Shown piece by piece: positions 1 through 64,000 of a stretch of 64,000 nt of DNA. The DNA is from Aquabacter sp. L1I39 (GTDB lineage: Bacteria > Pseudomonadota > Alphaproteobacteria > Rhizobiales > Xanthobacteraceae): NCBI RefSeq assembly GCF_017742835.1, contig NZ_CP072392.1, positions 1,203,388 to 1,267,387 of the forward strand. Reading direction: 5' to 3'. Numbering within the stretch: position 1 is the stretch's first letter; the number at the start of each line of letters is the position of its first letter. The translations under genes were made by a program, and so were the position numbers. The notes under the pieces were generated by a model. The model saw nothing but the letters and a program-made list of their open reading frames with translations. It had not been told where the DNA came from and did not search any database.

Positions 1-2
1 CG

Positions 3-1430
3 CAGAACAATTGGGCGCCGACCCGCATGCTGGCGGTGCTGCTGGTTGCGGGATTGGGCGCGGCAGCCCTCATGGCCCGTCCGCTCGCGGCCTTCGACCT
101 GTCGGAAGACAGCGCCCGCAGCCTCGGCGTCGCGGTGGCGCCCGTGCGCGCGGCGGCGCTGTGCGCGGCGGTGGCGCTGGCGGTGGGCGTGGCCGCACTG
201 GTGGGGGTAATCGGCTTCATCGGCCTTGCGGGCCCCGCCCTGGCCCGCGCGGCAGGCGCGCGCACGCTCAAGGCGCGGCTTTGGAGCGCACCGCTTCAGT
301 CCGCCGGGCTGCTCGCCCTCACGGACCAAGTGGTTGCCGCCACCTTCGGCTCGCAATTGCCCACGGGTGCCGTCACCGCCGTCCTCGGCGCGCCCTTGTT
401 GCTGTGGCTGCTGCGGCGGGTCCGGGCCGGCGCCATGGGGCCGGTGATGAACGCCGCCCTGGGGCGGCGCCTCGGCGAACAGTCGGCGTTCGTCGCCCTA
501 AGCGGGCTTATCCTCGCGCTCACCACCGCCTGCGCGCTCGCTTTGGTTCTGGGACGCACGCCGGAAGGATGGGCCCTCGCCCTGGGGCCGGACTTCGCGG
601 CGATGCTCCCCTGGCGCGCGCCGCGGGTGGCAGCCGCGGCTGCGGCCGGCGCCCTGTTCGCGCTCTCGGGCCAGATCCTCCAGCGCACCACGGGCAATCC
701 CCTGGCCAGCCCTGAACTGTTCGGCATCGCCGCCGGCGCCGGGCTCGGCCTCCTGGGCGCCCTCCTGCTGCTGCCGCAGGTGGAAGGCACCCTTCTGTTC
801 GCCAGCACCAGCCTCGGCGCGGGCGCGACGCTCGCCGCCATGATGGCGCTTGGCCGCCGCACGGCCTTCGCCCCGGCCCATATCCTGCTAGCGGGCATGG
901 CGCTCACCGCTTTGCTCTCGGCACTGGGGGCGGTGCTGATGTTCAGCGGCGATCCGCGCGCGCTGGTGCTCATCGCCTTTCTGTCCGGCTCCACCTATGG
1001 CGTCACCGCCGGCGAAGCGCTGGTCGCCTGCGGGGTCGCGCTGGCGGCCCTCTGCCTCCTGCCGTTCATGCGCCGCTGGCTCGCCGTGCTGCCGCTTGGC
1101 GCCGATCTCAGCCGCAGCCTCGGGGTGCGGGTGGGGCCGAGCCGGCTGGCGCTTCTGGGGCTCGCGGCCATCGCCACGGCGGCGGGCACGCTGATCACCG
1201 GCCCCCTGTCCTTCGCCGGCCTGCTGGCGCCCCACATGGCGCGCCTGCTGGGCTTTCGCGGCGCTCTGGTGCAGAGCTATGCCGCCGCCATCCTCGGGGC
1301 GGGGCTGATGGTCTGCGCCGACATTCTGGGCCGCACGCTCGCCTTTCCCTGGCAGATGCCGGCGGGCCTGGTGGCCAGCCTGATCGGCGGCGGCTATTTC
1401 CTCCTGCTGCTGGCGCGGCGCCGCGCATGA
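3..1430 (+). CDS. fhuB: FhuB-type ferric-siderophore ABC permease (5' truncated by window)
   Basis: Inner-membrane permease of a ferric hydroxamate-type importer. The frame is open from the first bases of the window, and its first residues (QNNW) match an internal stretch of the full-length FhuB at 10948-12936. The true start is therefore outside the window, and what remains is the end of the first FecCD half plus the whole second half. Many hydrophobic segments are visible. The repeated FecCD features (SRSLGV, GxIxFVGLxxPH-like, LLGAxLL) occur once per half. The stop overlaps the fhuF start as ATGA. Family and fusion are clear; the siderophore is not. Confidence 0.9.
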   Translation, partial: QNNWAPTRMLAVLLVAGLGAAALMARPLAAFDLSEDSARSLGVAVAPVRAAALCAAVALAVGVAALVGVIGFIGLAGPALARAAGARTLKARLWSAPLQSAGLLALTDQVVAATFGSQLPTGAVTAVLGAPLLLWLLRRVRAGAMGPVMNAALGRRLGEQSAFVALSGLILALTTACALALVLGRTPEGWALALGPDFAAMLPWRAPRVAAAAAAGALFALSGQILQRTTGNPLASPELFGIAAGAGLGLLGALLLLPQVEGTLLFASTSLGAGATLAAMMALGRRTAFAPAHILLAGMALTALLSALGAVLMFSGDPRALVLIAFLSGSTYGVTAGEALVACGVALAALCLLPFMRRWLAVLPLGADLSRSLGVRVGPSRLALLGLAAIATAAGTLITGPLSFAGLLAPHMARLLGFRGALVQSYAAAILGAGLMVCADILGRTLAFPWQMPAGLVASLIGGGYFLLLLARRRA

Positions 1431-2125
1431 TCGCGGCGCTTGCCCCCCTCTTCCGCGGCCCCCTTGCGCCCTATGCCGAGGCCCTGCGCCTGCAAGCGGA
1501 CGCCACCGCCCGGCCGGGATCGGACCTGACCGATCCGGATTTCCTCACCAGCCAGATGACCCTCTTCTCCCGCCGCTTTGCCCAGCCGGAGCGCCGGGCT
1601 GTGGCCTCCCTCTGGATGAAGCACCATGTCTCCGCCGTGCTCACGCCGGTGCTGGCGGCCAATCTCCTGCTCGGCCGGCAGATGCCGGTGGCGCTGGAGG
1701 AGATCGACGTCCTTCCGGGTCCCAAGGGCATCGCCGAGGCCCTCATCCTGCCCCAAGATGGCACGCCGGTCAGCCGCGCCGACCCTTTCGCCCGCTTCTC
1801 GCCCCTCCTGGAGGGCCATGTCGCGCCACTGGTGAAGGCGGTGGCGAAGGCAAGCGGCATTGCTCCCAAAGTGTTGTGGAGCAATGTGGGGAACTGGTTC
1901 GACGGGCTCACCGGCGAGGCCGAGGCCATGGGTGCGGAGGGTGTCGGCGATGCGCGCGCGCTCCTGGCGCTGGAACGCGCGCCCGATGGCACCCGCAATC
2001 CTGTCTTCGCCGCCGTCCGCCACACGGCGGAAGGGCGCAAGCGCCGGGTGTGCTGCCTGCGCTACCTCATCCCCGAGCTCGATTTGTGCGACACCTGCCC
2101 CCTGCCCGATCCGGCGCGCCCATGA
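1427..2125 (+). CDS. fhuF: Siderophore-iron reductase FhuF family
   Basis: Cytoplasmic [2Fe-2S] reductase that releases iron from ferric hydroxamate siderophores after import. The protein is 232 residues. Its C-terminus carries the FhuF cluster pattern: two adjacent cysteines, ten residues, then C-x2-C (CC-x10-CDTC). The ATG overlaps the permease stop by four bases, and its own stop overlaps the next start, so it is translationally coupled inside the operon. The reductive role is known for the family; the substrate here is inferred from the neighbouring permease and ATPase. Confidence 0.88.
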   Translation: MIAALAPLFRGPLAPYAEALRLQADATARPGSDLTDPDFLTSQMTLFSRRFAQPERRAVASLWMKHHVSAVLTPVLAANLLLGRQMPVALEEIDVLPGPKGIAEALILPQDGTPVSRADPFARFSPLLEGHVAPLVKAVAKASGIAPKVLWSNVGNWFDGLTGEAEAMGAEGVGDARALLALERAPDGTRNPVFAAVRHTAEGRKRRVCCLRYLIPELDLCDTCPLPDPARP

Positions 2126-3771
2126 CCATTGAGGCCCACGCCCCTCTCACCTTCGCCCGCCTCATCGCGCCCTTCCGCACCCGAATGGCGCTCGCCGCGC
2201 TGGCAGGCCTCGTGGGTGGAGCGGCCATGGCGGGGGTGCTGGCGGCCGTGAATGCGGCCCTCGCTGACCCCACCTCCTTCGCCAACCTCGCGCTGGTGCT
2301 GGGTCTCGGGGGCGCGGCCCTGGCCGGAACCCTGGCGGCGGACCTGACCTCCACCCTGGTGGGCCAGAAACTGGTGGCGGAATTGCGCACCCATCTCGCC
2401 CGACTGATCCTCGGGGCGCCGCTGCGGGAACTGGAGCAGTTCCGCGGCCATCGCCTGATCCCGATCCTGGTCTCGGACATCGCCATTATGAGCGAAATGG
2501 CCTCGGTGCTGCCCCCCTTGGCGGTGGCGCTGGTGGTGGTGGCGGGATGCCTGGCTTACCTGGCGCTGCTCTCTCCGCTCCTGTTCGGCCTGACCTTCCT
2601 CGTGCTGGTGATAGGCGTCGTCTTGCAGCTCTGGGCGCGGGTGCGCGGCGTGCGGCTCTATGTGGCGGCGCGCGATGCGGAGGACGACCTGCACCGGCAT
2701 TTCCGCACCCTGGTGGAGGGCGCCAAGGAATTGCAACTGCATCGGGGCCGGCGTCAACGCCTGCTCTCCGACGGATTCGTCGCCACGGCGGAGCACATCC
2801 GCGCACTCCAGGCCCGCGCGATGGTCATTCTCATCGCCTGCCGGACGCTGGGCTCGGGGTTGCTCATCCTTCTGGTGGCCCTGGTGGTGGGGCTGGCCGC
2901 GCATGCGGGGGGTGATCCGGGCGGAGCGGAGACGGCGCGGGGCTTTGTGCTGGTTCTCCTGTTCATGAAGGGACCGCTCGACCAATTGCTCAACCATCTG
3001 CCGGCGGCGGGACGGGCGCATATCGCCTGGAGCCGCATCCGGGGTGTCGCACGCCGCTTCGGGGCGCTGCAGGGGCCGAAGGAGACCGCGCGCCGGACCA
3101 CCCTGGAGCCGCTGCGGGAACTTCGACTGGAAGGCGTCGCGTTCCAGCACGCAGATGCGGGGGGCGGTTTCCAGCTCGGCCCCCTCGACCTGTCCATCCG
3201 TGCAGGAGAGACGGTGTTCGTGGCCGGCGCCAATGGCGCGGGCAAGACCACCCTCATCAAGCTCCTGCTGGGCCTTTACGTGCCCGGCGCAGGCCACGTG
3301 CTGTGGAACGGGCAGCCGGTGCGCGAGGGCAATCGCGACGATTACCGGCAGATGTTCGCCGCCGTCCTCTCAGATCATTTCCTGTTCGACGGCCCCGCTG
3401 AAGGCGGCGCCGGGCGAGCGCTCGGGCTCTTGGATCGGCTCGGCCTCGCCCATAAGGTCACGCTGGAGGGCACCCAATGGTCGACGCTCGACCTCTCCAC
3501 AGGCCAGCGCAAGCGCCTCGCTCTGGTGGATGCCTGGTTGCAGGATCGGCCGGTGATGGTGTTCGACGAATGGGCGGCGGACCAGGACCCCGCCTTCCGC
3601 CGACTCTTCTACGAGGAGATCCTGCCCGAGCTGAAGCTGGCGGGCCGGACTCTCATCGTCATCTCCCATGACGACCGCTATTTCGCTGCCGCCGACCGCC
3701 TCCTGATGCTCGAAGGCGGCCAACTCCAGCCGCTTCCCGCGCCGCGCCCCGTGAAGGAGGCTGCTCCGTGA
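2122..3771 (+). CDS. Cyclic peptide/siderophore export ABC transporter (PvdE/SyrD family)
   Basis: Fused half-transporter of 549 residues: about six hydrophobic segments in the first 310 residues, then an ATPase domain. Walker A is GANGAGKTT. The signature region is the unusual LSTGQRKRLAL, followed by VFDEWAADQDP. That LSTGQ/EWAADQDP pair is characteristic of the cyclic-peptide exporter family that includes PvdE (pyoverdine precursor export) and SyrD. I start it at the ATG overlapping the fhuF stop, because the upstream in-frame extension runs antisense-like inside fhuF. Its place between fhuF and fhuC suggests export of the siderophore or its precursor, but no synthesis genes are in view. 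Confidence 0.85.
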   Translation: MTIEAHAPLTFARLIAPFRTRMALAALAGLVGGAAMAGVLAAVNAALADPTSFANLALVLGLGGAALAGTLAADLTSTLVGQKLVAELRTHLARLILGAPLRELEQFRGHRLIPILVSDIAIMSEMASVLPPLAVALVVVAGCLAYLALLSPLLFGLTFLVLVIGVVLQLWARVRGVRLYVAARDAEDDLHRHFRTLVEGAKELQLHRGRRQRLLSDGFVATAEHIRALQARAMVILIACRTLGSGLLILLVALVVGLAAHAGGDPGGAETARGFVLVLLFMKGPLDQLLNHLPAAGRAHIAWSRIRGVARRFGALQGPKETARRTTLEPLRELRLEGVAFQHADAGGGFQLGPLDLSIRAGETVFVAGANGAGKTTLIKLLLGLYVPGAGHVLWNGQPVREGNRDDYRQMFAAVLSDHFLFDGPAEGGAGRALGLLDRLGLAHKVTLEGTQWSTLDLSTGQRKRLALVDAWLQDRPVMVFDEWAADQDPAFRRLFYEEILPELKLAGRTLIVISHDDRYFAAADRLLMLEGGQLQPLPAPRPVKEAAP

Positions 3772-4589
3772 TCGTTGAAACCGCCCTCTCCCCCGTACCG
3801 CGCCCCGGCGCCGATGTCCCCCTCTTCGTCCTGGAGGGGGCCGGCTTTGCCGTGGAGGGGCGCTCTCTCCTTGCCCCCCTCGACCTGGAGGTGAAGGCCG
3901 GCCAGGTGACGGGCCTGATCGGCCATAACGGCTCGGGGAAGTCCACCTTGCTGAAGCTGCTCGCGCGGCAGGAAGCGCCCACCTCCGGCACCATCCACTT
4001 CGAGGGGCGGCCGCTCGCGCAGTGGAACGCCCGCGCCTTGGCACGCCGCATCGGCCACTTGCCCCAGCAGCCGCCCGCCGCACCCGGCCTTCGGGTGCGC
4101 GAACTGGTGGCACTTGGGCGCTATCCTTGGCACGGCGCGCTCGGCCGGTTCGGCGCACAGGACCGCGCCAAGGTAGAGGAGGCCCTCCAGGCGACGGGCG
4201 TCTCCGATCTTGCGGGGCGCGATGTGGACACGCTTTCAGGCGGGGAGCGCCAGCGGGCCTTCATCGCCATGCTGCTGGCGCAGGATGCCCCCACCTTGCT
4301 GCTGGACGAGCCCACCTCCGCGCTCGACATCGCCCATCAGATGGAGGTGCTCACCCTCGTGCGGGAGTTGGCGGACACGCGCGGCATGAGCATCCTTCTG
4401 GTGCTGCACGACATCAACCTCGCCGCCCGCTTCTGCGACCACATCCTCGCCTTGCGCGCCGGGCACCTTCTGGCGCGCGGCGCGCCGGGAGATCTCATGG
4501 AGCCGCGGACGCTGGAAGAGATTTACGGCATCGCCATGGGCGTGATGCCCGCCGCGCAACCGACCCGGCCCATGGCCTTCGTGCCCTGA
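3768..4589 (+). CDS. fhuC: FhuC-type ferric-siderophore ABC ATPase
   Basis: ATP-binding subunit of the first iron-siderophore importer, 273 residues, with a GTG start overlapping the exporter stop. Visible are Walker A (GHNGSGKST), the FhuC-type RELVALGRYPWHGALGRF stretch, the signature LSGGERQRA, Walker B LLLDEPTSALD and the switch histidine in LVLHDIN. It closely resembles the second FhuC at 9274, including the GRYPWHGALGR block, so the two are paralogues. It would power the FhuB-type permease at the window start. It is the last gene of this operon; the next gene is on the other strand. Confidence 0.92.
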   Translation: MIVETALSPVPRPGADVPLFVLEGAGFAVEGRSLLAPLDLEVKAGQVTGLIGHNGSGKSTLLKLLARQEAPTSGTIHFEGRPLAQWNARALARRIGHLPQQPPAAPGLRVRELVALGRYPWHGALGRFGAQDRAKVEEALQATGVSDLAGRDVDTLSGGERQRAFIAMLLAQDAPTLLLDEPTSALDIAHQMEVLTLVRELADTRGMSILLVLHDINLAARFCDHILALRAGHLLARGAPGDLMEPRTLEEIYGIAMGVMPAAQPTRPMAFVP

Positions 4590-4613
4590 CGCGACGAGCG
4601 GCCCGCCGCCGGC

Positions 4614-5303
4614 TCAGGCGGCGCCGACCAAGGGCGCGAGATCGGCCAGCGATGTCACCTCGCGGTCCGGCCGGCCCGGCAGCCGCTCCGGCCGCTGTCC
4701 ATAGCGGTTGCACCAGACCACCCGCATGCCGAATGCGGAAGCCGCATGGGCGTCCCAGGCATTGGACGACTGGAACGCCAGTTGCGGCGCCGCCAGGTCG
4801 AGCCGGTCGAGGGCATGCTGATAGACGGCCGGGTGTGGCTTGAACACGCCGACATCCTCTGCCGAGATCACCGCGTCAAACAGCCCGTCGAGCCCCGCCC
4901 CGCCGACTGCCGCCGCCAGCATGGCCGGCGTTCCGTTGGAGAGGATGGCGAGGCGCATGCCCGCCGCCTTCAGCCGGCGCAACACGCCAGGCACCTCCGG
5001 AAAGACGGCAAGGGTGAGATAGAGATCCATCAGATGGGCGCGCAAATCCGGCCCTGCGATGCCGAGCGTCTCCAACGCGAAGTCGAGGGCGTCGCCCGTG
5101 ACCTGGTGAAAGTCCGCATGGCGTCCCTGGGCAGCACGCAGCCACGTATATTGGAGCTGCTTGTCCCGCCATAAGGCGCCCAGGGCGCCCCTCTTCTCCC
5201 CGGGCAGGCCGGGGCAGCCACTCACGGCGGAAGACAGGTCGAACAGCGTGCCATAGGCGTCAAAGACGCACGCTTTGATACCTTCAAGCGGAACGATGGT
5301 CAT
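4614..5303 (-). CDS. L-2-haloacid dehalogenase-type HAD hydrolase
   Basis: HAD-superfamily protein of 229 residues. Motif I is VFDAYGTLFD with the nucleophilic Asp, motif II has LSNGTP, a lysine lies in KPHPAVYQ, and the type II haloacid dehalogenase stretch SSNAWDA is present. Characterised members hydrolyse short L-2-haloacids to D-2-hydroxyacids. I place the start at 5303 because the longer open frame upstream encodes no recognisable protein. It is convergent with fhuC and has no obvious link to iron. A phosphatase role cannot be excluded, but SSNAWDA favours dehalogenase. Confidence 0.82.
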   Translation of the reverse strand: MTIVPLEGIKACVFDAYGTLFDLSSAVSGCPGLPGEKRGALGALWRDKQLQYTWLRAAQGRHADFHQVTGDALDFALETLGIAGPDLRAHLMDLYLTLAVFPEVPGVLRRLKAAGMRLAILSNGTPAMLAAAVGGAGLDGLFDAVISAEDVGVFKPHPAVYQHALDRLDLAAPQLAFQSSNAWDAHAASAFGMRVVWCNRYGQRPERLPGRPDREVTSLADLAPLVGAA

Positions 5304-5353
5304 GCGCGAGGGTCCTCTGCGTGTCGGCCGCGCGCCCTGGTGGCGGCAGGAGA

Positions 5354-5510
5354 TCAGTACCGGGTCGCAAGATGAGTCAGCCATACGGGCGAGGCCTCTA
5401 CCAGCATCGCTTCGGTGCGTTTGTCGAGTCCGTTCAGGATGAGCAGGCCCGCTACCAGCAGGGCGCCGCCGAGAATGGCCTTGCCACTTTGGCCCAAGAC
5501 ACCCAGCTGC
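5354..5510 (-). pseudogene. C-terminal remnant of a CcdA-like cytochrome c biogenesis membrane protein
   Basis: Minus-strand translation from about 5510 to a TGA at 5354-5356 gives a 50-residue tail: a hydrophobic helix (GKAILGGALLVAGLLIL) followed by NGLDKRTEAMLVEASP and a short end. This resembles the last transmembrane helix and tail of CcdA-type thiol-disulfide transporters. There is no start codon or upstream part; the homology ends where the bufB-like fragment on the opposite strand begins. I read it as a decayed fragment. The identification rests on remembered family sequence, so confidence is moderate. Confidence 0.5.
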
Positions 5511-5513
5511 TGA

Positions 5514-5741
5514 ATGCTTCTGGAGAATCCCTCCGCCTATGTTGTGTTCGCCCAGAGCACGAGCCCGGCGCTGGAGTTCCTCAGGTCCGTCGCGGCGCAT
5601 ACCGGCCGCGCGCTGCTGCTGGATGTGACGAACACGGAGGTCTCGGCCACCCACAAAGGCCATGACCTCCGCACCCACCTTGCCTGCCACCTCGCCCATG
5701 CAAGCGAGACCCACCTCGCCGGCGCCGCGGAGGCGCAGGAC
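5514..5741 (+). pseudogene. Internal fragment of a DUF692/BufB-family (MNIO) protein
   Basis: About 76 residues beginning MLLENPSAYV and running through LLLDVTNTEVSATHKGHD to ETHLAG. These match the middle of DUF692 multinuclear non-heme iron enzymes (consensus LLENPSTY, LLLDVNNVYVSA, GEIHLAG). The family is about 280 residues long, so both ends are missing. Beyond about residue 76 the frame no longer resembles the family. One iron-site region reads THKG where asparagine is usual. Dead remnant, abutting the CcdA-like fragment. Confidence 0.6.
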
Positions 5742-5995
5742 GATCCGGCGCCCGTGTCATTCATGGCGGGACCATTCTCTTGACCCGATCGCAAGGACAC
5801 GCCGGCGCTTGGCCAATGGGTTGCCGGTGGATGCATGCAGACCTGACACCAGGGCCTCGGCATCCTGGTGAAAGCCAAGGTTAAGCTCTGCCTTACCCAC
5901 CGAACCCACGTCGCAATGGCCTGACCGGACGGGGGCGGCGTGTCCCTGCGGCTGGAGCGGGCGGTCTCATACGGCGTTGACGACTCCTCGGGTCC

Positions 5996-6880
5996 TCACC
6001 CGCGCCGCGCCCGCCGCCAGGCGGCCGGCGTCACACCGGCGAACCGTCGGAAGACGCGGGTGAAATGGGCCTGATCGGCGAACCCGGCTGCCACCGCGAT
6101 CTCCGGCAAGGTGAGTTCGACATCCGCCAGCATGGCCTCCACCCGCCGCATCCGTGCCCGCATGTGCCACTGATAGGGCGGTATCCCCGTCGCCGCCTTG
6201 AAGGCGTGGCTGAAATAGGATTGCGACAGGTCGGTCAAGGCGGCCAGGTCCTGGAGGCGGATGTTGCGCAGGCAATTTTCCTCAATGTATCCGGTGACCC
6301 GCCGCAATTGCCGGGCGGACAGCGCCGAGCGGCGCACGGGCTCCGCGGTTCGGGCGAGCTTCATCAGGTCGATGAACAGCGCCACCACAAGGCCGTCGCC
6401 ATAAAGGTCGTGGTGAGCCTCGGGCGCGAGGCACTCCTCCGCGATGAGGCGCGCGATCGCATGGAGCCGCTCGTCCATGAAGGCGAGGCGCGGGGTCGCC
6501 AGCCTGCCGGCATCAAGCCGGGCGCCCAACCGCTCGGAGAGCGTGTCGACATCGAAATGCAGGTCCAGATGGCGCAGTTTGCCATCGCCCTCGATCCGCG
6601 ACCACAGCGGCATTTCCGCCGGGACATAGCTCATATGGAGCGGCGCCCGCGCGCCTTCCACTGCGCCCGACCGGGTGGAGAGCTGGACACCGGCATGGCC
6701 TTGCCCCCCCTCCAGCACGACGAACAGGCGGGCGTCCTGAGAAACGTAGTAGCCGCCTCCGCCGCGCGCGCAGTCCACATGCCAGACATCCGCGACCACG
6801 CCGTTCCACTGGCGCCAGCGCAGGTCTTCAAGCACCCGGATGCCCTCAGTCGCCGATACCATGCGGGGGTGAAACGTCAT
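5996..6880 (-). CDS. AraC-family transcriptional regulator
   Basis: Regulator of 294 residues: an N-terminal sensing region (about 1-185) and a C-terminal double helix-turn-helix from about residue 195 (YIEENCLRNIRLQDLA, LSQSYFSHAFKAATG, LPEIAVAAGFADQAHFTRVFRRFAGVTP). It is divergent from the TonB receptor gene across a 264-bp intergenic region. This is the usual layout for AraC regulators that activate siderophore uptake when the ferric siderophore is present (PchR, AlcR, YbtA type). A purine-rich AAGGAG lies upstream of the ATG, though somewhat far (about 14 bases). The inducer is unknown; an iron-siderophore role is inferred from position. Confidence 0.88.
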   Translation of the reverse strand: MTFHPRMVSATEGIRVLEDLRWRQWNGVVADVWHVDCARGGGGYYVSQDARLFVVLEGGQGHAGVQLSTRSGAVEGARAPLHMSYVPAEMPLWSRIEGDGKLRHLDLHFDVDTLSERLGARLDAGRLATPRLAFMDERLHAIARLIAEECLAPEAHHDLYGDGLVVALFIDLMKLARTAEPVRRSALSARQLRRVTGYIEENCLRNIRLQDLAALTDLSQSYFSHAFKAATGIPPYQWHMRARMRRVEAMLADVELTLPEIAVAAGFADQAHFTRVFRRFAGVTPAAWRRARRG

Positions 6881-6928
6881 GGGCTGCGCAATCTCTCCTT
6901 GCTCCGGAGCCGTAAAGGGCGAACAGCA

Positions 6929-6947
6929 AGTTTTGAATCATTTTGAA
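6929..6947. promoter_or_regulatory. TTTTGAA direct repeat upstream of the AraC gene
   Basis: TTTTGAA-TCA-TTTTGAA, a 7-bp direct repeat with 3-bp spacing, lies about 50 bp upstream of the AraC-gene start. Its first 14 bases (AGTTTTGAATCATT, 6929-6942) recur exactly at 7098-7111 near the receptor start. Direct repeats are typical AraC-type targets. Binding is inferred. Confidence 0.45.
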
Positions 6948-7097
6948 GTGTAGCCAAAATGCGGATTGACCGACGCACATCTGCTATGACGGTCATTATC
7001 GCAACAAAATTCGTCAAAGCGCAACAGGAAGAGACAATCCGAGCGTAGAGGCCGTTGCTAAGAGAGGCTGAAGCGTGAGTTTCCAAACGGAAGACTC

Positions 7098-7116
7098 AGT
7101 TTTGAATCATTCTTAA
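7098..7116. promoter_or_regulatory. Second copy of AGTTTTGAATCATT before the TonB receptor
   Basis: An exact second copy of the 14-bp element begins 47 bp upstream of the receptor ATG. Here it continues as TTTTGAA-TCA-TTCTTAA, which also resembles the Irr control element consensus TTTAGAA-N3-TTCTAAA (two mismatches). It could therefore serve either the AraC protein or an iron regulator. Confidence 0.45.
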
Positions 7117-7144
7117 CTGACATATTTGGCATTGAGGTGCAGGA

Positions 7145-9280
7145 ATGACTGGGACATCTGGCATGCGACTTCGCACTTTGCTATTGAGCGGTGTGGCGGC
7201 TGGAACGGTCCTCTCCACAGGTGGGGCCTATGCCCAGCAGGCAAGCGCAATCACTCTTGAGCCGATCAATGTGGAAACCACGAGAGAATCCCCCACCGGG
7301 CCCGTGGAGGGATATGTGGCGCATCAGACCCTGACGGGCACCAAGACCGACACGCCCCTTATCGAGGTTCCCCAATCCATGTCCGTCGTGACGCGCGATC
7401 AGATGGACGCGCGGGCGGTGCAGAATGTGGGACAGGCGCTGGAATATACGCCCGGCGTGCTCGGTCAGCCGTTCGGGGTCGACCCGCGCTTCGACGCACC
7501 GATCATCCGCGGCTTCTCCGCGGCCAACAGCCAGTATCTCAACGGCCTGAAGCTCACGCGCGACCAGGGCTCTGCTTCCATTGAACAATATGGCCTGGAG
7601 CGCATCGACGTTCTGCGCGGGCCGGCCTCGGTGCTCTACGGCCAGGGCAATCCGGGCGGCCTCATCGACATGATCAGCAAGCGGCCCACCTTCACCACCT
7701 TCGGCGAGGTGCAGGGCGAAATCGGCACGTTCGACCGCTATAGCGGCGCCTTCGACATTGGCGGCGTCTGGGGCACCGATCTTGCCTATCGCTTCACCGG
7801 CCTTGCCCGCCAGTCCGGCACGCAGACCGACAATGTCGACGACAACCGTCTGTTCTTCGCGCCGGCCATCACCTGGAAACCCAGCGACGACACCTCCTTC
7901 ACCGTGCTCGCCAACGTCCAGCACGACACCTCCGGAACGCCCGTGGGCCTGCCGTCTCAATATACGGTCAGCCCGCTCAAGAATCTGCTGTCGCCCAACC
8001 TGTTCCTCGGCGATCCGTCCTACGACAGTTCCGACCGGACCATGGCCAGCATCGGCTACGAATTCCAGCACAAGCTCAACAGCAACTGGCAGGTGCGCCA
8101 GAACGCCCGGTATCTCTGGCTCGATTGGGACTATAACAGCCTCTATTATAGCGGCCTCGACCCCTCTAATCCGGTGGTCGCGCTGCGCGGTTCCTCGCTC
8201 AACGAGGAGAACCAGAACACCATCACCATCGACACCCAGGTGCAGGGCGACTTCCAGACCGGCCCGCTCGGCCACAAGGTCCTGTTCGGCCTTGACTACC
8301 GCCGGTACAGCGAGAACGACTTCACCGAATTCGGCCTCGCGCCCTCCATCAACCTGCTCTATCCCGTCTACAACCAGTATGTCTCGGCCACGCCCTGGTA
8401 TCTGTCGCAGGTCAACGGCACCGTGAGCCAGACCGGGCTTTATGCGCAGGACCAGATCAGCCTCGGCAATTGGCGCCTGACCGCCGGTATCCGCCACGAC
8501 TGGGCGAACACCGTCTCCACGACCACCACCAATTTTGGCATTACGGATCAGGACCAGGACGATTCCGCCACCACCGGTCGTATCGGCCTCACCTATCTGT
8601 TCGACAACGGCATCGCGCCCTATGTCAGCTACTCCACCTCGTTCGAGCCGGTCATCGGCAACATGCCGACCAGCCTTGGCGGCGGCGCGTTCCAGCCTTC
8701 AACGGGCGAGCAGGTTGAGCTTGGCGTGAAGTACCAGCCCACGGGCTGGAACGGCTTCTTCTCGGCGGCCATCTATGACCTCAAGCAGAAGAACGTGCTG
8801 TCGTCCGAACTGATCGACGGCGTCAGTTACGAAACGCAGCTGGGTGAAGTGGAGGTCAAGGGCCTTGAACTCTCCGCAACCGCCACGCTGGCGGAAGGCC
8901 TCAGCCTGATCGCCAGCTATACTTACATGAATGCCGAGATCACGCAGGGCGAATATGCCGGCAACCGGCCCGCCAACGTGCCGGAGAACATGGCCAATCT
9001 CTGGCTGGACTACACCTTCAAGACCGGCGCCTGGACCGGCTTCGGCTTTGGCGGCGGCGTGCGCTATGTGGGCTCACGCTTCGCGCTGGACGACAATTCA
9101 ATCGAACTGGACGCCAACACCCTGTTCGATGCCGCGATCCATTACCAAAAGGGGCCGTTTAAGGCCCAGATCAACATCAACAACATCGCCAACGAGACCT
9201 ATGTGGCGAGCTGCGGATTCTTCGGCTGCTACTATGGCGACGGCCGAACCGTTGTGGCGCAGATCACCTACAAATGGTAG
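7145..9280 (+). CDS. TonB-dependent ferric-siderophore receptor
   Basis: Outer-membrane receptor of 711 residues. A signal peptide ends near AYAQQ (about residue 30). A TonB-box-like stretch follows (ITLEPINVETT). The plug domain covers about 65-185, with IEVPQSMSVVTRDQM, IIRGF and ERIDVLRGPASVLYG. The rest is a beta-barrel ending in the terminal tryptophan of outer-membrane proteins (ITYKW). There is no N-terminal STN signalling domain, so it is not a FecA/FpvA-type transducer. Plug sequence and length resemble hydroxamate receptors (FhuA/FoxA type). The gene begins the second Fhu operon; its stop region overlaps the fhuC ATG. The ligand is not deducible. Confidence 0.93.
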   Translation: MTGTSGMRLRTLLLSGVAAGTVLSTGGAYAQQASAITLEPINVETTRESPTGPVEGYVAHQTLTGTKTDTPLIEVPQSMSVVTRDQMDARAVQNVGQALEYTPGVLGQPFGVDPRFDAPIIRGFSAANSQYLNGLKLTRDQGSASIEQYGLERIDVLRGPASVLYGQGNPGGLIDMISKRPTFTTFGEVQGEIGTFDRYSGAFDIGGVWGTDLAYRFTGLARQSGTQTDNVDDNRLFFAPAITWKPSDDTSFTVLANVQHDTSGTPVGLPSQYTVSPLKNLLSPNLFLGDPSYDSSDRTMASIGYEFQHKLNSNWQVRQNARYLWLDWDYNSLYYSGLDPSNPVVALRGSSLNEENQNTITIDTQVQGDFQTGPLGHKVLFGLDYRRYSENDFTEFGLAPSINLLYPVYNQYVSATPWYLSQVNGTVSQTGLYAQDQISLGNWRLTAGIRHDWANTVSTTTTNFGITDQDQDDSATTGRIGLTYLFDNGIAPYVSYSTSFEPVIGNMPTSLGGGAFQPSTGEQVELGVKYQPTGWNGFFSAAIYDLKQKNVLSSELIDGVSYETQLGEVEVKGLELSATATLAEGLSLIASYTYMNAEITQGEYAGNRPANVPENMANLWLDYTFKTGAWTGFGFGGGVRYVGSRFALDDNSIELDANTLFDAAIHYQKGPFKAQININNIANETYVASCGFFGCYYGDGRTVVAQITYKW

Positions 9281-10071
9281 CCGCACCACCCCATGCCCCC
9301 CTCTGGGAGGCCGCCGGGCTCGCCTTCCGGGCCGGCGGACGGGACATCCTCCACCCGCTGGACCTCAGCCTGGCGGCGGGGCAGGTGCATGGGCTGCTCG
9401 GCCCCAACGGCTCGGGCAAGAGCACGCTGATGAAGCTCTTGGCCCGCCAGCAGGTGGCGAGCGCTGGCGAGGTACGCTTCGAGGGGCGCCCGCTGTCCGC
9501 CTGGAGCGGGCGGGCTTTTGCCCGCAAGGTGGCCTACATGCCGCAATTCACTCCGGCGGCGGAAGGCATGTCCGTGCGTGAGCTGGTCGCGCTCGGCCGC
9601 TATCCCTGGCACGGCGCGCTCGGCCGGTCCGGCGCCGAGGATGCGGCGGCGGTGGAGGCGGCGCTGCGGCGCACCGACCTTCTCGCCTTCTCGCACCGAC
9701 TGGTGGACAGCCTCTCCGGCGGCGAGCGGCAGCGGGCATGGCTTGCCCTCATGCTGGCGCAAGGCACGCGCTGCCTGCTGCTCGACGAGCCGACCTCCGC
9801 GCTCGACATCGCCCACCAGATCGAGGTGCTCGCCATCGTGCGCGATCTCGCCCGGTCGGGCGCCGACATGTCGGTGGTCTTGGTCCTGCACGACATCAAC
9901 CTTGCGGTGCGCACCTGCGACACGCTGGTGGCCCTGAAGGGCGGACGGTTGATCGCCAACGGCCCGGCACAGGACATCATGGAGCCAGCGACGCTGCGGG
10001 ACATATACGGCCTGCCGATCGGCGTTATGCCCCATCCCGTCACCGGCGCCCCGATGGGATACGTGCTGTGA
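9274..10071 (+). CDS. fhuC: FhuC-type ferric-siderophore ABC ATPase (second copy)
   Basis: ATPase of 265 residues whose ATG lies inside the last codons of the receptor gene. Walker A GPNGSGKST, the GRYPWHGALGRSG block, signature LSGGERQRAW, Walker B LLLDEPTSALD and H-switch LVLHDIN are all present. It is very similar to the copy at 3768 across its length. It should drive FhuB at 10948. The GTGA overlap with the downstream binding-protein gene shows tight coupling. Confidence 0.93.
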   Translation: MVAAPPHAPLWEAAGLAFRAGGRDILHPLDLSLAAGQVHGLLGPNGSGKSTLMKLLARQQVASAGEVRFEGRPLSAWSGRAFARKVAYMPQFTPAAEGMSVRELVALGRYPWHGALGRSGAEDAAAVEAALRRTDLLAFSHRLVDSLSGGERQRAWLALMLAQGTRCLLLDEPTSALDIAHQIEVLAIVRDLARSGADMSVVLVLHDINLAVRTCDTLVALKGGRLIANGPAQDIMEPATLRDIYGLPIGVMPHPVTGAPMGYVL

Positions 10072-10946
10072 GCGCCCTCACCCGCCGCGCGCTGCTCGCG
10101 GGCGCCTTCGCCTTGGCGGCCGGGCCCGCACGCGCCACCGCGCCGCGCGTCGCCACCCTGGACTGGGCGCTGCTGGAGACCCTGCTGGCCATGGGCATCG
10201 TGCCGGTGGCAGCGGCGGAGCTGGTCCTGTTCCGCACCGTGGCGGTGGAGCCGCCGGTGCCGGACAGCGTGCGGGACATTGGCCTGCGGGGCCTGCCGAG
10301 CTTCGAGGCGCTGCGGCTGGCCGATCCGGACCTGATCTTCAGCTCCGCTTTCTATGCCCTGTCGGAACCGCAATTGCGCCTGGTCGCGCCCGTGGAGACC
10401 ATCACCATCTACGAGCGGGGCGGCGCGCCGCTGGCACGGGCGCGGCAGGCGGCGCTCCGCCTCGCCGAGGCGTGCGGACGGCCCGCAGCGGCGTCCGGCC
10501 TTGTGGCCCGCACGGAAGAGGGTCTGGACGCCTGCCGGCGCGCGGTGGCGCCCCATTCGGATCGCCCCCTGCTCGTCATCAATCTGGGCGATGCCCGCCA
10601 TTTCCGCGTCTTCGGCCGCGACAGCATCTTCGGCGAGGTGCTGGCCCGCCTCGGCCTTGCCAATGCCTGGACGGGCAACACCTCCTATTCCGCCTCCGCC
10701 CCCGTGGGACTGGAGACGCTGGCTGCCTATCCGGATGCGGGCCTCGTCATCCTGCCCCCGGTGCCGCCCGACGCTCAGCGCGTGCTGCCCCAGAGCGCGC
10801 TGTGGCAGGCTTTGCCGAGCGTCCGGGACCGGCAGGTACGGGTCCTGGCGCCAGTCAACCCGTTCGGCGGCCTGCCGACGGCGGGGCGGTTCGCCCGCCT
10901 GTTGACGGCGAGCCTTGCCGCGCCGGAGGGTGCGGGCCTTGGCTGA
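10068..10946 (+). CDS. fhuD: FhuD-type ferric-siderophore periplasmic binding protein
   Basis: Periplasmic iron-siderophore binding protein of 292 residues if it starts at the GTG overlapping the fhuC stop. That start gives an N-terminus with a twin arginine (LTRRALLAGAFALAAGPARA), like the Tat-type leader known for several FhuD proteins. A longer in-frame extension upstream lies wholly inside fhuC and is ignored. Features of the FhuD fold include the ATLDWALLETLLAMG start and the long backbone-helix architecture. A short 1-bp gap leads to fhuB. The specific ligand is unknown. Confidence 0.88.
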   Translation: MSALTRRALLAGAFALAAGPARATAPRVATLDWALLETLLAMGIVPVAAAELVLFRTVAVEPPVPDSVRDIGLRGLPSFEALRLADPDLIFSSAFYALSEPQLRLVAPVETITIYERGGAPLARARQAALRLAEACGRPAAASGLVARTEEGLDACRRAVAPHSDRPLLVINLGDARHFRVFGRDSIFGEVLARLGLANAWTGNTSYSASAPVGLETLAAYPDAGLVILPPVPPDAQRVLPQSALWQALPSVRDRQVRVLAPVNPFGGLPTAGRFARLLTASLAAPEGAGLG

Positions 10947-10947
10947 C

Positions 10948-12936
10948 ATGAGCCTTTCGTCCATGCCCTGCCCCCGTCGCGGCGCGCCCATCTGGGCGGG
11001 CCTGTGCGCCCTGGCGGCGGGCCTGTTCCTCGTCACCCTGTTCCACCGACCCGCCTTGCCGGGAGACGCGGAGATGGCGCGCCGCCTGGCAGATGTGCTG
11101 CTCTGGTACAGCCTGCTGCCCCGCGCCGCGACCGCGCTGCTGGCCGGCGCGGCGCTCGGCCTGTCCGGCGCGCTGCTCCAGCGCGTGCTGCGTAATCCCA
11201 TCGCAGACCCTTCCACGCTCGGCATCGCCTCGGGCGCACAGCTTGCCCTCACCCTTGCCCTCGGCTTCGCGCCGGGCCTGCTCGGCTGGTCCCGGGAGGG
11301 TGTCGCCTTTGCGGGCGGGGCGATCGCCGTCTCGCTCGTGCTCGCCATGAGCCTGAGACGGCGGCTCGATCCCGTCACCGTGGTCATCTCCGGCATGACG
11401 GTTTCGCTGATGGCGGCGGCCGCCGCCTCGGCCATCGTCCTGGCACGGGGCGAGTATGTGCTCTCGGTTTTCATCTGGGGGGCGGGGTCGCTGCATCAGC
11501 AGAACTGGTCCGGCGCGCTCTCCATCGGCACCAGCCTCCTGGTGGGCGGTGCCCTCGCCGCGCTGCTGTCGCGGCCGCTCGCCGTCCTCAGCCTCGACGA
11601 TGCGGGCGCGCGCAGCCTCGGCGTCGCGCTGCTGGCGGTGCGCGTCGCGGTGATCGCACTCGCGGTGGGACTGGCCGCAACGGTGATCTCGGAGGTCGGC
11701 GTCATCGGCTTCGTCGGGCTTGCCGCGCCTGCCTTTGCGCGCATTTCGGGCGCGCGTACCCCCGGGCAGATGCTGCTGCGCGCGCCGCTAGTTGGCGCCT
11801 TGCTGCTGTCCATCCCAGACGGCTTGGTGCAGGTGCTGGGTGGCGCGGCGGGCGACGCCATGCCCACCGGGGCGGCGGTGGGGCTGATCGGCGGTCCGGT
11901 CCTGCTCTGGCTCCTGCCGCGCGTGACCGCGACGACGCCCCCCGCGCCCGCGTCCGAGGCGATGCCCCGCCGCCGCGCTCGGCCGGGCCGTGGACTGCTG
12001 GTCCTCACCACGGGCACGGTGGGGCTCGGCATGCTCTCGCTCGCCTTTGGCAGCGATGGGCACGGCTGGTTTCTCGCCACCGGCGCCCTGTTCGACGACC
12101 TCCTTCCCTTCCGCGCGCCGCGCATCGCCGCCGCCGCCATGGCGGGCGGGCTGCTGGGCGCGGCTGGCGGGTTGCTCCAAAGGCTCACCGGCAACCCTCT
12201 GGCCGGCCCGGAAGTGCTGGGCGTGAGCGCAGGCGGCGGTGCGGGAATGGCGCTGGCGCTGATCCTGCTGGACGCCCCCGGCATGGGCGTGCTCATGGCG
12301 GGAAGCGCGGCCGGAGCGCTCGCCGCTCTCCTCTTTATCCTCGTCATCGGTGCCTGGACGGGCTTCGGGCCGGAACGGATGCTGCTGGCCGGCGTGGCGC
12401 TCGGCTGCATGTGCCTCGCCATCCTCTCCGCGGTCTTCGCCGCCGGCGGCTGGAGCACCTTCATCCTCCTCGCCTGGCTCGCCGGCAGCACAGACCGGGT
12501 GGGCATGCACGAGGCAGCCATCCTCGCCGGCGGCGGACTTCTGCTGCTCGCACCCTTGCCGCTGCTCGCCCGCTGGCTGGACATCCTGCCGCTGGGCGGG
12601 CCGACCGCTCGCGCCCTGGGCCTGCCGCTCACCGCGAGCCGCCTCGTGCTCTCGCTGCTCGCGGCGTTGATGACCGCCCTCGCCAGCTTCTTCGTCGGCC
12701 CGCTCAGCCTTGCGGGCTTGCTGGCGCCACATCTTGCGCGGCTTCTGGGTTTCGTGCGGCCGGTCCCCTTCCTGGCGGCCTCGGTGCTGCTCGGCGCGGT
12801 CCTGCTCATCCTCGCCGACTGGCTGGGGCGCAACGTCGCCTTCCCCTATCAGATCCCCGTGGGCTTCTTCGCCGCCTTGATCGGCGGTCCCTATCTCATC
12901 TTCCTGCTCCAGCGTGGAGGCGCACGCCATGGCTGA
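10948..12936 (+). CDS. fhuB: FhuB fused ferric-siderophore ABC permease
   Basis: Permease of 662 residues, matching the double-length FhuB (about 660) rather than single FecC/FecD proteins. The two homologous halves (about 1-335 and 345-662) each carry the FecCD pattern: RxPRxxAAxxAGAxLGxSGxLLQ-like opening, QNPLA/NPIA-type loop, and the SLGV and GxIxFVGLxxP regions. I choose the ATG two bases after the fhuD stop over the upstream TTG at 10915. Its last codons overlap the SIP gene. It partners the fhuC at 9274 and fhuD. Confidence 0.93.
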   Translation: MSLSSMPCPRRGAPIWAGLCALAAGLFLVTLFHRPALPGDAEMARRLADVLLWYSLLPRAATALLAGAALGLSGALLQRVLRNPIADPSTLGIASGAQLALTLALGFAPGLLGWSREGVAFAGGAIAVSLVLAMSLRRRLDPVTVVISGMTVSLMAAAAASAIVLARGEYVLSVFIWGAGSLHQQNWSGALSIGTSLLVGGALAALLSRPLAVLSLDDAGARSLGVALLAVRVAVIALAVGLAATVISEVGVIGFVGLAAPAFARISGARTPGQMLLRAPLVGALLLSIPDGLVQVLGGAAGDAMPTGAAVGLIGGPVLLWLLPRVTATTPPAPASEAMPRRRARPGRGLLVLTTGTVGLGMLSLAFGSDGHGWFLATGALFDDLLPFRAPRIAAAAMAGGLLGAAGGLLQRLTGNPLAGPEVLGVSAGGGAGMALALILLDAPGMGVLMAGSAAGALAALLFILVIGAWTGFGPERMLLAGVALGCMCLAILSAVFAAGGWSTFILLAWLAGSTDRVGMHEAAILAGGGLLLLAPLPLLARWLDILPLGGPTARALGLPLTASRLVLSLLAALMTALASFFVGPLSLAGLLAPHLARLLGFVRPVPFLAASVLLGAVLLILADWLGRNVAFPYQIPVGFFAALIGGPYLIFLLQRGGARHG

Positions 12937-14002
12937 TCTCCTGATGGCCCGCGCGCAGGTTCGCCTGCCCGATCCGCTCGCCACCATCCAAGCCCTGGAG
13001 GCCCATTTCGCAGGCCATGCGACGGTGCGGACCACCGGAGAGGGGGCGGTGGTCGAGGCGCCGCAGTTCGGCCGCCTCACGCTGCGCGCGCATGGCGAGA
13101 CATTCATCGTCGCCTGCGAGAGCCCCAACGCCCTAGCGCTCGGCTTTCTCAAGATGGTCACGGCGGAGGGCTTCGTCCGGCACGCTCCAAGCGGCTGCGG
13201 GCCTCTGGTGTGGACCGGCGACGGCACCGATGGGGGCCTGCCCTTCTTCCGCGCCATGGAGGTGGTGGCGAGCTATCCGGTGACGCGGCGCATGCGCCGT
13301 GTGATCCTGCGCGGCGATGCTGGCCACTTCACCGGCCCAGGCCTGCATGTGCGCGTCCTGATCCCGCCGCGCGGGCGCAGGCCGGTGTGGCCGCATGCGG
13401 GGGTGGACGGGCGCATCGTCTTTCCGGAGGGCGCGGACGCGCTGGTGCCGCGCGTCTATACGGTGCGCGCAGTGGACACGGTGGCCGGCACCATCGCCAT
13501 CGACGCCGTGCTCCACGAGGGCGACTGCCCCGGCGCCACCTGGGCGCGGGAGGCGGCACCGGGCGATGCGGTGGGCCTGCTCGGCCCCGGTGGCGCCCGG
13601 CCCGAACCGGGGTCCTGGAACTTGTTTGCAGGCGACGAGACCGCGCTGCCGGCCATCGCCCGCCTGCTGGAAGCTCTGCCGGCGCAGAGCGTGGCGGTGG
13701 TGCGCATCGAAGTTGCGGATGCGGCCGAGCAGCAGGTTCTCGCCACACCTGCCCGGCTTGACCTGCGCTATCTCCCCCGCGACGGCCGTCCGGCGGGCCG
13801 CGCGGGCCTGCTGCCGGCGGCGATCCGAGACCTTGCCTTTCCTGTGGACCTCGCCACCGCCCGCGCCTTTGTCGGCTGCGAGCAGGCCGAAGCCCGGGAG
13901 ATCCGCAGTTTCCTCACGAAGGAGGCCGGCTTCGACAAGGCGCACCGCATGGTCGCCGCCTATTGGCGCCTCGGTCATGCGGGCGTGGACATCGGGGACT
14001 GA
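12929..14002 (+). CDS. Siderophore-interacting protein with N-terminal DUF2218 (ViuB/SIP ferric reductase)
   Basis: Cytoplasmic FAD-containing ferric-siderophore reductase, 357 residues. About residues 1-90 form a DUF2218 domain; the remainder is the SIP module, with the flavin-contacting RVYTVR motif, the AREAAPGDAVGLLGPGG loop and the GDETALPAI start of the NAD(P)H domain. The C-terminus (RMVAAYWRLG) is typical. I prefer the ATG at 12929 because GGAGG sits 8 bases upstream; a GTG at 12914 is the alternative. It overlaps fhuB. Together with FhuF the locus encodes two chemically different ways of releasing iron. Confidence 0.88.
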   Translation: MADLLMARAQVRLPDPLATIQALEAHFAGHATVRTTGEGAVVEAPQFGRLTLRAHGETFIVACESPNALALGFLKMVTAEGFVRHAPSGCGPLVWTGDGTDGGLPFFRAMEVVASYPVTRRMRRVILRGDAGHFTGPGLHVRVLIPPRGRRPVWPHAGVDGRIVFPEGADALVPRVYTVRAVDTVAGTIAIDAVLHEGDCPGATWAREAAPGDAVGLLGPGGARPEPGSWNLFAGDETALPAIARLLEALPAQSVAVVRIEVADAAEQQVLATPARLDLRYLPRDGRPAGRAGLLPAAIRDLAFPVDLATARAFVGCEQAEAREIRSFLTKEAGFDKAHRMVAAYWRLGHAGVDIGD

Positions 14003-14021
14003 GACGGCGTAGCAAGCAGCC

Positions 14022-15743
14022 ATGACCATCCTGAAACAGTTCGCCGCCTATTATGCGCCCTACCGGGGCCTGTTCCTGCTGGATTTCTCCTGCGCCATCC
14101 TGTCCGGGCTTCTGGAACTGGGCTTTCCCATGGCGGTCGCCCTGTTCGTCGACCACCTTCTGCCCGCGCAGGACTGGGGGTTGATCGTTGCCGCCGCCAT
14201 CGGCCTGCTGGCCATCTACCTGGTCAATACCGGGTTGATGGCCATCGTGACCTATTGGGGGCACATGCTCGGCATCAATATCGAGACCGAGATGCGCCGG
14301 CGCGCCTTCGACCATGTGCAGAAGCTGTCCTTTTCGTTCTTTGACAATCACAAAACCGGCCATCTGGTTGCCAAGCTGACGAAGAATCTCGAGGAGGTCG
14401 GCGAGGTCGCCCATCACGGGCCAGAGGACGTGTTCCTGGCGGTCATGACTTTCATCGGCGCCTTCGCGCTGATGCTGACGGTCAATGTGCACCTGGCCCT
14501 GATCACCGGCGCCATCGTGCCGGTCGTGGCCTGGGCCACCACCCATTACGGGCGGGAGATGACGGACAATTTCCGTACCCTGTTCGGCCGTGTCGGCGCC
14601 TTCAATGCCCGGATCGAGGAGAATGTGGGCGGCATCCGCGTGGTGCAGGCGTTTGCGAACGAGGACCATGAGCGCCAGTTGTTCGCCGCCGACAACGGCC
14701 TCTACCGCACCACCAAGCTTGCCGCCTACAAGCTCATGGCCGGAAATCTCGCGCTGAGCTATCTAGGCATGCGCCTCACCCAGGTGGTCGTGATGCTGGC
14801 GGGCACCTGGTTCGTCATCCGGGGCGATCTCAGCAATGGCGGCTTCGTCAGCTTCCTGCTGCTGGTGGGCGTGTTCTTCCGCCCCCTGGAGAAGATCGCC
14901 GCGGTAGTGGAAATCTATCCCAAGGGCATAGCGGGCTTTCGCTCCTATCTGGATTTCCTCGCCACCCGGCCGGACGTGGCGGACCGCCCCGGCGCGCGCC
15001 CGCTGGGCCCGGTTCGGGGCGAAATCCGCTACGAGGATGTCAGCTTCGGCTATACTGCCGGGAAGAGCGTCCTGAACCATCTCAGCGTCCAAATCCAAGC
15101 GGGCGAGACGGTGGCCTTTGTCGGCCCCTCGGGCGCGGGAAAGACTACGCTCTGCTCTCTGTTGCCGCGCTTCTATGAGCCGACCTCGGGGCGCATCACC
15201 ATCGACGGCACCGATGTGCGTGACGTGACCCTCGCCTCGCTCCGCCGCAGCATCGGCATCGTGCAGCAGGACGTGTTCCTGTTCGCCGGTACCATTCGCG
15301 AGAATATCGCCTATGGACGGCTCGACGCCGACGAAGCGAACATCCGCGAGGCCGCCCGCAAGGCCCGGCTGGATGAGATGATCGCCGGCCTTCCGGCGGG
15401 GCTCGACACCCTCATTGGGGAGCGCGGCGTGAAGCTGTCCGGCGGCCAGAAGCAGCGCCTCGCCATCGCCCGCATGTTCCTGAAGGACCCGCCCATCCTG
15501 ATCCTCGACGAGGCCACCTCGGCGCTCGACAGCGAAACGGAATTCGAGATCCAGAAGGCGCTCGCGGCGCTCTCCGAGGGGCGCACCACGCTGGTGATCG
15601 CCCATCGCCTCTCCACCGTGCGCAATGCCGACCGCATCATCGTCGTGACCCGGGAAGGTGTGGCGGAACAGGGGGCCCATCGCGACCTGATGGCAGCGGG
15701 CGGTCTCTATTCCCGGCTGGTGCAGACACAGTTCGCGGTCTGA
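14022..15743 (+). CDS. ABC exporter, fused permease-ATPase
   Basis: Type IV half-exporter of 573 residues. Six membrane helices lie in about 1-320, with the coupling-helix region RRAFDHVQKLSFSFFDNHKTG; the ATPase domain has Walker A GPSGAGKTT, Q-loop QQDVFLF, signature LSGGQKQRLAIAR, Walker B ILILDEATSALD and H-switch IAHRLST. Such proteins work as dimers exporting lipids, drugs or peptides. The gene follows the SIP gene by 19 bases, so it is probably in the siderophore operon. A role in siderophore or Fe-siderophore transport (as for mycobacterial IrtAB) is possible but unproven. It is the last gene of the iron block. Confidence 0.85.
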   Translation: MTILKQFAAYYAPYRGLFLLDFSCAILSGLLELGFPMAVALFVDHLLPAQDWGLIVAAAIGLLAIYLVNTGLMAIVTYWGHMLGINIETEMRRRAFDHVQKLSFSFFDNHKTGHLVAKLTKNLEEVGEVAHHGPEDVFLAVMTFIGAFALMLTVNVHLALITGAIVPVVAWATTHYGREMTDNFRTLFGRVGAFNARIEENVGGIRVVQAFANEDHERQLFAADNGLYRTTKLAAYKLMAGNLALSYLGMRLTQVVVMLAGTWFVIRGDLSNGGFVSFLLLVGVFFRPLEKIAAVVEIYPKGIAGFRSYLDFLATRPDVADRPGARPLGPVRGEIRYEDVSFGYTAGKSVLNHLSVQIQAGETVAFVGPSGAGKTTLCSLLPRFYEPTSGRITIDGTDVRDVTLASLRRSIGIVQQDVFLFAGTIRENIAYGRLDADEANIREAARKARLDEMIAGLPAGLDTLIGERGVKLSGGQKQRLAIARMFLKDPPILILDEATSALDSETEFEIQKALAALSEGRTTLVIAHRLSTVRNADRIIVVTREGVAEQGAHRDLMAAGGLYSRLVQTQFAV

Positions 15744-15903
15744 CTTCCCCTGACGCGCCCAGGGCCAGCCTGCGCCCGCGGGCAGCCCGGTTGGGCGCGA
15801 CCCAGATCGGGCGGTCCAAGATCTGGCTAGACTTACCGCTCTCCACATCGCCGGTGCCTTCGCCGCCGATGGGGTATCGAGGTTGCGGGCCCGGTCCGGT
15901 GCC

Positions 15904-16134
15904 TCAAGTGTCTTGAAACCGCCTTTGCTTTGAGGTGATCCAAGGCACGGTGGGAGAGAAGAAGGCGCGGGAGATCTGGTGCCTCTGTGGGCGCGACAAG
16001 GCTCGGGAGGTGCTGGAGATGGGGCTCGTGACCCGCTCAACCGCCTCCCGCTTGAACGCCTCCGGAAAAACCCGACGCCGTGGGCCCATCGAACACTCCT
16101 GTGAAGCTCGCAAAAGCTGACATGGGTGTCCACA
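15904..16134 (-). mobile_element. IS3-type insertion sequence remnant (orfA start only)
   Basis: Reading leftward, a terminus-like TGTGGACACCCATG (ending near 16134) precedes an ATG at 16089 and an orfA-like start, MGPRRRVFPEAFKREAVERV. This is the beginning of IS3/IS911-type OrfA. After about 20 residues the resemblance stops, and the frame continues as unrelated sequence to a TGA at 15904. No orfB is present. The 560 bases between the exporter and livF hold nothing else I can support. The remnant marks the border between the iron block and the hydantoin block. Confidence 0.6.
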
Positions 16135-16261
16135 AAACCGAGGGAGGATCACGCCCGCTCGCCATCGAGCGCCTTCTCCCGAGGGTCGAGACTCAACGCA
16201 GTGCGTACAATGGAGGCAGTCCCGCTTAAAAAAACCTCTTCACACTCATGAAAATTTATGA

Positions 16262-16271
16262 CCAAATTTCA
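16262..16271 (-). promoter_or_regulatory. TGAAATTTGG element before livF (possible XRE-cupin operator)
   Basis: The minus strand reads TGAAATTTGG, about 30 bp upstream of the livF start, inside an AT-rich inverted repeat (GAAAATTT-6-AAATTTC, 16250-16270). It resembles TGAATTTCG found before the flavoprotein gene at 24801 and before the XRE-cupin regulator at 27444. A shared operator is inferred. Confidence 0.3.
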
Positions 16272-16301
16272 CGACTGGGAGCCCCCAGTGGAGGTCGCGC
16301 C

Positions 16302-17030
16302 ATGAGTGAGCAACTCCTGACGGTGGATGGACTGACTGCCGGCTATATTTCCGGTGTCGACATCATCGCCGATGTGTCGTTGTTCATTCGGCGCGGCGAG
16401 GTGGTGGCACTGCTCGGCCGCAATGGCGCCGGCAAGTCCACTCTCATCCGCACCTTGAGCGGCCAGCTTCGGGCCCGCACGGGTACCGTGATGCTCAGCG
16501 CACAGAATGTGTCGAGCGTCCCCGCCGACCAGATCGTGCTGGCCGGCGTCGCCACCGTGCCGGAAGGCCGGCGGGTCTTTCCCACCATGACGGTGCAGGA
16601 AAACCTCACGCTCGGCGCCTATGGCCGCAGCCGCGGCCTGTTCGCCAGCGCCGACCTGACGCGAATCTACGACATCTATCCGCGCCTCGCCGAGCGCCGG
16701 AACCAGCTGGCAGGAACCCTTTCCGGCGGCGAGCAGCAGATGGTGGCCATGGGCCGCGCGCTGATGGCCGATCCCATCCTGCTGCTCATGGACGAGCCGT
16801 CCATGGGGCTCGCGCCCATGCTCATCGAGGGCGTGTTTGACATGATCGACCGGCTCGCGCGCACCGGCATGACCATATTGTTGGTCGAGCAGAACGCGGC
16901 CTCCGCCCTGGACGTCGCCGACCGTGCCTATGTGCTGGAGCGCGGCCGCATCGTGCAGTCAGGCACGGCCGATGAACTCAGTCGCAGCGCCGATATCCAG
17001 GCCCACTATCTCGGCACCCAAGACGCTTGA
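16302..17030 (+). CDS. livF: LivF-type ABC ATPase
   Basis: ATPase of a branched-chain-amino-acid-type (HAAT) importer, 242 residues from the ATG preceded by GGAGG-like GTGGAGGT. Walker A GRNGAGKST, signature LSGGEQQMVAMGRAL, Walker B LLLMDEPSMGLAP and H-region LLVEQNA are diagnostic of LivF rather than LivG. An upstream in-frame ATG at 16248 lacks a Shine-Dalgarno. It is the first gene of a transporter operon running to hyuB; the gene order (F, binding protein, H, M, G) is complete. Confidence 0.9.
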   Translation: MSEQLLTVDGLTAGYISGVDIIADVSLFIRRGEVVALLGRNGAGKSTLIRTLSGQLRARTGTVMLSAQNVSSVPADQIVLAGVATVPEGRRVFPTMTVQENLTLGAYGRSRGLFASADLTRIYDIYPRLAERRNQLAGTLSGGEQQMVAMGRALMADPILLLMDEPSMGLAPMLIEGVFDMIDRLARTGMTILLVEQNAASALDVADRAYVLERGRIVQSGTADELSRSADIQAHYLGTQDA

Positions 17031-17035
17031 ATTGC

Positions 17036-17051
17036 GCGGGCGTCTGCCCGC
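17036..17051. other. Small intercistronic hairpin after livF
   Basis: GCGGGC-GTCT-GCCCGC is a perfect 6-bp stem just after the livF stop, without a T-run. It may stabilise or attenuate the mRNA between livF and the binding-protein gene, a place where expression levels often differ. Confidence 0.35.
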
Positions 17052-17109
17052 CAGCCGAACAAGATCTCAAAAAACACCTTCCAGAACTCGGGACATACGG
17101 AGAAGACAC

Positions 17110-18255
17110 ATGAAGCGGGGCGGGTTTTCCACTTTCGCAGGTCCAGTTTTCGTTGCGGGCTCCCTGATGCTCAGCGGGCCTGTGCTCGCCAAGGAGATCA
17201 AGGTCGGCTTCTTCTGCCCCATGTCGGGGGCGGTGGCCGTCTATGGCAACGATTCCATGCGCGCCATCCAGTTCGGACTGGACGAAATGGCCAAGTCCGG
17301 CGCGCTGGGCAAGAACACCATCAAGCTCATCCCCGCCGACAGCGCCGGCAACCCGGCCCAGGCCGCGCAGGCGGTGCAGCGCATGATCGACGCCGACGAA
17401 GTGATGGCGGTGCTGGGGGGCTGCACCAGCCCGGAGACGGCGGCCGTTGTTGAAATGACCGAGCCGGCCAAGGTGCCGCTGCTCTCCCACCTCGCCCAGG
17501 ACACCAACCTGACCCAGAAGGGCAACAAGTGGTTCGCCCGCATCGCCCAGAGCGCGAAAGTGTTCGCCTCCAGCGCCGCGGAATGGAGCATCGAGAAGCA
17601 GAAGGCGAAGTCGATCTACATCCTCGCCCGCAACGACAATTACGGCCAGTCGCTCGCCGATGCGTTCGAGGCCAAGGCCAAGGAATTGGGGGTCAATGTG
17701 GCCGGTCGCGTCGCCTACGAGCCGGCCGGCAAGGAGTTCAAGCCCATCCTCGCCCGCATGATGGAGACCAAGCCGGACCTCGTCTCCATCCTCGGCTTCT
17801 ATACCGATACCGGGCTGATCGTGAAGCAGATGGGCGAGTTGCAGATCAAGGTGCCCGTGTTCGCCAATACGTCGCCGGCGCTCAGCCAGTTCAGGGACAT
17901 TGCCGGCCCCGCCGCCAATGGCGCCTATGGCGCGCTTTATTACTATCCCGGTTCCATCGACAGCCCGCGCGGCGCCGAGTTCATCAAGGCCTGGAAGGCG
18001 AAGTTCGACCGCGAGCCCACCCAGTATGAGGGCATGGGCTATGACGGGATCTATGTCCTGGCCGACGCCATCAGCCGCGCGGACAAGGCTGGCAAGCTGA
18101 ATTCCGAGGGCATCCGCGACGCGCTGCTCACCACCAAGGACTATTCCGGCGCCACCGGCGAGATCACCATCCTGCCCAATGGCGATGTGAAGCGCCCGTT
18201 GCCTTTCGTGCAGCTGGAAGATGGTCAGCTCAAGCTCGACTATCTGATCAAGTGA
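17110..18255 (+). CDS. Periplasmic amino-acid/amide-binding protein (LivJ type)
   Basis: Type I periplasmic binding protein of 381 residues. A signal peptide ends near VLAKEIKVGF (about residue 31). The fold begins IKVGFFCPMSGAVAVYGNDSMRAIQ and includes the inter-lobe stretch NDNYGQSLADAFEAKAKELG. It delivers substrate to LivHMFG encoded around it. The family binds branched amino acids, amides, urea or aromatic acids. Linkage with hyuAB points to a hydantoin, N-carbamoyl or similar amide as ligand, but this is inference. Confidence 0.88.
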   Translation: MKRGGFSTFAGPVFVAGSLMLSGPVLAKEIKVGFFCPMSGAVAVYGNDSMRAIQFGLDEMAKSGALGKNTIKLIPADSAGNPAQAAQAVQRMIDADEVMAVLGGCTSPETAAVVEMTEPAKVPLLSHLAQDTNLTQKGNKWFARIAQSAKVFASSAAEWSIEKQKAKSIYILARNDNYGQSLADAFEAKAKELGVNVAGRVAYEPAGKEFKPILARMMETKPDLVSILGFYTDTGLIVKQMGELQIKVPVFANTSPALSQFRDIAGPAANGAYGALYYYPGSIDSPRGAEFIKAWKAKFDREPTQYEGMGYDGIYVLADAISRADKAGKLNSEGIRDALLTTKDYSGATGEITILPNGDVKRPLPFVQLEDGQLKLDYLIK

Positions 18256-18283
18256 CCGGCTCCAGCACGTACGGTCAACGCCC

Positions 18284-19156
18284 GTGAACCTCGCAATCCA
18301 GATCCTGAGCGGCCTCGCCGTAGGGTGCATCTACGGCCTCGTCGCGCTGGGCTTCAGCATGATCTTCCGGGCCATGGGGCTCGTGAACTTCGCCCAGGGC
18401 GACATCATGATGGTGGGCGCCTTCCTCGGCTACACCGCCTTCCTGGTCCTGCCCGACGCGCCCTTCCTCCTGGTGCTGCTTATCGCCATGGCGGGGGCGG
18501 CTTTGCTTGGCGCGGTCATCGAGCGCCTGGCCTTCCGGCCGGCGGTCCAGCGCAAGGCGGACCAAATCTATCTGGTCCTCCTCACCCTCGGCATCGGCAT
18601 GGTGCTGTCCAACGGCGCCCGCCTTTTATGGGGCGCCGATCCGGTGGTGTATCCGACACCGCTGACCCACGAGGTCATCATGGTGGCGTCCTATCCGCTG
18701 CCGGCGGTGTATCTCTACATCCTCGCCATCATGCCGGTGCTCCTGGTGGCCCTGCACCTGTTCTTCCGCCGCACCTGGCTGGGTCTTGCCATGCGAGGGG
18801 CAGCGGATGATCCGGCAACCGCCGCCACGTTCGGCGTCAGCAGCGCCGCCGCCGCCACCTGGGCGTTCGCCATCGCCTCGGCGGTGGGTGCGCTGGCCGG
18901 CGTGCTCTACGCGCCCATTACCTATGTCTCGTTCGACATGGGCATTGTCGGCGTGAAGGCTTTTGCCGCCGCCGTCATCGGCACCTTGGGCAGCATTCCC
19001 GGCGCGGTGGTGGGCGGGCTCATCATCGGGCTTGGAGAGACCATTGGCGCGCAGTTCCTGGCCACCGAATACCAGGACAGCATCGCCTTCCTCATCATGA
19101 TCGCGATCCTACTGGTCAAGCCGACCGGTTTATTCCCGTCCGGGGCGCGCACATGA
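18284..19156 (+). CDS. livH: LivH-type ABC permease
   Basis: Inner-membrane permease of 290 residues with about eight hydrophobic segments and the LivH opening IQILSGLAVGCIYGLVALGFSMIFRAMGLVNFAQGD. The EAA-like cytoplasmic loop is RRTWLGLAMRGAADDPATAATFGV. It starts with GTG 28 bases after the binding-protein stop, and its end overlaps livM as ATGA. It forms the translocation channel with LivM. Confidence 0.93.
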   Translation: MNLAIQILSGLAVGCIYGLVALGFSMIFRAMGLVNFAQGDIMMVGAFLGYTAFLVLPDAPFLLVLLIAMAGAALLGAVIERLAFRPAVQRKADQIYLVLLTLGIGMVLSNGARLLWGADPVVYPTPLTHEVIMVASYPLPAVYLYILAIMPVLLVALHLFFRRTWLGLAMRGAADDPATAATFGVSSAAAATWAFAIASAVGALAGVLYAPITYVSFDMGIVGVKAFAAAVIGTLGSIPGAVVGGLIIGLGETIGAQFLATEYQDSIAFLIMIAILLVKPTGLFPSGART

Positions 19157-20163
19157 ACCCAATCTCCACCACAACCACCACAACCACCACAGCCCCGAGC
19201 GCCGCACGCTTTGGCCTCGGCGCTCATGGCAAGGATTGGCTGGCCTTTGCCCTCATCATCGCCGGGTTCGCGGCGCTGCCCCTGCTGGGCGGTGGCTTCA
19301 CGCTCTATCTCGGCTGCATCATCATCTATTTCGCCATCGCGGCGCTCGGCCTGCAGATCATGGTCGGGTTTGCCGGCCAGCTCTCGCTCGGCCACGCCGC
19401 CTTCATCGGCATCGGCGCCTATGGCACGGTCATCGCCGAGCAGCGGCTCGGCCTCTCCTTCGTGCCGGCCAGCCTGATCGGCACGCTGGCCGCGACGCTC
19501 GCCGGGCTGGTGATGGCGCAGCTGATCCGGCTGTCGGGCATCTATTTCAAGATCGCCACCTTCGGCTTCGGCATCATCGTCCATCAGGTCATGACCAACT
19601 GGGTCGGCCTCACCGGCGGCACGGCAGGGCTGAAGGGCATCCAGCCCATCGAGATCCTCGGTTTTTCCTTCGCGAGCCGCATCTGGCTCTATCGCCTGGA
19701 ACTGGGCGCGCTTGTGGTCATCTATGCCCTGCTGCTGCGGCTCACCCACGGGCGCATCGGCCGGGCGTTCCGGGCGCTGGGGCAGAACGAGGCGGCGGCG
19801 CGTAGCATCGGCGTGCGCACCACGCTCTACCGCATGGCCGCCATCACGCTTGGCTGCGCCATCGCCGGTTTCGCGGGCACCTTTATGCCTCATGTGATGC
19901 GATTCGTGAGCCCGGAGACCTTCAACTGGCATGAATCCCTGGTGCTGCTCATCATGATCACCGTGGGCGGGCTCGCCAGCCTGCCCGGCGCCATCATCGG
20001 CGCTGTGGTCATGATCGCGCTGCCGGAATACATGCGCGAGCTCGCCGAGTACAAGATGCTGGCCTATGGGCTGCTGCTGATCGTCTGCCTCACCTTGATG
20101 CCCAAGGGTGTGGCGGGGGCGGTCGATGGGGTGTGGCGGCGCGTGATCGGGAGGGGCGCATGA
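19153..20163 (+). CDS. livM: LivM-type ABC permease
   Basis: Second permease, 336 residues. LivM hallmarks are LGLQIMVGFAGQLSLGHAAFIGIGAYG and the loop THGRIGRAFRALGQNEAAARSIGV. The N-terminus has an odd run of threonines (residues 6-13), encoded by ACC/ACA repeats, before the first helix; it is a low-complexity extension and the true start may be slightly downstream. Its stop overlaps the livG ATG. Confidence 0.92.
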   Translation: MNPISTTTTTTTTAPSAARFGLGAHGKDWLAFALIIAGFAALPLLGGGFTLYLGCIIIYFAIAALGLQIMVGFAGQLSLGHAAFIGIGAYGTVIAEQRLGLSFVPASLIGTLAATLAGLVMAQLIRLSGIYFKIATFGFGIIVHQVMTNWVGLTGGTAGLKGIQPIEILGFSFASRIWLYRLELGALVVIYALLLRLTHGRIGRAFRALGQNEAAARSIGVRTTLYRMAAITLGCAIAGFAGTFMPHVMRFVSPETFNWHESLVLLIMITVGGLASLPGAIIGAVVMIALPEYMRELAEYKMLAYGLLLIVCLTLMPKGVAGAVDGVWRRVIGRGA

Positions 20164-20999
20164 GCACCACCGCTCCCTCCGTGCTGGAGCTGCGCGGTGT
20201 CACCCGCAAGTTCGGCGGGCTGGTTGCGGTCAACGACCTTTCCATGACCGTTGCCGCCGGCAGTATTCACGGCCTGATCGGTCCCAACGGCGCCGGCAAG
20301 AGCACCGCTTTTGACCTGATCTCAGGCCTCACCCGCATCTCCGCCGGACATGTCCTGTTCTCCGGCGCCGACGTGACAGCCACTTCGCCGGAATACCGTG
20401 TCCGCCTCGGCCTCGCCCGCACCTTCCAGACCCCGCGCCTGTTCGAGCAGATGTCGGTGATCGAGACGGTGATGACCGGCACCCATATTCACGGGCGCAT
20501 GGGCTTCCTCGGCAGCCTGTTCGCCGTGGGAGCCAAGGCGCGCGAGGAGGCCCAAACCCGCGCCAGCGCACAAGACCTGCTCACCCGCGTCGGTCTCGGT
20601 GACGACGGTGGCAAGCTGGTGACGGAGCTGTCCTATGGCCGGCGGCGACTGGTGGAGATCGCCCGCGCGCTCGCCACCCGCCCGCGCATCCTGCTGTTGG
20701 ACGAGGTGACGTCGGGCCTCAACCCGTCGGAGACCGACGCGATCGGCGCGCTCATCCGCGCGCTGGCCGCCGAGGGCATGACCGTGGTCCTGGTGGAACA
20801 CGACATGCGCTTCGTCATGGCCCTCTGCCAGACCATCACCGTGCTCAATTTCGGCTCGCAGATCGCGAACGGCCCGCCCCAGGCCGTCTCCAGGAATGCG
20901 GACGTCATCACCGCCTATCTCGGCCAGCCCAAGTCCGGAGGTCTCACCCGCGGGGAGATGCGCCGGGCTGCGGCCGCTGAACGGAAAGCTCACCCATGA
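20160..20999 (+). CDS. livG: LivG-type ABC ATPase
   Basis: Second ATPase of the importer, 279 residues from the ATG overlapping the livM stop. Walker A is GPNGAGKST, the signature region is LSYGRRRLVEIARAL, Walker B is LLLDEVTSGLNPSE, and the H-switch is LVEHDMRFVM. The C-terminal YLGQ is typical of LivG. The signature LSYG replaces the usual LSYGQQR of LivG with RR. It overlaps hyuA by four bases, which ties transporter and hydantoinase expression together. Confidence 0.92.
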   Translation: MSTTAPSVLELRGVTRKFGGLVAVNDLSMTVAAGSIHGLIGPNGAGKSTAFDLISGLTRISAGHVLFSGADVTATSPEYRVRLGLARTFQTPRLFEQMSVIETVMTGTHIHGRMGFLGSLFAVGAKAREEAQTRASAQDLLTRVGLGDDGGKLVTELSYGRRRLVEIARALATRPRILLLDEVTSGLNPSETDAIGALIRALAAEGMTVVLVEHDMRFVMALCQTITVLNFGSQIANGPPQAVSRNADVITAYLGQPKSGGLTRGEMRRAAAAERKAHP

Positions 21000-23032
21000 C
21001 TGGACTGATCGGTGTCGATATCGGCGGCACCAATACGGATCTCATCTTCCTCGACCATGCCGCGGGTCGCTTGATCACCGCCAAGGTGCCCACCACAGCC
21101 CACAACCAGGCCGACGGGCTGATCGAGGGCATCGCGGCGCTCGGGGTCAATCTGGACGAGGTGGACCTTCTGATCCACGGTACCACGGTGGCCACCAATG
21201 CCGCCATCGAGCGCAAAGGCGCGCGCTGCGGGCTCATCGCCACCATGGGCTTCCGCGACGTGTTGGAGCTGCGCCGCCGGGATCGGCCGAAGACATATGG
21301 TCTGCGCGCAGAATTCCAGCCGCTCATCGCCCGGCGCGACCGACGGGAGGTGACCGAGCGCATCAGCGCGGAGGGCGAGGAACTGACCCCGCTGGACACC
21401 GAGGCGCTGGCCCGCGAAGTCACCGCGCTGCGCGATGATGGCTGCGAGGTGCTGGTGATCGCCTTCTTGCACAGCTACGCCAACCCGGCCCATGAGCGCG
21501 CGGCACGCGACATCGCGCTCGCCCTCTGGCCGAACCGGAACGTGGTCATCTCCTCCGACGTGCTGCCCACAATGCGCGAATTTGAGCGCACCAGCACCAC
21601 TGCCATTTCCGGCTATGTGCAACCGCTCATCGGGCGCTATCTGGAGCGGCTCACCGACAAACTGGCCGCTGGCGGGCTCGGGCGGGACCTTCTGGTGGTG
21701 CAATCCAATGGCGGGGTGATGGCCGCCCCCCTCGCCACCCGCTTTGCCGCCAACACCATCCTGTCCGGCCCTGCGGCGGGTGTGACGGCAGCGGCCGCCA
21801 TTGCGGGCGAGCTCGGCATCGCCGATGCGGTGTCGTGCGACATCGGCGGGACCTCGCTGGACATCTGCATCATCCGTGACGGCAAGCCGAGCCTGACCCA
21901 GCAGACCGCCATCGATTTCGGCCTCCCCTTGGCCCTGCCCATGCTGGACGTGTCGGCGGTGGGCACTGGCGGCGGCAGCCTCGCGCGGGTCGACCGCGCC
22001 GGCCTGCTCCAGGTGGGGCCGGAAAGCGCCGGTGCCTCCCCGGGCCCGGCTTGCTACGGGCGTGGCGGAACCATCCCCACCGTTACCGACGCCTGTCTCG
22101 TGCTGGGCCTGCTGGTGCCTGACCGCGCCATCGGCAAATCACGGGGCGCGCCCCTGAAGATCGAGCCGGCCCGCGCCGTCATCGCTGAGAAGATCGGCGC
22201 CCCTCTGGGCGTTGGCGTGGAAGAGGCGGCGGAAGCCATCCTCACCGTTACCGGCGCCAAGATGGCCGGCTATGTCAGGCGCAAGCTGCTGGAACGCGGC
22301 CTCGATCCCCGCGACTTCTCGGTCATCGCCTTCGGCGGCGGCGGCCCGCTCCATGCCAACCGCATGCTGCGGGAAGTGGGGCTGAAGCGGGTGGTGGTGC
22401 CCTATTTCCCCGGCATCACCTCGGCGCTCGGCTGCGTGCTGGGCGACCTGCGGCACGATTTCATGCGCACCGTGAACCGCACCCTCGCTCAGCTGGCCTC
22501 CACCTCGCTGGCCGCGCTCAGCGCAGAGCAGGCCGCGGAAGGGCGGAGCGTGCTGGAAAGCGAGGGCGTGGCCCCCGACGACGTGGTGGTCACACTGGGT
22601 GCCGACATGTGCTACCGGGGCCAGTCCAACGTCATCCCCGTGGCGCTGCCGCCTGAGGCTGCAACCTCCTGGGCGGCGGTGCGCGCCGCCTTTGAAAAGG
22701 CCTATCGCGAACGCTACGGGCGCCTCCTGGACAATGCCGACATCGTCCTTGCCAACATCCAGGTCACCGTTGGCACGGCGCAGGTGCAGAAGGGCGGCAT
22801 TGGCGCCCTGATCGCCTTGCCTGACGGCCCCATGCCGGAGCCCGGCAGCACACGGGTCTTCTTCGCCGGCACGTGGCAGGATGCCGCTCGTTATGAGCGG
22901 CCGGCCCTGCCAGTCGGCGCCGTGGTTGCGGGCCCCGCTCTCCTGCTCCAGGCCGACACCACCACCTTCATCGAGCCGGGCTATCGCGCCACGGTCCATC
23001 CCACCGGCAACATCCTGATCGAGGCCGCCTGA
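20996..23032 (+). CDS. hyuA: HyuA: N-methylhydantoinase/5-oxoprolinase subunit A
   Basis: ATP-binding large subunit of an ATP-dependent amidohydrolase, 678 residues, the usual length for HyuA. The ATPase-fold motif GVDIGGTNTDLIFLD is at the N-terminus; LIHGTTVATNAAIERKGA and the second phosphate motif CDIGGTSLDI are present, followed by AFGGGGPLHA. Family members open 5-oxoproline, N-methylhydantoin or other cyclic imides, and relatives carboxylate acetone or acetophenone. ATG overlaps the livG stop; its stop overlaps hyuB. Confidence 0.9.
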   Translation: MTGLIGVDIGGTNTDLIFLDHAAGRLITAKVPTTAHNQADGLIEGIAALGVNLDEVDLLIHGTTVATNAAIERKGARCGLIATMGFRDVLELRRRDRPKTYGLRAEFQPLIARRDRREVTERISAEGEELTPLDTEALAREVTALRDDGCEVLVIAFLHSYANPAHERAARDIALALWPNRNVVISSDVLPTMREFERTSTTAISGYVQPLIGRYLERLTDKLAAGGLGRDLLVVQSNGGVMAAPLATRFAANTILSGPAAGVTAAAAIAGELGIADAVSCDIGGTSLDICIIRDGKPSLTQQTAIDFGLPLALPMLDVSAVGTGGGSLARVDRAGLLQVGPESAGASPGPACYGRGGTIPTVTDACLVLGLLVPDRAIGKSRGAPLKIEPARAVIAEKIGAPLGVGVEEAAEAILTVTGAKMAGYVRRKLLERGLDPRDFSVIAFGGGGPLHANRMLREVGLKRVVVPYFPGITSALGCVLGDLRHDFMRTVNRTLAQLASTSLAALSAEQAAEGRSVLESEGVAPDDVVVTLGADMCYRGQSNVIPVALPPEAATSWAAVRAAFEKAYRERYGRLLDNADIVLANIQVTVGTAQVQKGGIGALIALPDGPMPEPGSTRVFFAGTWQDAARYERPALPVGAVVAGPALLLQADTTTFIEPGYRATVHPTGNILIEAA

Positions 23033-24681
23033 TGTCCTCCATCGATTCCATCACCCTGGCGGTGCTGCACGGCGCGTTCGAACAGATCGCCGAAGAAATG
23101 GATACGGTGCTGGCGGCCTCTGCCATTTCGCCGGTGATCGCCGACGCGTGGGACCGCGCCAGCGGCATCTTTCACCCCGAGAGCGGAGAAGTGGTGGCCC
23201 AAGGCTCCACGGGCCTGCCCATCTTCATCGTGGTGATGCAGCACACGGTGCAGGAGGTGCTGAAGGCATTTCCTCCGGAGACGATGAAGCCGGGCGACGT
23301 CTTCATCATCAACGACCCCTATCGGGGTGGCACGCACACCATGGACGTGAAGTTCGTGCGGCCCTATTTCCGCAACGGCGAGCTGCTCGCCATCGTCGCC
23401 AATACCGGTCATTGGCCGGACGTGGGTGGCATGACGCCGGGTGGCTTCACCCCCGCCTCCACCGACATCTACCAGGAAGGCATGCGCTTCCCGCCGGTGC
23501 GCATCTACGAGGCGGGAAAGCTCAACGAATCCCTGGTGGAGGTGATGCTGGCCAATATGCGCGTCGCCGAAGACCGGCGCGGCGACATGGCGGCGCAGCT
23601 CAGCGCTCTCGATCTCGGCTGCCGCCGCCTCGAAGAGCTGTTCGACCGCTATGGCAAGGACCTGATCTTCACCGCCATCGCGGAGCTGAAAGCCCGCTCC
23701 GAGCGGCTGATGCGCGACCATATCGCGGGTATTCCCGACGGCGTGTATCGCTTCCAGGACTACATGGACAATGACGGCATAGAGCCCGAACCGCTGCTCA
23801 TCGACCTCAAAATGACCGTCGAGGGCTCGTCCATTACCTTCGACCTTTCAGGTTCTGCTCACGCCTGTCGCGGGCCATTCAACAGCCCCTATTCCAGCAC
23901 CATGAGCGCGCTGATGATCGGCGTGAAGCACGTGTTCGACGACGTGCCCATCAATGCCGGCTGCTTCACGCCGTTCACGATCATTGTGCCCAAAGGCAAC
24001 ATGTTCAACCCGTTGCCGCCGAGCCCGGTGTCCGGCACCACCACCGAGACCGCCCAGCGCCTGGTCGGCGTGACCATGGGCGTGCTGGCGCAAGCCATCC
24101 CGGACAAGGTGCCGGCAAGCCCGTTCGGCACCGGCACCAATATCGGCATGGGCGGCAATTCCCCCACCCATGGCCGCTATGCCACCATCTTCTATTTCGG
24201 CGGCGGCTATGGCGGCCATGTGGACCAGGACGGGCTGACCAACGGCGCCACCGTCATCTCGGCGGCGCGAAACTCCTCCGTTGAGGTGCTCGAGCATTCG
24301 GTGCCGCTGCTGTTCACACGCCACGCCGTGCGTGAGGACTCTGCTGGCACCGGCGCCCATCGCGGCGGCTTCGGCGTGGAGATCGACTTCCACCTGCGCA
24401 ATGGCGATGCCTATCTCACCCTGGTGGGCGACCGTGCCCGCTTCGGCCCCCCTGGCATCGCGGGCGGGGCGCCGGGCAAGAGCGCCGACCACACCTTCCA
24501 TACCGGCGGGAGGGACTTCAAATCCGAGCATCTGAGCAAGATCGACCGGCTCTATCTGCGCCCCGGAGACGGGGTGCGGCTGAAGACCCCGGGAGGCGGA
24601 GGCTATGGGCCGGCGCAGGCGCGCGATCCGGCCCTGCACGCCAAGGACATTGAGGACGGGCTGGTCCACGACGGAAACTGA
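23032..24681 (+). CDS. hyuB: HyuB: N-methylhydantoinase/5-oxoprolinase subunit B
   Basis: Partner subunit of HyuA, 549 residues, starting in the last base of the hyuA stop. Family marks include NDPYRGGTHTMDVK (metal-site region), MLANMRVAEDRRGDMAAQL, RGPFNSPYSSTMSAL and the C-terminal RLKTPGGGGYG. HyuA-HyuB work as a complex. With the downstream sarcosine-dehydrogenase-type protein, a plausible route is N-methylhydantoin to N-carbamoylsarcosine to sarcosine to glycine, but a carbamoyl hydrolase is not seen in the window. Confidence 0.9.
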   Translation: MSSIDSITLAVLHGAFEQIAEEMDTVLAASAISPVIADAWDRASGIFHPESGEVVAQGSTGLPIFIVVMQHTVQEVLKAFPPETMKPGDVFIINDPYRGGTHTMDVKFVRPYFRNGELLAIVANTGHWPDVGGMTPGGFTPASTDIYQEGMRFPPVRIYEAGKLNESLVEVMLANMRVAEDRRGDMAAQLSALDLGCRRLEELFDRYGKDLIFTAIAELKARSERLMRDHIAGIPDGVYRFQDYMDNDGIEPEPLLIDLKMTVEGSSITFDLSGSAHACRGPFNSPYSSTMSALMIGVKHVFDDVPINAGCFTPFTIIVPKGNMFNPLPPSPVSGTTTETAQRLVGVTMGVLAQAIPDKVPASPFGTGTNIGMGGNSPTHGRYATIFYFGGGYGGHVDQDGLTNGATVISAARNSSVEVLEHSVPLLFTRHAVREDSAGTGAHRGGFGVEIDFHLRNGDAYLTLVGDRARFGPPGIAGGAPGKSADHTFHTGGRDFKSEHLSKIDRLYLRPGDGVRLKTPGGGGYGPAQARDPALHAKDIEDGLVHDGN

Positions 24682-24739
24682 TCGTCCCCACCGCGCGGAC
24701 GGCGGCCCACGCAAGCTGCATTCCAAACTTTCACAGATG

Positions 24740-24748
24740 CGAAATTCA
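24740..24748 (-). promoter_or_regulatory. TGAATTTCG element before the sarcosine-dehydrogenase-type gene
   Basis: The minus strand carries TGAATTTCG 53 bp upstream of the flavoprotein start; the same nine bases occur before the XRE-cupin regulator at 27360-27368. It sits in a 119-bp gap after hyuB, so it may give this gene its own controlled promoter. Confidence 0.3.
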
Positions 24749-24800
24749 TGACCCGCCCCTTCACGGCGGGCGCCGATCCCAGGATCGGCCGGAGGCTTCC

Positions 24801-27278
24801 ATGGTTGAAATTCCCCAGCGCGCACAGGTGGTCATCGTCGGCGGTGGCATCGTCGGCTGCTCCATCGCCTATCACCTGACCCTCCGCGGCATGACGGACG
24901 TGCTGCTGCTTGAACGCAAGCAACTCACCTCCGGCACCACCTGGCACGCGGCGGGCCTGGTCGGCCAGCTGCGCGCCACGCACAACCTGACTCGCCTCGC
25001 CCAGTACACCGCAGAGCTGTACGGCAACCTGGAGCGGGAATCCGGCCAGGCCACGGGCTTCCTGCGCATCGGCTCCTTGGCCCTCGCCAGCACTGCGGCC
25101 CGCATGGAAGAGTTGCGGCGCGGCGCCTCCATGGCCCGCTGCTTCGGGCTGGAGGTCAACGTGCTCTCCCCGGAGGAAGCGCAAGCGCTGTGGCCGCTGA
25201 TGGACGTGGACGGGCTGGTGGGCGCCGTCCACCTGCCGGGCGACGGCCAGACCAATCCCATCGACACCACCCAGGCCCTCGCCAAGGCCGCCCGCATGCG
25301 CGGCGCCCGCATCCTGGAGAATGTGAAGGTCGAGGAAATCCTGCTGAAGGACGGCCGCGCCACCGGCGTGCGCACCGCGACCAGCACCATCGAGGCGGAA
25401 TATGTGGTCAATGCCGCGGGCATGTGGGCCCATGGGCTCGCCGCCAAGGCCGGCGTGACCGTGCCTCTGCACGCGGCCGAGCACTTCTACATCGTCACCG
25501 AGGCCATTCCCGGCCTGCCCCGCCACCTGCCCGTGCTGCGCGACGGCGATGCCTGCACCTATTTCAAGGAGGATGCGGGCAAGCTGCTGGTGGGCTGGTT
25601 CGAGCCGGTGGCCAAGCCCTGGGGCATGGCCGGCATTCCCGAGACCTTCTGCTTCGATTCCCTGCCCGACGATCTCGAACATATCGAGCCGTTGCTGGAG
25701 AAGGCGATCGCTCGCGTCCCGGCCCTGGGAAATGCTGGAATCCAGCTATTCTTCAACGGCCCGGAGAGCTTTACCCCGGACAACCGCTATCTGCTCGGTG
25801 AGACGCCCGAGGTGCGCAACCTGTTCGTGGCCGCCGGCTTCAATTCCATCGGAATCCAGTCGGCGGGCGGCGCCGGCAAGGTGCTGGCAGACTGGATCAT
25901 CGATGGCCACCCGCCCATGGACCTGTGGGACGTGGACATCCGCCGCGCCATGCCATTCCAGCGCAACAAAAGCTACCTGAAGGACCGGACGGTGGAAGCC
26001 CTCGGCCTGCTCTACGACATGCATTGGCCGTTCCGCCAGCCCGCCACGGCGCGCGGCGTGCGCCGCACGGCACTGCACGATCGGCTCGCCGCCTCAGGTG
26101 CCTGCTTCGGTGAGGTGGCCGGCTGGGAGCGTGCCAATTGGTATGCCCCGCCCGGCATGGAGCCGCGCTACGAATATAGCTACGGACGGCAGAACTGGTT
26201 CGAGGCCTCCGCCGCCGAGCACCGTGCCGCCCGCGAGGCGGTGGCGCTGTTCGACCTCTCCTCCTTCGGCAAGTTCCTGGTGGAGGGCCTGGACGCCGAA
26301 GGCGTGCTGAACACCATCAGCGCCGGAAACCTGGCGGTGGAGGTGGGGCGCATCGTCTACACCCAATGGCTCAATGCCCGTGGCGGCATCGAAGCGGACC
26401 TGACCATCACCCGGCTCGGCCCCGAGAGCTTCCTGGTGGTGACCGCCGCCGCCACCCAGACACGCGACCTCGCCTGGCTGCGCCGACACATTCCTTCGCA
26501 GGCCCGCGTGCACGTCTTCGACACCACGTCCGGGCTGGCGACGCTGGCCGTCATGGGGCCGAACTCGCGCCGCCTGCTGGAGCGGCTGACCGACGCGGAC
26601 CTCTCCAACGCGGCGTTCCCCTTTGCCACCTCCCGCGAGGTGGACATGGGCCATGCCCGGGTGCGCGCCTCGCGCATCACCTATGTGGGCGAACTGGGCT
26701 GGGAGCTCTACGTGCCCACCGAGTTCGCCGCCGGCCTATTCGACGCGCTGGTGGCCGAGGGTGCGGATCTCGGCCTCAAGCTCGCCGGCTACCACGCCCT
26801 CAACTCGCTGCGCATGGAGAAATGCTATCGCCATTGGGGCCACGACGTGACCGACGAGGACACCCCCCTGCAAGCGGGCCTGGGCTTTGCGGTCGCCTGG
26901 ACGAAGCCCGATTTCATCGGCCGTGACGCGCTGTTGCACGAGAAGACGGCGCGGCCGGAGCGCCGTCTGTTGCACTTCGCCATCCCGGACCCCGAGGCCC
27001 TCCTTTATCACAACGAGCCCATCTGGCGGGACGGTCAGCTCATCGGACGCACCACCTCGGGCATGTTCGGACACACCGTCGGCAAGTCGCTGGCGCTGGG
27101 CTATGTGGACAACCCGGATCGGCTGACCGATGCGCAATTGCTCGCCGGACGGTTCGAGATCGAAGTAGCGGGTCGGCTCATCCCAGCCGAGGCCACCGCC
27201 AAGCCCTTCTACGATCCATCCAACGCTCGCGTGCGAGACGTGCACGACTTGCCTTCCCCTGCCGAGATGGCGTCATGA
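24801..27278 (+). CDS. Sarcosine/dimethylglycine dehydrogenase-type flavoprotein (DAO-FAO-GcvT)
   Basis: Large flavoprotein of 825 residues with three parts: an FAD-binding DAO domain from residue 8 (VVIVGGGIVGCSIAYHL, then TSGTTWHAAGLV, the covalent-flavin type region in this family), an FAO_M linker around 390-450, and a C-terminal glycine-cleavage-T/aminomethyltransferase region with the folate-site LGPESF and SRITYVGELGWELY. Such enzymes demethylate N-methylglycines and pass the one-carbon unit to tetrahydrofolate. Its position after hyuAB fits oxidation of sarcosine made from an N-methyl substrate. Exact substrate is not proven. Confidence 0.87.
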   Translation: MVEIPQRAQVVIVGGGIVGCSIAYHLTLRGMTDVLLLERKQLTSGTTWHAAGLVGQLRATHNLTRLAQYTAELYGNLERESGQATGFLRIGSLALASTAARMEELRRGASMARCFGLEVNVLSPEEAQALWPLMDVDGLVGAVHLPGDGQTNPIDTTQALAKAARMRGARILENVKVEEILLKDGRATGVRTATSTIEAEYVVNAAGMWAHGLAAKAGVTVPLHAAEHFYIVTEAIPGLPRHLPVLRDGDACTYFKEDAGKLLVGWFEPVAKPWGMAGIPETFCFDSLPDDLEHIEPLLEKAIARVPALGNAGIQLFFNGPESFTPDNRYLLGETPEVRNLFVAAGFNSIGIQSAGGAGKVLADWIIDGHPPMDLWDVDIRRAMPFQRNKSYLKDRTVEALGLLYDMHWPFRQPATARGVRRTALHDRLAASGACFGEVAGWERANWYAPPGMEPRYEYSYGRQNWFEASAAEHRAAREAVALFDLSSFGKFLVEGLDAEGVLNTISAGNLAVEVGRIVYTQWLNARGGIEADLTITRLGPESFLVVTAAATQTRDLAWLRRHIPSQARVHVFDTTSGLATLAVMGPNSRRLLERLTDADLSNAAFPFATSREVDMGHARVRASRITYVGELGWELYVPTEFAAGLFDALVAEGADLGLKLAGYHALNSLRMEKCYRHWGHDVTDEDTPLQAGLGFAVAWTKPDFIGRDALLHEKTARPERRLLHFAIPDPEALLYHNEPIWRDGQLIGRTTSGMFGHTVGKSLALGYVDNPDRLTDAQLLAGRFEIEVAGRLIPAEATAKPFYDPSNARVRDVHDLPSPAEMAS

Positions 27279-27356
27279 CCGGGGCGGGGATGCGCGCCAA
27301 GCTCCAGGCTTGCAGACCCACGGGCACATTATCCTCCGCTGAAGGGAGGAGTGGCG

Positions 27357-27374
27357 CCGTGAATTTCGTCACGG
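27357..27374. promoter_or_regulatory. Palindromic operator candidate before the XRE-cupin regulator
   Basis: CCGTGA-ATTTCG-TCACGG, 6-bp arms, contains the TGAATTTCG sequence shared with the flavoprotein promoter. A second small palindrome, CGGAA-CGT-TTCCG, lies at 27395-27407. Both are within 90 bp of the regulator start and suggest autoregulation. Confidence 0.4.
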
Positions 27375-27443
27375 TAGGTTGAAATTGAGACAGGCGGAAC
27401 GTTTCCGTTAGAATACCGCTCCTGCGCAGCCCCCAGAAGTCGA

Positions 27444-28082
27444 ATGCCTCCAAGACCAGATCTCAAACCTGCCCCGCCGCCCTCCACGCCGCCTTCGCCG
27501 GAGGCGCCAGATGCCAACCGGGTGAACACCGAGGCGGCGGTGGGCCACCAGATCCGGGAACTGCGCAAGATCAAGAACAAGACACTGCAGCAATTGGCTT
27601 TGGAGGTCGGCATTTCGGTCGGCTATCTCAGCCAGATCGAGCGCAACCAGTCCAAGCTGCCCATCGGCGTCCTGCGCAAGCTCAGCGATGCCCTGGGCGT
27701 CCACATCAACTGGTTTTTCCAGGGCGCGCAGAATACCCCGCCGGATGAGGTCGACTTCATCGTACGCCAGGCCAACCGGCGTCGACTGAGCTTTACCGGG
27801 CTCGGCATCCAAGAGGAATTGCTGTCGCCGAACCTCAGCGGTCCGCTGGAACTGCTTTTGAGCACGATCGAGCCGGGCGCCGACAGCGGCGACTACAGCC
27901 ATGGTGGCGCGGAGGCGGGATTGGTGCTGTCCGGAGCCATGGAGCTGTGGGTGGACGGCAAGAAGTTTCTCCTCACGGCCGGGGACAGTTTCTCCTTCAG
28001 CAGCAGCTTCACGCATCGCTGCGCCAATCCCGGCACGGAGCCCACCAAGGTGGTCTGGGTCATAACCCCTCCGCACTACTGA
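27444..28082 (+). CDS. XRE-family regulator with C-terminal cupin domain
   Basis: Transcription factor of 212 residues. A proline-rich N-terminal tail (about 1-30) is followed by an HTH-XRE domain at about 35-95 (IRELRKIKNKTLQQLALEVGISVGYLSQIERNQSKLPI) and a cupin sensor at about 110-212 (EAGLVLSGAMELWVDG, GDSFSFSSSFTHRCAN). Members such as PuuR control amine and amino-acid catabolism by sensing a small ligand in the cupin. It follows the flavoprotein gene on the same strand and probably governs the liv-hyu-flavoprotein block; nearby palindromes support autoregulation. Confidence 0.88.
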   Translation: MPPRPDLKPAPPPSTPPSPEAPDANRVNTEAAVGHQIRELRKIKNKTLQQLALEVGISVGYLSQIERNQSKLPIGVLRKLSDALGVHINWFFQGAQNTPPDEVDFIVRQANRRRLSFTGLGIQEELLSPNLSGPLELLLSTIEPGADSGDYSHGGAEAGLVLSGAMELWVDGKKFLLTAGDSFSFSSSFTHRCANPGTEPTKVVWVITPPHY

Positions 28083-28207
28083 GCCTCCGCATCCACCCGT
28101 GCAGTTGAGGGCGTCATACCTGTTCAAGCGCTCCCGGGGATTTAGGCCGACTAGAACCGGGAATTTCAGGGTTAGAGCTGATTCCGGGGGCCGGAGAGCC
28201 ATTCATG

Positions 28208-28239
28208 AGCGCCATCGGCGGCTTGTTGCTGATGGCGCT
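28208..28239. terminator. Bidirectional terminator candidate between convergent genes
   Basis: AGCGCCATC and GATGGCGCT form a perfect 9-bp stem with a 14-base loop, followed on the + strand by TTTTATTT about ten bases later. It lies between the convergent XRE-cupin and aldolase genes. The loop is large, so efficiency is uncertain. Confidence 0.4.
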
Positions 28240-28266
28240 GAGCGGGCCAGTTTTATTTGGGGAAGA

Positions 28267-29430
28267 TCAATAGGCCTTGCCGCGAGCACTCACTGGCCAC
28301 AGCGTCTCGACCACGCCGTTGCGCACCCCGACATACCAGTCGTGCATGTTGCAAGTGGGGTCACAATGGCCCGGCACGAGGCGGAGCTTCTCGTTGATCG
28401 CGAGCACGCCGCCCGGATCGGAGATGACGCCGTGCTCGTCCGAGCAGCTCACATAGGAGACATCGGTCCGTCCGTAGATGACGGGGAGGCCCGAATCCAC
28501 TGACTGCACTTTCAGGCCTGCGTCGCAGATCGCCTCACAAGGCTTGGCATGGCTCATCACGGAAGTGAGGATGAAGAGCGCATTCTCCCATTCGCCCTGA
28601 TCCAGGCGACGGCCGCCAGCATCGCGGATGCGACCATAGTCGGCATCCATGAAGGCGTAGCTGCCGCACTGGAGTTCATTGTACACGCCGGACATGCTCT
28701 CAAAGTAATAGCTGCCGGTGCCGCCGCCGCTGACCAGTTCCGGCTTCAGCCCATTCTGCTCAAGCAGCCCCACCACGTCCCTCACCTGGGCGATGGCCGC
28801 ATTGAGCTTTGTCTTGCGGTCCTCGAACGTATCGAGGTGCTGCATGGCGCCCTGATAGGCCTGGAGACCGGTAAAACGCAGTTTTGGGGCGCTATCTATA
28901 CTCTTGGCGATGGCGAGTGCCGCTTCGGCGGAAGTCACTCCGCAGCGGCCCGCGCCGCAATCGATCTCCACGAAGCAGTCGAGCGTGGTGCCGTGCCTGA
29001 TCGCGGCGGCGGAGAGTGCGGAGACGTTGTCCATATCATCAACGCAGACGATCACCCGGCCACCCAAGGCAGGAAGCCGCGCCAACCGATCGATCTTGAC
29101 CGGATCGCGCACCTCGTTGGAGATCAGGATGTCCGTGATGCCCGCGCGTGCGAAGACTTCCGCTTCCGACACTTTCTGGCAGCAGACGCCCACCGCCCCA
29201 CCGAGATCCTGCTGCAGGCGCAGCACGTCCACCGACTTGTGCATCTTGCCATGGGGGCGGTGGCGCATGTGGTTGCAGCGGGCGTAATCGCCCATCTTGC
29301 GGATGTTCCGCTCCAGCGCATCCAGGTCGAGGATCAGACATGGGGTCTGGATGTCGCACTCCGCCATGCCGGGGATGGCGGGCACGGCAAAGCCGACGTC
29401 GGCAAGGGTGAAGGCGCTGTGAGAAGGCAT
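28267..29430 (-). CDS. PLP-dependent 3-hydroxyaspartate aldolase / D-threonine aldolase family (DSD1; BhcC-like)
   Basis: Fold-type III PLP enzyme of 387 residues from the ATG at 29430; the longer open frame upstream is not protein-like. The PLP lysine is K62 in RHRPHGKMHKS. C-terminal metal ligands lie in DEHGV and PGHCDPTCN. The sequence (NIRKMGDYA, GGAVGVCCQKVSEAE, ELQCGSYAFMDADYG, WPVSARGK) resembles BhcC, the beta-hydroxyaspartate aldolase that joins glycine and glyoxylate, more than classical D-threonine aldolase. bhcA, bhcB and bhcD are not next to it. It could metabolise glycine arising from the neighbouring N-methyl pathway. Confidence 0.85.
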   Translation of the reverse strand: MPSHSAFTLADVGFAVPAIPGMAECDIQTPCLILDLDALERNIRKMGDYARCNHMRHRPHGKMHKSVDVLRLQQDLGGAVGVCCQKVSEAEVFARAGITDILISNEVRDPVKIDRLARLPALGGRVIVCVDDMDNVSALSAAAIRHGTTLDCFVEIDCGAGRCGVTSAEAALAIAKSIDSAPKLRFTGLQAYQGAMQHLDTFEDRKTKLNAAIAQVRDVVGLLEQNGLKPELVSGGGTGSYYFESMSGVYNELQCGSYAFMDADYGRIRDAGGRRLDQGEWENALFILTSVMSHAKPCEAICDAGLKVQSVDSGLPVIYGRTDVSYVSCSDEHGVISDPGGVLAINEKLRLVPGHCDPTCNMHDWYVGVRNGVVETLWPVSARGKAY

Positions 29431-29607
29431 CTGAGGTCCTTTTCGGCCTGAATCGCTTACGGATCGCTGCCTCCGGTCAATGAGGGCGTGCCGCGCAACG
29501 TTGCCGTGTCGTGCGAGATACTGCACGCGCCGGAGCCGGAAGGCGATAATGCCCGAAGTGATTTTGGAAAAGGCGGGCAAGCGGTGACTTCTCGCCAGCG
29601 GCCTTCC

Positions 29608-30018
29608 GGACGACGATGCCGCGTCGCTTGCCGGCTCCGACGCGCGGCAGCATACTTGGCATCATCGGGCGCAGTCCGGTCCATGCCTCGCCCCGATCGG
29701 TCCATTTCAGTCCGTGGACAATGGTCGAGACCTTGTTCCAGGCCCCCGCGTTGCTGCCGGAGAGTTGCCCGCCATTGGCAAAGGATGTCTCCATCGCGGA
29801 CCATCGGTGACGATCAAGGATCGCCACCTGGAATCGGCGCTGGCTCGGCGCTAGAGCATGCGCCGATCAGATGGCATCGCCATCTGATCGGATCACGCAT
29901 TCTCTATCAATGGGTTAGAGGGCGATTCACCCATCAGATTGATTCAATCTGATGGGATCGCGCTCTAAGAGGCTGTGACCCCAGTCATTCCGGCGCCGAC
30001 TATGGCGATATGAGGCAT
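29608..30018 (-). pseudogene. dadA: Broken D-amino acid dehydrogenase gene (dadA-like) with a repeat inserted
   Basis: Reading leftward from an ATG at 30018 with GGAG just upstream, the protein starts MPHIAIVGAGMTGVTAS, a Rossmann FAD motif. It then hits a TAG where a palindromic repeat (29852-29967) begins. On the far side homology resumes: QVAILDRHRWSAMETSFANGGQLSGSNA, typical of DadA, then jumps by a large internal deletion to WTGLRPMMPSMLPRVGAGKR near the normal C-terminus. So start, middle and near-end pieces survive but no functional protein can be made. It lies 58 bases downstream of dctP and was probably the last gene of that operon. Confidence 0.75.
29852..29967. repeat. Palindromic repetitive element (two hairpins) inside dadA remnant
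   Basis: A 116-bp element bounded by TAGAGC and GCTCTA. It has two strong hairpins: a 13-bp perfect stem with 3-base loop (29863-29891, arms CCGATCAGATGGC) and a 12-bp stem with 3-base loop (29930-29956, arms CCCATCAGATTG). Both stems share CATCAGAT/ATCAGATGG-like cores. This looks like a REP/BIME- or RIME-type mobile palindrome. I found no second copy in the window. Confidence 0.65.
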
Positions 30019-30075
30019 TGTCTCCGCACCATCGAAGGTCGACATCGAACGCATGGGGTCGCGCCGCAGCGCGTG

Positions 30076-31104
30076 TCACTTGCCCGAGGCCGCGCTGCCA
30101 CGGCCCAGCTTCGCCCGTTCCGTTTGGAGCGCCGCCACGATTTCGGGGTCGAGCGCCTTCATGTGCTTGTCCACGACGGGCCGAAGCTTTTCCTTGATCG
30201 CCCCGATCGTCGCGGCATCCAGCACATTAGACTGGAGCCCCGCAGCCTGCATCTGCTTCAGCGCCTCCGGAGAGAGCGCCCGGTTCGCGTCGCGCTCGGT
30301 GGTGCGCGCCTCGGCACATGCGTCGCGCATGATGGCCTGATCGGCCGGCGACAGGCCGTCGAAATACTTTTTCGACATCAGCAAGGTAACAGGCGCATAA
30401 AAGAGGTTGGCCTCCGTTATGTATTTTTGCACCTCGAATATCTTGTTCGCGAAGACCAGCGGGTATGTTCCGGTCTGGCCATCGATGGCCTTTGTCTCAA
30501 GGCTGGTATAAACCTCCGTGTACGGCATGGGCACCGCGTTGGAACCAAGGGTATTGACGACGTCGATCATGACCGGGTTCTGGATCGTTCTGATCTTCAG
30601 GCCGCGGAAATCATCGAGCCCCTTGATCGGCCGGCGGCTGTTCGTCACCTGATGGAAGCCCGCTTCCCAGAAGCAAAGCCCCACCAGCCCCTTGCTGTCG
30701 AGACGACGCAGCATTTCCGTGCCCACGGGCCCGTCGAGAATTGTGTCGGCCTCCCGGTCGGTCTCGAAGATGTATGGCAGATCAAACACGCCGAATGCCT
30801 TGTCCACACCGGAAAGGGCGGCGGTGGATGTCACGACAACCTCGAGGATTCCCCCTTGAGCCGCCGAGATTGATTGAACCTCTGGCCCGATCTGGCCCGA
30901 CGGAAACCCTCTGACCCGGATTCGTCCACCCGTCTTCGCCTCCACGACCTCGGCGAATTTCTTCACCCCCAGGCCGTAGGGATGGTCGGCAGCCGTGGCA
31001 TAGCTGACGCGGATCGTTTCCGCGCTTGCGGAGCCCAGGACGGATAGGGGCGCGGCCATGAGCGCGAGCGCCATTGCCGATGCACGTAAGCAAGTCATCT
31101 TCAT
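30076..31104 (-). CDS. dctP: TRAP transporter substrate-binding protein (DctP)
   Basis: Periplasmic DctP-type binding protein of 342 residues. The ATG at 31104 has a strong AGGAGGG five bases upstream. A signal peptide ends near GSASAETIRVSY (about residue 28). Family marks are GVKKFAEVVEAKTGGRIRVRGFPSGQIG, the substrate-arginine region FRGLKIRTIQNPVMIDVVNTLGSNAVPMPYTEVYTSLETKAIDGQ, and EVQKYITEANLF. It is the third gene of the dctQ-dctM-dctP set. Because dctQ is frameshifted, import may be lost. The substrate is probably an organic or amino acid; the adjacent dadA remnant hints at a D-amino acid. Confidence 0.9.
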   Translation of the reverse strand: MKMTCLRASAMALALMAAPLSVLGSASAETIRVSYATAADHPYGLGVKKFAEVVEAKTGGRIRVRGFPSGQIGPEVQSISAAQGGILEVVVTSTAALSGVDKAFGVFDLPYIFETDREADTILDGPVGTEMLRRLDSKGLVGLCFWEAGFHQVTNSRRPIKGLDDFRGLKIRTIQNPVMIDVVNTLGSNAVPMPYTEVYTSLETKAIDGQTGTYPLVFANKIFEVQKYITEANLFYAPVTLLMSKKYFDGLSPADQAIMRDACAEARTTERDANRALSPEALKQMQAAGLQSNVLDAATIGAIKEKLRPVVDKHMKALDPEIVAALQTERAKLGRGSAASGK

Positions 31105-31172
31105 ACAACCCTCCTGTCGAGCAAAGACCCTGGCTGGGCCGAACGTGTGATATGAGCCTCGTGTCCGCTGCC

Positions 31173-32453
31173 TCATCCGCCAATCAGGCGGGCCGGCCAG
31201 GGAACGAGCTGGGGGAACAGGACCATTAGGCCGAGGACAACAAGCTGGGCGATCATGAACGGCCAAACGGCCTTCATCAGGTCTTCCATGTCGATGCGCG
31301 CGACGCCGGCCACAACGTTCAGCACCGTGCCGACGGGAGGCGTGATCAGGCCGATCGCGTTGTTCACGATGAACAGCACGCCGAAGTAAACCGGATCGAT
31401 GCCGGCCTGCTTGATCACTGGCATCAGGATCGGCGTCAGGATCAGGATGGTGGGCGTCATGTCCATCGCGGTGCCGACAATGACGACCAGGACCATCATG
31501 GCGACCAGAAGCAGCGTCTGGTTCCCCATGAAGGGCTGCAGCAGGTCGACCAGCGTGAGCGCGACCTCGGATACCGTGAGCACATAAGCCGAGACGATGG
31601 CGGCGGCGACGAGGAACATGATGACGGCGGTCGTCTTCGCTGCGGTCACGAATACGATGTAGAGCTGCGCGACCTTCAGTTCTCGATAGATGAACACTGC
31701 AACAAACAGCGAGTAGACTGCCGCCACCACGCCGGATTCCGTCGGTGTGAAGACGCCGAACTTCAGACCGACGATGATGATCAGCGGCAGGATGAGCGCC
31801 CAGACGCCGTCACGCAGGGCCCGCAGGAGGTCGGTGGCGGATTGGCGCGGAGGCGTGACAAGGGTTTCCTTCCGCACTTCCCACCACCAGGCGGCCGCGA
31901 GGCCAAGGCCGATCAGCGCGCCCGGCACCAGTCCCGCGAGAAACAGCTTGGTAATCGAGACGTTGGCCGCCACGCCGAAGATCACGAACCCGATGGAGGG
32001 CGGGATGATGGGGCCGATAATGCCGGAAGCTGCGATGAGCCCCCCGGCGCGCGCCTTGTCATGCCCGGCCCGTTCCATCATGGGCACGAGCAAAGCGGAC
32101 AGGGCTGCCGCGTCCGCAATGGCGGAGCCGGAAAGGGCGGAGAGGATACAGGCGGCGAGGATGGCCACGTAACCGAGACCGCCCTTGACGTGCCCCACCA
32201 CCGCGAGCGCCACGTTGACGATGCGCCTGGAAAGGCCGCCGGTATTCATGACCTCACCGGCCAGCATGAAGAAGGGCACGGCCATGAGCGGGAAGCTGTC
32301 GGCGCCGTTGATCACGTTCTGCGCGACGATCTGGGCGTCGAACACGTCCACATACAGCATCAGGGCGATGCCGGAGATCAGCAGGGCGTAGGCGATCGGC
32401 ATTCCAATGCCCATCGCCCCCAGCAGCGAGCCGACAAAGATGGCGATGGTCAT
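31173..32453 (-). CDS. dctM: TRAP transporter large permease (DctM)
   Basis: Inner-membrane ion-coupled permease of 426 residues with about twelve hydrophobic helices, the normal DctM size. Typical stretches: GMPIAYALLISGIALM, MAVPFFMLAGEVMNTGGLSRRIV, LAACILSALSGSAIADAAALSALLVPMM and PPSIGFVIFG; the C-terminal half has GLITPPVGTVLNVV. The ATG overlaps the dctQ stop. It needs DctQ and DctP for function. Confidence 0.93.
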   Translation of the reverse strand: MTIAIFVGSLLGAMGIGMPIAYALLISGIALMLYVDVFDAQIVAQNVINGADSFPLMAVPFFMLAGEVMNTGGLSRRIVNVALAVVGHVKGGLGYVAILAACILSALSGSAIADAAALSALLVPMMERAGHDKARAGGLIAASGIIGPIIPPSIGFVIFGVAANVSITKLFLAGLVPGALIGLGLAAAWWWEVRKETLVTPPRQSATDLLRALRDGVWALILPLIIIVGLKFGVFTPTESGVVAAVYSLFVAVFIYRELKVAQLYIVFVTAAKTTAVIMFLVAAAIVSAYVLTVSEVALTLVDLLQPFMGNQTLLLVAMMVLVVIVGTAMDMTPTILILTPILMPVIKQAGIDPVYFGVLFIVNNAIGLITPPVGTVLNVVAGVARIDMEDLMKAVWPFMIAQLVVLGLMVLFPQLVPWPARLIGG

Positions 32454-33054
32454 CGCTCGGACCTCGGCGTGGCGGTGGAAGACCCACCCGGAACCGTTTC
32501 GTGCAAGTCGCGTGCGGCGAGTTCGCGCTGTAGCTCTTCCAGTTGCTCTTGCTCTTCGGAGTCCTTGACGATGACCAACTGGTCGTCGGAGAGCGTGCCC
32601 GCCACCGCACGGCGCAATTCATCGAGGATGATCAGCCCGGTCGAGATGCTGAAGACGATGCCGGCGCCATACAGCCAGGCTGCCGAGGCGCCCGAGGCCG
32701 GGGCGGTCACCTGCCAGTTGATCAGGGTCTGCGCCCAGCTACCCTTGAGGAACAGCACGGTGGCGTAGAGCATGAGCACCTGGCTGAGGATCAGGCAGGC
32801 CAGCTTGCCCTTGCGCGGCAGCCTCCGGACCACGGTGTCCACGCCCAGATGGCCATGCTCGCGCAGGGCGACAATAGCGCCGAGAAGGTCAGCCAGACGA
32901 ACAGCCAGCGGGACAGCTCTTCCGAAACGGTAATGCCGGAGTCGAAGGCGTAGCGCAGAACGACATTTCCGAAGACGAGCACGACCATGATCGCCAGGAA
33001 CAGCGCGATCAGGATCTTGAGAAGACTGAAGTACCCCTCGATCAGCACTGTCAT
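32450..33054 (-). pseudogene. dctQ: TRAP transporter small permease DctQ, frameshifted
   Basis: The N-terminal part (MTVLIEGYFSLLKILIALFLAIMVVLVF to SRWLFVWLTFS) is in one frame from the ATG at 33054. The conserved continuation (GAIVALREHGHLGVDTVVRRLPRKGK and two more helices) is in another. The switch falls near 32884-32887, where TTCTCGGC reads as though one C of an original TTC-CTC were missing. Restoring one base gives about 201 residues with four helices, normal for DctQ. Either a real single-base deletion that disables the transporter or a sequencing error. Confidence 0.82.
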
Positions 33055-33170
33055 GCGTCCCCCGCAGAGATGTCATGTGCCTCGACCATCGCGCCCCTTC
33101 GAGGAGCGCCAATCTGGCCGCTCCTCGTCGCCGCGCTGCGCGACCGCGATCGCCCGCGCTCCGTGACGCC

Positions 33171-33890
33171 CTATCCGGCGCGCTGGGCGAGCCGGGATGC
33201 CGCCAGGCTCACAGCCTCGCGGCGCCGCGCCTGCCCCGGTGCCATCCTCTCGCGCATGAGGGCGAGCACCTCGGCCGGAGCCGTATCCGGCGAGCCCGAC
33301 GTAAACGGCGGGGCCGGGTTGTATTCCATCCGAAGCTGGACCATTTCCGCGGTTTGCCGATCGATCAGCAGGGACACCAAGGTCAGGGCGAAATCGATGC
33401 CGGCGGTGATGCCGCCGCCGGTGATCCGGTTGCGGTCGACGCACACCCGCTCTTCGGACAAGGTCGCGCCGAAGGGCGCGAGGGCGTCCCGCGCGCTCCA
33501 ATGGGTCGCCGCGCGGTACCCCTCCAGCAATCCGGCTGCGCCGAGCACAACTGAACCGGTGCAGACGGACGTGATGTATTTTGCACCGACCGCCTGCCTG
33601 CGCAGGAAATCCAGAACCTCATCATCGTTGAGCAGGGTATCCGTCCCGTAGCCACCAGGGACGCAGATCACGTCCAGCTGAGGGCAGTCGGCGAAGGTGC
33701 GGGTCGGTGTGAGCGTCAATACGGAATCACTCGGCACCGGCTCAATGCGCTTCCAGACCAGGTGAACCTCGGTGTTGGGTGCACTGGAGAAGACCTGAAG
33801 CGGGCCCGTCAGGTCCAGCTGCGTGACCTGCGGAAAGACGAGTAATCCGATCTGAATTGAGTTTTCCAAGAAGGTCTCCCGTGTCTTCAC
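33171..33890 (-). CDS. DJ-1/PfpI-family protein (isonitrile hydratase-like)
   Basis: Free-standing DJ-1/PfpI domain of 239 residues. The nucleophile-elbow cysteine is C110 in ITSVCTGSVVLG, with LVFPQVTQLDLTGPLQVF at the start and LLEGYRAATHW after the elbow. This pattern matches isonitrile hydratase (InhA, about 228 residues), which hydrates isonitriles to N-substituted formamides. Most family members are uncharacterised, so the reaction is tentative. No DNA-binding domain is fused, in contrast to the GlxA-type proteins nearby. A second member lies at 40176. Confidence 0.8.
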   Translation of the reverse strand: MKTRETFLENSIQIGLLVFPQVTQLDLTGPLQVFSSAPNTEVHLVWKRIEPVPSDSVLTLTPTRTFADCPQLDVICVPGGYGTDTLLNDDEVLDFLRRQAVGAKYITSVCTGSVVLGAAGLLEGYRAATHWSARDALAPFGATLSEERVCVDRNRITGGGITAGIDFALTLVSLLIDRQTAEMVQLRMEYNPAPPFTSGSPDTAPAEVLALMRERMAPGQARRREAVSLAASRLAQRAG

Positions 33891-34294
33891 AAGAGAAAGA
33901 ATGACATCAACCGCTTATGTCTAAAATGACATATTTCCCTCATAAACTGCCAAACCAGCCCTGTCCGGCTCTCTGGATCGGTCTTGGCTTTCTTGAAATT
34001 TGAAGGCATCGCGGGCCGCAGCGCGCCAGCAATGCCTTCTCTGCGGCGGCGTGAGGGCGGCGTGCCGGACGCGGAACGTCACCCCTGATGAATGACGATG
34101 TGCCTCGCAAGTGGCCATGCCGTCACTGCCAAGGGATGCGCGAGCAGCCTCATCTCCGCTCGCCTCAGGAGTTTTTACTGGCGAATATTTAGGCGGTTGC
34201 GTTCAAGTTGGGCGCCATAACGGGCTCCACCATCTTTGGTGTGCGACGCGACACACCGAATGCCGCTGCGGCGTGCGCGATGGGTGTATTTGGA
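33891..34294. other. 404-bp intergenic region with palindrome, no gene seen
   Basis: This holds the promoter side of the DJ-1/PfpI gene and the end of the COG0523 operon. The only structure I can support is TATGTC-TAAAAT-GACATA (33916-33933), 26 bp upstream of the DJ-1 gene. Its ATGTCATTTT half (minus strand) resembles GAATGTCGTT before two related loci. Short open frames here show no recognisable protein. Confidence 0.45.
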
Positions 34295-35260
34295 TCACCC
34301 CGCCGTTGGATCGCGATCGTCACGGCGTGGCAGCGCCGTCACCGCCCCATCCAGGAGCCCTGTGGCCTTGCTGCGATCCAGCCGACCGAGCTCGGCAATA
34401 AGAACCAGGCGGTTCATGGGGCCGGTCCCCGACGCGGCGGCGGGCGAGAGGGTGACGCGCCGGCCCACAAGCTGGAATAGCACCGGCTGGTCAGACTGAT
34501 GATCGAAGGTCACGAAACCCTTGGCGCGGAGCAGATCGGACGAAAGCGCGTCGACGGCCCGCTGGAATCGGGGCAGCGATAAAGGGGTGTTCGCCGTCCA
34601 GCTCATGGTCTCGAAGCGCTCGGCCGCGTCGAAGGCGTGCAGCGATGGTCGGGCCGCCGGCACGTGATGGCCCTGCGAAAACAGCAGGGGCGAGGGGACT
34701 TTGCCTTCGATCGCGGTGAACGTCCGCTTCCCGCCATGCCGGCTGGCGATGCCGGAATGCACATCCTCCAGCTCCGAAGGCGCCAGGAGGTCCGGCTTCG
34801 TCACAATGACGAAATCCGCTGCGCGTAATTGCGATCGCCAAAGGCTGTCTTCGAGAAGCGCGGGCCTGTCCGCGACCTGGCGGGCATCGACCACGCACAC
34901 CACAGTGTCGAGAGGCGTGGCGGCAAACACCATCGGATCAAGCAACGCCGACATGATGGAGGCCGGATCGGCGGCACCACTGGTCTCGATGACAATCGCG
35001 TCGGGACAGGGCCGCCGGCGCGTGAGCATCACCAGCGTCCGCAGCAGATCGCCTTCCAGGCTGCAACAGATGCAGCCATTCTTCAGGCTGACGATCCCCT
35101 CCGCCGCCGGCGCCAGAAGCGCGGCGTCCACATCGATGGCGCCGAAATCATTGACGATGGCGGCGATGCGCCGGCCATCGGGATTGCGCAAGAGGTGGTT
35201 GACCAGCGTCGTCTTGCCGGCCCCGAGCGCTCCCGCCACCAGCAGGACGGGAACCGTCAT
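34295..35260 (-). CDS. COG0523 G3E-family GTPase, putative metal chaperone (CobW/ZNG type)
   Basis: P-loop GTPase of 321 residues. Walker A is GALGAGKTT (residues 10-18). The metal-binding CxCC motif is GCICC (C63, C65, C66). ETSGAADP follows as the switch region, and TKPDLL is the NKxD-like guanine site. A C-terminal CobW_C domain carries the final third. These GTPases load Zn, Co or Fe into client enzymes. Its ATG overlaps the stop of the amidohydrolase upstream, so that metalloenzyme is the natural client candidate. Zinc-limitation control is common for the family, but no Zur box was recognised. Confidence 0.88.
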   Translation of the reverse strand: MTVPVLLVAGALGAGKTTLVNHLLRNPDGRRIAAIVNDFGAIDVDAALLAPAAEGIVSLKNGCICCSLEGDLLRTLVMLTRRRPCPDAIVIETSGAADPASIMSALLDPMVFAATPLDTVVCVVDARQVADRPALLEDSLWRSQLRAADFVIVTKPDLLAPSELEDVHSGIASRHGGKRTFTAIEGKVPSPLLFSQGHHVPAARPSLHAFDAAERFETMSWTANTPLSLPRFQRAVDALSSDLLRAKGFVTFDHQSDQPVLFQLVGRRVTLSPAAASGTGPMNRLVLIAELGRLDRSKATGLLDGAVTALPRRDDRDPTAG

Positions 35261-36744
35261 TGCGCCACGGGCCGGCGGACCGGACGGCCGGGGCGCGCCT
35301 CCTGGATCAACTCGCCGTCGGCGATGACCGGAACGCCGCCCACCAGCAAGTGGCGAACGCCTTCAGACGGCCGGTTGGGATGGCGAAAATCGGCTCGGTC
35401 GGTGAGCGCATCGAGATCAAAGCACACGATGTCGGCATCGCAGCCCGGCTGGATGCGGGCCTTGCGGCGCATGGCGGGCGTACTCTCTTCCAGCAGCCTG
35501 GCAGGGATCAGCGTGCATTTGCGTATGCCTTCCAACAGGGACATGGCCTGCCGCTCCCGCACCCATCTGCGCAGAAAGCGCGTGAATGTCCCGCTGGACC
35601 GGGGATGGGAGATCACGTCATCCGGCAGCGGCCATTGATCGCCCAGATAGGTGGAGCCGTCTGGAAGCAACCAGGATACGGCATCGGAGGCGATGGCACC
35701 GCCCGGATACAGAATGGACACATCGAGCAGATCCCGATGGCGATCATTCACCGCAACATCCAGGAAATGCCACAGCACCAGGGCTCCAGGATCCTGCGCC
35801 TGCGCCGCGACGAGATCGTCGCGGTCCAAGTAGCGGTGGCCCGAAGTCAGATGCTCGATCGTGTCGTAGCCCCCGCCCGTGCGCTCCGGAAACGCCGGAT
35901 CGCAGAAAAAGGCCGCCCCGATGACCGTCGAGCCCGTGCCATAGGGATAGGCTTCCACCGTGACCTTGAGGCCCTGAGCCTGGGCCTTGGCCACAAGCTC
36001 GGCTGCGCGCTCCACGTCCTGGAGGCTGGTCGAGTTGAAGTGACAGATATGCATGTGGGCGCCGGTGGAGCCGGCGAGTCCGATCAGGCGCGTATAAGCG
36101 TCAATGGAGCTTTGGGGGTCGATGTTCGACATGTAGGCGATATGCGTGAAGGTCGGCACGCCGATGGACGCTGCGAGGCTGCACAGTTCCGAGATTTCCT
36201 TCACCCCGGCACCCGGCGCATAGGCATTCGGGAAGCCGATGCCGATGCCGCCCTGGTCGAGCCCGGTGCGCACCCGCTCCAGGATGCTCGCCATCTCGGC
36301 CGGATTGGCGACATCGACCGTCCAGCGGCTGTCCGCCATGGCCCGTCCCATGCCTGCCAGGCTCGACTCCGTCTGTTGCGCCGTCATGGCGGCGATGCGG
36401 GTGAAGATCCAGCCTGTGGAAGCCCCGTAATTCAGGACGCGCCCCGCATGGGCCTGCTCGTCATACCAGCGCGCCACCGGCCACACGCCGACCTCAAGCT
36501 CCAAGGTGGTGGTGACACCGTCGAAGGCCTGCATCCGGTCGGCGGGAAGGCATTGCCCGTGGGCGTGCAGGTCGATGAAGCCCGGTGCGACAACCAGGCC
36601 ATGGGCCGCGATGGTTTGCGCCGCTGGCCCGAGGTCCCATCCGATCGCCGCGATGCGGCCGTCGCGGAGCGCCACATCGGCGATGCCATCATGGCCCGTC
36701 TCGGGATCGAGCACCCTGCCGCCGATCAGAACCATGTCATGCAT
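35257..36744 (-). CDS. Amidohydrolase, N-acyl-D-amino-acid/D-glutamate deacylase type
   Basis: Metal-dependent TIM-barrel amidohydrolase of 495 residues. The HxH metal motif is DLHAHG (H60, H62), then GVTTTLELEVGVWPVA, NYGAS, an IGIGFPNAYAPGA strand, HICHFNST and the catalytic-Asp region IASDAVSWLL. The architecture with a small C-terminal beta-sandwich (DADIVCFDLDAL) matches D-aminoacylases; GVTTTLELEVG recalls members annotated as N-acyl-D-glutamate deacylase. Neighbouring D-amino-acid genes fit. Translational coupling with the COG0523 GTPase is unusual. Dihydropyrimidinase-like activity is an alternative. Confidence 0.8.
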   Translation of the reverse strand: MHDMVLIGGRVLDPETGHDGIADVALRDGRIAAIGWDLGPAAQTIAAHGLVVAPGFIDLHAHGQCLPADRMQAFDGVTTTLELEVGVWPVARWYDEQAHAGRVLNYGASTGWIFTRIAAMTAQQTESSLAGMGRAMADSRWTVDVANPAEMASILERVRTGLDQGGIGIGFPNAYAPGAGVKEISELCSLAASIGVPTFTHIAYMSNIDPQSSIDAYTRLIGLAGSTGAHMHICHFNSTSLQDVERAAELVAKAQAQGLKVTVEAYPYGTGSTVIGAAFFCDPAFPERTGGGYDTIEHLTSGHRYLDRDDLVAAQAQDPGALVLWHFLDVAVNDRHRDLLDVSILYPGGAIASDAVSWLLPDGSTYLGDQWPLPDDVISHPRSSGTFTRFLRRWVRERQAMSLLEGIRKCTLIPARLLEESTPAMRRKARIQPGCDADIVCFDLDALTDRADFRHPNRPSEGVRHLLVGGVPVIADGELIQEARPGRPVRRPVAQ

Positions 36745-36924
36745 GCGGGTTCAGCTCACTGTGACCGCGGCGTCTCAGCCGACAAGAAGAGAGGAGCCCA
36801 AGCCCGGGGAAATCCCGCACGCGCAGGCACGCATGCGGTGACGGGGCCGATGCGAACTGGAGCGGCAATGACATCTCCCACGTGAATTTGACGACGACAG
36901 ATTGGCATGACTATGAAAATGAGA

Positions 36925-36934
36925 GAATGTCGTT
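36925..36934 (+). promoter_or_regulatory. GAATGTCGTT element before GlxA-type regulator
   Basis: GAATGTCGTT lies 25 bp upstream of the regulator start and recurs exactly at 40111-40120 between the second GlxA-type regulator and the second DJ-1 gene. Candidate operator. Confidence 0.35.
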
Positions 36935-36958
36935 GTTCCCTCGATTTCGGACATCCAG

Positions 36959-37897
36959 ATGATTGGCGTCCTTGTCTTTCCCGATTTCCAGATCCTGGAC
37001 GTGGCCGGGCCGATCTCGGTCTTTGAAATTGCAAAGCGCTACGCGGCAAAAGTGCCGGACCTGCGGGTGGTGGCGCTCGCCGAAGGGCCGGTGCGCAGTT
37101 CATCGGGCGCCGCAATGCTCGCGTCCGACGCGCACGCGTGCCCCCCGATCTCCACACTCATCGTCGCTGGCGGAGAGGGCGTTCAGGCCGCATTGGCCTG
37201 CCCGGCCACCCTGACGTTTGTGCGCGAGGTTGCGGCGAGCGGCGCGCGCATCGCGAGCGTCTGCAGCGGGGCTTACATCCTGGCCGCAGCAGGGTTGCTG
37301 GACGGCCGCCGCGCCACCACCCACTGGTCGCATACGCGCGATTTCATATCGAGCTTTCCGAAGATCAAGTTCGAGCCGGACAAGATTTTCACGCGCGACG
37401 GTCATATCTGGACGTCAGCCGGCATCTCCGCGGGCATTGACCTTGCGCTGGCGATGGTGGCCGAGGATCAGGGCGACGCGGTCGCGCGGCAAACCGCTCG
37501 CCAGCTCGTGCTGTATCAGCGCCGCAGCGGCGGGCAGTCCCAATTTTCCTCCCTTCTCGAATTGAAGGCGCCCAATGGCCGGTTCGCGGCGCTTCTCTCA
37601 TGGGTCCGCGAACATCTCGATGCCTCGCTCACCGTCGAGCAGCTTGCGGAGAGGGTCGGCATGAGCGCGCGCCACTTTGCGCGGGCCTTTGCTGCCGAGA
37701 CCGGGACAACGCCCTCCAAGGCAATCGAGAGGCTCCGTCTCGAGGTGGCACGCGAGCGGATCGAGTTTTCAAGCGAGACGATCGACGTCGTTGCTCAATC
37801 CGCGGGGTTCCGCGACGCCGAGCGCATGCGGCGCGCCTTCATCCGCGCCTTCGGCCAGCCCCCGCAGGCCATTCGTCGCTCCAGCCGCGCTGCATGA
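36959..37897 (+). CDS. GlxA-family regulator (DJ-1/PfpI sensor plus AraC HTH)
   Basis: Protein of 312 residues: DJ-1/PfpI-like domain (about 1-185) with the elbow cysteine C102 in ASVCSGAYILAAAGLL, then an AraC-type double HTH (about 215-312: LDASLTVEQLAERVGMSARHFARAFAAETGTTPSKAIERLRLE and SAGFRDAERMRRAFIRAFG). Relatives such as GbdR and ArgR-type regulators sense glycine betaine, arginine or other nitrogen compounds. It is divergent from the amidohydrolase-GTPase operon across 214 bp and is a likely regulator of it. The GlxA label is by architecture only. Confidence 0.88.
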   Translation: MIGVLVFPDFQILDVAGPISVFEIAKRYAAKVPDLRVVALAEGPVRSSSGAAMLASDAHACPPISTLIVAGGEGVQAALACPATLTFVREVAASGARIASVCSGAYILAAAGLLDGRRATTHWSHTRDFISSFPKIKFEPDKIFTRDGHIWTSAGISAGIDLALAMVAEDQGDAVARQTARQLVLYQRRSGGQSQFSSLLELKAPNGRFAALLSWVREHLDASLTVEQLAERVGMSARHFARAFAAETGTTPSKAIERLRLEVARERIEFSSETIDVVAQSAGFRDAERMRRAFIRAFGQPPQAIRRSSRAA

Positions 37898-38036
37898 GGC
37901 GGCGTCTGGCCCGATTGCGCGCTCAGGTGCTGGTCTGCAAAATGTGCCGGATGGGGGCCGGATCGCGCCGGCCGAACCGTTGAGGATGCCGCGGAATTTC
38001 GGTCATGGGCGCCCTTCGAGCCATGCGCCCGCGCGA

Positions 38037-38348
38037 TCAGTAGGGGCTCGTGAGCGAAGGGGCGGAGCGCGCCGTGTGGGCGCACGCCTTCACGTGTGAG
38101 GGATCGACCTCATCGGCCGCGGCCAACAGCATCTCGGCGGCGGTCACACCGACGATCTGTCCGATGCGCACGGTGATATGGCGCGCAGCCTGTTCGGATT
38201 CCGCCTCATAGCTGAGATGGACGAGGAAGCCGTCATTCCGCTTCGCGGTTTCCAGTTCCAGCATCTCCACGCTCAGGCGGCGGAGCAGGTCCAGGGCGCG
38301 AATGGCCGCGTCGACGCTGACCACGTCCAGCCGTAGCCGATATGTCAT
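38037..38348 (-). CDS. Small ACT-like protein of unknown function
   Basis: Predicted protein of 103 residues from the ATG at 38348. The first 75 residues (MTYRLRLDVVSVDAAIRALDLLRRLSVEMLELE, then LVHLSYEAESEQAARHITVRIGQIVGV) show a beta-alpha-beta pattern reminiscent of ACT/IlvM-type ligand domains. The tail is disordered-looking. It is divergent from the Lrp-type gene. An amino-acid-binding role is a guess from fold pattern and neighbours. Confidence 0.5.
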   Translation of the reverse strand: MTYRLRLDVVSVDAAIRALDLLRRLSVEMLELETAKRNDGFLVHLSYEAESEQAARHITVRIGQIVGVTAAEMLLAAADEVDPSHVKACAHTARSAPSLTSPY

Positions 38349-38511
38349 TGCCGCACCCTCCACGCGTCATTCCCAAGGACGGGAGACCCTACCGCGTTTT
38401 GCGCCAGATTTTCTCCTGTTATTCGGGAATAAAAGTATTTTTCCGGATGGATTTTCTGATTTATATCCATTTAGCGGATGATTTTTCTGACTACGGTCAC
38501 AAGGCGCCCTC

Positions 38512-38982
38512 ATGCAGAAGGACAAGGGTCTCGACGAGATCGACCGGCGCATCCTGCGTGTCCTGCGCAAGCAGGCGCGCCTAGCCAACAACGAGCTGGC
38601 CGAGAAGGTCGGGCTTTCACCCAGTCCATGCTGGACCAGGGTGCGCCGTCTTGAGGATGCGGGCTATATCGACAGCTATGTGGCCGTGCTCAACCAGGCA
38701 CAGCTGGGGCTCGGCGATACCGTCATCATCGAGGTGACCCTGGACCGTCACGACGAGGATCAGATCCAGAAATTCGGACAGGCCCTCGCCGAGCTTCCCG
38801 AGGTTCTGGAGGCCTATCTGACCACGGGCGAATACGACTATTTCATCAAGGTCGCGGTGGACGGCACGGCCGGCTATGAGCGCTTCCTGCGGGAGCGACT
38901 CTACAAGGTGCCGGGCATCCGGCACAGCCGCTCCTCCTTCGCCCTCAAATGCCTGAAGCGGGAATTATCGCCGGTGCCGTGA
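38512..38982 (+). CDS. Lrp/AsnC-family transcriptional regulator
   Basis: Regulator of 156 residues: N-terminal winged HTH (LDEIDRRILRVLRKQARLANNELAEKVGLSPSPCWTRVRRLEDAGYI), then the RAM/AsnC ligand domain (VIIEVTLDRHDEDQIQKFGQALAELPEVLEAYLTTGEYDYFIKVAV). Lrp-type proteins sense amino acids as octamers. It is divergent from the small ACT-like gene across an AT-rich 163-bp gap. Likely targets are the local amino-acid genes such as leucine dehydrogenase; not shown by sequence. Confidence 0.93.
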   Translation: MQKDKGLDEIDRRILRVLRKQARLANNELAEKVGLSPSPCWTRVRRLEDAGYIDSYVAVLNQAQLGLGDTVIIEVTLDRHDEDQIQKFGQALAELPEVLEAYLTTGEYDYFIKVAVDGTAGYERFLRERLYKVPGIRHSRSSFALKCLKRELSPVP

Positions 38983-39055
38983 GGGGGTCCGACAGCCCAA
39001 CCGGGTCTAACCGCACCTGCACGGTGGCACTCCTTGCCGCCGACCTGAAGAGGCT

Positions 39056-40066
39056 TTATCCCGGTCGGACCGAGGTTCCATCGGGATCGACGCCCCGTCC
39101 GGCATCCGTCGCCCCAAACTGGCCCCGGTAATCCTGGGGATTCACCCCCAGCCGCCGACGGAAAGCGCGCCGCATGCGCTCCTCGTCGGCAAAGCCGCAG
39201 CGCACAGCGATTTCCTTGATGGACTGCCGCGTCTCCTCCAGGGCCCGGCGTGCCGCATCGAGGCGCAATTCCTCCACGACCTTTGCCGGCGTCCGGCCCG
39301 TGCGCGCCGCATACAGGCGCGCGAACGTGCGCGGGCTCATGGACACGCGCTGCGCCAGCGTCTCCACGCGCAAATCCTGGTCGAGGTGATCACTGATCCA
39401 GCTGTGCAGGGCCTCGAAGCCCCCGTCGTCCGCCTCCTGCAGGGCAAGCGGCACGCTGAACTGCGTTTGCCCCCCTGACCTTTTCAGGAACACGACGAGC
39501 CGCTTGGCCACCCGGATGGCTTCGGCATGACCCCGGTCGTCCTCGATCAGGGCCAGCGCCAGATCGATGCCGGCTGTCACCCCTGCCGAGGTCCAGATGG
39601 GACCGTCATGCTCATAGATGGCATCGGGCGACACGGTCAGCTCGGGGAAGCGATCCTGCAGAAGCTTGCATGAAGCCCAATGCGTCACCACCCGCCGCCG
39701 GTCCAGCAGCGCCGCGGCGGCCAGCACGAAGGTGCCCGTGCACACGGAGCAGAGGCGACGAATGCCGCCGGCATTCGCGGCGAGCCAAGCCAGCAGGCGC
39801 GGCTCGCGCGCCGCCCCGTGGACACCGGGGCCGCCGACAATGACCAGGGTATCCACCGCGCCGACGCTGGAAAGGGGGGCGCTCATCACCTCCAGGCCGC
39901 AGGATGTACGGATGAGCCCACCCTCTGCCGAGGCGACGGTCAGCCGATAGGGCGGCACCCCGCCCTCGCTTGTCTCGCAGGACAGCTCGAACACGGCGAG
40001 AGGGCCGGAGAGGTCGAGCAGAAGCGCCTGGGGGAACACCACGAAGACGACGTGTCGCTGCTGCAA
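39056..40066 (-). CDS. GlxA-family regulator (DJ-1/PfpI sensor plus AraC HTH), second
   Basis: Protein of 336 residues with a DJ-1/PfpI domain (VVFVVFPQALLLDLSGPLAVFELS; elbow cysteine C109 in LCSVCTGTFVLAAAALL; THWASC) and a C-terminal AraC HTH pair (LDQDLRVETLAQRVSMSPRTFARLYAARTGRTPAKVVEELRLD and VRCGFADEERMRRAFRRRLGVNPQDYR). It is divergent from a free DJ-1/PfpI gene and the leucine dehydrogenase operon across 109 bp, the expected arrangement for a regulator of that operon. Ligand unknown. Confidence 0.9.
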   Translation of the reverse strand: MQQRHVVFVVFPQALLLDLSGPLAVFELSCETSEGGVPPYRLTVASAEGGLIRTSCGLEVMSAPLSSVGAVDTLVIVGGPGVHGAAREPRLLAWLAANAGGIRRLCSVCTGTFVLAAAALLDRRRVVTHWASCKLLQDRFPELTVSPDAIYEHDGPIWTSAGVTAGIDLALALIEDDRGHAEAIRVAKRLVVFLKRSGGQTQFSVPLALQEADDGGFEALHSWISDHLDQDLRVETLAQRVSMSPRTFARLYAARTGRTPAKVVEELRLDAARRALEETRQSIKEIAVRCGFADEERMRRAFRRRLGVNPQDYRGQFGATDAGRGVDPDGTSVRPG

Positions 40067-40110
40067 GCCCCCTCCATCGCATTGCCAGCGGTTGGCAGGA
40101 AAGGTGGGTA

Positions 40111-40120
40111 GAATGTCGTT
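40111..40120 (+). promoter_or_regulatory. GAATGTCGTT element in divergent promoter
   Basis: Exact repeat of the element at 36925-36934, located between the divergent GlxA-type regulator (start 40066) and the DJ-1/leucine dehydrogenase operon (start about 40176). Shared operator is inferred. Confidence 0.35.
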
Positions 40121-40175
40121 TCCGCCTCAGCCTGTCATGCACAAACTCATGTCACCACACCCAAAGGGGGACGAC

Positions 40176-40880
40176 GTGAGTCAGGAAACGCTTGAGATCG
40201 GGCTTCTCTTCTTCCCGGGCATGACCCAGCTGGATGTCACCGGACCATTTGAGGTGCTGGCTCGGCTTCCGGGCGCCCGGATGCACCTCTTGTGGAAGTC
40301 CATCGAGCCGATCACCAGCGATGTGGGCCTCACCTTGATGCCGACCACCACGTTCGCGGACTGCCCGAAGCTGGATGTCCTGTGCGTCGGAGGTGGTCCG
40401 GGCCAGATGGCGCTTATGGACGACCCGGAGGTGATGGCCTTTGTCGCCAGCGCCGGGGCGAGCGCCCGCTATGTCACCTCTGTCTGCGCCGGCTGCTTCA
40501 TCCTGGCAGGGGCCGGCCTGCTGAATGGCTACAAGTCGGCATGCCACTGGCTGTCGCGCGACCAGCTTTCGATCCTCGGCGCGATCCCCGTCAAGGAGCG
40601 CATCGTGGTCGACCGCAATCGCATCTCGGGCGGCGGCGTCACCGCGGGGGTCGACTTCGCCTTCCAGGTTGCGGCGGAGCTGTGCGGCGACGACGTCGCG
40701 CGGCGGCTCCAGCTGTTGCTGGAATATGATCCCAAGCCGCCCTTCGATGTCACGGAGGACAACGCGCCTCCCGCGCTTCTGGCGGAGATCCGCACCCTCG
40801 CCGCTCCCATGCTGGATGAGCGCCTGCGGTCCAGCGAGCGGGCCGCCGCGCGGCTGCGCGACCGGGGAGGACCGCAATGA
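40176..40880 (+). CDS. DJ-1/PfpI-family protein (isonitrile hydratase-like), second
   Basis: DJ-1/PfpI domain of 234 residues, clearly related to the one at 33171 (LLFFPGMTQLDVTGP, TSVCAGCFILAGAGLLNGYKSACHW, VVDRNRISGGGVTAGVDF). The elbow cysteine is C104. I choose the GTG at 40176, preceded by AAAGGGGG, because it gives the same N-terminus as the paralogue; ATGs at 40137 and 40149 are alternatives. Its stop overlaps the leucine dehydrogenase ATG. Enzyme activity is inferred only from InhA-like sequence. Confidence 0.82.
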   Translation: MSQETLEIGLLFFPGMTQLDVTGPFEVLARLPGARMHLLWKSIEPITSDVGLTLMPTTTFADCPKLDVLCVGGGPGQMALMDDPEVMAFVASAGASARYVTSVCAGCFILAGAGLLNGYKSACHWLSRDQLSILGAIPVKERIVVDRNRISGGGVTAGVDFAFQVAAELCGDDVARRLQLLLEYDPKPPFDVTEDNAPPALLAEIRTLAAPMLDERLRSSERAAARLRDRGGPQ

Positions 40881-41953
40881 CGCCGCGCATCACCGCGCAG
40901 CACGAGGACGGCCAACGCATCTTCCACTTCGCGGACCCTGAGGCGAGCCTGTCGGGCATTATCGTCGTGGACTCGCTGGCCCTGGGACCGGCGACCGGAG
41001 GATGCCGCTTCTGGCACTATGACGACGGCGCCGCCATGCTTTCCGATGCGCGGCGTCTCGCCCGCGGCATGAGCTACAAGAATGCCATGGCCGGTCTCCC
41101 CTTGGGCGGCGGGAAGTCCGTCATCCGCCGCCCAGAGGGGGCTTTTGACCGGACGGCGCTGTTCCAGGCCTTCGGTCGTGTCCTTCAGGAGATCGGCGGG
41201 GATTATCTTGCCGCCGAGGACGTCGGAACCACGCCTGGCGACATGGAAGTCGTGCGGGCGCAGACACCCTTCGTCTTCGGGCTTCCCGCCCATGGCGGAC
41301 GTGCGGGAGGCGACCCCTCGCCCTGGACGGCGCTCGGTGTATTCCTCTGCATCGCGCATGTCTGCGCGCGGCACGCCCTGCCCCTTTCGGAGAGCCGCGT
41401 GGCGGTGCAGGGGCTGGGCCATGTGGGCGCCGATCTTTGCCGGCGTCTGCACGCGGCCGGCGCGACGCTGATCGTCTCCGATGTGCAGACCGAGGCGGTC
41501 GCGCGCCTGCGTGCGGAACTTCCTGTGCAGGTGATGTCGCCGGACGAGATCCATGCGGCCGACGTGGACATCTTCGCGCCCTGTGCCCTGGGCGGCGTGC
41601 TCAACCAAGAGACCATTGCCCATATGCGCGCGCGCTTCATCGTGGGCGCCGCGAACAACCAGCTCTCCACCGCCGAGGATGCGGCCCGCCTGCATGCGCG
41701 CGGCATTCTTTTTGTGCCCGACTTCGTGGCCAATGCGGGGGGTATCATCAATGTCGCCGCCGAATATCTCGGCCACGACGAGGACACGGTGCGCAAGGCC
41801 GTCGCCCGCATTCCCGACCGGCTCGCCGACGTGCTCGACCGTGCCGACGCCACCGCAAGGCCGCCCGCCGAGGTGGCCGACGCCATGGCCCGGGACGTGA
41901 TCGCGGACGCGGCAGCGCGGATCCCAGGCAGCGGCCGCCAGCGGCCCTTGTAG
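40877..41953 (+). CDS. Leucine dehydrogenase-type Glu/Leu/Phe/Val dehydrogenase
   Basis: NAD-dependent amino-acid dehydrogenase of 358 residues, the size of leucine/phenylalanine dehydrogenases rather than the longer glutamate enzymes. The substrate glycine-rich motif GPATGGCRFW is present. Catalytic lysines are K68 in SYKNAMAGLP and K80 in LGGGKSVI; the aspartate region is EDVGTTPGDM and the Rossmann motif is VQGLGHVG. It deaminates branched-chain or aromatic amino acids to oxoacids. ATG overlaps the DJ-1 gene stop. With the orphan Liv-type binding protein behind it, a branched-chain substrate is likely. Confidence 0.88.
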   Translation: MTPRITAQHEDGQRIFHFADPEASLSGIIVVDSLALGPATGGCRFWHYDDGAAMLSDARRLARGMSYKNAMAGLPLGGGKSVIRRPEGAFDRTALFQAFGRVLQEIGGDYLAAEDVGTTPGDMEVVRAQTPFVFGLPAHGGRAGGDPSPWTALGVFLCIAHVCARHALPLSESRVAVQGLGHVGADLCRRLHAAGATLIVSDVQTEAVARLRAELPVQVMSPDEIHAADVDIFAPCALGGVLNQETIAHMRARFIVGAANNQLSTAEDAARLHARGILFVPDFVANAGGIINVAAEYLGHDEDTVRKAVARIPDRLADVLDRADATARPPAEVADAMARDVIADAAARIPGSGRQRPL

Positions 41954-42067
41954 CCAGCCGCGCCGCGTACGGCACCAGCACGGAACAGGCGGCGGCCAAG
42001 CAGACGCCCCCGCCGCCTGCCCTCAATCCAGAAAGCCGCAACGACGGCACGCAGGGGAACAGCAGAC

Positions 42068-43327
42068 ATGAAACAGGATCAGGACAGGCAGAGCCGCAAA
42101 CATCGCTTGCGGGCACTGTGGACATCAAGCCTCGGCGCCCTGATGGCCCTCGCCGTCATGGCGACGCCGTCATCGGCCCAGATTTCCGACGGGGTGGTCA
42201 AGATCGGCATCCTCAACGACCAATCGGGCCCGTTCTCCGATCTTGCGGGCAAGGGATCGGTGGTGGCTGCCAAGCTGGCGCTGGAGGATTTCAAGAAGAT
42301 CGCGCCCGACGTAAAGGTGGAACTGCTGGTCGCGGACCACCAGAACAAGGCGGACGTGGGCGCGCAGATCGTGCGCCGATGGTTCGCCGAAGGCGTCGAC
42401 ATGGTGGCCGATGTCACCAATTCGGCTGTCGCGCTCGCCGTCCAGGCCCTGGCGCGGGAAAAGAACAAGGTGGTCATGTACTCGGCCGTGGGGACGGTGG
42501 ACATCACCGGCAAGCAGTGCGCCCCGACGGGCTTTGCCTGGCTCCACGACAATTACAACCTGGTCGCCGGCCCCATCCGCAAGCTGGTCAGCCAGGGACA
42601 AGACAAGTGGTTCTTCATCGCCGCCGACTATGCCTTCGGACGGAACATGGTGGCTGAATCCGAGCGGATGCTGAAATCCGTGGGCGGAAAGTCACTGGGC
42701 GCGGTCTTCCATCCCATCGGCAATGCGGACTATTCCTCTTTCCTGCTGCAGGCGCAGGGGTCGGGCGCCAAGGTGGTGGCCCTCGCCAATGCCGGTGAGC
42801 AACTGGTCTCCTCCATCAAGCAGTGGAACGAGTTCAACATGAGTGCCGGCGGCCAGACGCCGGTGGCGCTCCTGATGTTCCTGACCGACATCCACGGCAT
42901 GGGCCTCCAGACGGCCAAGGGCCTCACGGGCATCACCGCCTGGTACTGGGACCTCAATGACGACACCCGCGCCTTCGCCAAACGCTTTTATGCGCTGCAC
43001 GGTGCCATGCCCACCGCGCCGCAGGCGGCGGTCTATTCCGCCGTCTTCCACTATCTGAAGGCGGTGGCGGCGATCAATTCGGACGATACCGACCGCGTCG
43101 CGGAGAAGATGCGCGCCACCCCGGTGGACGACTTCTACGCCCCCGGCGCAAAGATCCGGGCGGACAGCAAGCTGGTCCACGATTTCTACCTGGTCCAGGT
43201 GCGCGAGCCGAAGGAGCTGGAGAAGCCCTGGGCCTATTATAAGGTGCTGGAGACGGTCTCCGCCGACGTCGCCTACCGGCCGCTGAGCGAGAGCGACTGC
43301 CCGCTGGTGACCAACGCCGCGAAGTAA
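42068..43327 (+). CDS. Orphan Leu/Ile/Val-type ABC substrate-binding protein
   Basis: Type I periplasmic binding protein of 419 residues with a long basic leader and a signal sequence ending near PSSAQISDGVVKIG (about residue 42). Family marks are VKIGILNDQSGPFSDLAGKGSVVAAKLALEDF and FIAADYAFGRNMVAESERML. No permease or ATPase follows, so it must borrow membrane partners from elsewhere or from the liv set at 16302-20999. It lies 114 bases after leucine dehydrogenase. Ligand unknown. Confidence 0.88.
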   Translation: MKQDQDRQSRKHRLRALWTSSLGALMALAVMATPSSAQISDGVVKIGILNDQSGPFSDLAGKGSVVAAKLALEDFKKIAPDVKVELLVADHQNKADVGAQIVRRWFAEGVDMVADVTNSAVALAVQALAREKNKVVMYSAVGTVDITGKQCAPTGFAWLHDNYNLVAGPIRKLVSQGQDKWFFIAADYAFGRNMVAESERMLKSVGGKSLGAVFHPIGNADYSSFLLQAQGSGAKVVALANAGEQLVSSIKQWNEFNMSAGGQTPVALLMFLTDIHGMGLQTAKGLTGITAWYWDLNDDTRAFAKRFYALHGAMPTAPQAAVYSAVFHYLKAVAAINSDDTDRVAEKMRATPVDDFYAPGAKIRADSKLVHDFYLVQVREPKELEKPWAYYKVLETVSADVAYRPLSESDCPLVTNAAK

Positions 43328-43334
43328 AGCGATC

Positions 43335-43380
43335 GCGCCGCTCCCCGATCCGGCGCAGGGCGGGTGTCAGGGAGCGGCGC
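43335..43380 (+). terminator. Hairpin terminator candidate after the binding-protein gene
   Basis: GCGCCGCTCCC pairs with GGGAGCGGCGC, an 11-bp perfect stem with a 24-base loop, eight bases after the stop codon. There is no T-run, so termination may be partial. Confidence 0.45.
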
Positions 43381-43470
43381 AGATGCGCGGCCGCCTCCGA
43401 CGGCGCTGGCAAGAGCGCGCGCAAGGCTCTGAATTCCGCCACCGCCTGCGCCCAAGTTCAAAGGAGCATC

Positions 43471-44685
43471 ATGGCTGACATCGTGGTTCTCGGCGCCGGC
43501 ATGGTTGGCATCACCACGGCGCTGGCCCTGCAGGAGCGCGGACACGCCTGCGTGGTGATCGATCGCGCCCCTCCGGGATCGGAAACAAGCTACGGCAATG
43601 CGGGCATCATCCAGGCGGAAGCGGTCGAGCCCTACGCGCTGCCGACGAGCCCGCTGGTGTTGCTCCAGATGGCATTGGGGGCGAGGAATGCCGTTGATCT
43701 GCATTGGCCCTCGCTGCCCGGCCAGTTTCCCGCGCTCTTGGCCTACTGGCGTGCGTCCGGGGCCCGCTCTCTGCGCGAGATCATCCCGCTCTGGCGGCAG
43801 CTCATCGGCGAGGCCGTGCCCCGGCATGCGGCGCTCATCACCGCATCCGGCGCCGAAAGCCTGATCCGCCGCGAGGGCTATTGGGAGGTGCATGACACGC
43901 AGAAAGGGTTAGCTGCCGCGGTTCAGGCGGCGGAGCGCCGGAAGGCGGAGCATGGTGTTGAATTCGCCGTTGTCGACGGCGCCACGCTGGCATCGGCAGA
44001 GCCGGCCATCCGCCGCGCCCCCGCCGGAGCGCTTCACTGGATCGCACCCTGGACCTGCCTGTCGCCCGGCGCGCTGGTGGCAGCCTATGCGCGTCTGTTC
44101 GCAGCGCGCGGCGGGCGCATCCTGACGGCCGACGCCCGCACGCTCGCGCGCACGGGGGCGGGATGGCAGGTGGCAGGGGAGCAGGCCGAGCAGATTGTTG
44201 TCGCCCTCGGCCCCTGGTCGCCCGAGCTCCTGCGGCCCCTCGGCTATCGCATGCCCATGGTGCGCAAGCGCGGGTACCACAGGCATTATTCGGGCGCCAC
44301 CCACCTGCGCCGCCCCTTGCTCCTGGCGGATCATTCGGTGGTCCTGGCGCCCATGCGCGACGGCCTGAGGATCGCCACGGGGGCGCAGATCTCCACCGCA
44401 GGCCCCAGCGCCCGTCCGCGCCAGCTCAGACGGGGAGAAGCAGCGGCCCGCTCGCTCCTCGATCTTGGGGCGCCAGTGGAGGCGACCCCTTGGTCCGGTA
44501 CGCGCCCGTGCCTTCCCGGAATGCTGCCGCTGGTCTGCCGGGCGCCCCGGCATCCCGGCCTCTGGCTGCATTTCGGCCACGGCCACCAGGGTTTCACACT
44601 TGGCCCGGTGACATCAGCGCGGCTCGCCCGTGCCGTTGATGGAGATGCGGCGGCGATAGACGGGCTTGACCGGGGCCTCGACTGA
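43471..44685 (+). CDS. D-amino acid dehydrogenase-type FAD oxidoreductase (DadA-like)
   Basis: DAO-family flavoprotein of 404 residues. The FAD motif is IVVLGAGMVGITTALALQERGHACVVID, then SETSYGNAGIIQAEAVEPYA, the DadA counterpart of METSFANGG. The C-terminal block is WSGTRPCLPGMLPLVCRAPRHPGLWLHFGHGHQGFTLGP. Such enzymes oxidise D-amino acids to oxoacids and pass electrons to the membrane chain. AAGGAG lies upstream of the ATG. It is intact, unlike the dadA remnant at 29608-30018, and complements the deacylase in a D-amino-acid route. Confidence 0.85.
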   Translation: MADIVVLGAGMVGITTALALQERGHACVVIDRAPPGSETSYGNAGIIQAEAVEPYALPTSPLVLLQMALGARNAVDLHWPSLPGQFPALLAYWRASGARSLREIIPLWRQLIGEAVPRHAALITASGAESLIRREGYWEVHDTQKGLAAAVQAAERRKAEHGVEFAVVDGATLASAEPAIRRAPAGALHWIAPWTCLSPGALVAAYARLFAARGGRILTADARTLARTGAGWQVAGEQAEQIVVALGPWSPELLRPLGYRMPMVRKRGYHRHYSGATHLRRPLLLADHSVVLAPMRDGLRIATGAQISTAGPSARPRQLRRGEAAARSLLDLGAPVEATPWSGTRPCLPGMLPLVCRAPRHPGLWLHFGHGHQGFTLGPVTSARLARAVDGDAAAIDGLDRGLD

Positions 44686-45017
44686 TCGCTCGGCGAGCCG
44701 GCCGAGGCGGTGCAGCGCATTGCCGGCACCGGCGACAGGCGCTGGAAGGTGCCCGGCGGCTCGACTGGTGGACGGTCCTCTACAATCCGCGTTCGGCATC
44801 ACCAAGGATAGGACGACGCTCTAGAAAGTGGCCCCATAAATTTGAGCGGGTGAGCGTGTCCCGCCAGCTGAGCCACCGTATGCTCGCTGCGGATCGCCTC
44901 CAGGGCCACCTTGGCCTTGAAATCCCAAGAATACCGTTTCCTCTTCCCGGCCGTCGGGCTCGTCCTTCCGCCAGGCCGAACCAACCTCAGCGACCTGTCC
45001 GGGTTTCGGGGACCACC
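44686..45017. other. 332-bp gap holding an IS remnant
   Basis: Between the FAD oxidoreductase and the decarboxylase-like gene there is no intact gene. The right half carries the IS3-type orfA fragment listed separately. The left half (44686-44820) shows nothing I can identify. Confidence 0.5.
44824..44984 (-). mobile_element. IS3-type transposase orfA fragment
   Basis: From an ATG at 44984 leftward the frame reads KRKRYSWDFKAKVALEAIRSEHTVAQLA, a clear match to the start of IS3/IS911-group OrfA (usual KRYSADFKAKVALEALxGExTxAELA). It then changes to unrelated sequence near AGHAHPLKF, close to an AT-rich end (AAATTTATGGGG). About 40 of roughly 100 residues remain and there is no orfB. It differs in sequence from the remnant at 15904. 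Confidence 0.7.
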
Positions 45018-46007
45018 TCATGCCTTGATGCGCATGACGCCGATGGCATTGCCGCGAGCGACTTTTTCGCGGGTTGTCTCGTCGAGCGGCGCGGCATCGA
45101 GGAAGCGGCCTGCCATCGCCGAATCCTCGTACGGATAGTCGATGGAGAACAGCACCTTGTCGGCCCCGAGCGCGGAGAGCGCCGCGATCAGCGGGACGTT
45201 GTCGAACTGGCCGGACGTGGTCACGAACATGTTCCGCTTCAGATAGAAGGACGGCACTTCCTTGAGGGGGCGCTTGCCGACGATGAGTGCGGCGCGGCTG
45301 TCGAAGCGCCACAGGTGGTAGGGCATGGTCTCGCCCATGTGGCCGAGGATGATCTTCAGCCTGGGAAAGCGATCGAACACGCCGGAGAAGAGCAGGCGCA
45401 GGAAATGCGAGGAGGTCTCGAAGTTCCACTCCCAGGTCGGCTTCACGAGCTCCGGGGCGCCTTCGAGCACGTAGGGCAGCACGAAGGAATCCGTCGGGTG
45501 CAGATAGAGTGGCGTGTCGAGGGCCTGCATGCGCTCCCAGAACGGATCGTATCTGGGATCGTCAAGATAGACGCCGTTTGTGTGGCCGTTGACCAGGGCG
45601 CCGACGAAGCCGAGCTCGCTCACGCAGCGTTCCAGCTCAGCGGTTGCCGCCGGCACATCCTGCATGGGCAAATGGGCAAAGCCCCGATACCGGGCCGGCT
45701 GCTTGACGATCTCCGCCGCCAGCCGGTCATTGGCGTCTCGGGCGAGCTTCACGGCCACGGCGGGGTCGGGCTCGGCCTGCACGCCCGGCCCGGATATGGA
45801 CAGGACCGCAATATCCACGCCGGCCTCGTCCATGGCGGCAAGCCGGCGCTCGCCGAAATCGAACATGAGCTGGCTCAGGTGCTCCGCGCCTTCCGCCGAT
45901 ACGCGCGGCATCGCAGCCCGCATATGCGGCTCCAGCCCGGGCGTGATGAAGTGCTCCTCAAGGGCGATCTTTTTCACGGGGGCTCCGGGGCTGGCGGCTG
46001 CGGGCAC
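45018..46007 (-). CDS. Amidohydrolase-2 family decarboxylase (gamma-resorcylate decarboxylase-like)
   Basis: TIM-barrel metalloenzyme of 329 residues. It has the ExH metal motif of the ACMSD/gamma-resorcylate decarboxylase group (KKIALEEHF), then LSISGPGVQA, YRGFAHLPMQD, ELGFVGALVNGHTNG, the metal histidine in LYLHP, LGHMGETMPY, and the aspartate in FSIDYPYED. Relatives reversibly decarboxylate hydroxybenzoates. Start is GTG at 46007; a GTG at 45977 with GGAG upstream is an alternative. It is divergent from the sulfatase. The carboxylate substrate is unknown. Confidence 0.82.
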   Translation of the reverse strand: MPAAASPGAPVKKIALEEHFITPGLEPHMRAAMPRVSAEGAEHLSQLMFDFGERRLAAMDEAGVDIAVLSISGPGVQAEPDPAVAVKLARDANDRLAAEIVKQPARYRGFAHLPMQDVPAATAELERCVSELGFVGALVNGHTNGVYLDDPRYDPFWERMQALDTPLYLHPTDSFVLPYVLEGAPELVKPTWEWNFETSSHFLRLLFSGVFDRFPRLKIILGHMGETMPYHLWRFDSRAALIVGKRPLKEVPSFYLKRNMFVTTSGQFDNVPLIAALSALGADKVLFSIDYPYEDSAMAGRFLDAAPLDETTREKVARGNAIGVMRIKA

Positions 46008-46187
46008 ATGCGAGGACGCCGCAATCTACAGCGGTAGACATTGGATGAGAAGGGAGCTCCCCGTGCAGCTAAGCCCGCAACAACGTCCGCCAAGCTTAAG
46101 CTTTCCCTTTTACTTGCGGACATCGGGCGGTTGCCCGCCCCTTCAATTTCTCACAATATTTTCACTCGAGCTGGCGACGTTCACACA

Positions 46188-46209
46188 ATCGTTTCTCCTA
46201 TGGAACGAT
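46188..46209. promoter_or_regulatory. Inverted repeat ATCGTT-10-AACGAT before the sulfatase
   Basis: Six-bp arms with a 10-base spacer, 47 bp upstream of the sulfatase ATG, in an AT-richer promoter stretch. A 12-bp perfect palindrome AAGCTTAAGCTT lies at 46092-46103. Either could be an operator for the divergent pair; the regulator is unknown. Confidence 0.3.
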
Positions 46210-46255
46210 ATATTGAGGGCTGATCATTCTCGACGCATGGCGGGAGGACCGGAAA

Positions 46256-48046
46256 ATGGGCGAGAAGCCGGAGGGGACTATTGTGCCGTCGCGGAGAGAG
46301 ATTTTCACCTCCGGCGCCGCCTTGGTGGCTGCCGGCCTCCTGCCGAAGGAGACACAGGCCGGGGGCCTGCCGTCCCGGTCGCCTTCCCCGATCAAGGCAC
46401 CCGATGCACCGCCCGGCGGCTACAACATTCTGTTCATCCTGGTTGATCAGGAGCATTTCTTCGACGCATGGCCGTTTCCGGTGCCGGGCCGCGAATGGAT
46501 CAAGGCCAACGGCATCACCTTCACCAACCACCAGGCTGCGTCCTGCGTGTGTTCGCCGGCGCGCTCGACGCTCTATACAGGCCTCCACATTCCCCATACC
46601 GGCGTCTTCGACAACGCCAATGCCCTGTGGCAGCCGGACATGTCGACGGATGTGAAGACGGTGGGCCACCGCCTCGCCCAGCTCGGCTATCACGCCGCCT
46701 ATCAGGGCAAGTGGCACCTCTCGATCAATCTCGACCAGGTGAACGAGGCCATCGACGCGCCGTTCGCGAAATACCGCAAGATCATCGAAAGCTACGGCTT
46801 CGACGACTTCTTCGGCGTCGGCGACATCAACGACCGCACGCTCGGCGGCTACAATTACGACGACACCACCACGGCCTTCGCCACCCGCTGGCTGCGCACC
46901 CGCGGCCAGGAACTGAAGGCGGCCGGCAAGCCCTGGTATCTGGCGGTGAACTTCGTCAATCCCCACGACGTGATGTTCATCAATTCCGACCTGCCGGGCC
47001 AGACGGTCCAGGGCAAGCAGTCTTCCATGCCCATCGCGCGCGCGCCGGAAAATGACCTTTACAAGGCCACATGGGACGTGCCCTTGCCGTCCACACGGAC
47101 CCAGGCCTTCAACACTCCCGGCCGCCCCAAGGCGCAGCAAATCTATCAGGAGGTCATCGACTTCCTGGTCGGCCAGTGGCCGGATGAGGACCGCCGCTGG
47201 CGGGTGCTGCAGAACTATTATTTCAACTGCATTCGCGACTGTGACCTGCAGGTCTTCCGCATGCTGGAGGCGATCAAGGCCAACGGCATGTCGGATGACA
47301 CCATCATCGTCTTCACCGCCGATCACGGCGAGCTGGGCGGCCATCATCAGATGCGCGGCAAGGGCAATTCCACCTACCGCCAGCAAAATCACTTGCCCCT
47401 GATGATCGTTCACCCCGCCTATCCCGGCGGGCTCACCTGCAATGCGGTGACCTCGCAGATCGACCTCGCTCCCACCATCCTCGCGCTCACCGGCGTTGCG
47501 CCCGACAAGCTGAAGCAGGCGGGCGAAGGATTGCCGGGACATGATTTTTCATCCCTGCTCACCACGCCGGGCGCAGCCAAGCCGGATACGCTGCGGCCGG
47601 GGTCGCTGTTCTGCTACAATATGCTGAGCTATCAGGACGCGCGCTGGGCGGCCCATTTCGACGTGAAGTCGGACACTTCGGTCCCGCTCGCGCAACGCCT
47701 CGCCGCCATGGAAAAGCAACCGCCGGACTTCCGACTGCGCTGCTCCATCCGCAGCGTGTTCGATGGCCGCTACCGCTTCTCCCGCTACTTCTCCCCGCAG
47801 GGCTTCAACACGCCCGACACCTGGGAGGAACTGACTGGGAAGAACGATCTGGAAGTCTATGACCTTCAGGACGATCCCGACGAGGTGAACAACCTTGCCA
47901 TGAAGGGGCGGGCAGCGGGCGACCTGATCATGGGGCTGAATGCCAAGCTGAACGGCCTCATCGCCGCGGAGGTTGGCGTGGACGATGGCAGCTTCCTGCC
48001 GTTCAAGGACGGCAAATGGGTCTTCCCCCCCGCGAGCGAACGGTAA
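46256..48046 (+). CDS. Type I sulfatase (formylglycine-dependent), exported
   Basis: Sulfatase of 596 residues. The formylglycine motif is C99-S-P-A-R, in ASCVCSPARSTLYTG; metal ligands lie in LVDQEH (D64) and TADHGELG; the substrate-pocket lysine and histidine region is YQGKWHLS. The N-terminus has a twin arginine before a hydrophobic stretch (SRREIFTSGAALVAAGLLP), suggesting Tat export. The family hydrolyses aryl, alkyl or choline sulfates and some phosphonate esters. It stands alone, divergent from the decarboxylase-like gene; an FGly-generating enzyme is not in the window. Confidence 0.9.
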   Translation: MGEKPEGTIVPSRREIFTSGAALVAAGLLPKETQAGGLPSRSPSPIKAPDAPPGGYNILFILVDQEHFFDAWPFPVPGREWIKANGITFTNHQAASCVCSPARSTLYTGLHIPHTGVFDNANALWQPDMSTDVKTVGHRLAQLGYHAAYQGKWHLSINLDQVNEAIDAPFAKYRKIIESYGFDDFFGVGDINDRTLGGYNYDDTTTAFATRWLRTRGQELKAAGKPWYLAVNFVNPHDVMFINSDLPGQTVQGKQSSMPIARAPENDLYKATWDVPLPSTRTQAFNTPGRPKAQQIYQEVIDFLVGQWPDEDRRWRVLQNYYFNCIRDCDLQVFRMLEAIKANGMSDDTIIVFTADHGELGGHHQMRGKGNSTYRQQNHLPLMIVHPAYPGGLTCNAVTSQIDLAPTILALTGVAPDKLKQAGEGLPGHDFSSLLTTPGAAKPDTLRPGSLFCYNMLSYQDARWAAHFDVKSDTSVPLAQRLAAMEKQPPDFRLRCSIRSVFDGRYRFSRYFSPQGFNTPDTWEELTGKNDLEVYDLQDDPDEVNNLAMKGRAAGDLIMGLNAKLNGLIAAEVGVDDGSFLPFKDGKWVFPPASER

Positions 48047-48120
48047 GCGACATTTCTCTCATCGGGGCCTTGAGCGCCTGGTCATTCGCCAATGGAGACC
48101 TTGTCCCAGATCGCTGTTCC

Positions 48121-48151
48121 GACCTCCTCTCCCCAGCGGGGAAAGGAGGTC
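48121..48151. terminator. Strong hairpin between convergent sulfatase and pbfA
   Basis: GACCTCCT pairs with AGGAGGTC, and an inner TCCCC pairs with GGGGA around an AGC loop. This 31-base, nearly perfect stem lies 75 bases after the sulfatase stop and 52 bases beyond the pbfA stop. It would act on both convergent transcripts. No T-run. Confidence 0.55.
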
Positions 48152-48202
48152 AGGTCCAGGTCGAAGCGGTCAAGCACACGGCCAATCGTATGAGTGACCA
48201 TT

Positions 48203-49579
48203 TTATCCCTCCGCCGCCGCGAAGGCCGCCGCGAGGATGTCCAGGGATTGGGAGAATGCCTCGTCCGAGATGGTCAGGGGCGGGCAGAGGGTGAGCACCT
48301 TGCCGCCGCCCACCTTGAAGCTGAGGCCCCGCTCCAGGGCGGCATAAAGGATGCGGTCCGCCCGCACGCTCGCGGGCAGGCCGGCATGATCGCGCAGCTC
48401 CACGCCGAAGAACGCGCCGATATGGCGGACCTCCCGCACCTCCGGCCGCGCCGCGGCAAGGGCGTCGAGGCGCGCCCGCCCCGTCGCGCCCAGATGCCGG
48501 GCCCGGGCGCACAGATCCTCCTCCTCGATCACCTGAATGGCGGCGAGGCCGGCGGCGCTGCCCAGCGGGCTCTTCTCATGGGTGTAGTGGCCGAGCGCGA
48601 CCTGGCCGGCAATATCCAGGTCTCGCCGCACCAGGAGCGCCGCCTGGGGCACGATGCCTCCGCCAAGCCCTTTCCCCAGCGCCACCATGTCGGGCACACA
48701 GCCCATCTGCTCGAACACATAGAAGGTGCCGCAGCGGGCGAGCGCGGAGGGGATTTCGTCAAACACCAGCAAGGTGCCGTGGCGGGCGCAGCTTGCCTTC
48801 ACCTTGGCCCAGAAACCGGCCGGCGGCGGCTCAACCGTGGTCCAGCGCACCGGCTCGGCGATGAGGGCGGCCACGTCTCCCTGCACCTCCAGCACATAAT
48901 CGATGTAATCGGCCAGCCGATCGATGGCGCCGTCATCGTCGCCGAAGAAGCGACGGGCCATTCCGGGCGGGGGCACATGCTCGGCGCCGGGCAGGAGCGG
49001 GCCCACATCCTTGCGGAACAGCGCCTCGCCGCCGACCGAAATGGCATCGAGATTGGCGCCGTGGAAGGCGTCCCACATGGACAGGGTCTTGTGCCGGCCG
49101 GTGGCATAGCGCGCCAGCTTCAGCGCCATGCCGATGGCGGCGGAGCCGGACGGCGCGAGCAGCACCTTGCCCAGCGGTTCCGGGGCAAGGTCCGCCAGCT
49201 TCTGCGCAAAGCTCACCGCCTCCTGGCAGGTGAAGCGGCGGGGGCAGAAGGGCAAGCTGTCCAGCTGCGCCTTGATGGCCGCCACCACGGCGGGATGGCC
49301 GTGGCCCAATTGGTGCACGCTGTTGCCGTGGAAGTCGAAGATTCGGCGGCCGGACTGGGTCACCAGCACGGAGCCTTCCGCATGAACGACCACGTCGAGG
49401 CATGGCGAGGACAGAGACTGATGCAGGAAGACATCCGCATCCGCCTCCAGCAGGTCCCGCGTGGGCGCATCGAGCCCGGCGCTCCAGGCAGCGCGCAGGG
49501 GAGAAGTGTTGACGTCGCCTTCGCTGGCCCCGCCCTGCATGATCCGGTCTCCCGACACCATTGCCTCGCCCGCGCTCAC
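48203..49579 (-). CDS. pbfA: Class III PLP enzyme, (R)-1-hydroxy-2-aminoethylphosphonate ammonia-lyase type
   Basis: Class III aminotransferase fold, 458 residues. The PLP lysine is K303 in ALGKGLGGGIVP and the cofactor aspartate D274 in LVFDEIPSAL. Adjacent to phnX and the aminoethylphosphonate transporter, it fits PbfA, which is an ammonia-lyase rather than a transaminase and makes phosphonoacetaldehyde from hydroxylated aminoethylphosphonate. A true PhnW is class V, so this is not PhnW. Start is a GTG overlapping the phnX stop; ATGs lie a few codons in. The exact reaction is inferred from family and context. Confidence 0.8.
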   Translation of the reverse strand: MSAGEAMVSGDRIMQGGASEGDVNTSPLRAAWSAGLDAPTRDLLEADADVFLHQSLSSPCLDVVVHAEGSVLVTQSGRRIFDFHGNSVHQLGHGHPAVVAAIKAQLDSLPFCPRRFTCQEAVSFAQKLADLAPEPLGKVLLAPSGSAAIGMALKLARYATGRHKTLSMWDAFHGANLDAISVGGEALFRKDVGPLLPGAEHVPPPGMARRFFGDDDGAIDRLADYIDYVLEVQGDVAALIAEPVRWTTVEPPPAGFWAKVKASCARHGTLLVFDEIPSALARCGTFYVFEQMGCVPDMVALGKGLGGGIVPQAALLVRRDLDIAGQVALGHYTHEKSPLGSAAGLAAIQVIEEEDLCARARHLGATGRARLDALAAARPEVREVRHIGAFFGVELRDHAGLPASVRADRILYAALERGLSFKVGGGKVLTLCPPLTISDEAFSQSLDILAAAFAAAEG

Positions 49580-50385
49580 GGCCGCTCGCCCCGCGCCATG
49601 GCGCCTTCGATTTCGTCCAGCACCTCCCGCAGGTCCGCCACGCCATCGATGACGAAATGCGCGCCGGCGCGGGTCAATTTGCCATAGGCCTCGGCCCGGC
49701 GCGCCTCCAGCTCGTCATGGGAGAGAGCCTCGGTCTCGGCGGCATCCAGGCCGAACACATTGCCGGTGAGCGCGACGCCGACGCTCCAGCAGCCGGCATT
49801 CAGGCCCTCGGCCACGCCCACTTCGGTGTCATCCACCTTCACCACGGCGGCGGCGGGCCACACGCCGAGGTCGAGGAAGGTCTTGTACATCATGAGCGGG
49901 GTGGGCCGGCCCGCCGGCAGGTCGCCGGCGCACACCAGATTGTCCGGCGCATAGCCCTGCGCGGCCGCGCGCGGCAGAAGCGGCGCCATGATCTCGCGGG
50001 TATAGCCGGTGGTGGAGCCGATCTTCAGCCCCGCCGCGCGCAACTGGGCGGCGGTTTCGGCGGCGCCGGGGATGAGGGCGGAAAAATCGGTCACCACTTC
50101 CACATTGAGCGGCACGAAGACATCGTAGATGGCATCAATGTCCGCCTCGCCGGGGGCGCGGCCATGCACCTTTTCCCACTGGGCCGCGATGCGCGGCAGG
50201 CGGATGAGGGTGGAGATGTGGTCGCGCTTGGCCATGCCCATGGGGCCACGGGCCTCGTCGATGGAAATGTCCACGCCGAACTGCGCAAAGGCGCGCTGAA
50301 ACACGCCCATGGGCGCCTTCGAGCCGTGATCCACCATGGTGCCGGCCCAGTCGAACACGACGGCCTTGAGATGGGTAAAGGTCAT
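49576..50385 (-). CDS. phnX: Phosphonoacetaldehyde hydrolase (phosphonatase)
   Basis: HAD-family C-P bond hydrolase of 269 residues, converting phosphonoacetaldehyde to acetaldehyde and phosphate. The nucleophile is D12 in VVFDWAGTMVD and the Schiff-base lysine K53 in MGMAKRDHI; both positions equal those of the characterised Bacillus enzyme. GSTTGYT, KVDDTEVGV and GVALTGN follow. Overlaps with genes on both sides (four bases each) place it in a single operon with transporter and oxidase. Confidence 0.95.
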   Translation of the reverse strand: MTFTHLKAVVFDWAGTMVDHGSKAPMGVFQRAFAQFGVDISIDEARGPMGMAKRDHISTLIRLPRIAAQWEKVHGRAPGEADIDAIYDVFVPLNVEVVTDFSALIPGAAETAAQLRAAGLKIGSTTGYTREIMAPLLPRAAAQGYAPDNLVCAGDLPAGRPTPLMMYKTFLDLGVWPAAAVVKVDDTEVGVAEGLNAGCWSVGVALTGNVFGLDAAETEALSHDELEARRAEAYGKLTRAGAHFVIDGVADLREVLDEIEGAMARGERP

Positions 50386-51521
50386 GCGGCGTCTCCAAAC
50401 AGCTCGGCCAGGGTTTCCTCGGCGATGGCAAAGGCGGTGGAGGCCCCGGTGCCGCTGGTGACGATCACCAGTCGCACATCCGGTTGAGGGGCCACGCGCA
50501 CCATCAGCTTGTCGGGCAAGGAGGCATAGGTGCCCATCCAGCGCTCCGCCACCCGCGCGCCGGACAGGCGCAGCACCGCATGGAGCTTGTCCAGCATGAT
50601 GTTGTCCAAGCTGTCGGAGGAGAAGGGCGAGGGGCTGAAGCCATAATGATGGCTGTCGCCCACGATGAGCCCGCCATCGGCCCCCTGCACGGCGATGAGA
50701 TGGACCCCGTTGGCAAGCGCCTGCGGCTGCTCCTGCTCCAGCCGGGCCCGCAGCGCCGCCGCCTCGGGCAGTTCCGCATAGCCCAGATAGCGCACCAGGG
50801 AGAGATCGGACATGACGGCTGCCGGCAGGCGGAAACCCGGGTCGGCGGGCATGACCTTGAGCATCTGAAGCCAGCAGCGCTGGATGCCCAAGGCGGCGAT
50901 CTCCTCCGGGAAGAGGGTCACCAGGTCATCATTGGTGGAGACCACCACGCGGGCGCCGTGGATCTCGCCCTGGCTGGTGCGGACACGCCCCTCGTCCACC
51001 GCCGACACATGGCAGCGGCGGCGGAAGGTGACGCCCTTCGCCTCCTCCAGCCAGCGGGCAAGCTTCGGGATGGCGAAGCGGCTTTCCACCCGCCGCTCAT
51101 GGGGGCTGTAGAGGGCGCCTTCCAGCAGCGTGTCATTGAGGACCGCGCCATAATGGCGGCGCGTCTGCTCGGCAGTGAAGAGTTCGCAGTCAGCGCCCAT
51201 GTCGGTGGCGCGGAAGGCCTCCAGCACCGCCAGGGCCTCCGGCCGCTGCGCCACCACGATGAGGCCCTCATGCTCCACCACAATCCCGGCCTCCGGCGCC
51301 ACCTCCAGCCAGATTTCCTGGGAGCGCCGTGCGCGGCGCCAGCAGTCGCCGGCCTGCTGGCCGGTCACGGTGACGAAGCCGAAATTGCGGACGGAGGCGC
51401 CGATGGCCTCGCTCTCCCGGTCCACCACGCAGACCGAAATGCCCCGGCGGGTGGCGATGAGCGCATGGGCGAGGCCGACAATGCCGGCCCCCACCACCAC
51501 GAGGTCATATTTGGAGGTCAT
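50382..51521 (-). CDS. FAD-dependent oxidoreductase of phosphonatase clusters (TIGR03364 type)
   Basis: DAO-family flavoprotein of 379 residues from the ATG overlapping the permease stop. The FAD motif is LVVVGAGIVGLAHALIATRRGISVCVVDRE; ASVRNFGFVTVTGQQ is characteristic of the small DAO group found with phosphonate genes. Members of this group are thought to oxidise N-methylated or free aminoethylphosphonate to phosphonoacetaldehyde, feeding PhnX. It therefore supplies a second entry route beside PbfA. Substrate not proven. Confidence 0.83.
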   Translation of the reverse strand: MTSKYDLVVVGAGIVGLAHALIATRRGISVCVVDRESEAIGASVRNFGFVTVTGQQAGDCWRRARRSQEIWLEVAPEAGIVVEHEGLIVVAQRPEALAVLEAFRATDMGADCELFTAEQTRRHYGAVLNDTLLEGALYSPHERRVESRFAIPKLARWLEEAKGVTFRRRCHVSAVDEGRVRTSQGEIHGARVVVSTNDDLVTLFPEEIAALGIQRCWLQMLKVMPADPGFRLPAAVMSDLSLVRYLGYAELPEAAALRARLEQEQPQALANGVHLIAVQGADGGLIVGDSHHYGFSPSPFSSDSLDNIMLDKLHAVLRLSGARVAERWMGTYASLPDKLMVRVAPQPDVRLVIVTSGTGASTAFAIAEETLAELFGDAA

Positions 51522-53539
51522 CGGACGCGCCATTCCTGGGTGCGGGCAAGGCCCCGGGAGAGCACCGCATGGACGCCCCGGGCCGCAAGATTGGTGTAGA
51601 AGATGAGCATGCACATGGCCGCCGCCGACTGGATCTGTCCGGCATCATCCATGTTCAGCGCCGCCACCGCCGCGAGCGTGGTGGAGGGCGCATACAGGAA
51701 CACCACGGCCGACACGGTGGTCATGGCGTTCACGAAATAATAGGCCGCCACATCGAGGCCGGTGGGCATGCAGACCGGCATGGTGATGCGGGTAAACATG
51801 CGCGTCACCGGTTGCTTCAGGGAGGCGGCCACCGCCTCGAACTCCCGGTCCATGGCCTTCAGCGCGGTCAGGGCCGTGAGGTGCGAGACCGTGTAGAAAT
51901 GGGTCACCGTGCAGATCACCAGGATCGCCATGGTGCCATAGAGCGGGTTCAGCGGATTGGACTTGTCGTTGAAGAAGAAGATGTAGGCAAGGCCAAGCAC
52001 GAGGCCGGGAATGGCCATGGGCAGCATGGCAAGGAAGTGGAGGCCGGTCCGCGCGGCCAGGAAGCCGCGCCCCTTCTCCACCAGATAGGCGCCCACAAAC
52101 ACCACCACCGTGCCGATGACCGCGGTGTAGAAGGCCAGGCGCAGGGAGTTGAAATAGGAGCCCCAGCCGCCGCCATCCACGCCCTCAAAGGCGAAATGGG
52201 TCAGGCTCATGGACAGGTCGTAGGGCCAGAAGCGCACCAGGGCGGCATATTGCGACACGCCCAGCACCAGCAGCAGAAGACCGGCCACCACGCAGCAGAA
52301 GGCGAAGGCAGCCCAGTCGAGGGCGCCATTGCGCTGTGGGGCATAAGGCACGGCGCGGGCGGTGAGCAGGGCCACCTGGCGGGCGGTGACCAGCCGGTCG
52401 ACGAAAAAGGCCACCACCGCCGGAATGAGCAGGATCACCGACACCACCGCGCCCATGGCGAAATTCTGCTGGCCCACCACCTGCTTGTAGATGTCCACCG
52501 CGAGCACGTTGAAGTCGCCACCCACCACTTTGGGCACGCCGAACTCGGTGATGGTGAGGGTGAACACAACGAAGGCCGCCGAGATGAGGCCATAGCGGGC
52601 GCCGGGCAAGGTCACGGTGAAGAAGGCCCGCCGGGGCGGCGTGCGCAGCACCCGCGCCGCCTCATAGAGGCGGGCATCGGAGACCGCGAGCGCGGTCGCG
52701 ATGATGAGGAAAGCGTGGGGGAAGGTGTAGAACACGCAGCCCGCGATGATGCCGCCGGCGCCATAGATCTTGGCGCCGAACAGCAATTCCTTCAGCAGGC
52801 CCTGATTGCCGAACAGATACACCAGCGACAGGCCCGCCAGCAGCGAAGGCACCAGGATGGGCACCATGGCGATGGTGCGGAACAGGCCCTTGGCGGGCAT
52901 GCAGGTGCGGGTGAGGGCATAGGCGAAGCCGAAGGCCAGCAGCACCGTGATGAAGGTGGTGGCCAGCGACACCGCGAAGCTGTTGGCGATGGACTGGGTC
53001 AGCGCGGGATTGCTGAAATAGGCGAGGTAATTGTCGAGGCTGCGCACGGTGCCGGCGCGCAGCACCAGGCGGCGCAGGTCCTGGGCCGAGACCTCCGCCC
53101 ATTCGCCGGGCGCCACCGGCTTGCCGGACAGATCGAGCGTGCCGTCGGCGGTGCCGGTGAGGCGCATGCGCAGCCCCTCCAGCGGCACGCCGTCGAAGGT
53201 GCGCTTGGGAAACAGCTGCGCCGCCGTGAGCGAGGTGGAGCGGCGGGCCTGATCCACCCCCGCGCCGAGGCCGAGTTTCGGCGCCAGCGCCTCCAGCGTG
53301 CCCGCCGGCACGAAGCCCGCGCCCGTGTCCACCTGCAGTTCCACGGCGCCGTAGGGGAAGGCGCGGACCTCGGTGGACTTCCACAACATGAACAGGATGG
53401 GCAGCGCCAGGCTGACCACCAAATAAAGGCCGATCATCAGGGTGAAGACCAGCATCAGCCGGTCATCACGCCCCACCTTGGGGCGGATGGTCGGCGCGTG
53501 CGGCAGGGCCGTCACGCGGGCGGCAGCGGCATCAGACAT
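51518..53539 (-). CDS. 2-Aminoethylphosphonate ABC transporter permease (double-domain)
   Basis: Fused permease of 673 residues with two BPD-type membrane modules: the first with EAA-like loop EAARVLRTPPRRAFFTVTLPGARYGL, the second with FEAVAASLKQPVTRMFTRITMPVCMP. About 12 hydrophobic helices in total, and a soluble insert at about 65-165 between the first helix and the rest. This layout matches permeases annotated for aminoethylphosphonate uptake (PhnU/AepW type). It overlaps the ATPase gene end and the oxidase start. Confidence 0.87.
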   Translation of the reverse strand: MSDAAAARVTALPHAPTIRPKVGRDDRLMLVFTLMIGLYLVVSLALPILFMLWKSTEVRAFPYGAVELQVDTGAGFVPAGTLEALAPKLGLGAGVDQARRSTSLTAAQLFPKRTFDGVPLEGLRMRLTGTADGTLDLSGKPVAPGEWAEVSAQDLRRLVLRAGTVRSLDNYLAYFSNPALTQSIANSFAVSLATTFITVLLAFGFAYALTRTCMPAKGLFRTIAMVPILVPSLLAGLSLVYLFGNQGLLKELLFGAKIYGAGGIIAGCVFYTFPHAFLIIATALAVSDARLYEAARVLRTPPRRAFFTVTLPGARYGLISAAFVVFTLTITEFGVPKVVGGDFNVLAVDIYKQVVGQQNFAMGAVVSVILLIPAVVAFFVDRLVTARQVALLTARAVPYAPQRNGALDWAAFAFCCVVAGLLLLVLGVSQYAALVRFWPYDLSMSLTHFAFEGVDGGGWGSYFNSLRLAFYTAVIGTVVVFVGAYLVEKGRGFLAARTGLHFLAMLPMAIPGLVLGLAYIFFFNDKSNPLNPLYGTMAILVICTVTHFYTVSHLTALTALKAMDREFEAVAASLKQPVTRMFTRITMPVCMPTGLDVAAYYFVNAMTTVSAVVFLYAPSTTLAAVAALNMDDAGQIQSAAAMCMLIFYTNLAARGVHAVLSRGLARTQEWRVR

Positions 53540-54692
53540 GATGTGCTCCCGCGCCCTTGGCCTTGTCCTCGTAGATGCGCAGCCGTTCGGACGGCAGGCT
53601 CACCTCGACGGGCTTGCCGGGAACGATCTGGAGCGCACGCACCAGTTCCTGGGACGACTGCGCCACCAGCAAGGCGGGACGGAAGTCCCGATGGGAGAGG
53701 CTCAGGCGCACGTGGGAGCCGAGGAATTCCACATGCTCCACCACCATCTCCACCCGGTTGGCGGACTGCCAGTCGGAATGGGGGTCGGCGCCGATGATGC
53801 GCACATCCTCCGGGCGGATGGCGGCGGTGACGCGCACGCCGTCCGCCGGCAAGCCCCGGCCGGCCCGCAGCCGGACCTCGCCCACATGCACCTCTCCGCC
53901 ATTGGCGATCTCGCCCGCAAAGAAGTTCATGGCGCCGATGAAGTCGGCGACGAAGCGGGTGGCGGGGCTATTATAGATTTCAGCAGGCGTGCCCACCTGC
54001 TCCACCACGCCCACATTCATCACCACCACCCGGTCCGCCATGGAGAGCGCCTCGTCCTGGTCGTGGGTGACCATGACGGTGGTGACGCCGAGGCGGGCCT
54101 GGAGTTGCTTCAGCTCGTTGCGCAGATGGAGGCGCACCTTGGCATCGAGCGCGCTCAAGGGCTCGTCCAGCAAGATCAGGCCGGGGCTCGGCGCCAGGGC
54201 GCGGGCCAGGGCCACGCGCTGCTGCTGGCCGCCGGAAATCTGCGAGGGATATTTGTGGCCGTGCTCTTTCAGACCGACCAGATCGAGCAATTCCTCCACC
54301 CGCGCCGAAATGGCCGCGCGCGGCATGCGCCGGTTTTCCAGCCCGAAGGCGATGTTCTGGCGCAGCGTGAGGTTGGGGAACAGGGCATAGGACTGGAACA
54401 CGATGCCGAAGTCGCGCTCCTCCGGGGGCAAGGCGGAAATGTCCCGGCCGGCCTGATGGATGGTGCCCGAGGATTGGATGTCGAGGCCGGCAATGGCGCG
54501 CAGCAAGGTGGTCTTGCCGCAGCCGGACGGGCCGAGAAAGCAGACGAACTCGCCTTCCCCGACCTCCAGCGAGACGCCCTTCAGCGCCACGAAGTCCTTG
54601 AAACGCTTGGTGACATTCTCCACCACCAGATAGGGCGAGCGCGCGGGCGGCTCAAGGGCAGCCAGCGCCAGCTCAACGGCGTGCTCAGTCAT
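53532..54692 (-). CDS. 2-Aminoethylphosphonate ABC transporter ATPase
   Basis: ATPase of 386 residues from the ATG at 54692. Walker A is GPSGCGKTT, signature [15 protein letters not shown], Walker [17 protein letters not shown] and H-switch VTHDQDEA; a TOBE domain occupies the last 120 residues (RPEDVRIIG). The spermidine/iron/phosphonate-type family fits PhnT/AepV. The C-terminus overlaps the permease start by eight bases. The in-frame extension upstream of 54692 is not protein-like. Confidence 0.88.
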
Positions 54693-54760
54693 GTGGAAGC
54701 CCCTCGATCTGCAACGCCGGCCCCCTGCGGCCCGGGCTGCCCTGATCCCCCGTCGAAGGC

Positions 54761-54774
54761 TGCCGCATGCGGCA
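54761..54774. other. Palindrome between binding protein and ATPase genes
   Basis: TGCCGCATGCGGCA is a perfect 14-bp palindrome in the 155-bp gap after the binding-protein gene. It may set the usual higher expression of the binding protein by attenuating read-through. Confidence 0.3.
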
Positions 54775-54847
54775 TGCCTCCGGCAGTTCCCTTGCGATGG
54801 CCCGGTTTTTATGGCCCGCTGCCGACGCGCCGGACAGAAGGGCTGGC

Positions 54848-55861
54848 TCAGCCCTTGGGCTCGGACTTGCTGCCGAAGCGCTTCTGCCACTCTTCGAGAA
54901 TGGCGGCGCGATGGGAGGCGGCCCATTCAAAGTCGTTCTTGATGAGCTTGGCCTTGATGTCCGCCGGCACGTTTTTGATGGCCTCTTCCATCGCCGGATT
55001 ACCGAGGATGGCGTAGTTCTTGGCGTAGATCTTCATGGCATCGTCGGAGACGGCCCAGTCGATCAGCTTCTTGGCATCGGCCTCATTGGGTGTGCCCTTG
55101 ATGATGGCCGAGGCCTCCACGTCCCAGCCGACGCCTTCGGTCGGCACCACGGCCACCACCGGCGCGCCCTGGTTGATGACGCGGGCGGCGCGGAACTCGA
55201 AGGAAATGCCGATGGGATATTCGCCGGATGCCGCCAGCGTGCAGGGCTTGGAGCCGGAATGGGTGTAGGTGGCGATGTTGTGGTGCAGGGCGTCCATATA
55301 GGCCCAGCCCTTCTGGTCGCCCCACATCTGCAGCCAGCTGGACACGTCCAGGAAGCCGGTGCCGGAGGAGGCCGGATTGGGCATCACGATGAGGCCCTTA
55401 TATTCCGGCTTGATGAGGTCGGCCCAGGAGGTGGGAATGGGCAGGTCCCGCTTCTTCATCTCCACCGTATTGACGCACAGCGCCGCGGCCCAGGCATTGG
55501 TGCCCACCCAGGTGGGCGGGGTGTCCTTGGAGACGAAGCGCGGGTCGATCTTGTCGAGGCCCTTGGGCGCATAGCCCTCGAGCATGCCTTCCGCGTCCAG
55601 CAATTGCAGCGAGGTGGCGGCGGTGCCGAGCACCACGTCCGCCTGGGGATTATCCTTTTCCGCGAGCAGCTTGGCGGTGATGATGCCGGTGGAATCGCGG
55701 ACCCAGCGAATGCTGATGCCGGGATTCTTTTCCTCGAAGCTCTTCTTATAGACCGGCAGGAGATCGGCCTCCAGCGCAGTATAAACCGTCAATTCACCGG
55801 CATGGGCCACGCCGGAGAGCAACACCAAGCTCGCCGCCAAGAGGCTGGTGATCCGCGTCAT
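54848..55861 (-). CDS. 2-Aminoethylphosphonate ABC substrate-binding protein
   Basis: Periplasmic binding protein of 337 residues. AGGAGA lies six bases before the ATG at 55861. Signal peptide ends near GVAHAGELTVYTALE. The fold is iron/phosphonate-type (class II), with VVLGTAATSLQLLDAEGMLEGYAP, IVMPNPASSGTGFLDVSSWLQM and VGWDVEASAIIKGTPNEADAKKLIDWAVSD. First gene of the phosphonate operon. The phosphonate ligand is inferred from the catabolic genes. Confidence 0.87.
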   Translation of the reverse strand: MTRITSLLAASLVLLSGVAHAGELTVYTALEADLLPVYKKSFEEKNPGISIRWVRDSTGIITAKLLAEKDNPQADVVLGTAATSLQLLDAEGMLEGYAPKGLDKIDPRFVSKDTPPTWVGTNAWAAALCVNTVEMKKRDLPIPTSWADLIKPEYKGLIVMPNPASSGTGFLDVSSWLQMWGDQKGWAYMDALHHNIATYTHSGSKPCTLAASGEYPIGISFEFRAARVINQGAPVVAVVPTEGVGWDVEASAIIKGTPNEADAKKLIDWAVSDDAMKIYAKNYAILGNPAMEEAIKNVPADIKAKLIKNDFEWAASHRAAILEEWQKRFGSKSEPKG

Positions 55862-56033
55862 GGTTTTCTCCTGCACCGAGGCCATCCCTTCGGGCGGTTG
55901 TGCGCCGCCTAATGGCCAAGCCTAAGGTAGTGCTGGCGCCGTGACAGCCTTGTGACCGACAGGTGAACTTTCGGTCTCTCCTTACCGCTCTGGCCGATGC
56001 GGGAGGAGCCTGTCCATCGCAGCTCGCGGGTGT

Positions 56034-56410
56034 TCCCGATGAGAACAACAGGCGGATATGCGCTGCGGCCACCTTGGCACGCCCGCCGCCATTGATCAGC
56101 TTGAGCCCGCTGATGGCACAGCGCTCGTCATAGGCGCGCAGCACGACGCGCCGACAAAATCCAGCTAACTGCCCGGTTCGATGAGAGCGAGAGGCATGCC
56201 CGGAGCGGTGGGGTCGGGAACGACGCGCGCGACCCTGGCGATCGCGAAACAGCCGCGGGTCTCCGCCACTTTCCGGGGTTCGTAATAAAAGATCCTGTCG
56301 CCGACACAGGCCTCGACGCGTCCCAGATAGGGGCGCGGGAATTGATACCGCTCAGCCGGGCTGTCGCCATAGAGAGAATCCGAGCGGTGATTGAAGATGC
56401 CGAATCCCAT
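56034..56410 (-). pseudogene. Degraded HNH-endonuclease family gene
   Basis: The first 80 residues from an ATG at 56410 (FGIFNHRSDSLYGDSPAERYQFPRPYLGR to APGMPLALIEPGS) match the N-terminal domain of a conserved HNH-endonuclease family. A TAG at 56165-56167 then stands where a tyrosine is expected (GS-Y-LDF). Beyond it, in another frame, comes RRVVLRAYDERCAISGLKLINGGGRAKVAAAHIR, the HNH core region. About 100 intervening residues and the C-terminus are missing. The gene therefore carries a stop, an internal deletion, a frame change and a 3' truncation. Confidence 0.65.
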
Positions 56411-56574
56411 GTGCCCTGGCGAAAGGATAATCACCGAACTCCGCCCTGGCGTTATCCGCTGAGAGCTGGATCTGCCCATAGCCTCATGGGCGAATGACCT
56501 GGCGCCTCGCATCATCGCAATTGTGCTGCAGAGGGATTCGTTTGGTTACCTCCTTCTCGCTGATGGGATTCCGC

Positions 56575-57783
56575 TCAATCCAGCGGTGATCTCACGAAAT
56601 GCTCGAGGATTGAGCTGTAGGGCGTGAAACCCACGCGGAGCCAGAACACCCGGCCACCCGGATTGTTCTCGATCGCCTCCAGAATCACGCGGTCTCCAGG
56701 ACGGAAGCGCGCCGCCACCAAGGCATCAAATGCCGCCTGTCCCAGCCCGTCTCGGCGATAGTGCCGCACGATGTAGAACTGGCGCAGGAACACCCGCTCG
56801 CCGGACGGATCGGAGGGCTCTGGCTCTCGGCGGTGGGTGGCGTAGCCAACCACCTCGTCGTCCAGCATGAACAGGTCGACGCTCCACCCCTCCTCGTCTA
56901 CGAACCGGCCGAAGCGCGCTTCCATCTGCTCGATGGTCATGGGGTTTCGGTGGCCTTCGTCATCAGCCAGTTCGCGGTTCATCCGCGCGAGAAGCGGGAA
57001 GTCCGACCGCACATGGGGCCGCACCGTCACCTTGCCAGCGAATTTCGAGGCACCGGCTCCCCCTTTCGGGTCGAGGTCCGCCGATTTCGGCAGGCTGTCC
57101 CCATGGGGGCCCAGATATTGCAGGACAATGTCCCGCTCATCGAGGATATGCGCCTTCAGTACCGCCAGAAGCCGCTCCGTGCTGCGGGCGCGAACCGCCT
57201 CTAGAATGGCCGCATGCCCGCGCGCGGCGGCCTGGAGCTGCTCGGGATCGGGATGCATCATCAGGTGGACGAGGCGCAGCTCGGTGGCGAGCCGCGTGAA
57301 GGTGTCGGTGATGCGCTCATTGTGGCCCGCGCGGCAAAGCGCAGCGTGAAAGGCCACGTCCGCCTCGATCATCCGGCCGGGCGCATTGGCCAAGGCGGCG
57401 GTCTCGGTTTCCCGTAAGGCCGCTTCAATGCCGGCGAAGTCAGACGCTTCGATCACCCGGACCGCCTCTTCCGCGGCTGTGCATTCGAGCACGGCCCGCA
57501 GCGTGTAGATGTCCGCCACCTCGCGCTGGTTCAGCTTGCGCACGAACGAGCCGCGAAACGGATGCCCGGTCAGGAGGCCGGTCTCCTGGAGCCGACGTGA
57601 CGCCTCCCGCACGGGTCCGCGGCTGACGCCCAGGCGCTCGGCAATCTCGGCCTCGCGCAGCTTGTCGCCGGGACGCAGTTCGCCGTTGAGGATGATCTGG
57701 GAGATTTCCTCGGTCACGGTCTCAACGAGCGTGCGGCGCTTCACGGGGGAAGCGCCCGGCTCCTCGGCGGTGCTGTCCATCAT
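56575..57783 (-). CDS. GntR/FCD transcriptional regulator fused to a GNAT acetyltransferase
   Basis: Two-part protein of 402 residues. Residues about 18-85 are a GntR winged helix (ISQIILNGELRPGDKLREAEIAERLGVSRGPVREASRRLQETGLL), about 95-225 an FCD ligand domain with its His/Asp metal-site pattern (DVAFHAALCRAG, AARGHAAILEAVRA), and 255-400 a GNAT domain (MNRELADDEGHRNPMT, FLRQFYIVRHYRRDGLGQAAFDAL with the acetyl-CoA loop, NNPGGRVFWLRVGF). The GNAT part is closely related to the separate protein at 60765. It is divergent from that operon. Ordinary FadR-family regulators are about 230 residues, so the extra domain is real and unusual. Confidence 0.87.
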   Translation of the reverse strand: MMDSTAEEPGASPVKRRTLVETVTEEISQIILNGELRPGDKLREAEIAERLGVSRGPVREASRRLQETGLLTGHPFRGSFVRKLNQREVADIYTLRAVLECTAAEEAVRVIEASDFAGIEAALRETETAALANAPGRMIEADVAFHAALCRAGHNERITDTFTRLATELRLVHLMMHPDPEQLQAAARGHAAILEAVRARSTERLLAVLKAHILDERDIVLQYLGPHGDSLPKSADLDPKGGAGASKFAGKVTVRPHVRSDFPLLARMNRELADDEGHRNPMTIEQMEARFGRFVDEEGWSVDLFMLDDEVVGYATHRREPEPSDPSGERVFLRQFYIVRHYRRDGLGQAAFDALVAARFRPGDRVILEAIENNPGGRVFWLRVGFTPYSSILEHFVRSPLD

Positions 57784-57838
57784 GTCTCCTTCGAACTGCG
57801 GGGATCATAAAAGCCCGGAGGGATGGTTCAAGATAATT

Positions 57839-57870
57839 TATTGTTGACAATATTTTGTCTGGCATATTTT
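57839..57870 (+). promoter_or_regulatory. Promoter with overlapping TATTGT-TG-ACAATA palindrome
   Basis: A sigma70-like TTGACA (57844-57849) is followed 15 bases later by TATTTT (57865-57870). The -35 box is embedded in the inverted repeat TATTGT-TG-ACAATA (57839-57852). Repression by the divergent GntR-GNAT protein is the simplest reading. It lies 32 bp before the FAD-oxidase start. Confidence 0.5.
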
Positions 57871-57901
57871 CTGTGACCACCTTCGCAGTGGAGCAGAACC
57901 C

Positions 57902-59224
57902 GTGCCCCCGATGCCTACCGACATTTTCGCCAAGGATTTCAAGGCGGAGCCTTATTGGTGGGACGACGCTGCGCCCCAGACATGCACGCCGGACCTGCCC
58001 GCCCAAGCCGATCTCGTCATTGTCGGCAGCGGCTTTTGCGGCCTCGGTGCGGCGCGGCGGGCGCTGGAACTGGGGGCCAAGCCCGTGGTCCTGGATGCCG
58101 GGGCCATCGCCGGTGGCGCCAGTTCGCGCAGTGGCGCCATGCTGTCGGCAGGGCAGAAATTCCTGCTGAACGGAACCTCAGACCAATTGGGCGCCGACCT
58201 GATCGAAGCCCTGACAACGGCCCATGCCGAGGCCTTCGATCATGTCCGGGGTCTCGCGGCGGCCTATGGCGCGCCCGTCGAACTGTTCCAGCCGTCCGGG
58301 CGCCTCTTCCTGGCGGCGGTTCCGAAGGATCTCGACCGCTTCGTCGGCCACGCCCGCATCCTGTCCAGCCTCGCCGGCCTCACGGCCAGCGTGCTCGGGC
58401 CGCAGGACTTGCAGCGTGAAATCCGCACGCGCCACTATCATGGCGGGCTCCTGGTGGAGGACTTTGGCGGACTGCACCCCTCGCGCTTTGCGTGCGCCCT
58501 GCTCAAGGACGTGCAGCAGCGCGGCGCCATTGTGCGCTCCCACACCGCCGTCAGCACCGTACGCCGGGTGGGCGAGGGTTTCCTCGTTCACACCCCCGCA
58601 GGCGACATCCGCACGCCTCATGTGCTCTTCGCCACCAACGCCTATACCGACAGCGCGCAGACCTGGGTGCGCCAGCGCGTGGCACGGGTCGGATCCTACA
58701 TGATCGCCACCGAGGCCATCGGACGCGAGGCGGTGAGCGCCCTGATGCCCACCCGGCGCATGTATTCGGACAGCAAGCGCAACCTTTGGTATTTCCGCCC
58801 CTCCCCGGATGGCACACGCATCCTGCTCGGCGCCCGGCCGGGCCTCATTCCTGGCGTGCCCGAGCGTGCCGCGCCGCTTCTGCATCGCTCTCTCGCCCAG
58901 ATCTTCCCCAGCCTTGCCACGGTCAAGATCTCTCATGCCTGGAGTGGGTCCGTGGCCATGACGCGCAGCCACCTCCAGCATATGGGCCAGCACGAGGGAT
59001 GCTGGTTCGCGGTCGGCTGCAATGGCAGCGGCGTCGGCATCATGCCCTGGCTGGGGCAGCTTGCGGTGGAGCGCATGCTGGGCGCGCGCGCAACGCCGAC
59101 GGTGTTCGAGCGCCTGCCCTTCGGGCGGCTCCCCAATGTGGCGGGGCGGCCCTGGTATGTGCCGGCCGCGGCGGGCGCCTTCGGCTTGATGGATTGGCTC
59201 GATCGCAGGCAGGCAAGCCTGTGA
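57902..59224 (+). CDS. FAD-dependent amine/amino-acid oxidase (DAO family, PuuB-like)
   Basis: Flavoprotein of 440 residues. An N-terminal stretch with SYWW-like PYWWDD precedes the FAD motif LVIVGSGFCGLGAARRALELGAKPVVLDAG, then GGASSRSGAM; the C-terminus has AWSGSVAMTRSHLQHMG and GCNGSGVGIMPWLG. Overall form matches gamma-glutamylputrescine oxidase-type enzymes that turn an amine into an aldehyde. The downstream aldehyde dehydrogenase fits. Start is GTG with GGAG upstream; ATG at 57911 is an alternative. First gene of the operon. Confidence 0.85.
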   Translation: MPPMPTDIFAKDFKAEPYWWDDAAPQTCTPDLPAQADLVIVGSGFCGLGAARRALELGAKPVVLDAGAIAGGASSRSGAMLSAGQKFLLNGTSDQLGADLIEALTTAHAEAFDHVRGLAAAYGAPVELFQPSGRLFLAAVPKDLDRFVGHARILSSLAGLTASVLGPQDLQREIRTRHYHGGLLVEDFGGLHPSRFACALLKDVQQRGAIVRSHTAVSTVRRVGEGFLVHTPAGDIRTPHVLFATNAYTDSAQTWVRQRVARVGSYMIATEAIGREAVSALMPTRRMYSDSKRNLWYFRPSPDGTRILLGARPGLIPGVPERAAPLLHRSLAQIFPSLATVKISHAWSGSVAMTRSHLQHMGQHEGCWFAVGCNGSGVGIMPWLGQLAVERMLGARATPTVFERLPFGRLPNVAGRPWYVPAAAGAFGLMDWLDRRQASL

Positions 59225-59247
59225 TTGAGGGATTGGACGGAGCGACC

Positions 59248-60765
59248 ATGACGACCCACCCCTCCCCCCGGCACCACCCCTTCTGGACCGATGTGGCGCG
59301 CCTGGTGCAGATCGAGACCCGTGCCTTCATCGACGGTGATTATGTGCCGGCCGCGGATGGGCGCACCTTCGCCTGCATCAATCCGGCCACCGGCGCCGTG
59401 CTCGGTGCCGTCGCCGCATGCAGCATCCAGGATGTGGACCGCGCCGCCGCCGCCGCCCGGCGGAGCTTCGAGAGCGGGCGCTGGTCGCGATGCGACCCGG
59501 CGGTGCGCCGGCGAACTCTGATCCGGCTCGCGGATCTCATCGAAGAACATCGCGACACCCTCGCGATCCTGGAAACGTTGGACACCGGAAAGCTGATCCG
59601 TGATTCCGCAACGCTGGACATTCCGGGTTCGGCCGATGTGTTCCGCTTCTTCGGCGAAGCGTGCGACAAACTCCTCGACGAGGCCGTTCCGGTGGGCACC
59701 GGCGCCCTGGCGACCATCACGCGCGAGCCGGTCGGGGTTGTCGGCGCAGTGGTGCCCTGGAACTTCCCGCTCAAGATGGCCGCTTGGAAATGTGCACCCG
59801 CACTTGCCGCCGGCAACAGCGTCATTCTCAAGCCGGCGGAGCAGTCCCCGCTCACGGCCCTTTACCTCGCGGGCCTTGCGGCGGAAGCGGGCATTCCCCG
59901 CGGCGTCTTCAACGTGCTCCCGGGCTTCGGCCCCGATGCGGGCGCCCCCATCGGCCTGCATCCGGATATTGACTGCGTCGGCTTCACGGGCTCGACCGAA
60001 GTGGGCAAGCTGTTCCTCGGCTATGCCGGCAGGTCGAACATGAAGCGGGTCTGGCTGGAATGCGGCGGCAAGAGCGCCTTCATTGTCTTTCCCGATGCGC
60101 GCGACCTGAAGGCCGCCGCGCAGGCCGCTGCCGCCGGCATCTTCTTCAACCAGGGTGAGATCTGCTCGGCCACTTCGCGCCTGTTTGTCCATGAGGACAT
60201 TCGCGCGGACTTCACGGCGCTGCTGCTGGAGGCCGCCCGCGCCTACATGCCGGGCGACCCGCTCGACCTTGCCTCCGGCATGGGCGCCATGGTCAGCGCT
60301 GAGCAAACGCAGCGCGTCTTGTCCTATATCGAGACCGGCAAGAGCGAGGCGAACCTGCTGTGCGGCGGCGGCCGGGTGCTGGCGGAAAGCGGGGGCAGCT
60401 TCATCGCGCCCACCATCTTCGCCGATGTGGATCCGCGCGCGGTGATCGCCACCGAGGAAATCTTCGGCCCGGTCCTGTCCATCATCCCCTTCCGCAATGA
60501 GGCCGAGGTGGTCAGCCTTGCGAACGCCTCCATTTATGGCCTCGGGGCGTCCGTCTGGACCTCGTGTCTCGACCGCGCGGTGCGCCTGTCCCGCGCCCTC
60601 CATGTGGGCAGCGTGAGCGTGAACGCGGTTGACCATGTGGACCTGCGCACGCCCTTCGGCGGGGTGAAGCAGTCCGGCAATGGGCGCGATCTCTCGCTGC
60701 ACGCCTTCGAGAAATATCTCGACCTCAAGACCACCTGGATTTCCATCGGGGAGGCGGCTGCGTGA
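59248..60765 (+). CDS. Aldehyde dehydrogenase (PuuC/betaine-aldehyde type)
   Basis: NAD(P)-dependent aldehyde dehydrogenase of 505 residues, starting at the ATG preceded by GGAG; the longer upstream frame lies inside the oxidase gene. PWNFPLKMAAWKCAPALAAGNSVILKP is the cofactor site, GFTGSTEVGK the glycine loop, and LECGGKSAFIVF carries the general-base glutamate. The catalytic cysteine is in FFNQGEICSATSRL, and EEIFGPVLSIIPF and FGGVKQSGNGRD follow. Together with the preceding oxidase it would convert an amine through an aldehyde to a carboxylate. The start lies 23 bases after the oxidase stop. Confidence 0.92.
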   Translation: MTTHPSPRHHPFWTDVARLVQIETRAFIDGDYVPAADGRTFACINPATGAVLGAVAACSIQDVDRAAAAARRSFESGRWSRCDPAVRRRTLIRLADLIEEHRDTLAILETLDTGKLIRDSATLDIPGSADVFRFFGEACDKLLDEAVPVGTGALATITREPVGVVGAVVPWNFPLKMAAWKCAPALAAGNSVILKPAEQSPLTALYLAGLAAEAGIPRGVFNVLPGFGPDAGAPIGLHPDIDCVGFTGSTEVGKLFLGYAGRSNMKRVWLECGGKSAFIVFPDARDLKAAAQAAAAGIFFNQGEICSATSRLFVHEDIRADFTALLLEAARAYMPGDPLDLASGMGAMVSAEQTQRVLSYIETGKSEANLLCGGGRVLAESGGSFIAPTIFADVDPRAVIATEEIFGPVLSIIPFRNEAEVVSLANASIYGLGASVWTSCLDRAVRLSRALHVGSVSVNAVDHVDLRTPFGGVKQSGNGRDLSLHAFEKYLDLKTTWISIGEAAA

Positions 60766-61235
60766 TGACCGCACCAAGCATGCCAGTTCTGCGCACCGCG
60801 ACCGCCGCGGACCTGCCCGCCATCGCCCGGATGAACCGCGCGCTCATCGAGGACGAGGGCCATCGCAACCCCATGACCCTCGACCAGTTGGAGGCGCGCG
60901 CGCAGGGCTTCCTCGACAGCCCCGACTGGCATGTGGACCTGATCGAGCAGGACGGCCGCCTGGCCGGATACGCCACTTGGCGCTGGGAGAGCGACATCGC
61001 CGAGCCCTCCGGCCAGCGCATCTATCTGCGCCAGTTCTTCATCGCCCGCGAGGCGCGGGGCGCGGGCCTGGGTCGGCGGGCCTTCACCCTCCTGATGCAC
61101 GAGCGCTTCCCGCCGGGCGCGCGCATTCTGCTGGAAGTGCTGCACAGCAATCCCACCGGCCAGGCATTCTGGGCGCGCATGGGCTTTGAGCCCTATGCCG
61201 TCCATCTGGAACGCCGTGCCGCCCCGACCGTCTGA
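60765..61235 (+). CDS. GNAT acetyltransferase, stand-alone paralogue of the regulator's C-terminal domain
   Basis: Acetyltransferase of 156 residues whose ATG shares a base with the aldehyde dehydrogenase stop. Motifs: IARMNRALIEDEGHRNPMTLDQLEAR, IYLRQFFIAREARGAGLGRRAF (acetyl-CoA loop RxxGxG), and LHSNPTGQAFWARMGFEPY. The same blocks in the same order appear in the GntR fusion (MNRELADDEGHRNPMTIEQMEARF, FLRQFYIVRHYRRDGLGQAAF, NNPGGRVFWLRVGF). It probably acetylates a pathway intermediate or its amine; the substrate is unknown. Confidence 0.86.
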   Translation: MTAPSMPVLRTATAADLPAIARMNRALIEDEGHRNPMTLDQLEARAQGFLDSPDWHVDLIEQDGRLAGYATWRWESDIAEPSGQRIYLRQFFIAREARGAGLGRRAFTLLMHERFPPGARILLEVLHSNPTGQAFWARMGFEPYAVHLERRAAPTV

Positions 61236-61263
61236 GACCCCATCGATCACGAGGAAAATCCCG

Positions 61264-62754
61264 ATGAGCGCACCCGTCACCGACGCCACCCGCATCGGAC
61301 GCGCAAGCGGCGCCAAGGCGCCGGAATTCCAGGAATTGTACGATTTCGACGCGGCCGCCCTGACGCTGACCAGCGCCGTCTTCCCCTATGACAGCAAGAT
61401 CCACCGCGCCCATGTGGTCATGCTGGCCGAGCAGGCGATCCTGTCCGCCGACGAGGCCAGCCGCATCCTGCGCGGCCTGGCCCTGGCGGACGCACGGGCC
61501 GAGGACGATCCCGCCCTGCGGACCTATCTGCCCTATGAGGCCGCGTTGAAGCGCGAGATCGGCTCGGTGGCGGGCAAGATGCATATCGGCCGCAGCCGCA
61601 ACGACTTGGCCAATGCGGGCAAGCGGATGTTCCTGCGGGACCAGCTGCTGCGGACCATCGCAGCGGTCATCGGGCTGCGCGAAGCCGTGGTCGAGAAGGC
61701 GGCGGACCACCTCCACACGGTCATGGTGGTCTATACCCAGCGCAAGGAAGCTCAGCCCATCACGCTCGGCCACTATCTGATGGCCATCAGCGAAAACCTG
61801 GGCAAGGCCCTCGACCGGTTCCGCGAGCTCTATCCGCGCGTCAACCAGTGCCCGCTCGGCGCGGCCGCCACCGCCGGAACGGGCTGGCCGCTCGATCGCG
61901 AGCGTACGGCGGCGCTCCTGGGCTTTGACGGGCTGGTGGTGAACAGCATCGAGGGCGTTGCCGGTTGGGACCATGTGGCGGAGTTCGCCTTCGACAACGC
62001 GCTCTTCCTCAGCGCCCTGAGCCGCCTCGCCTCGGAGATCCAGCTCTGGAGCAGCGACGAATACCAGATGGCGGAGCTGGATGCCTCCTTCGCCGGCACC
62101 AGCAGCATCATGCCGCAGAAGAAGAATCCGGATTCCCTGGAGCGCAGCCGCAAGGCGGCGTTCGCGGCCATGGGGCCGCTGGTCGGCATCCTCACCTCAC
62201 TGAACGGCATCGAATATCAATACAGCGCCGCCCGCGTGGAACTGGAGCCGCGCTCCATCGACGCCATGATCGCCGCCACCCATGCCATGACCGGCGTGGT
62301 GCGCACCCTGCATCCCAACAAGGCGCAGATGCTGCGCTATGCGGCGGAAAACTACGCCACCATGACGGACCTGACCGACATGCTGGTGCGCCGCGTGGGC
62401 ATCGACTACCGGGAGGCCCACGAGATCGTGGCCCGGGTGGTGATGAGCGCCATCGAGCGAGGCATCAAGGCGAACCATATCGGGCTCGACTTGGTCCAGG
62501 AGGCCGCCATCGCCCAGACCGGCCAGCCCATCGCGGTGGGGGCGCAGGACATCGCCGACGCCCTCGACCCGGTGCAGAACGTGGCGCGCCGCAAGGGCAA
62601 GGGCATGCCGGCGCCGGACTCCGTAAAGGCCGCCATTGACGAGGCGCGCCTCGCCCTTGACGCCGACCGCTCCTGGCTGGACCGGACCACCCAGCGGCTC
62701 GCCACGGCGGACGCCCAGCTCGCCGCCGCGGTCGCGGCCAATTGCGGCGGCTGA
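61264..62754 (+). CDS. Argininosuccinate lyase-like C-N lyase (aspartase/fumarase superfamily)
   Basis: Lyase of 496 residues from the ATG after GAGGAAAA. The superfamily signature is TSSIMPQKKNPD (280-290), with the catalytic serine in the SS pair; the ASL-type substrate motif is GRSRND (109-114), and LGAAATAGTGWPLDRE replaces the usual LPLGSGALAG-type stretch. It is longer than ordinary ArgH (about 460), and an arg gene context is absent. In this operon an N-substituted aspartate is a likelier substrate than argininosuccinate, giving fumarate and an amine. Genuine ArgH cannot be excluded. Confidence 0.82.
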   Translation: MSAPVTDATRIGRASGAKAPEFQELYDFDAAALTLTSAVFPYDSKIHRAHVVMLAEQAILSADEASRILRGLALADARAEDDPALRTYLPYEAALKREIGSVAGKMHIGRSRNDLANAGKRMFLRDQLLRTIAAVIGLREAVVEKAADHLHTVMVVYTQRKEAQPITLGHYLMAISENLGKALDRFRELYPRVNQCPLGAAATAGTGWPLDRERTAALLGFDGLVVNSIEGVAGWDHVAEFAFDNALFLSALSRLASEIQLWSSDEYQMAELDASFAGTSSIMPQKKNPDSLERSRKAAFAAMGPLVGILTSLNGIEYQYSAARVELEPRSIDAMIAATHAMTGVVRTLHPNKAQMLRYAAENYATMTDLTDMLVRRVGIDYREAHEIVARVVMSAIERGIKANHIGLDLVQEAAIAQTGQPIAVGAQDIADALDPVQNVARRKGKGMPAPDSVKAAIDEARLALDADRSWLDRTTQRLATADAQLAAAVAANCGG

Positions 62755-62812
62755 AGCCGCCCCGCCACAGCAATCAAACGTCCGCGGATGGCTCAAAAAA
62801 GAGGGGACAGCC

Positions 62813-63670
62813 ATGACGAAGACCCGTTTGTTCTGCCTGACCATATGGATGACCACCGCCGTCGCCGGCACGGCCTGGGCCCAGCAGATCCCGGTGCCGG
62901 CGAGTCTTAAGGAAAAGGGAGAGCTGCGGGTGGGCGTCAAATGCGACAGCCCTCCCGCAGGTTTCCTCGACGAGAAGGGCAACCCGGCCGGCATCGACGT
63001 GGACATGGCGCGCCACATGGCCGAGCGCGCCTTCGGCGACCCCGGCAAGGCGGTCTTCACCTGCGTCACCGCTGCGACCCGCGTCCAGATGCTTGCCTCC
63101 GGCAAGGTGGACGTGCTGTTCGCCACCATGGGGGTCACCGAGGAGCGCAAGCAGACGGTGGACTTCGCCACCTCCACCAATTGGGGTGCCTCCGGCATCC
63201 TGGTGCGGGCCGGCGAGGACGTCCGCAGCCTTGATGACCTCAAGGGCAAGACCTTGCTGACCAACAAGGGCGCCTGGCAGGTGGGCTTCCTTGAGAAGAA
63301 CTATCCCCAGATCAAGCTCGTCAAGTATGACAACATCGCCGACGCCATCCAGTCCCTGCGCCAGGGCCGGGGCGATGGGGTGACGCAGGACAGCCACGTT
63401 CTGGTGGTGGCCGCCAGCAAGGATCCTCGCCTGAAGGTGTCTGACGTGGTGTTCCAGATCGGCTGGTCCGCACCCGCCGTCCGGCGCGGCGACACCGCCA
63501 TGCGCGAATTCATCAGCGCCATGGTGAGCCAGGCCAAGACCGACGGCACCTACCGTGCCGCCGTCGAGCGCTATGCCGGGGAAGCCGACCTGGAGGAGCG
63601 CCTCCACAGCTACACGACCTTGCCGCCGGATGGGTCCTCCGACCAGAACAGCGTGCTTCCGCCCCCTTGA
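62813..63670 (+). CDS. Amino-acid ABC transporter substrate-binding protein
   Basis: Type II periplasmic binding protein (SBP_bac_3) of 285 residues from the ATG after AGAGGGG. The signal peptide ends near AWAQQIPVPASL (about residue 22). Then KEKGELRVGVKCDSPPAGFLDEKGNPAGIDVDMARHMAERAF, the ATMGVTEERKQTVDFA hinge and LLTNKGAWQVGFLEKNYP. Glutamate/aspartate- or polar-amino-acid-type import is likely. It follows the lyase by 58 bases and precedes the permease. Confidence 0.9.
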   Translation: MTKTRLFCLTIWMTTAVAGTAWAQQIPVPASLKEKGELRVGVKCDSPPAGFLDEKGNPAGIDVDMARHMAERAFGDPGKAVFTCVTAATRVQMLASGKVDVLFATMGVTEERKQTVDFATSTNWGASGILVRAGEDVRSLDDLKGKTLLTNKGAWQVGFLEKNYPQIKLVKYDNIADAIQSLRQGRGDGVTQDSHVLVVAASKDPRLKVSDVVFQIGWSAPAVRRGDTAMREFISAMVSQAKTDGTYRAAVERYAGEADLEERLHSYTTLPPDGSSDQNSVLPPP

Positions 63671-63767
63671 GCCGGGTTCCCCCTGCGGACGGCCTCGGCG
63701 CCGTCCCTCGTCCTGTGCGGGTGGCCCTCGACGCCTTCCCGCCGCCCCTCACAGGGACCCCTGCGCC

Positions 63768-64000
63768 ATGATGAGTTCGCCATTCGACTGGAGCTATCTC
63801 TGGTCCATCTCACCCCTCTTCCTGAAGGGCCTGGAGATGACCGTCTTCCTTGCGGTCGTCTGCAATGGGCTCGCCGTGGTCCTGGCCTATGTCCTGGCTG
63901 CGGCGCTGCATTTCCGCATCAAGGTGGTGCAGGACATCATCCGGTTCTATGTCTCCTTCATCCGCAACACGCCGTTGCTGGTTCAGATCTTCTTCTTTTA
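63768..64000 (+). CDS. Amino-acid ABC transporter permease (3' truncated by window)
   Basis: Starts with two adjacent ATGs (63768, 63771) and reads WSYLWSISPLFLKGLEMTVFLAVVCNGLAVVLAYVLA, the first helix of a HisM/GlnP-type permease. FIRNTPLLVQIFFF is the conserved RxTPLLVQxFF motif. The rest is outside the window. It pairs with the binding protein just upstream; a second permease and ATPase presumably follow. Confidence 0.9.
   Translation, partial: MMSSPFDWSYLWSISPLFLKGLEMTVFLAVVCNGLAVVLAYVLAAALHFRIKVVQDIIRFYVSFIRNTPLLVQIFFF

Follow-up and report, generated by a model that had tools for sequence, protein, structure and literature searches.

The window analysed here, a stretch of 64,000 nucleotides, carries the gene of a fused regulator that faces a divergent operon of enzyme and transporter genes. 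The features of this locus are:

56575..57783, minus strand: GntR-FCD-GNAT fused regulator, 402 aa (Pfam; alignment of the window protein with 28 family members)
56578..57036, minus strand: GNAT domain of the regulator, residues 250–402, with the acetyl-CoA loop RRDGLG at residues 343–348
57840..57851, no strand assigned: predicted operator ATTGTTGACAAT, between the divergent genes; the only mismatch-free TTGTBVACAA in the window
57902..59224, plus strand: DAO-type FAD oxidase; best NCBIfam model L-pipecolate oxidase AmaA, 124.9 bits, far below the cut-off of 600
59248..60765, plus strand: aldehyde dehydrogenase; best NCBIfam model PuuC, 615.7 bits, below the cut-off of 850
60762..61235, plus strand: stand-alone GNAT acetyltransferase, paralogue of the regulator's GNAT domain (Pfam, BLASTP)
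61264..62754, plus strand: EDDS-lyase-like C-N lyase of the argininosuccinate lyase superfamily; R112, N113, Q159, S281, N288, D290 and Y320 kept
62813..63670, plus strand: amino-acid-type (SBP_bac_3) ABC substrate-binding protein (Pfam/NCBIfam)
63768..64000, plus strand: ABC permease gene, start only (start codon chosen by eye)

The permease gene is followed, past the window edge, by an ABC ATPase gene.

A preliminary description of the locus had read the regulator as a 402-residue GntR/FCD protein ending in a GNAT domain, and its coordinates, length and architecture were confirmed by Pfam. Three domains were matched above their curated cut-offs, namely GntR (residues 20–81; 64.6 bits for the HTH, cut-off 27), FCD (residues 91–213; 80.8 bits, cut-off 24.3), and GNAT (residues 296–386; Acetyltransf_1 at 32.3 bits, compared to 43.9 bits for the stand-alone GNAT, cut-off 20.7). 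Neither an aminotransferase nor a Nudix domain was found among the Pfam matches of the regulator at E 0.001. Based on mean pairwise identity by region in the alignment with 28 members, the protein consists of the HTH (20–81), the FCD domain (91–213), a conserved cap (214–229), a variable linker (230–250), and the GNAT domain (251–395). An assembly or frameshift artefact was ruled out as the origin of the fusion, because 28 full-length homologues have the same architecture and no internal stops occur in six loci.

Protein and profile searches retrieved at least 28 full-length relatives, three of which (P0011, P0027, and P0028) lack a GNAT call in the precomputed Pfam list. The family is sharply bounded: in a profile search with 8000 candidates scored, the last fusion row reached 385 bits and was followed by a GntR-FCD protein without a listed GNAT domain at 142 bits. 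FCD regulators normally sense ligands through the FCD domain, and the metal-binding residues of this domain are D-H-H-H. D142, H146, and H190 were found in all 29 aligned sequences and H212 in 27 of them. The D-H-H-H positions align with those of GntR/FadR-type FCD repressors (PDB 7xp0, 3fms), which share the HTH and FCD domains with the fused regulator, whereas no GNAT domain is present in the non-family rows among the matches listed. An FCD domain is by itself able to sense a ligand, a point against reading the GNAT domain as the sensor.

The GNAT domain of the regulator and the stand-alone GNAT (157 aa from the listed GTG, 156 aa from the adjacent ATG) share 71 of 142 residues (50%) without a gap (BLASTP, E 3e-49). 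The blocks that had been named as distinctive of both (MNRxLxxDEGHRNPMT, LRQFxI, and NPxGxxFWxRxGF) are indeed present in both. These two were the only matches of this GNAT at E 0.001 in the 5.39-Mb genome. A placement of the two in unrelated clades, considered beforehand as a refutation, was examined by a tree; they fell into neighbouring sub-clades of one family, and the fused GNATs formed a single clade (support 100/98). A 99/99 branch, around which some rows have long branches, suggests that the fused GNAT was derived from a Burkholderiales enzyme. This origin was not adopted, since an AU test did not reject (p 0.0565) an alternative clade of 16 alphaproteobacterial and Burkholderiales stand-alone GNATs from EDDS operons, a group that was named after the tree had been seen.

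The solved GNATs nearest to this family in a profile search include thialysine acetyltransferase, in first place, and diamine acetyltransferases 1 and 2 (PDB 12jc, 2bei, 2b4d). These remote relatives (E about 1e-9 to 1e-6) may fit an aminoethyl-amino-acid substrate, a weak guess because phosphinothricin acetyltransferase and unnamed solved GNATs are no more distant than the diamine enzymes.

The lyase aligned with the EDDS lyase of Chelativorans sp. BNC1 (PDB 6G3D series) over 488 residues without a gap, at 866 bits, with a second sequence at 858 and the next solved enzyme at 200 bits. All six published substrate-site residues of EDDS lyase, R112, N113, Q159, N288, D290, and Y320, as given in PMC12363623, are conserved in the window lyase. 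This match and these residues point to the chelator EDDS, or a similar aminopolycarboxylate, as the probable substrate of the operon, in which case the genes beside the regulator probably serve to degrade a natural metal-binding compound. EDDS is a reported substrate for Chelativorans multitrophicus (PMC7312458), and one fusion protein is named from this species. The open-access text available contained no account of how EDDS lyase is regulated.

The palindrome TGTCAACA was present in nine of nine control regions. Exact copies of TGTTGACA or TGTCAACA occurred 17 times in 1,783 control-region bases, compared to 0.068 per kb in 1.33 Mb of other loci, a background that is too high if anything, because it includes short loci overlapping the same control regions. 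From the conservation of these sites, the regulator is predicted to bind the palindromes.

Six fusion loci were read, the window and five others, from two proteobacterial classes and none of them from Chelativorans. In all six, the fused regulator, the stand-alone GNAT, the EDDS-type lyase, and the FAD oxidase occur together. This upholds the proposal that a true relative of an enzyme from the facing operon is part of the regulator: the pairing is kept at every fusion locus read, and the palindromes common to the control regions link the regulator with those of the enzyme genes. In the stretches read around stand-alone GNAT relatives in other settings (L097, L098, L099, and L105), tblastn detected no EDDS lyase, DAO oxidase, or full regulator.

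The fusion locus is a rare accessory locus. Fusion and lyase were found in the same two of 144 genomes from one Paraburkholderia group, although misses are possible in the genome surveys because the best 9 to 26 candidates per genome were scored where more existed. The preliminary description had also named absence of the fusion in close relatives as a refutation, and here the outcome was mixed: one other genome of the same genus was searched and had neither GNAT, but the fusion occurs in several genera of two classes. The scan of genome contigs gave minimum counts of fusions, and at least one further fusion (L104) exists beyond those it listed. In the protein search with the stand-alone GNAT, 200 candidates were scored, and the copies of L001, L003, L004, and L104 were not among the matches listed. 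In plasmid records, neither the lyase (E 1e-100) nor the GNAT (E 1e-20) had a match.

The acetyl-CoA loop motif of GNAT enzymes is Q/RxxGxG/A. Both the RRDGLG of the regulator and the RGAGLG of the stand-alone GNAT fit it. Since the motif is kept in 25 of 29 fusions, including that of the window, catalysis by the fused GNAT domain is still conceivable. It was lost in four fusions from two separate lineages, one of which includes a protein named from Chelativorans, compared to none of the 30 stand-alone rows (one of them a duplicate). As judged from the alignment, the losses speak for ligand sensing without catalysis in those lineages. Two of the eroded rows, P0015 and P0023, also have LKQF in place of LRQF. 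In P0028 the decay extends beyond the acetyl-CoA side, as DEG, LRQF, and PY are changed to DQG, LRGY, and PF. A general relaxation of the loop in the fusions found no support once the four eroded rows were left out: 4 of 132 alignment windows scored as high with these rows, and 30 of 132 without them.

The fused GNAT domain was conserved more than the stand-alone enzyme in 15 of 15 genome pairs, and it is therefore not a decaying passenger. Within the fusion family, GNAT identity exceeded FCD identity in 322 of 406 pairs, and the block MNR..DDEGHRN is invariant at most positions across the 29 rows. An exceptional constraint on DEGHRN was likewise not supported: 33 of 126 alignment windows scored as low, or 23 of 126 once the four eroded rows were left out.

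With moderate confidence, we interpret the protein as a GntR/FCD repressor that controls an operon for the catabolism of EDDS-type aminopolycarboxylates and whose GNAT domain was co-opted as a sensor of the enzyme's ligand. The putative repressor would occupy the AANTGTCAACANTT sites in the region that separates its gene from the operon. After import via the ABC transporter, EDDS would be cleaved by the lyase to fumarate and N-(2-aminoethyl)aspartate (AEAA). Acetylation of the free aminoethyl amine of AEAA would probably be the task of the stand-alone GNAT, and the FAD oxidase and aldehyde dehydrogenase may then degrade the remainder, if the enzymes act in this order. The GNAT domain of the regulator, presumably of single origin within the same small family as the operon enzyme, would sense the substrate or product of that enzyme, AEAA or N-acetyl-AEAA, and could take acetyl-CoA as an optional co-ligand; the FCD domain with its kept metal-binding residues may form a second effector site. 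A more elaborate version appears doubtful: a three-input gate in which the GNAT domain reads the aminoethyl intermediate and acetyl-CoA, the chelator is read at the FCD metal site, where it binds or removes the metal, and the genes open only when all three agree, the loop-loss lineages having dropped one input.

The kept loop and the strong conservation of the GNAT domain would also suit an active acetyltransferase that produces or eliminates the inducer, so that the repressor sets its own signal chemically. We regard this as possible but rather unlikely: with the stand-alone enzyme at all six fusion loci, such an activity would be redundant, and the loop was lost in two lineages, one with a protein named from Chelativorans, a reported EDDS user. 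Somewhat improbable, too, is a regulator with FCD as the sole sensor and a GNAT domain that contributes dimerisation or stability and has no role in ligand binding. The retained metal residues and the usual mode of FCD sensing are consistent with it, but the near-invariant MNR..DDEGHRN block, the higher identity of GNAT than of FCD, and the recruitment of the domain from the operon's own enzyme family argue against it.

Acetylation of a protein, for example of the regulator itself, by which the GNAT domain would read the acetyl-CoA supply, is very unlikely. The loop is kept in most fusions and lysine acetylation of the regulator NrtR has been reported (PMC6800001), but the domain is most closely related to a catabolic-operon enzyme, for which a small-molecule substrate seems likelier. 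An assignment to the neighbouring 2-aminoethylphosphonate operon, which lies just downstream on the same strand, as a PhnR-like regulator was rejected as extremely improbable. Although phnR_burk was the best NCBIfam model, its 143.2 bits are far below the PhnR (TIGR03338) equivalog cut-off of 271.5, tblastn at E 1e-5 detected none of four phosphonate-operon proteins of the window in the parts of the five other loci that were read, and no mismatch-free operator occurs elsewhere in the window.

A co-opted GNAT sensor follows a principle that is already known from NrtR and MocR/GabR, where the regulator has been built around a relative of a pathway enzyme. NrtR proteins are described as Nudix-HTH regulators of NAD metabolism, and in M. 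smegmatis the hydrolase activity of NrtR is reported to be lost, yet ADP-ribose releases it from DNA (PMC6800001). They resemble the fused regulator in being built on an enzyme domain, but with a Nudix domain, another HTH, and no FCD they are unrelated to it. MocR/GabR regulators combine a GntR-type HTH with an enzyme-fold C-terminal domain as sensor; EnuR, for instance, reportedly regulates a catabolic gene cluster, with alpha-acetyldiaminobutyrate among the pathway intermediates that it binds (PMC8739950). They carry an aminotransferase fold with PLP where the fused regulator has FCD and GNAT. The earlier statement that no system with this arrangement has been described agrees with our search of the open-access literature, which returned none.

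For the catabolism of EDDS-type chelators, the locus offers candidates for the regulator, the operator, the transporter, and the steps that follow EDDS lyase, none of which was found in the open-access text available, and it may form a basis for an aminopolycarboxylate biosensor. By the tree and the loci read, this is a clear example of an enzyme family that entered the regulator of its own operon a single time, and both copies lie side by side in each fusion locus read. If the regulator copy is a sensor, a residue-by-residue comparison of the two GNATs would show the changes that turn a catalyst into a sensor.

The preliminary description held that the regulator ends in a GNAT domain with a paralogue in the operon that it faces, and this was confirmed. 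The features concerned are:

56575-57783, minus strand: GntR-FCD-GNAT regulator, 402 aa (Pfam: GntR 20-81, FCD 91-213, GNAT 296-386)
60762-61235, plus strand: stand-alone GNAT of the facing operon
plus strand: DAO-type FAD oxidase gene of the operon
plus strand: PuuC-like aldehyde dehydrogenase gene of the operon
plus strand: C-N lyase gene of the operon
plus strand: ABC importer genes of the operon, the ATPase located past the window edge
48203-55885, minus strand: 2-aminoethylphosphonate operon (PbfA-type ammonia-lyase, phosphonoacetaldehyde hydrolase, TIGR03364 oxidase, PhnS2-type binding protein)

Each of the three regulator domains exceeds its curated Pfam cut-off. The two GNATs are identical at 71 of 142 residues in a gap-free alignment (E 3e-49), and the genome, queried with the stand-alone copy, gave matches at just these two places (E 0.001). 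The 2-aminoethylphosphonate operon adjoins the EDDS-type operon; in the five other fusion loci, the stretches read gave no match to four of the phosphonate-operon proteins.

The fusion is a real family with a sharp boundary. A search of 5.8 billion proteins, with 8000 candidates scored, revealed 28 full-length relatives (P0001-P0028; 52 to 97% identity) and the partial P0029, with source names including Rhizobium sp. L1K21 and CG5, Paraburkholderia sediminicola, Caballeronia pedi, and Chelativorans multitrophicus. The next matches among the scored candidates were GntR-FCD proteins without a listed GNAT. A profile search, again with 8000 candidates scored, added zero fusions, and scores fell from 385 to 142 bits at the family edge. 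For P0011, P0027, and P0028, no GNAT is given in the precomputed Pfam lists; the whole domain nonetheless aligns in all three. The linker preceding the GNAT varies (22% mean identity). Ahead of it, at the FCD domain end, the block LQYLxPHG (residues 221-229; window 57097-57123, minus strand) is invariant in 29/29 aligned fusions.

Six fusion loci were read: the window, L001 and L002 (Rhizobium), L003 and L004 (Paraburkholderia), and L104. The fused regulator, stand-alone GNAT, EDDS-type lyase, and FAD oxidase occur together in all six, in no constant gene order. A substrate-binding protein is present in five and was not found in L002. The window-type aldehyde dehydrogenase occurs in three (75 to 77% in L001 and L002); L003, L004, and L104 carry a different type (30 to 32%). 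The EDDS-type fusion locus is rare. With only the best candidates per genome scored and the groups overlapping, the fused and stand-alone copies were found together in 1/397 genomes of the window's order and 1/385 of its class (in both cases its own), 2/144 of the Paraburkholderia group, 1/394 of the family of G778, and 3/398 of the family of G781. The lyase was found in exactly the 2/144 Paraburkholderia-group genomes that have the fusion, and in 1/121 genomes of the family of G779, namely G779 itself, a fusion carrier. A second genome of the window's genus, when searched, had neither GNAT. Stand-alone relatives without the fusion were seen, among best candidates per genome, in G251, G773, G209/G309/G1194, and G1367.

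Generic models assign the window lyase to argininosuccinate lyase, as does the PDB entry name. Its score to the 6G3D series is 866 bits; the runner-up among solved enzymes, an argininosuccinate lyase, reaches 200. PMC12363623 identifies 6G3H of this series as the Chelativorans sp. BNC1 EDDS lyase in complex with (S,S)-EDDS, places R112, N113, Q159, N288, D290, and Y320 close to the substrate, and describes addition of ethylenediamine to two fumarates as the enzyme's natural reaction. The window lyase keeps all six residues, and S281. In reverse, EDDS lyase converts EDDS to fumarate and N-(2-aminoethyl)aspartate (AEAA). Judging from the gene set, the aminoethyl amine would then be acetylated, and oxidative cleavage and aldehyde oxidation would follow. 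EDDS is used as substrate by BNC1 and C. multitrophicus DSM 9103, as stated in PMC7312458. Profile comparison with solved structures places thialysine and diamine acetyltransferases among the closest relatives of the GNAT, a weak hint to its substrate because phosphinothricin acetyltransferase and unnamed GNATs are also among them. At L099 9218-13007 (G209), another member of this GNAT family is divided between reading frames; its neighbours, a betaine-aldehyde-dehydrogenase-like gene and an EctB-like diaminobutyrate transaminase, hint that the substrates of the family may include diamino acids. Just after the operon, past the window (L112 2985-11406), lie a TctC-type receptor, a thiolase-like protein, two CoA-transferase subunits, two acyl-CoA dehydrogenases, and a hydroxyacyl-CoA dehydrogenase/enoyl-CoA hydratase protein.

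A predicted operator, the 8-mer TGTTGACA/TGTCAACA, is present in 9/9 of the control regions that were compared. It lies upstream of the regulator, and in the three betaproteobacterial loci a further region, separating the GNAT-lyase genes from the oxidase, has it as well. The 8-mer has 17 copies in 1,783 control-region bases versus 90 in 1,328,506 bases of other loci, and at most one copy in each of 1000 single-base shuffles; having been discovered in these control regions, its enrichment is not an independent test. The flanks, unused in motif discovery, lengthen the palindrome, with A on one side in 17/19 sites and, at the symmetric position, T in 13/19 (two near-matches included). TTGTTGACAA occurs at two places in the genome, one being the regulator/operon control region, where a sigma-70-like match lies beside it on the regulator's strand. 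L002, L003, and L104 also contain the 8-mer at places outside these regions.

A tree was built from 58 GNATs, of which 29 are fused (from the window and P0001-P0028) and 29 stand-alone. In it the fused domains form a single clade (100/98), and the window-type stand-alone GNATs a separate one (99/95). A single fusion event is well supported. The fused clade is nested in a larger group (99/99) that also holds L097/L099 and the stand-alone GNATs from betaproteobacterial EDDS-type operons, and this branch suggests a Burkholderiales enzyme as a possible donor of the domain. L004 and L099 sit on long branches there, and the root of the tree is weak. Forcing 16 EDDS-operon stand-alone copies together was 19.3 log units worse but was not rejected (p-AU 0.0565). 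The stand-alone GNAT grouping nearest the fused domains (L097 7602-8087, G251) neighbours an MFS transporter and a FAD-binding protein; neither EDDS lyase nor regulator fusion was found in the 15.5 kb read there.

The best reading is that the regulator acts as a repressor whose GNAT would have become a sensor for the substrate or product of the stand-alone enzyme, the FCD metal site being a putative second effector site. D142, H146, and H190 (29/29 fusions) and H212 (27/29) are what we take to be this metal site. The chief alternative is that the regulator is a trigger enzyme whose GNAT would still acetylate. Of the 29 fusions, 25 have an intact acetyl-CoA loop motif, which is also kept in 30/30 stand-alone rows of the same table (one a duplicate); it is eroded in P0015, named from Chelativorans multitrophicus, with P0023, and in P0027 with P0028. 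In a tree built with the loop left out, supported branches require it to have been lost twice, separately. Three points count against a simple story: the eroded rows alter further conserved residues, P0028 most; with these four left out, relaxation of the loop is not unusual (30/132 windows); and across all the rows the tightness of the DEGHRN block is not unusual (33/126). The fused GNAT is clearly under constraint: between genomes it is more alike than the enzyme in 15/15 pairs of the six loci (not independent), and within the regulator GNAT identity exceeds FCD identity in 322/406 pairs.

Text searches of open-access papers for fusions of GNAT to HTH regulators, GntR-type or other, and for EDDS lyase or EDDS genes turned up no description of the fused regulator. 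Closest in principle is NrtR, of which the regulator is not a member; M. smegmatis NrtR has lost ADP-ribose hydrolysis, yet ADP-ribose frees it from DNA (PMC6800001). Nor is it a member of the MocR/GabR regulators, in which a GntR HTH is combined with a sensor domain of aminotransferase fold; among them, EnuR binds acetylated intermediates of ectoine breakdown (PMC8739950). The principle of an enzyme-type domain in a regulator is already known from NrtR and MocR/GabR.
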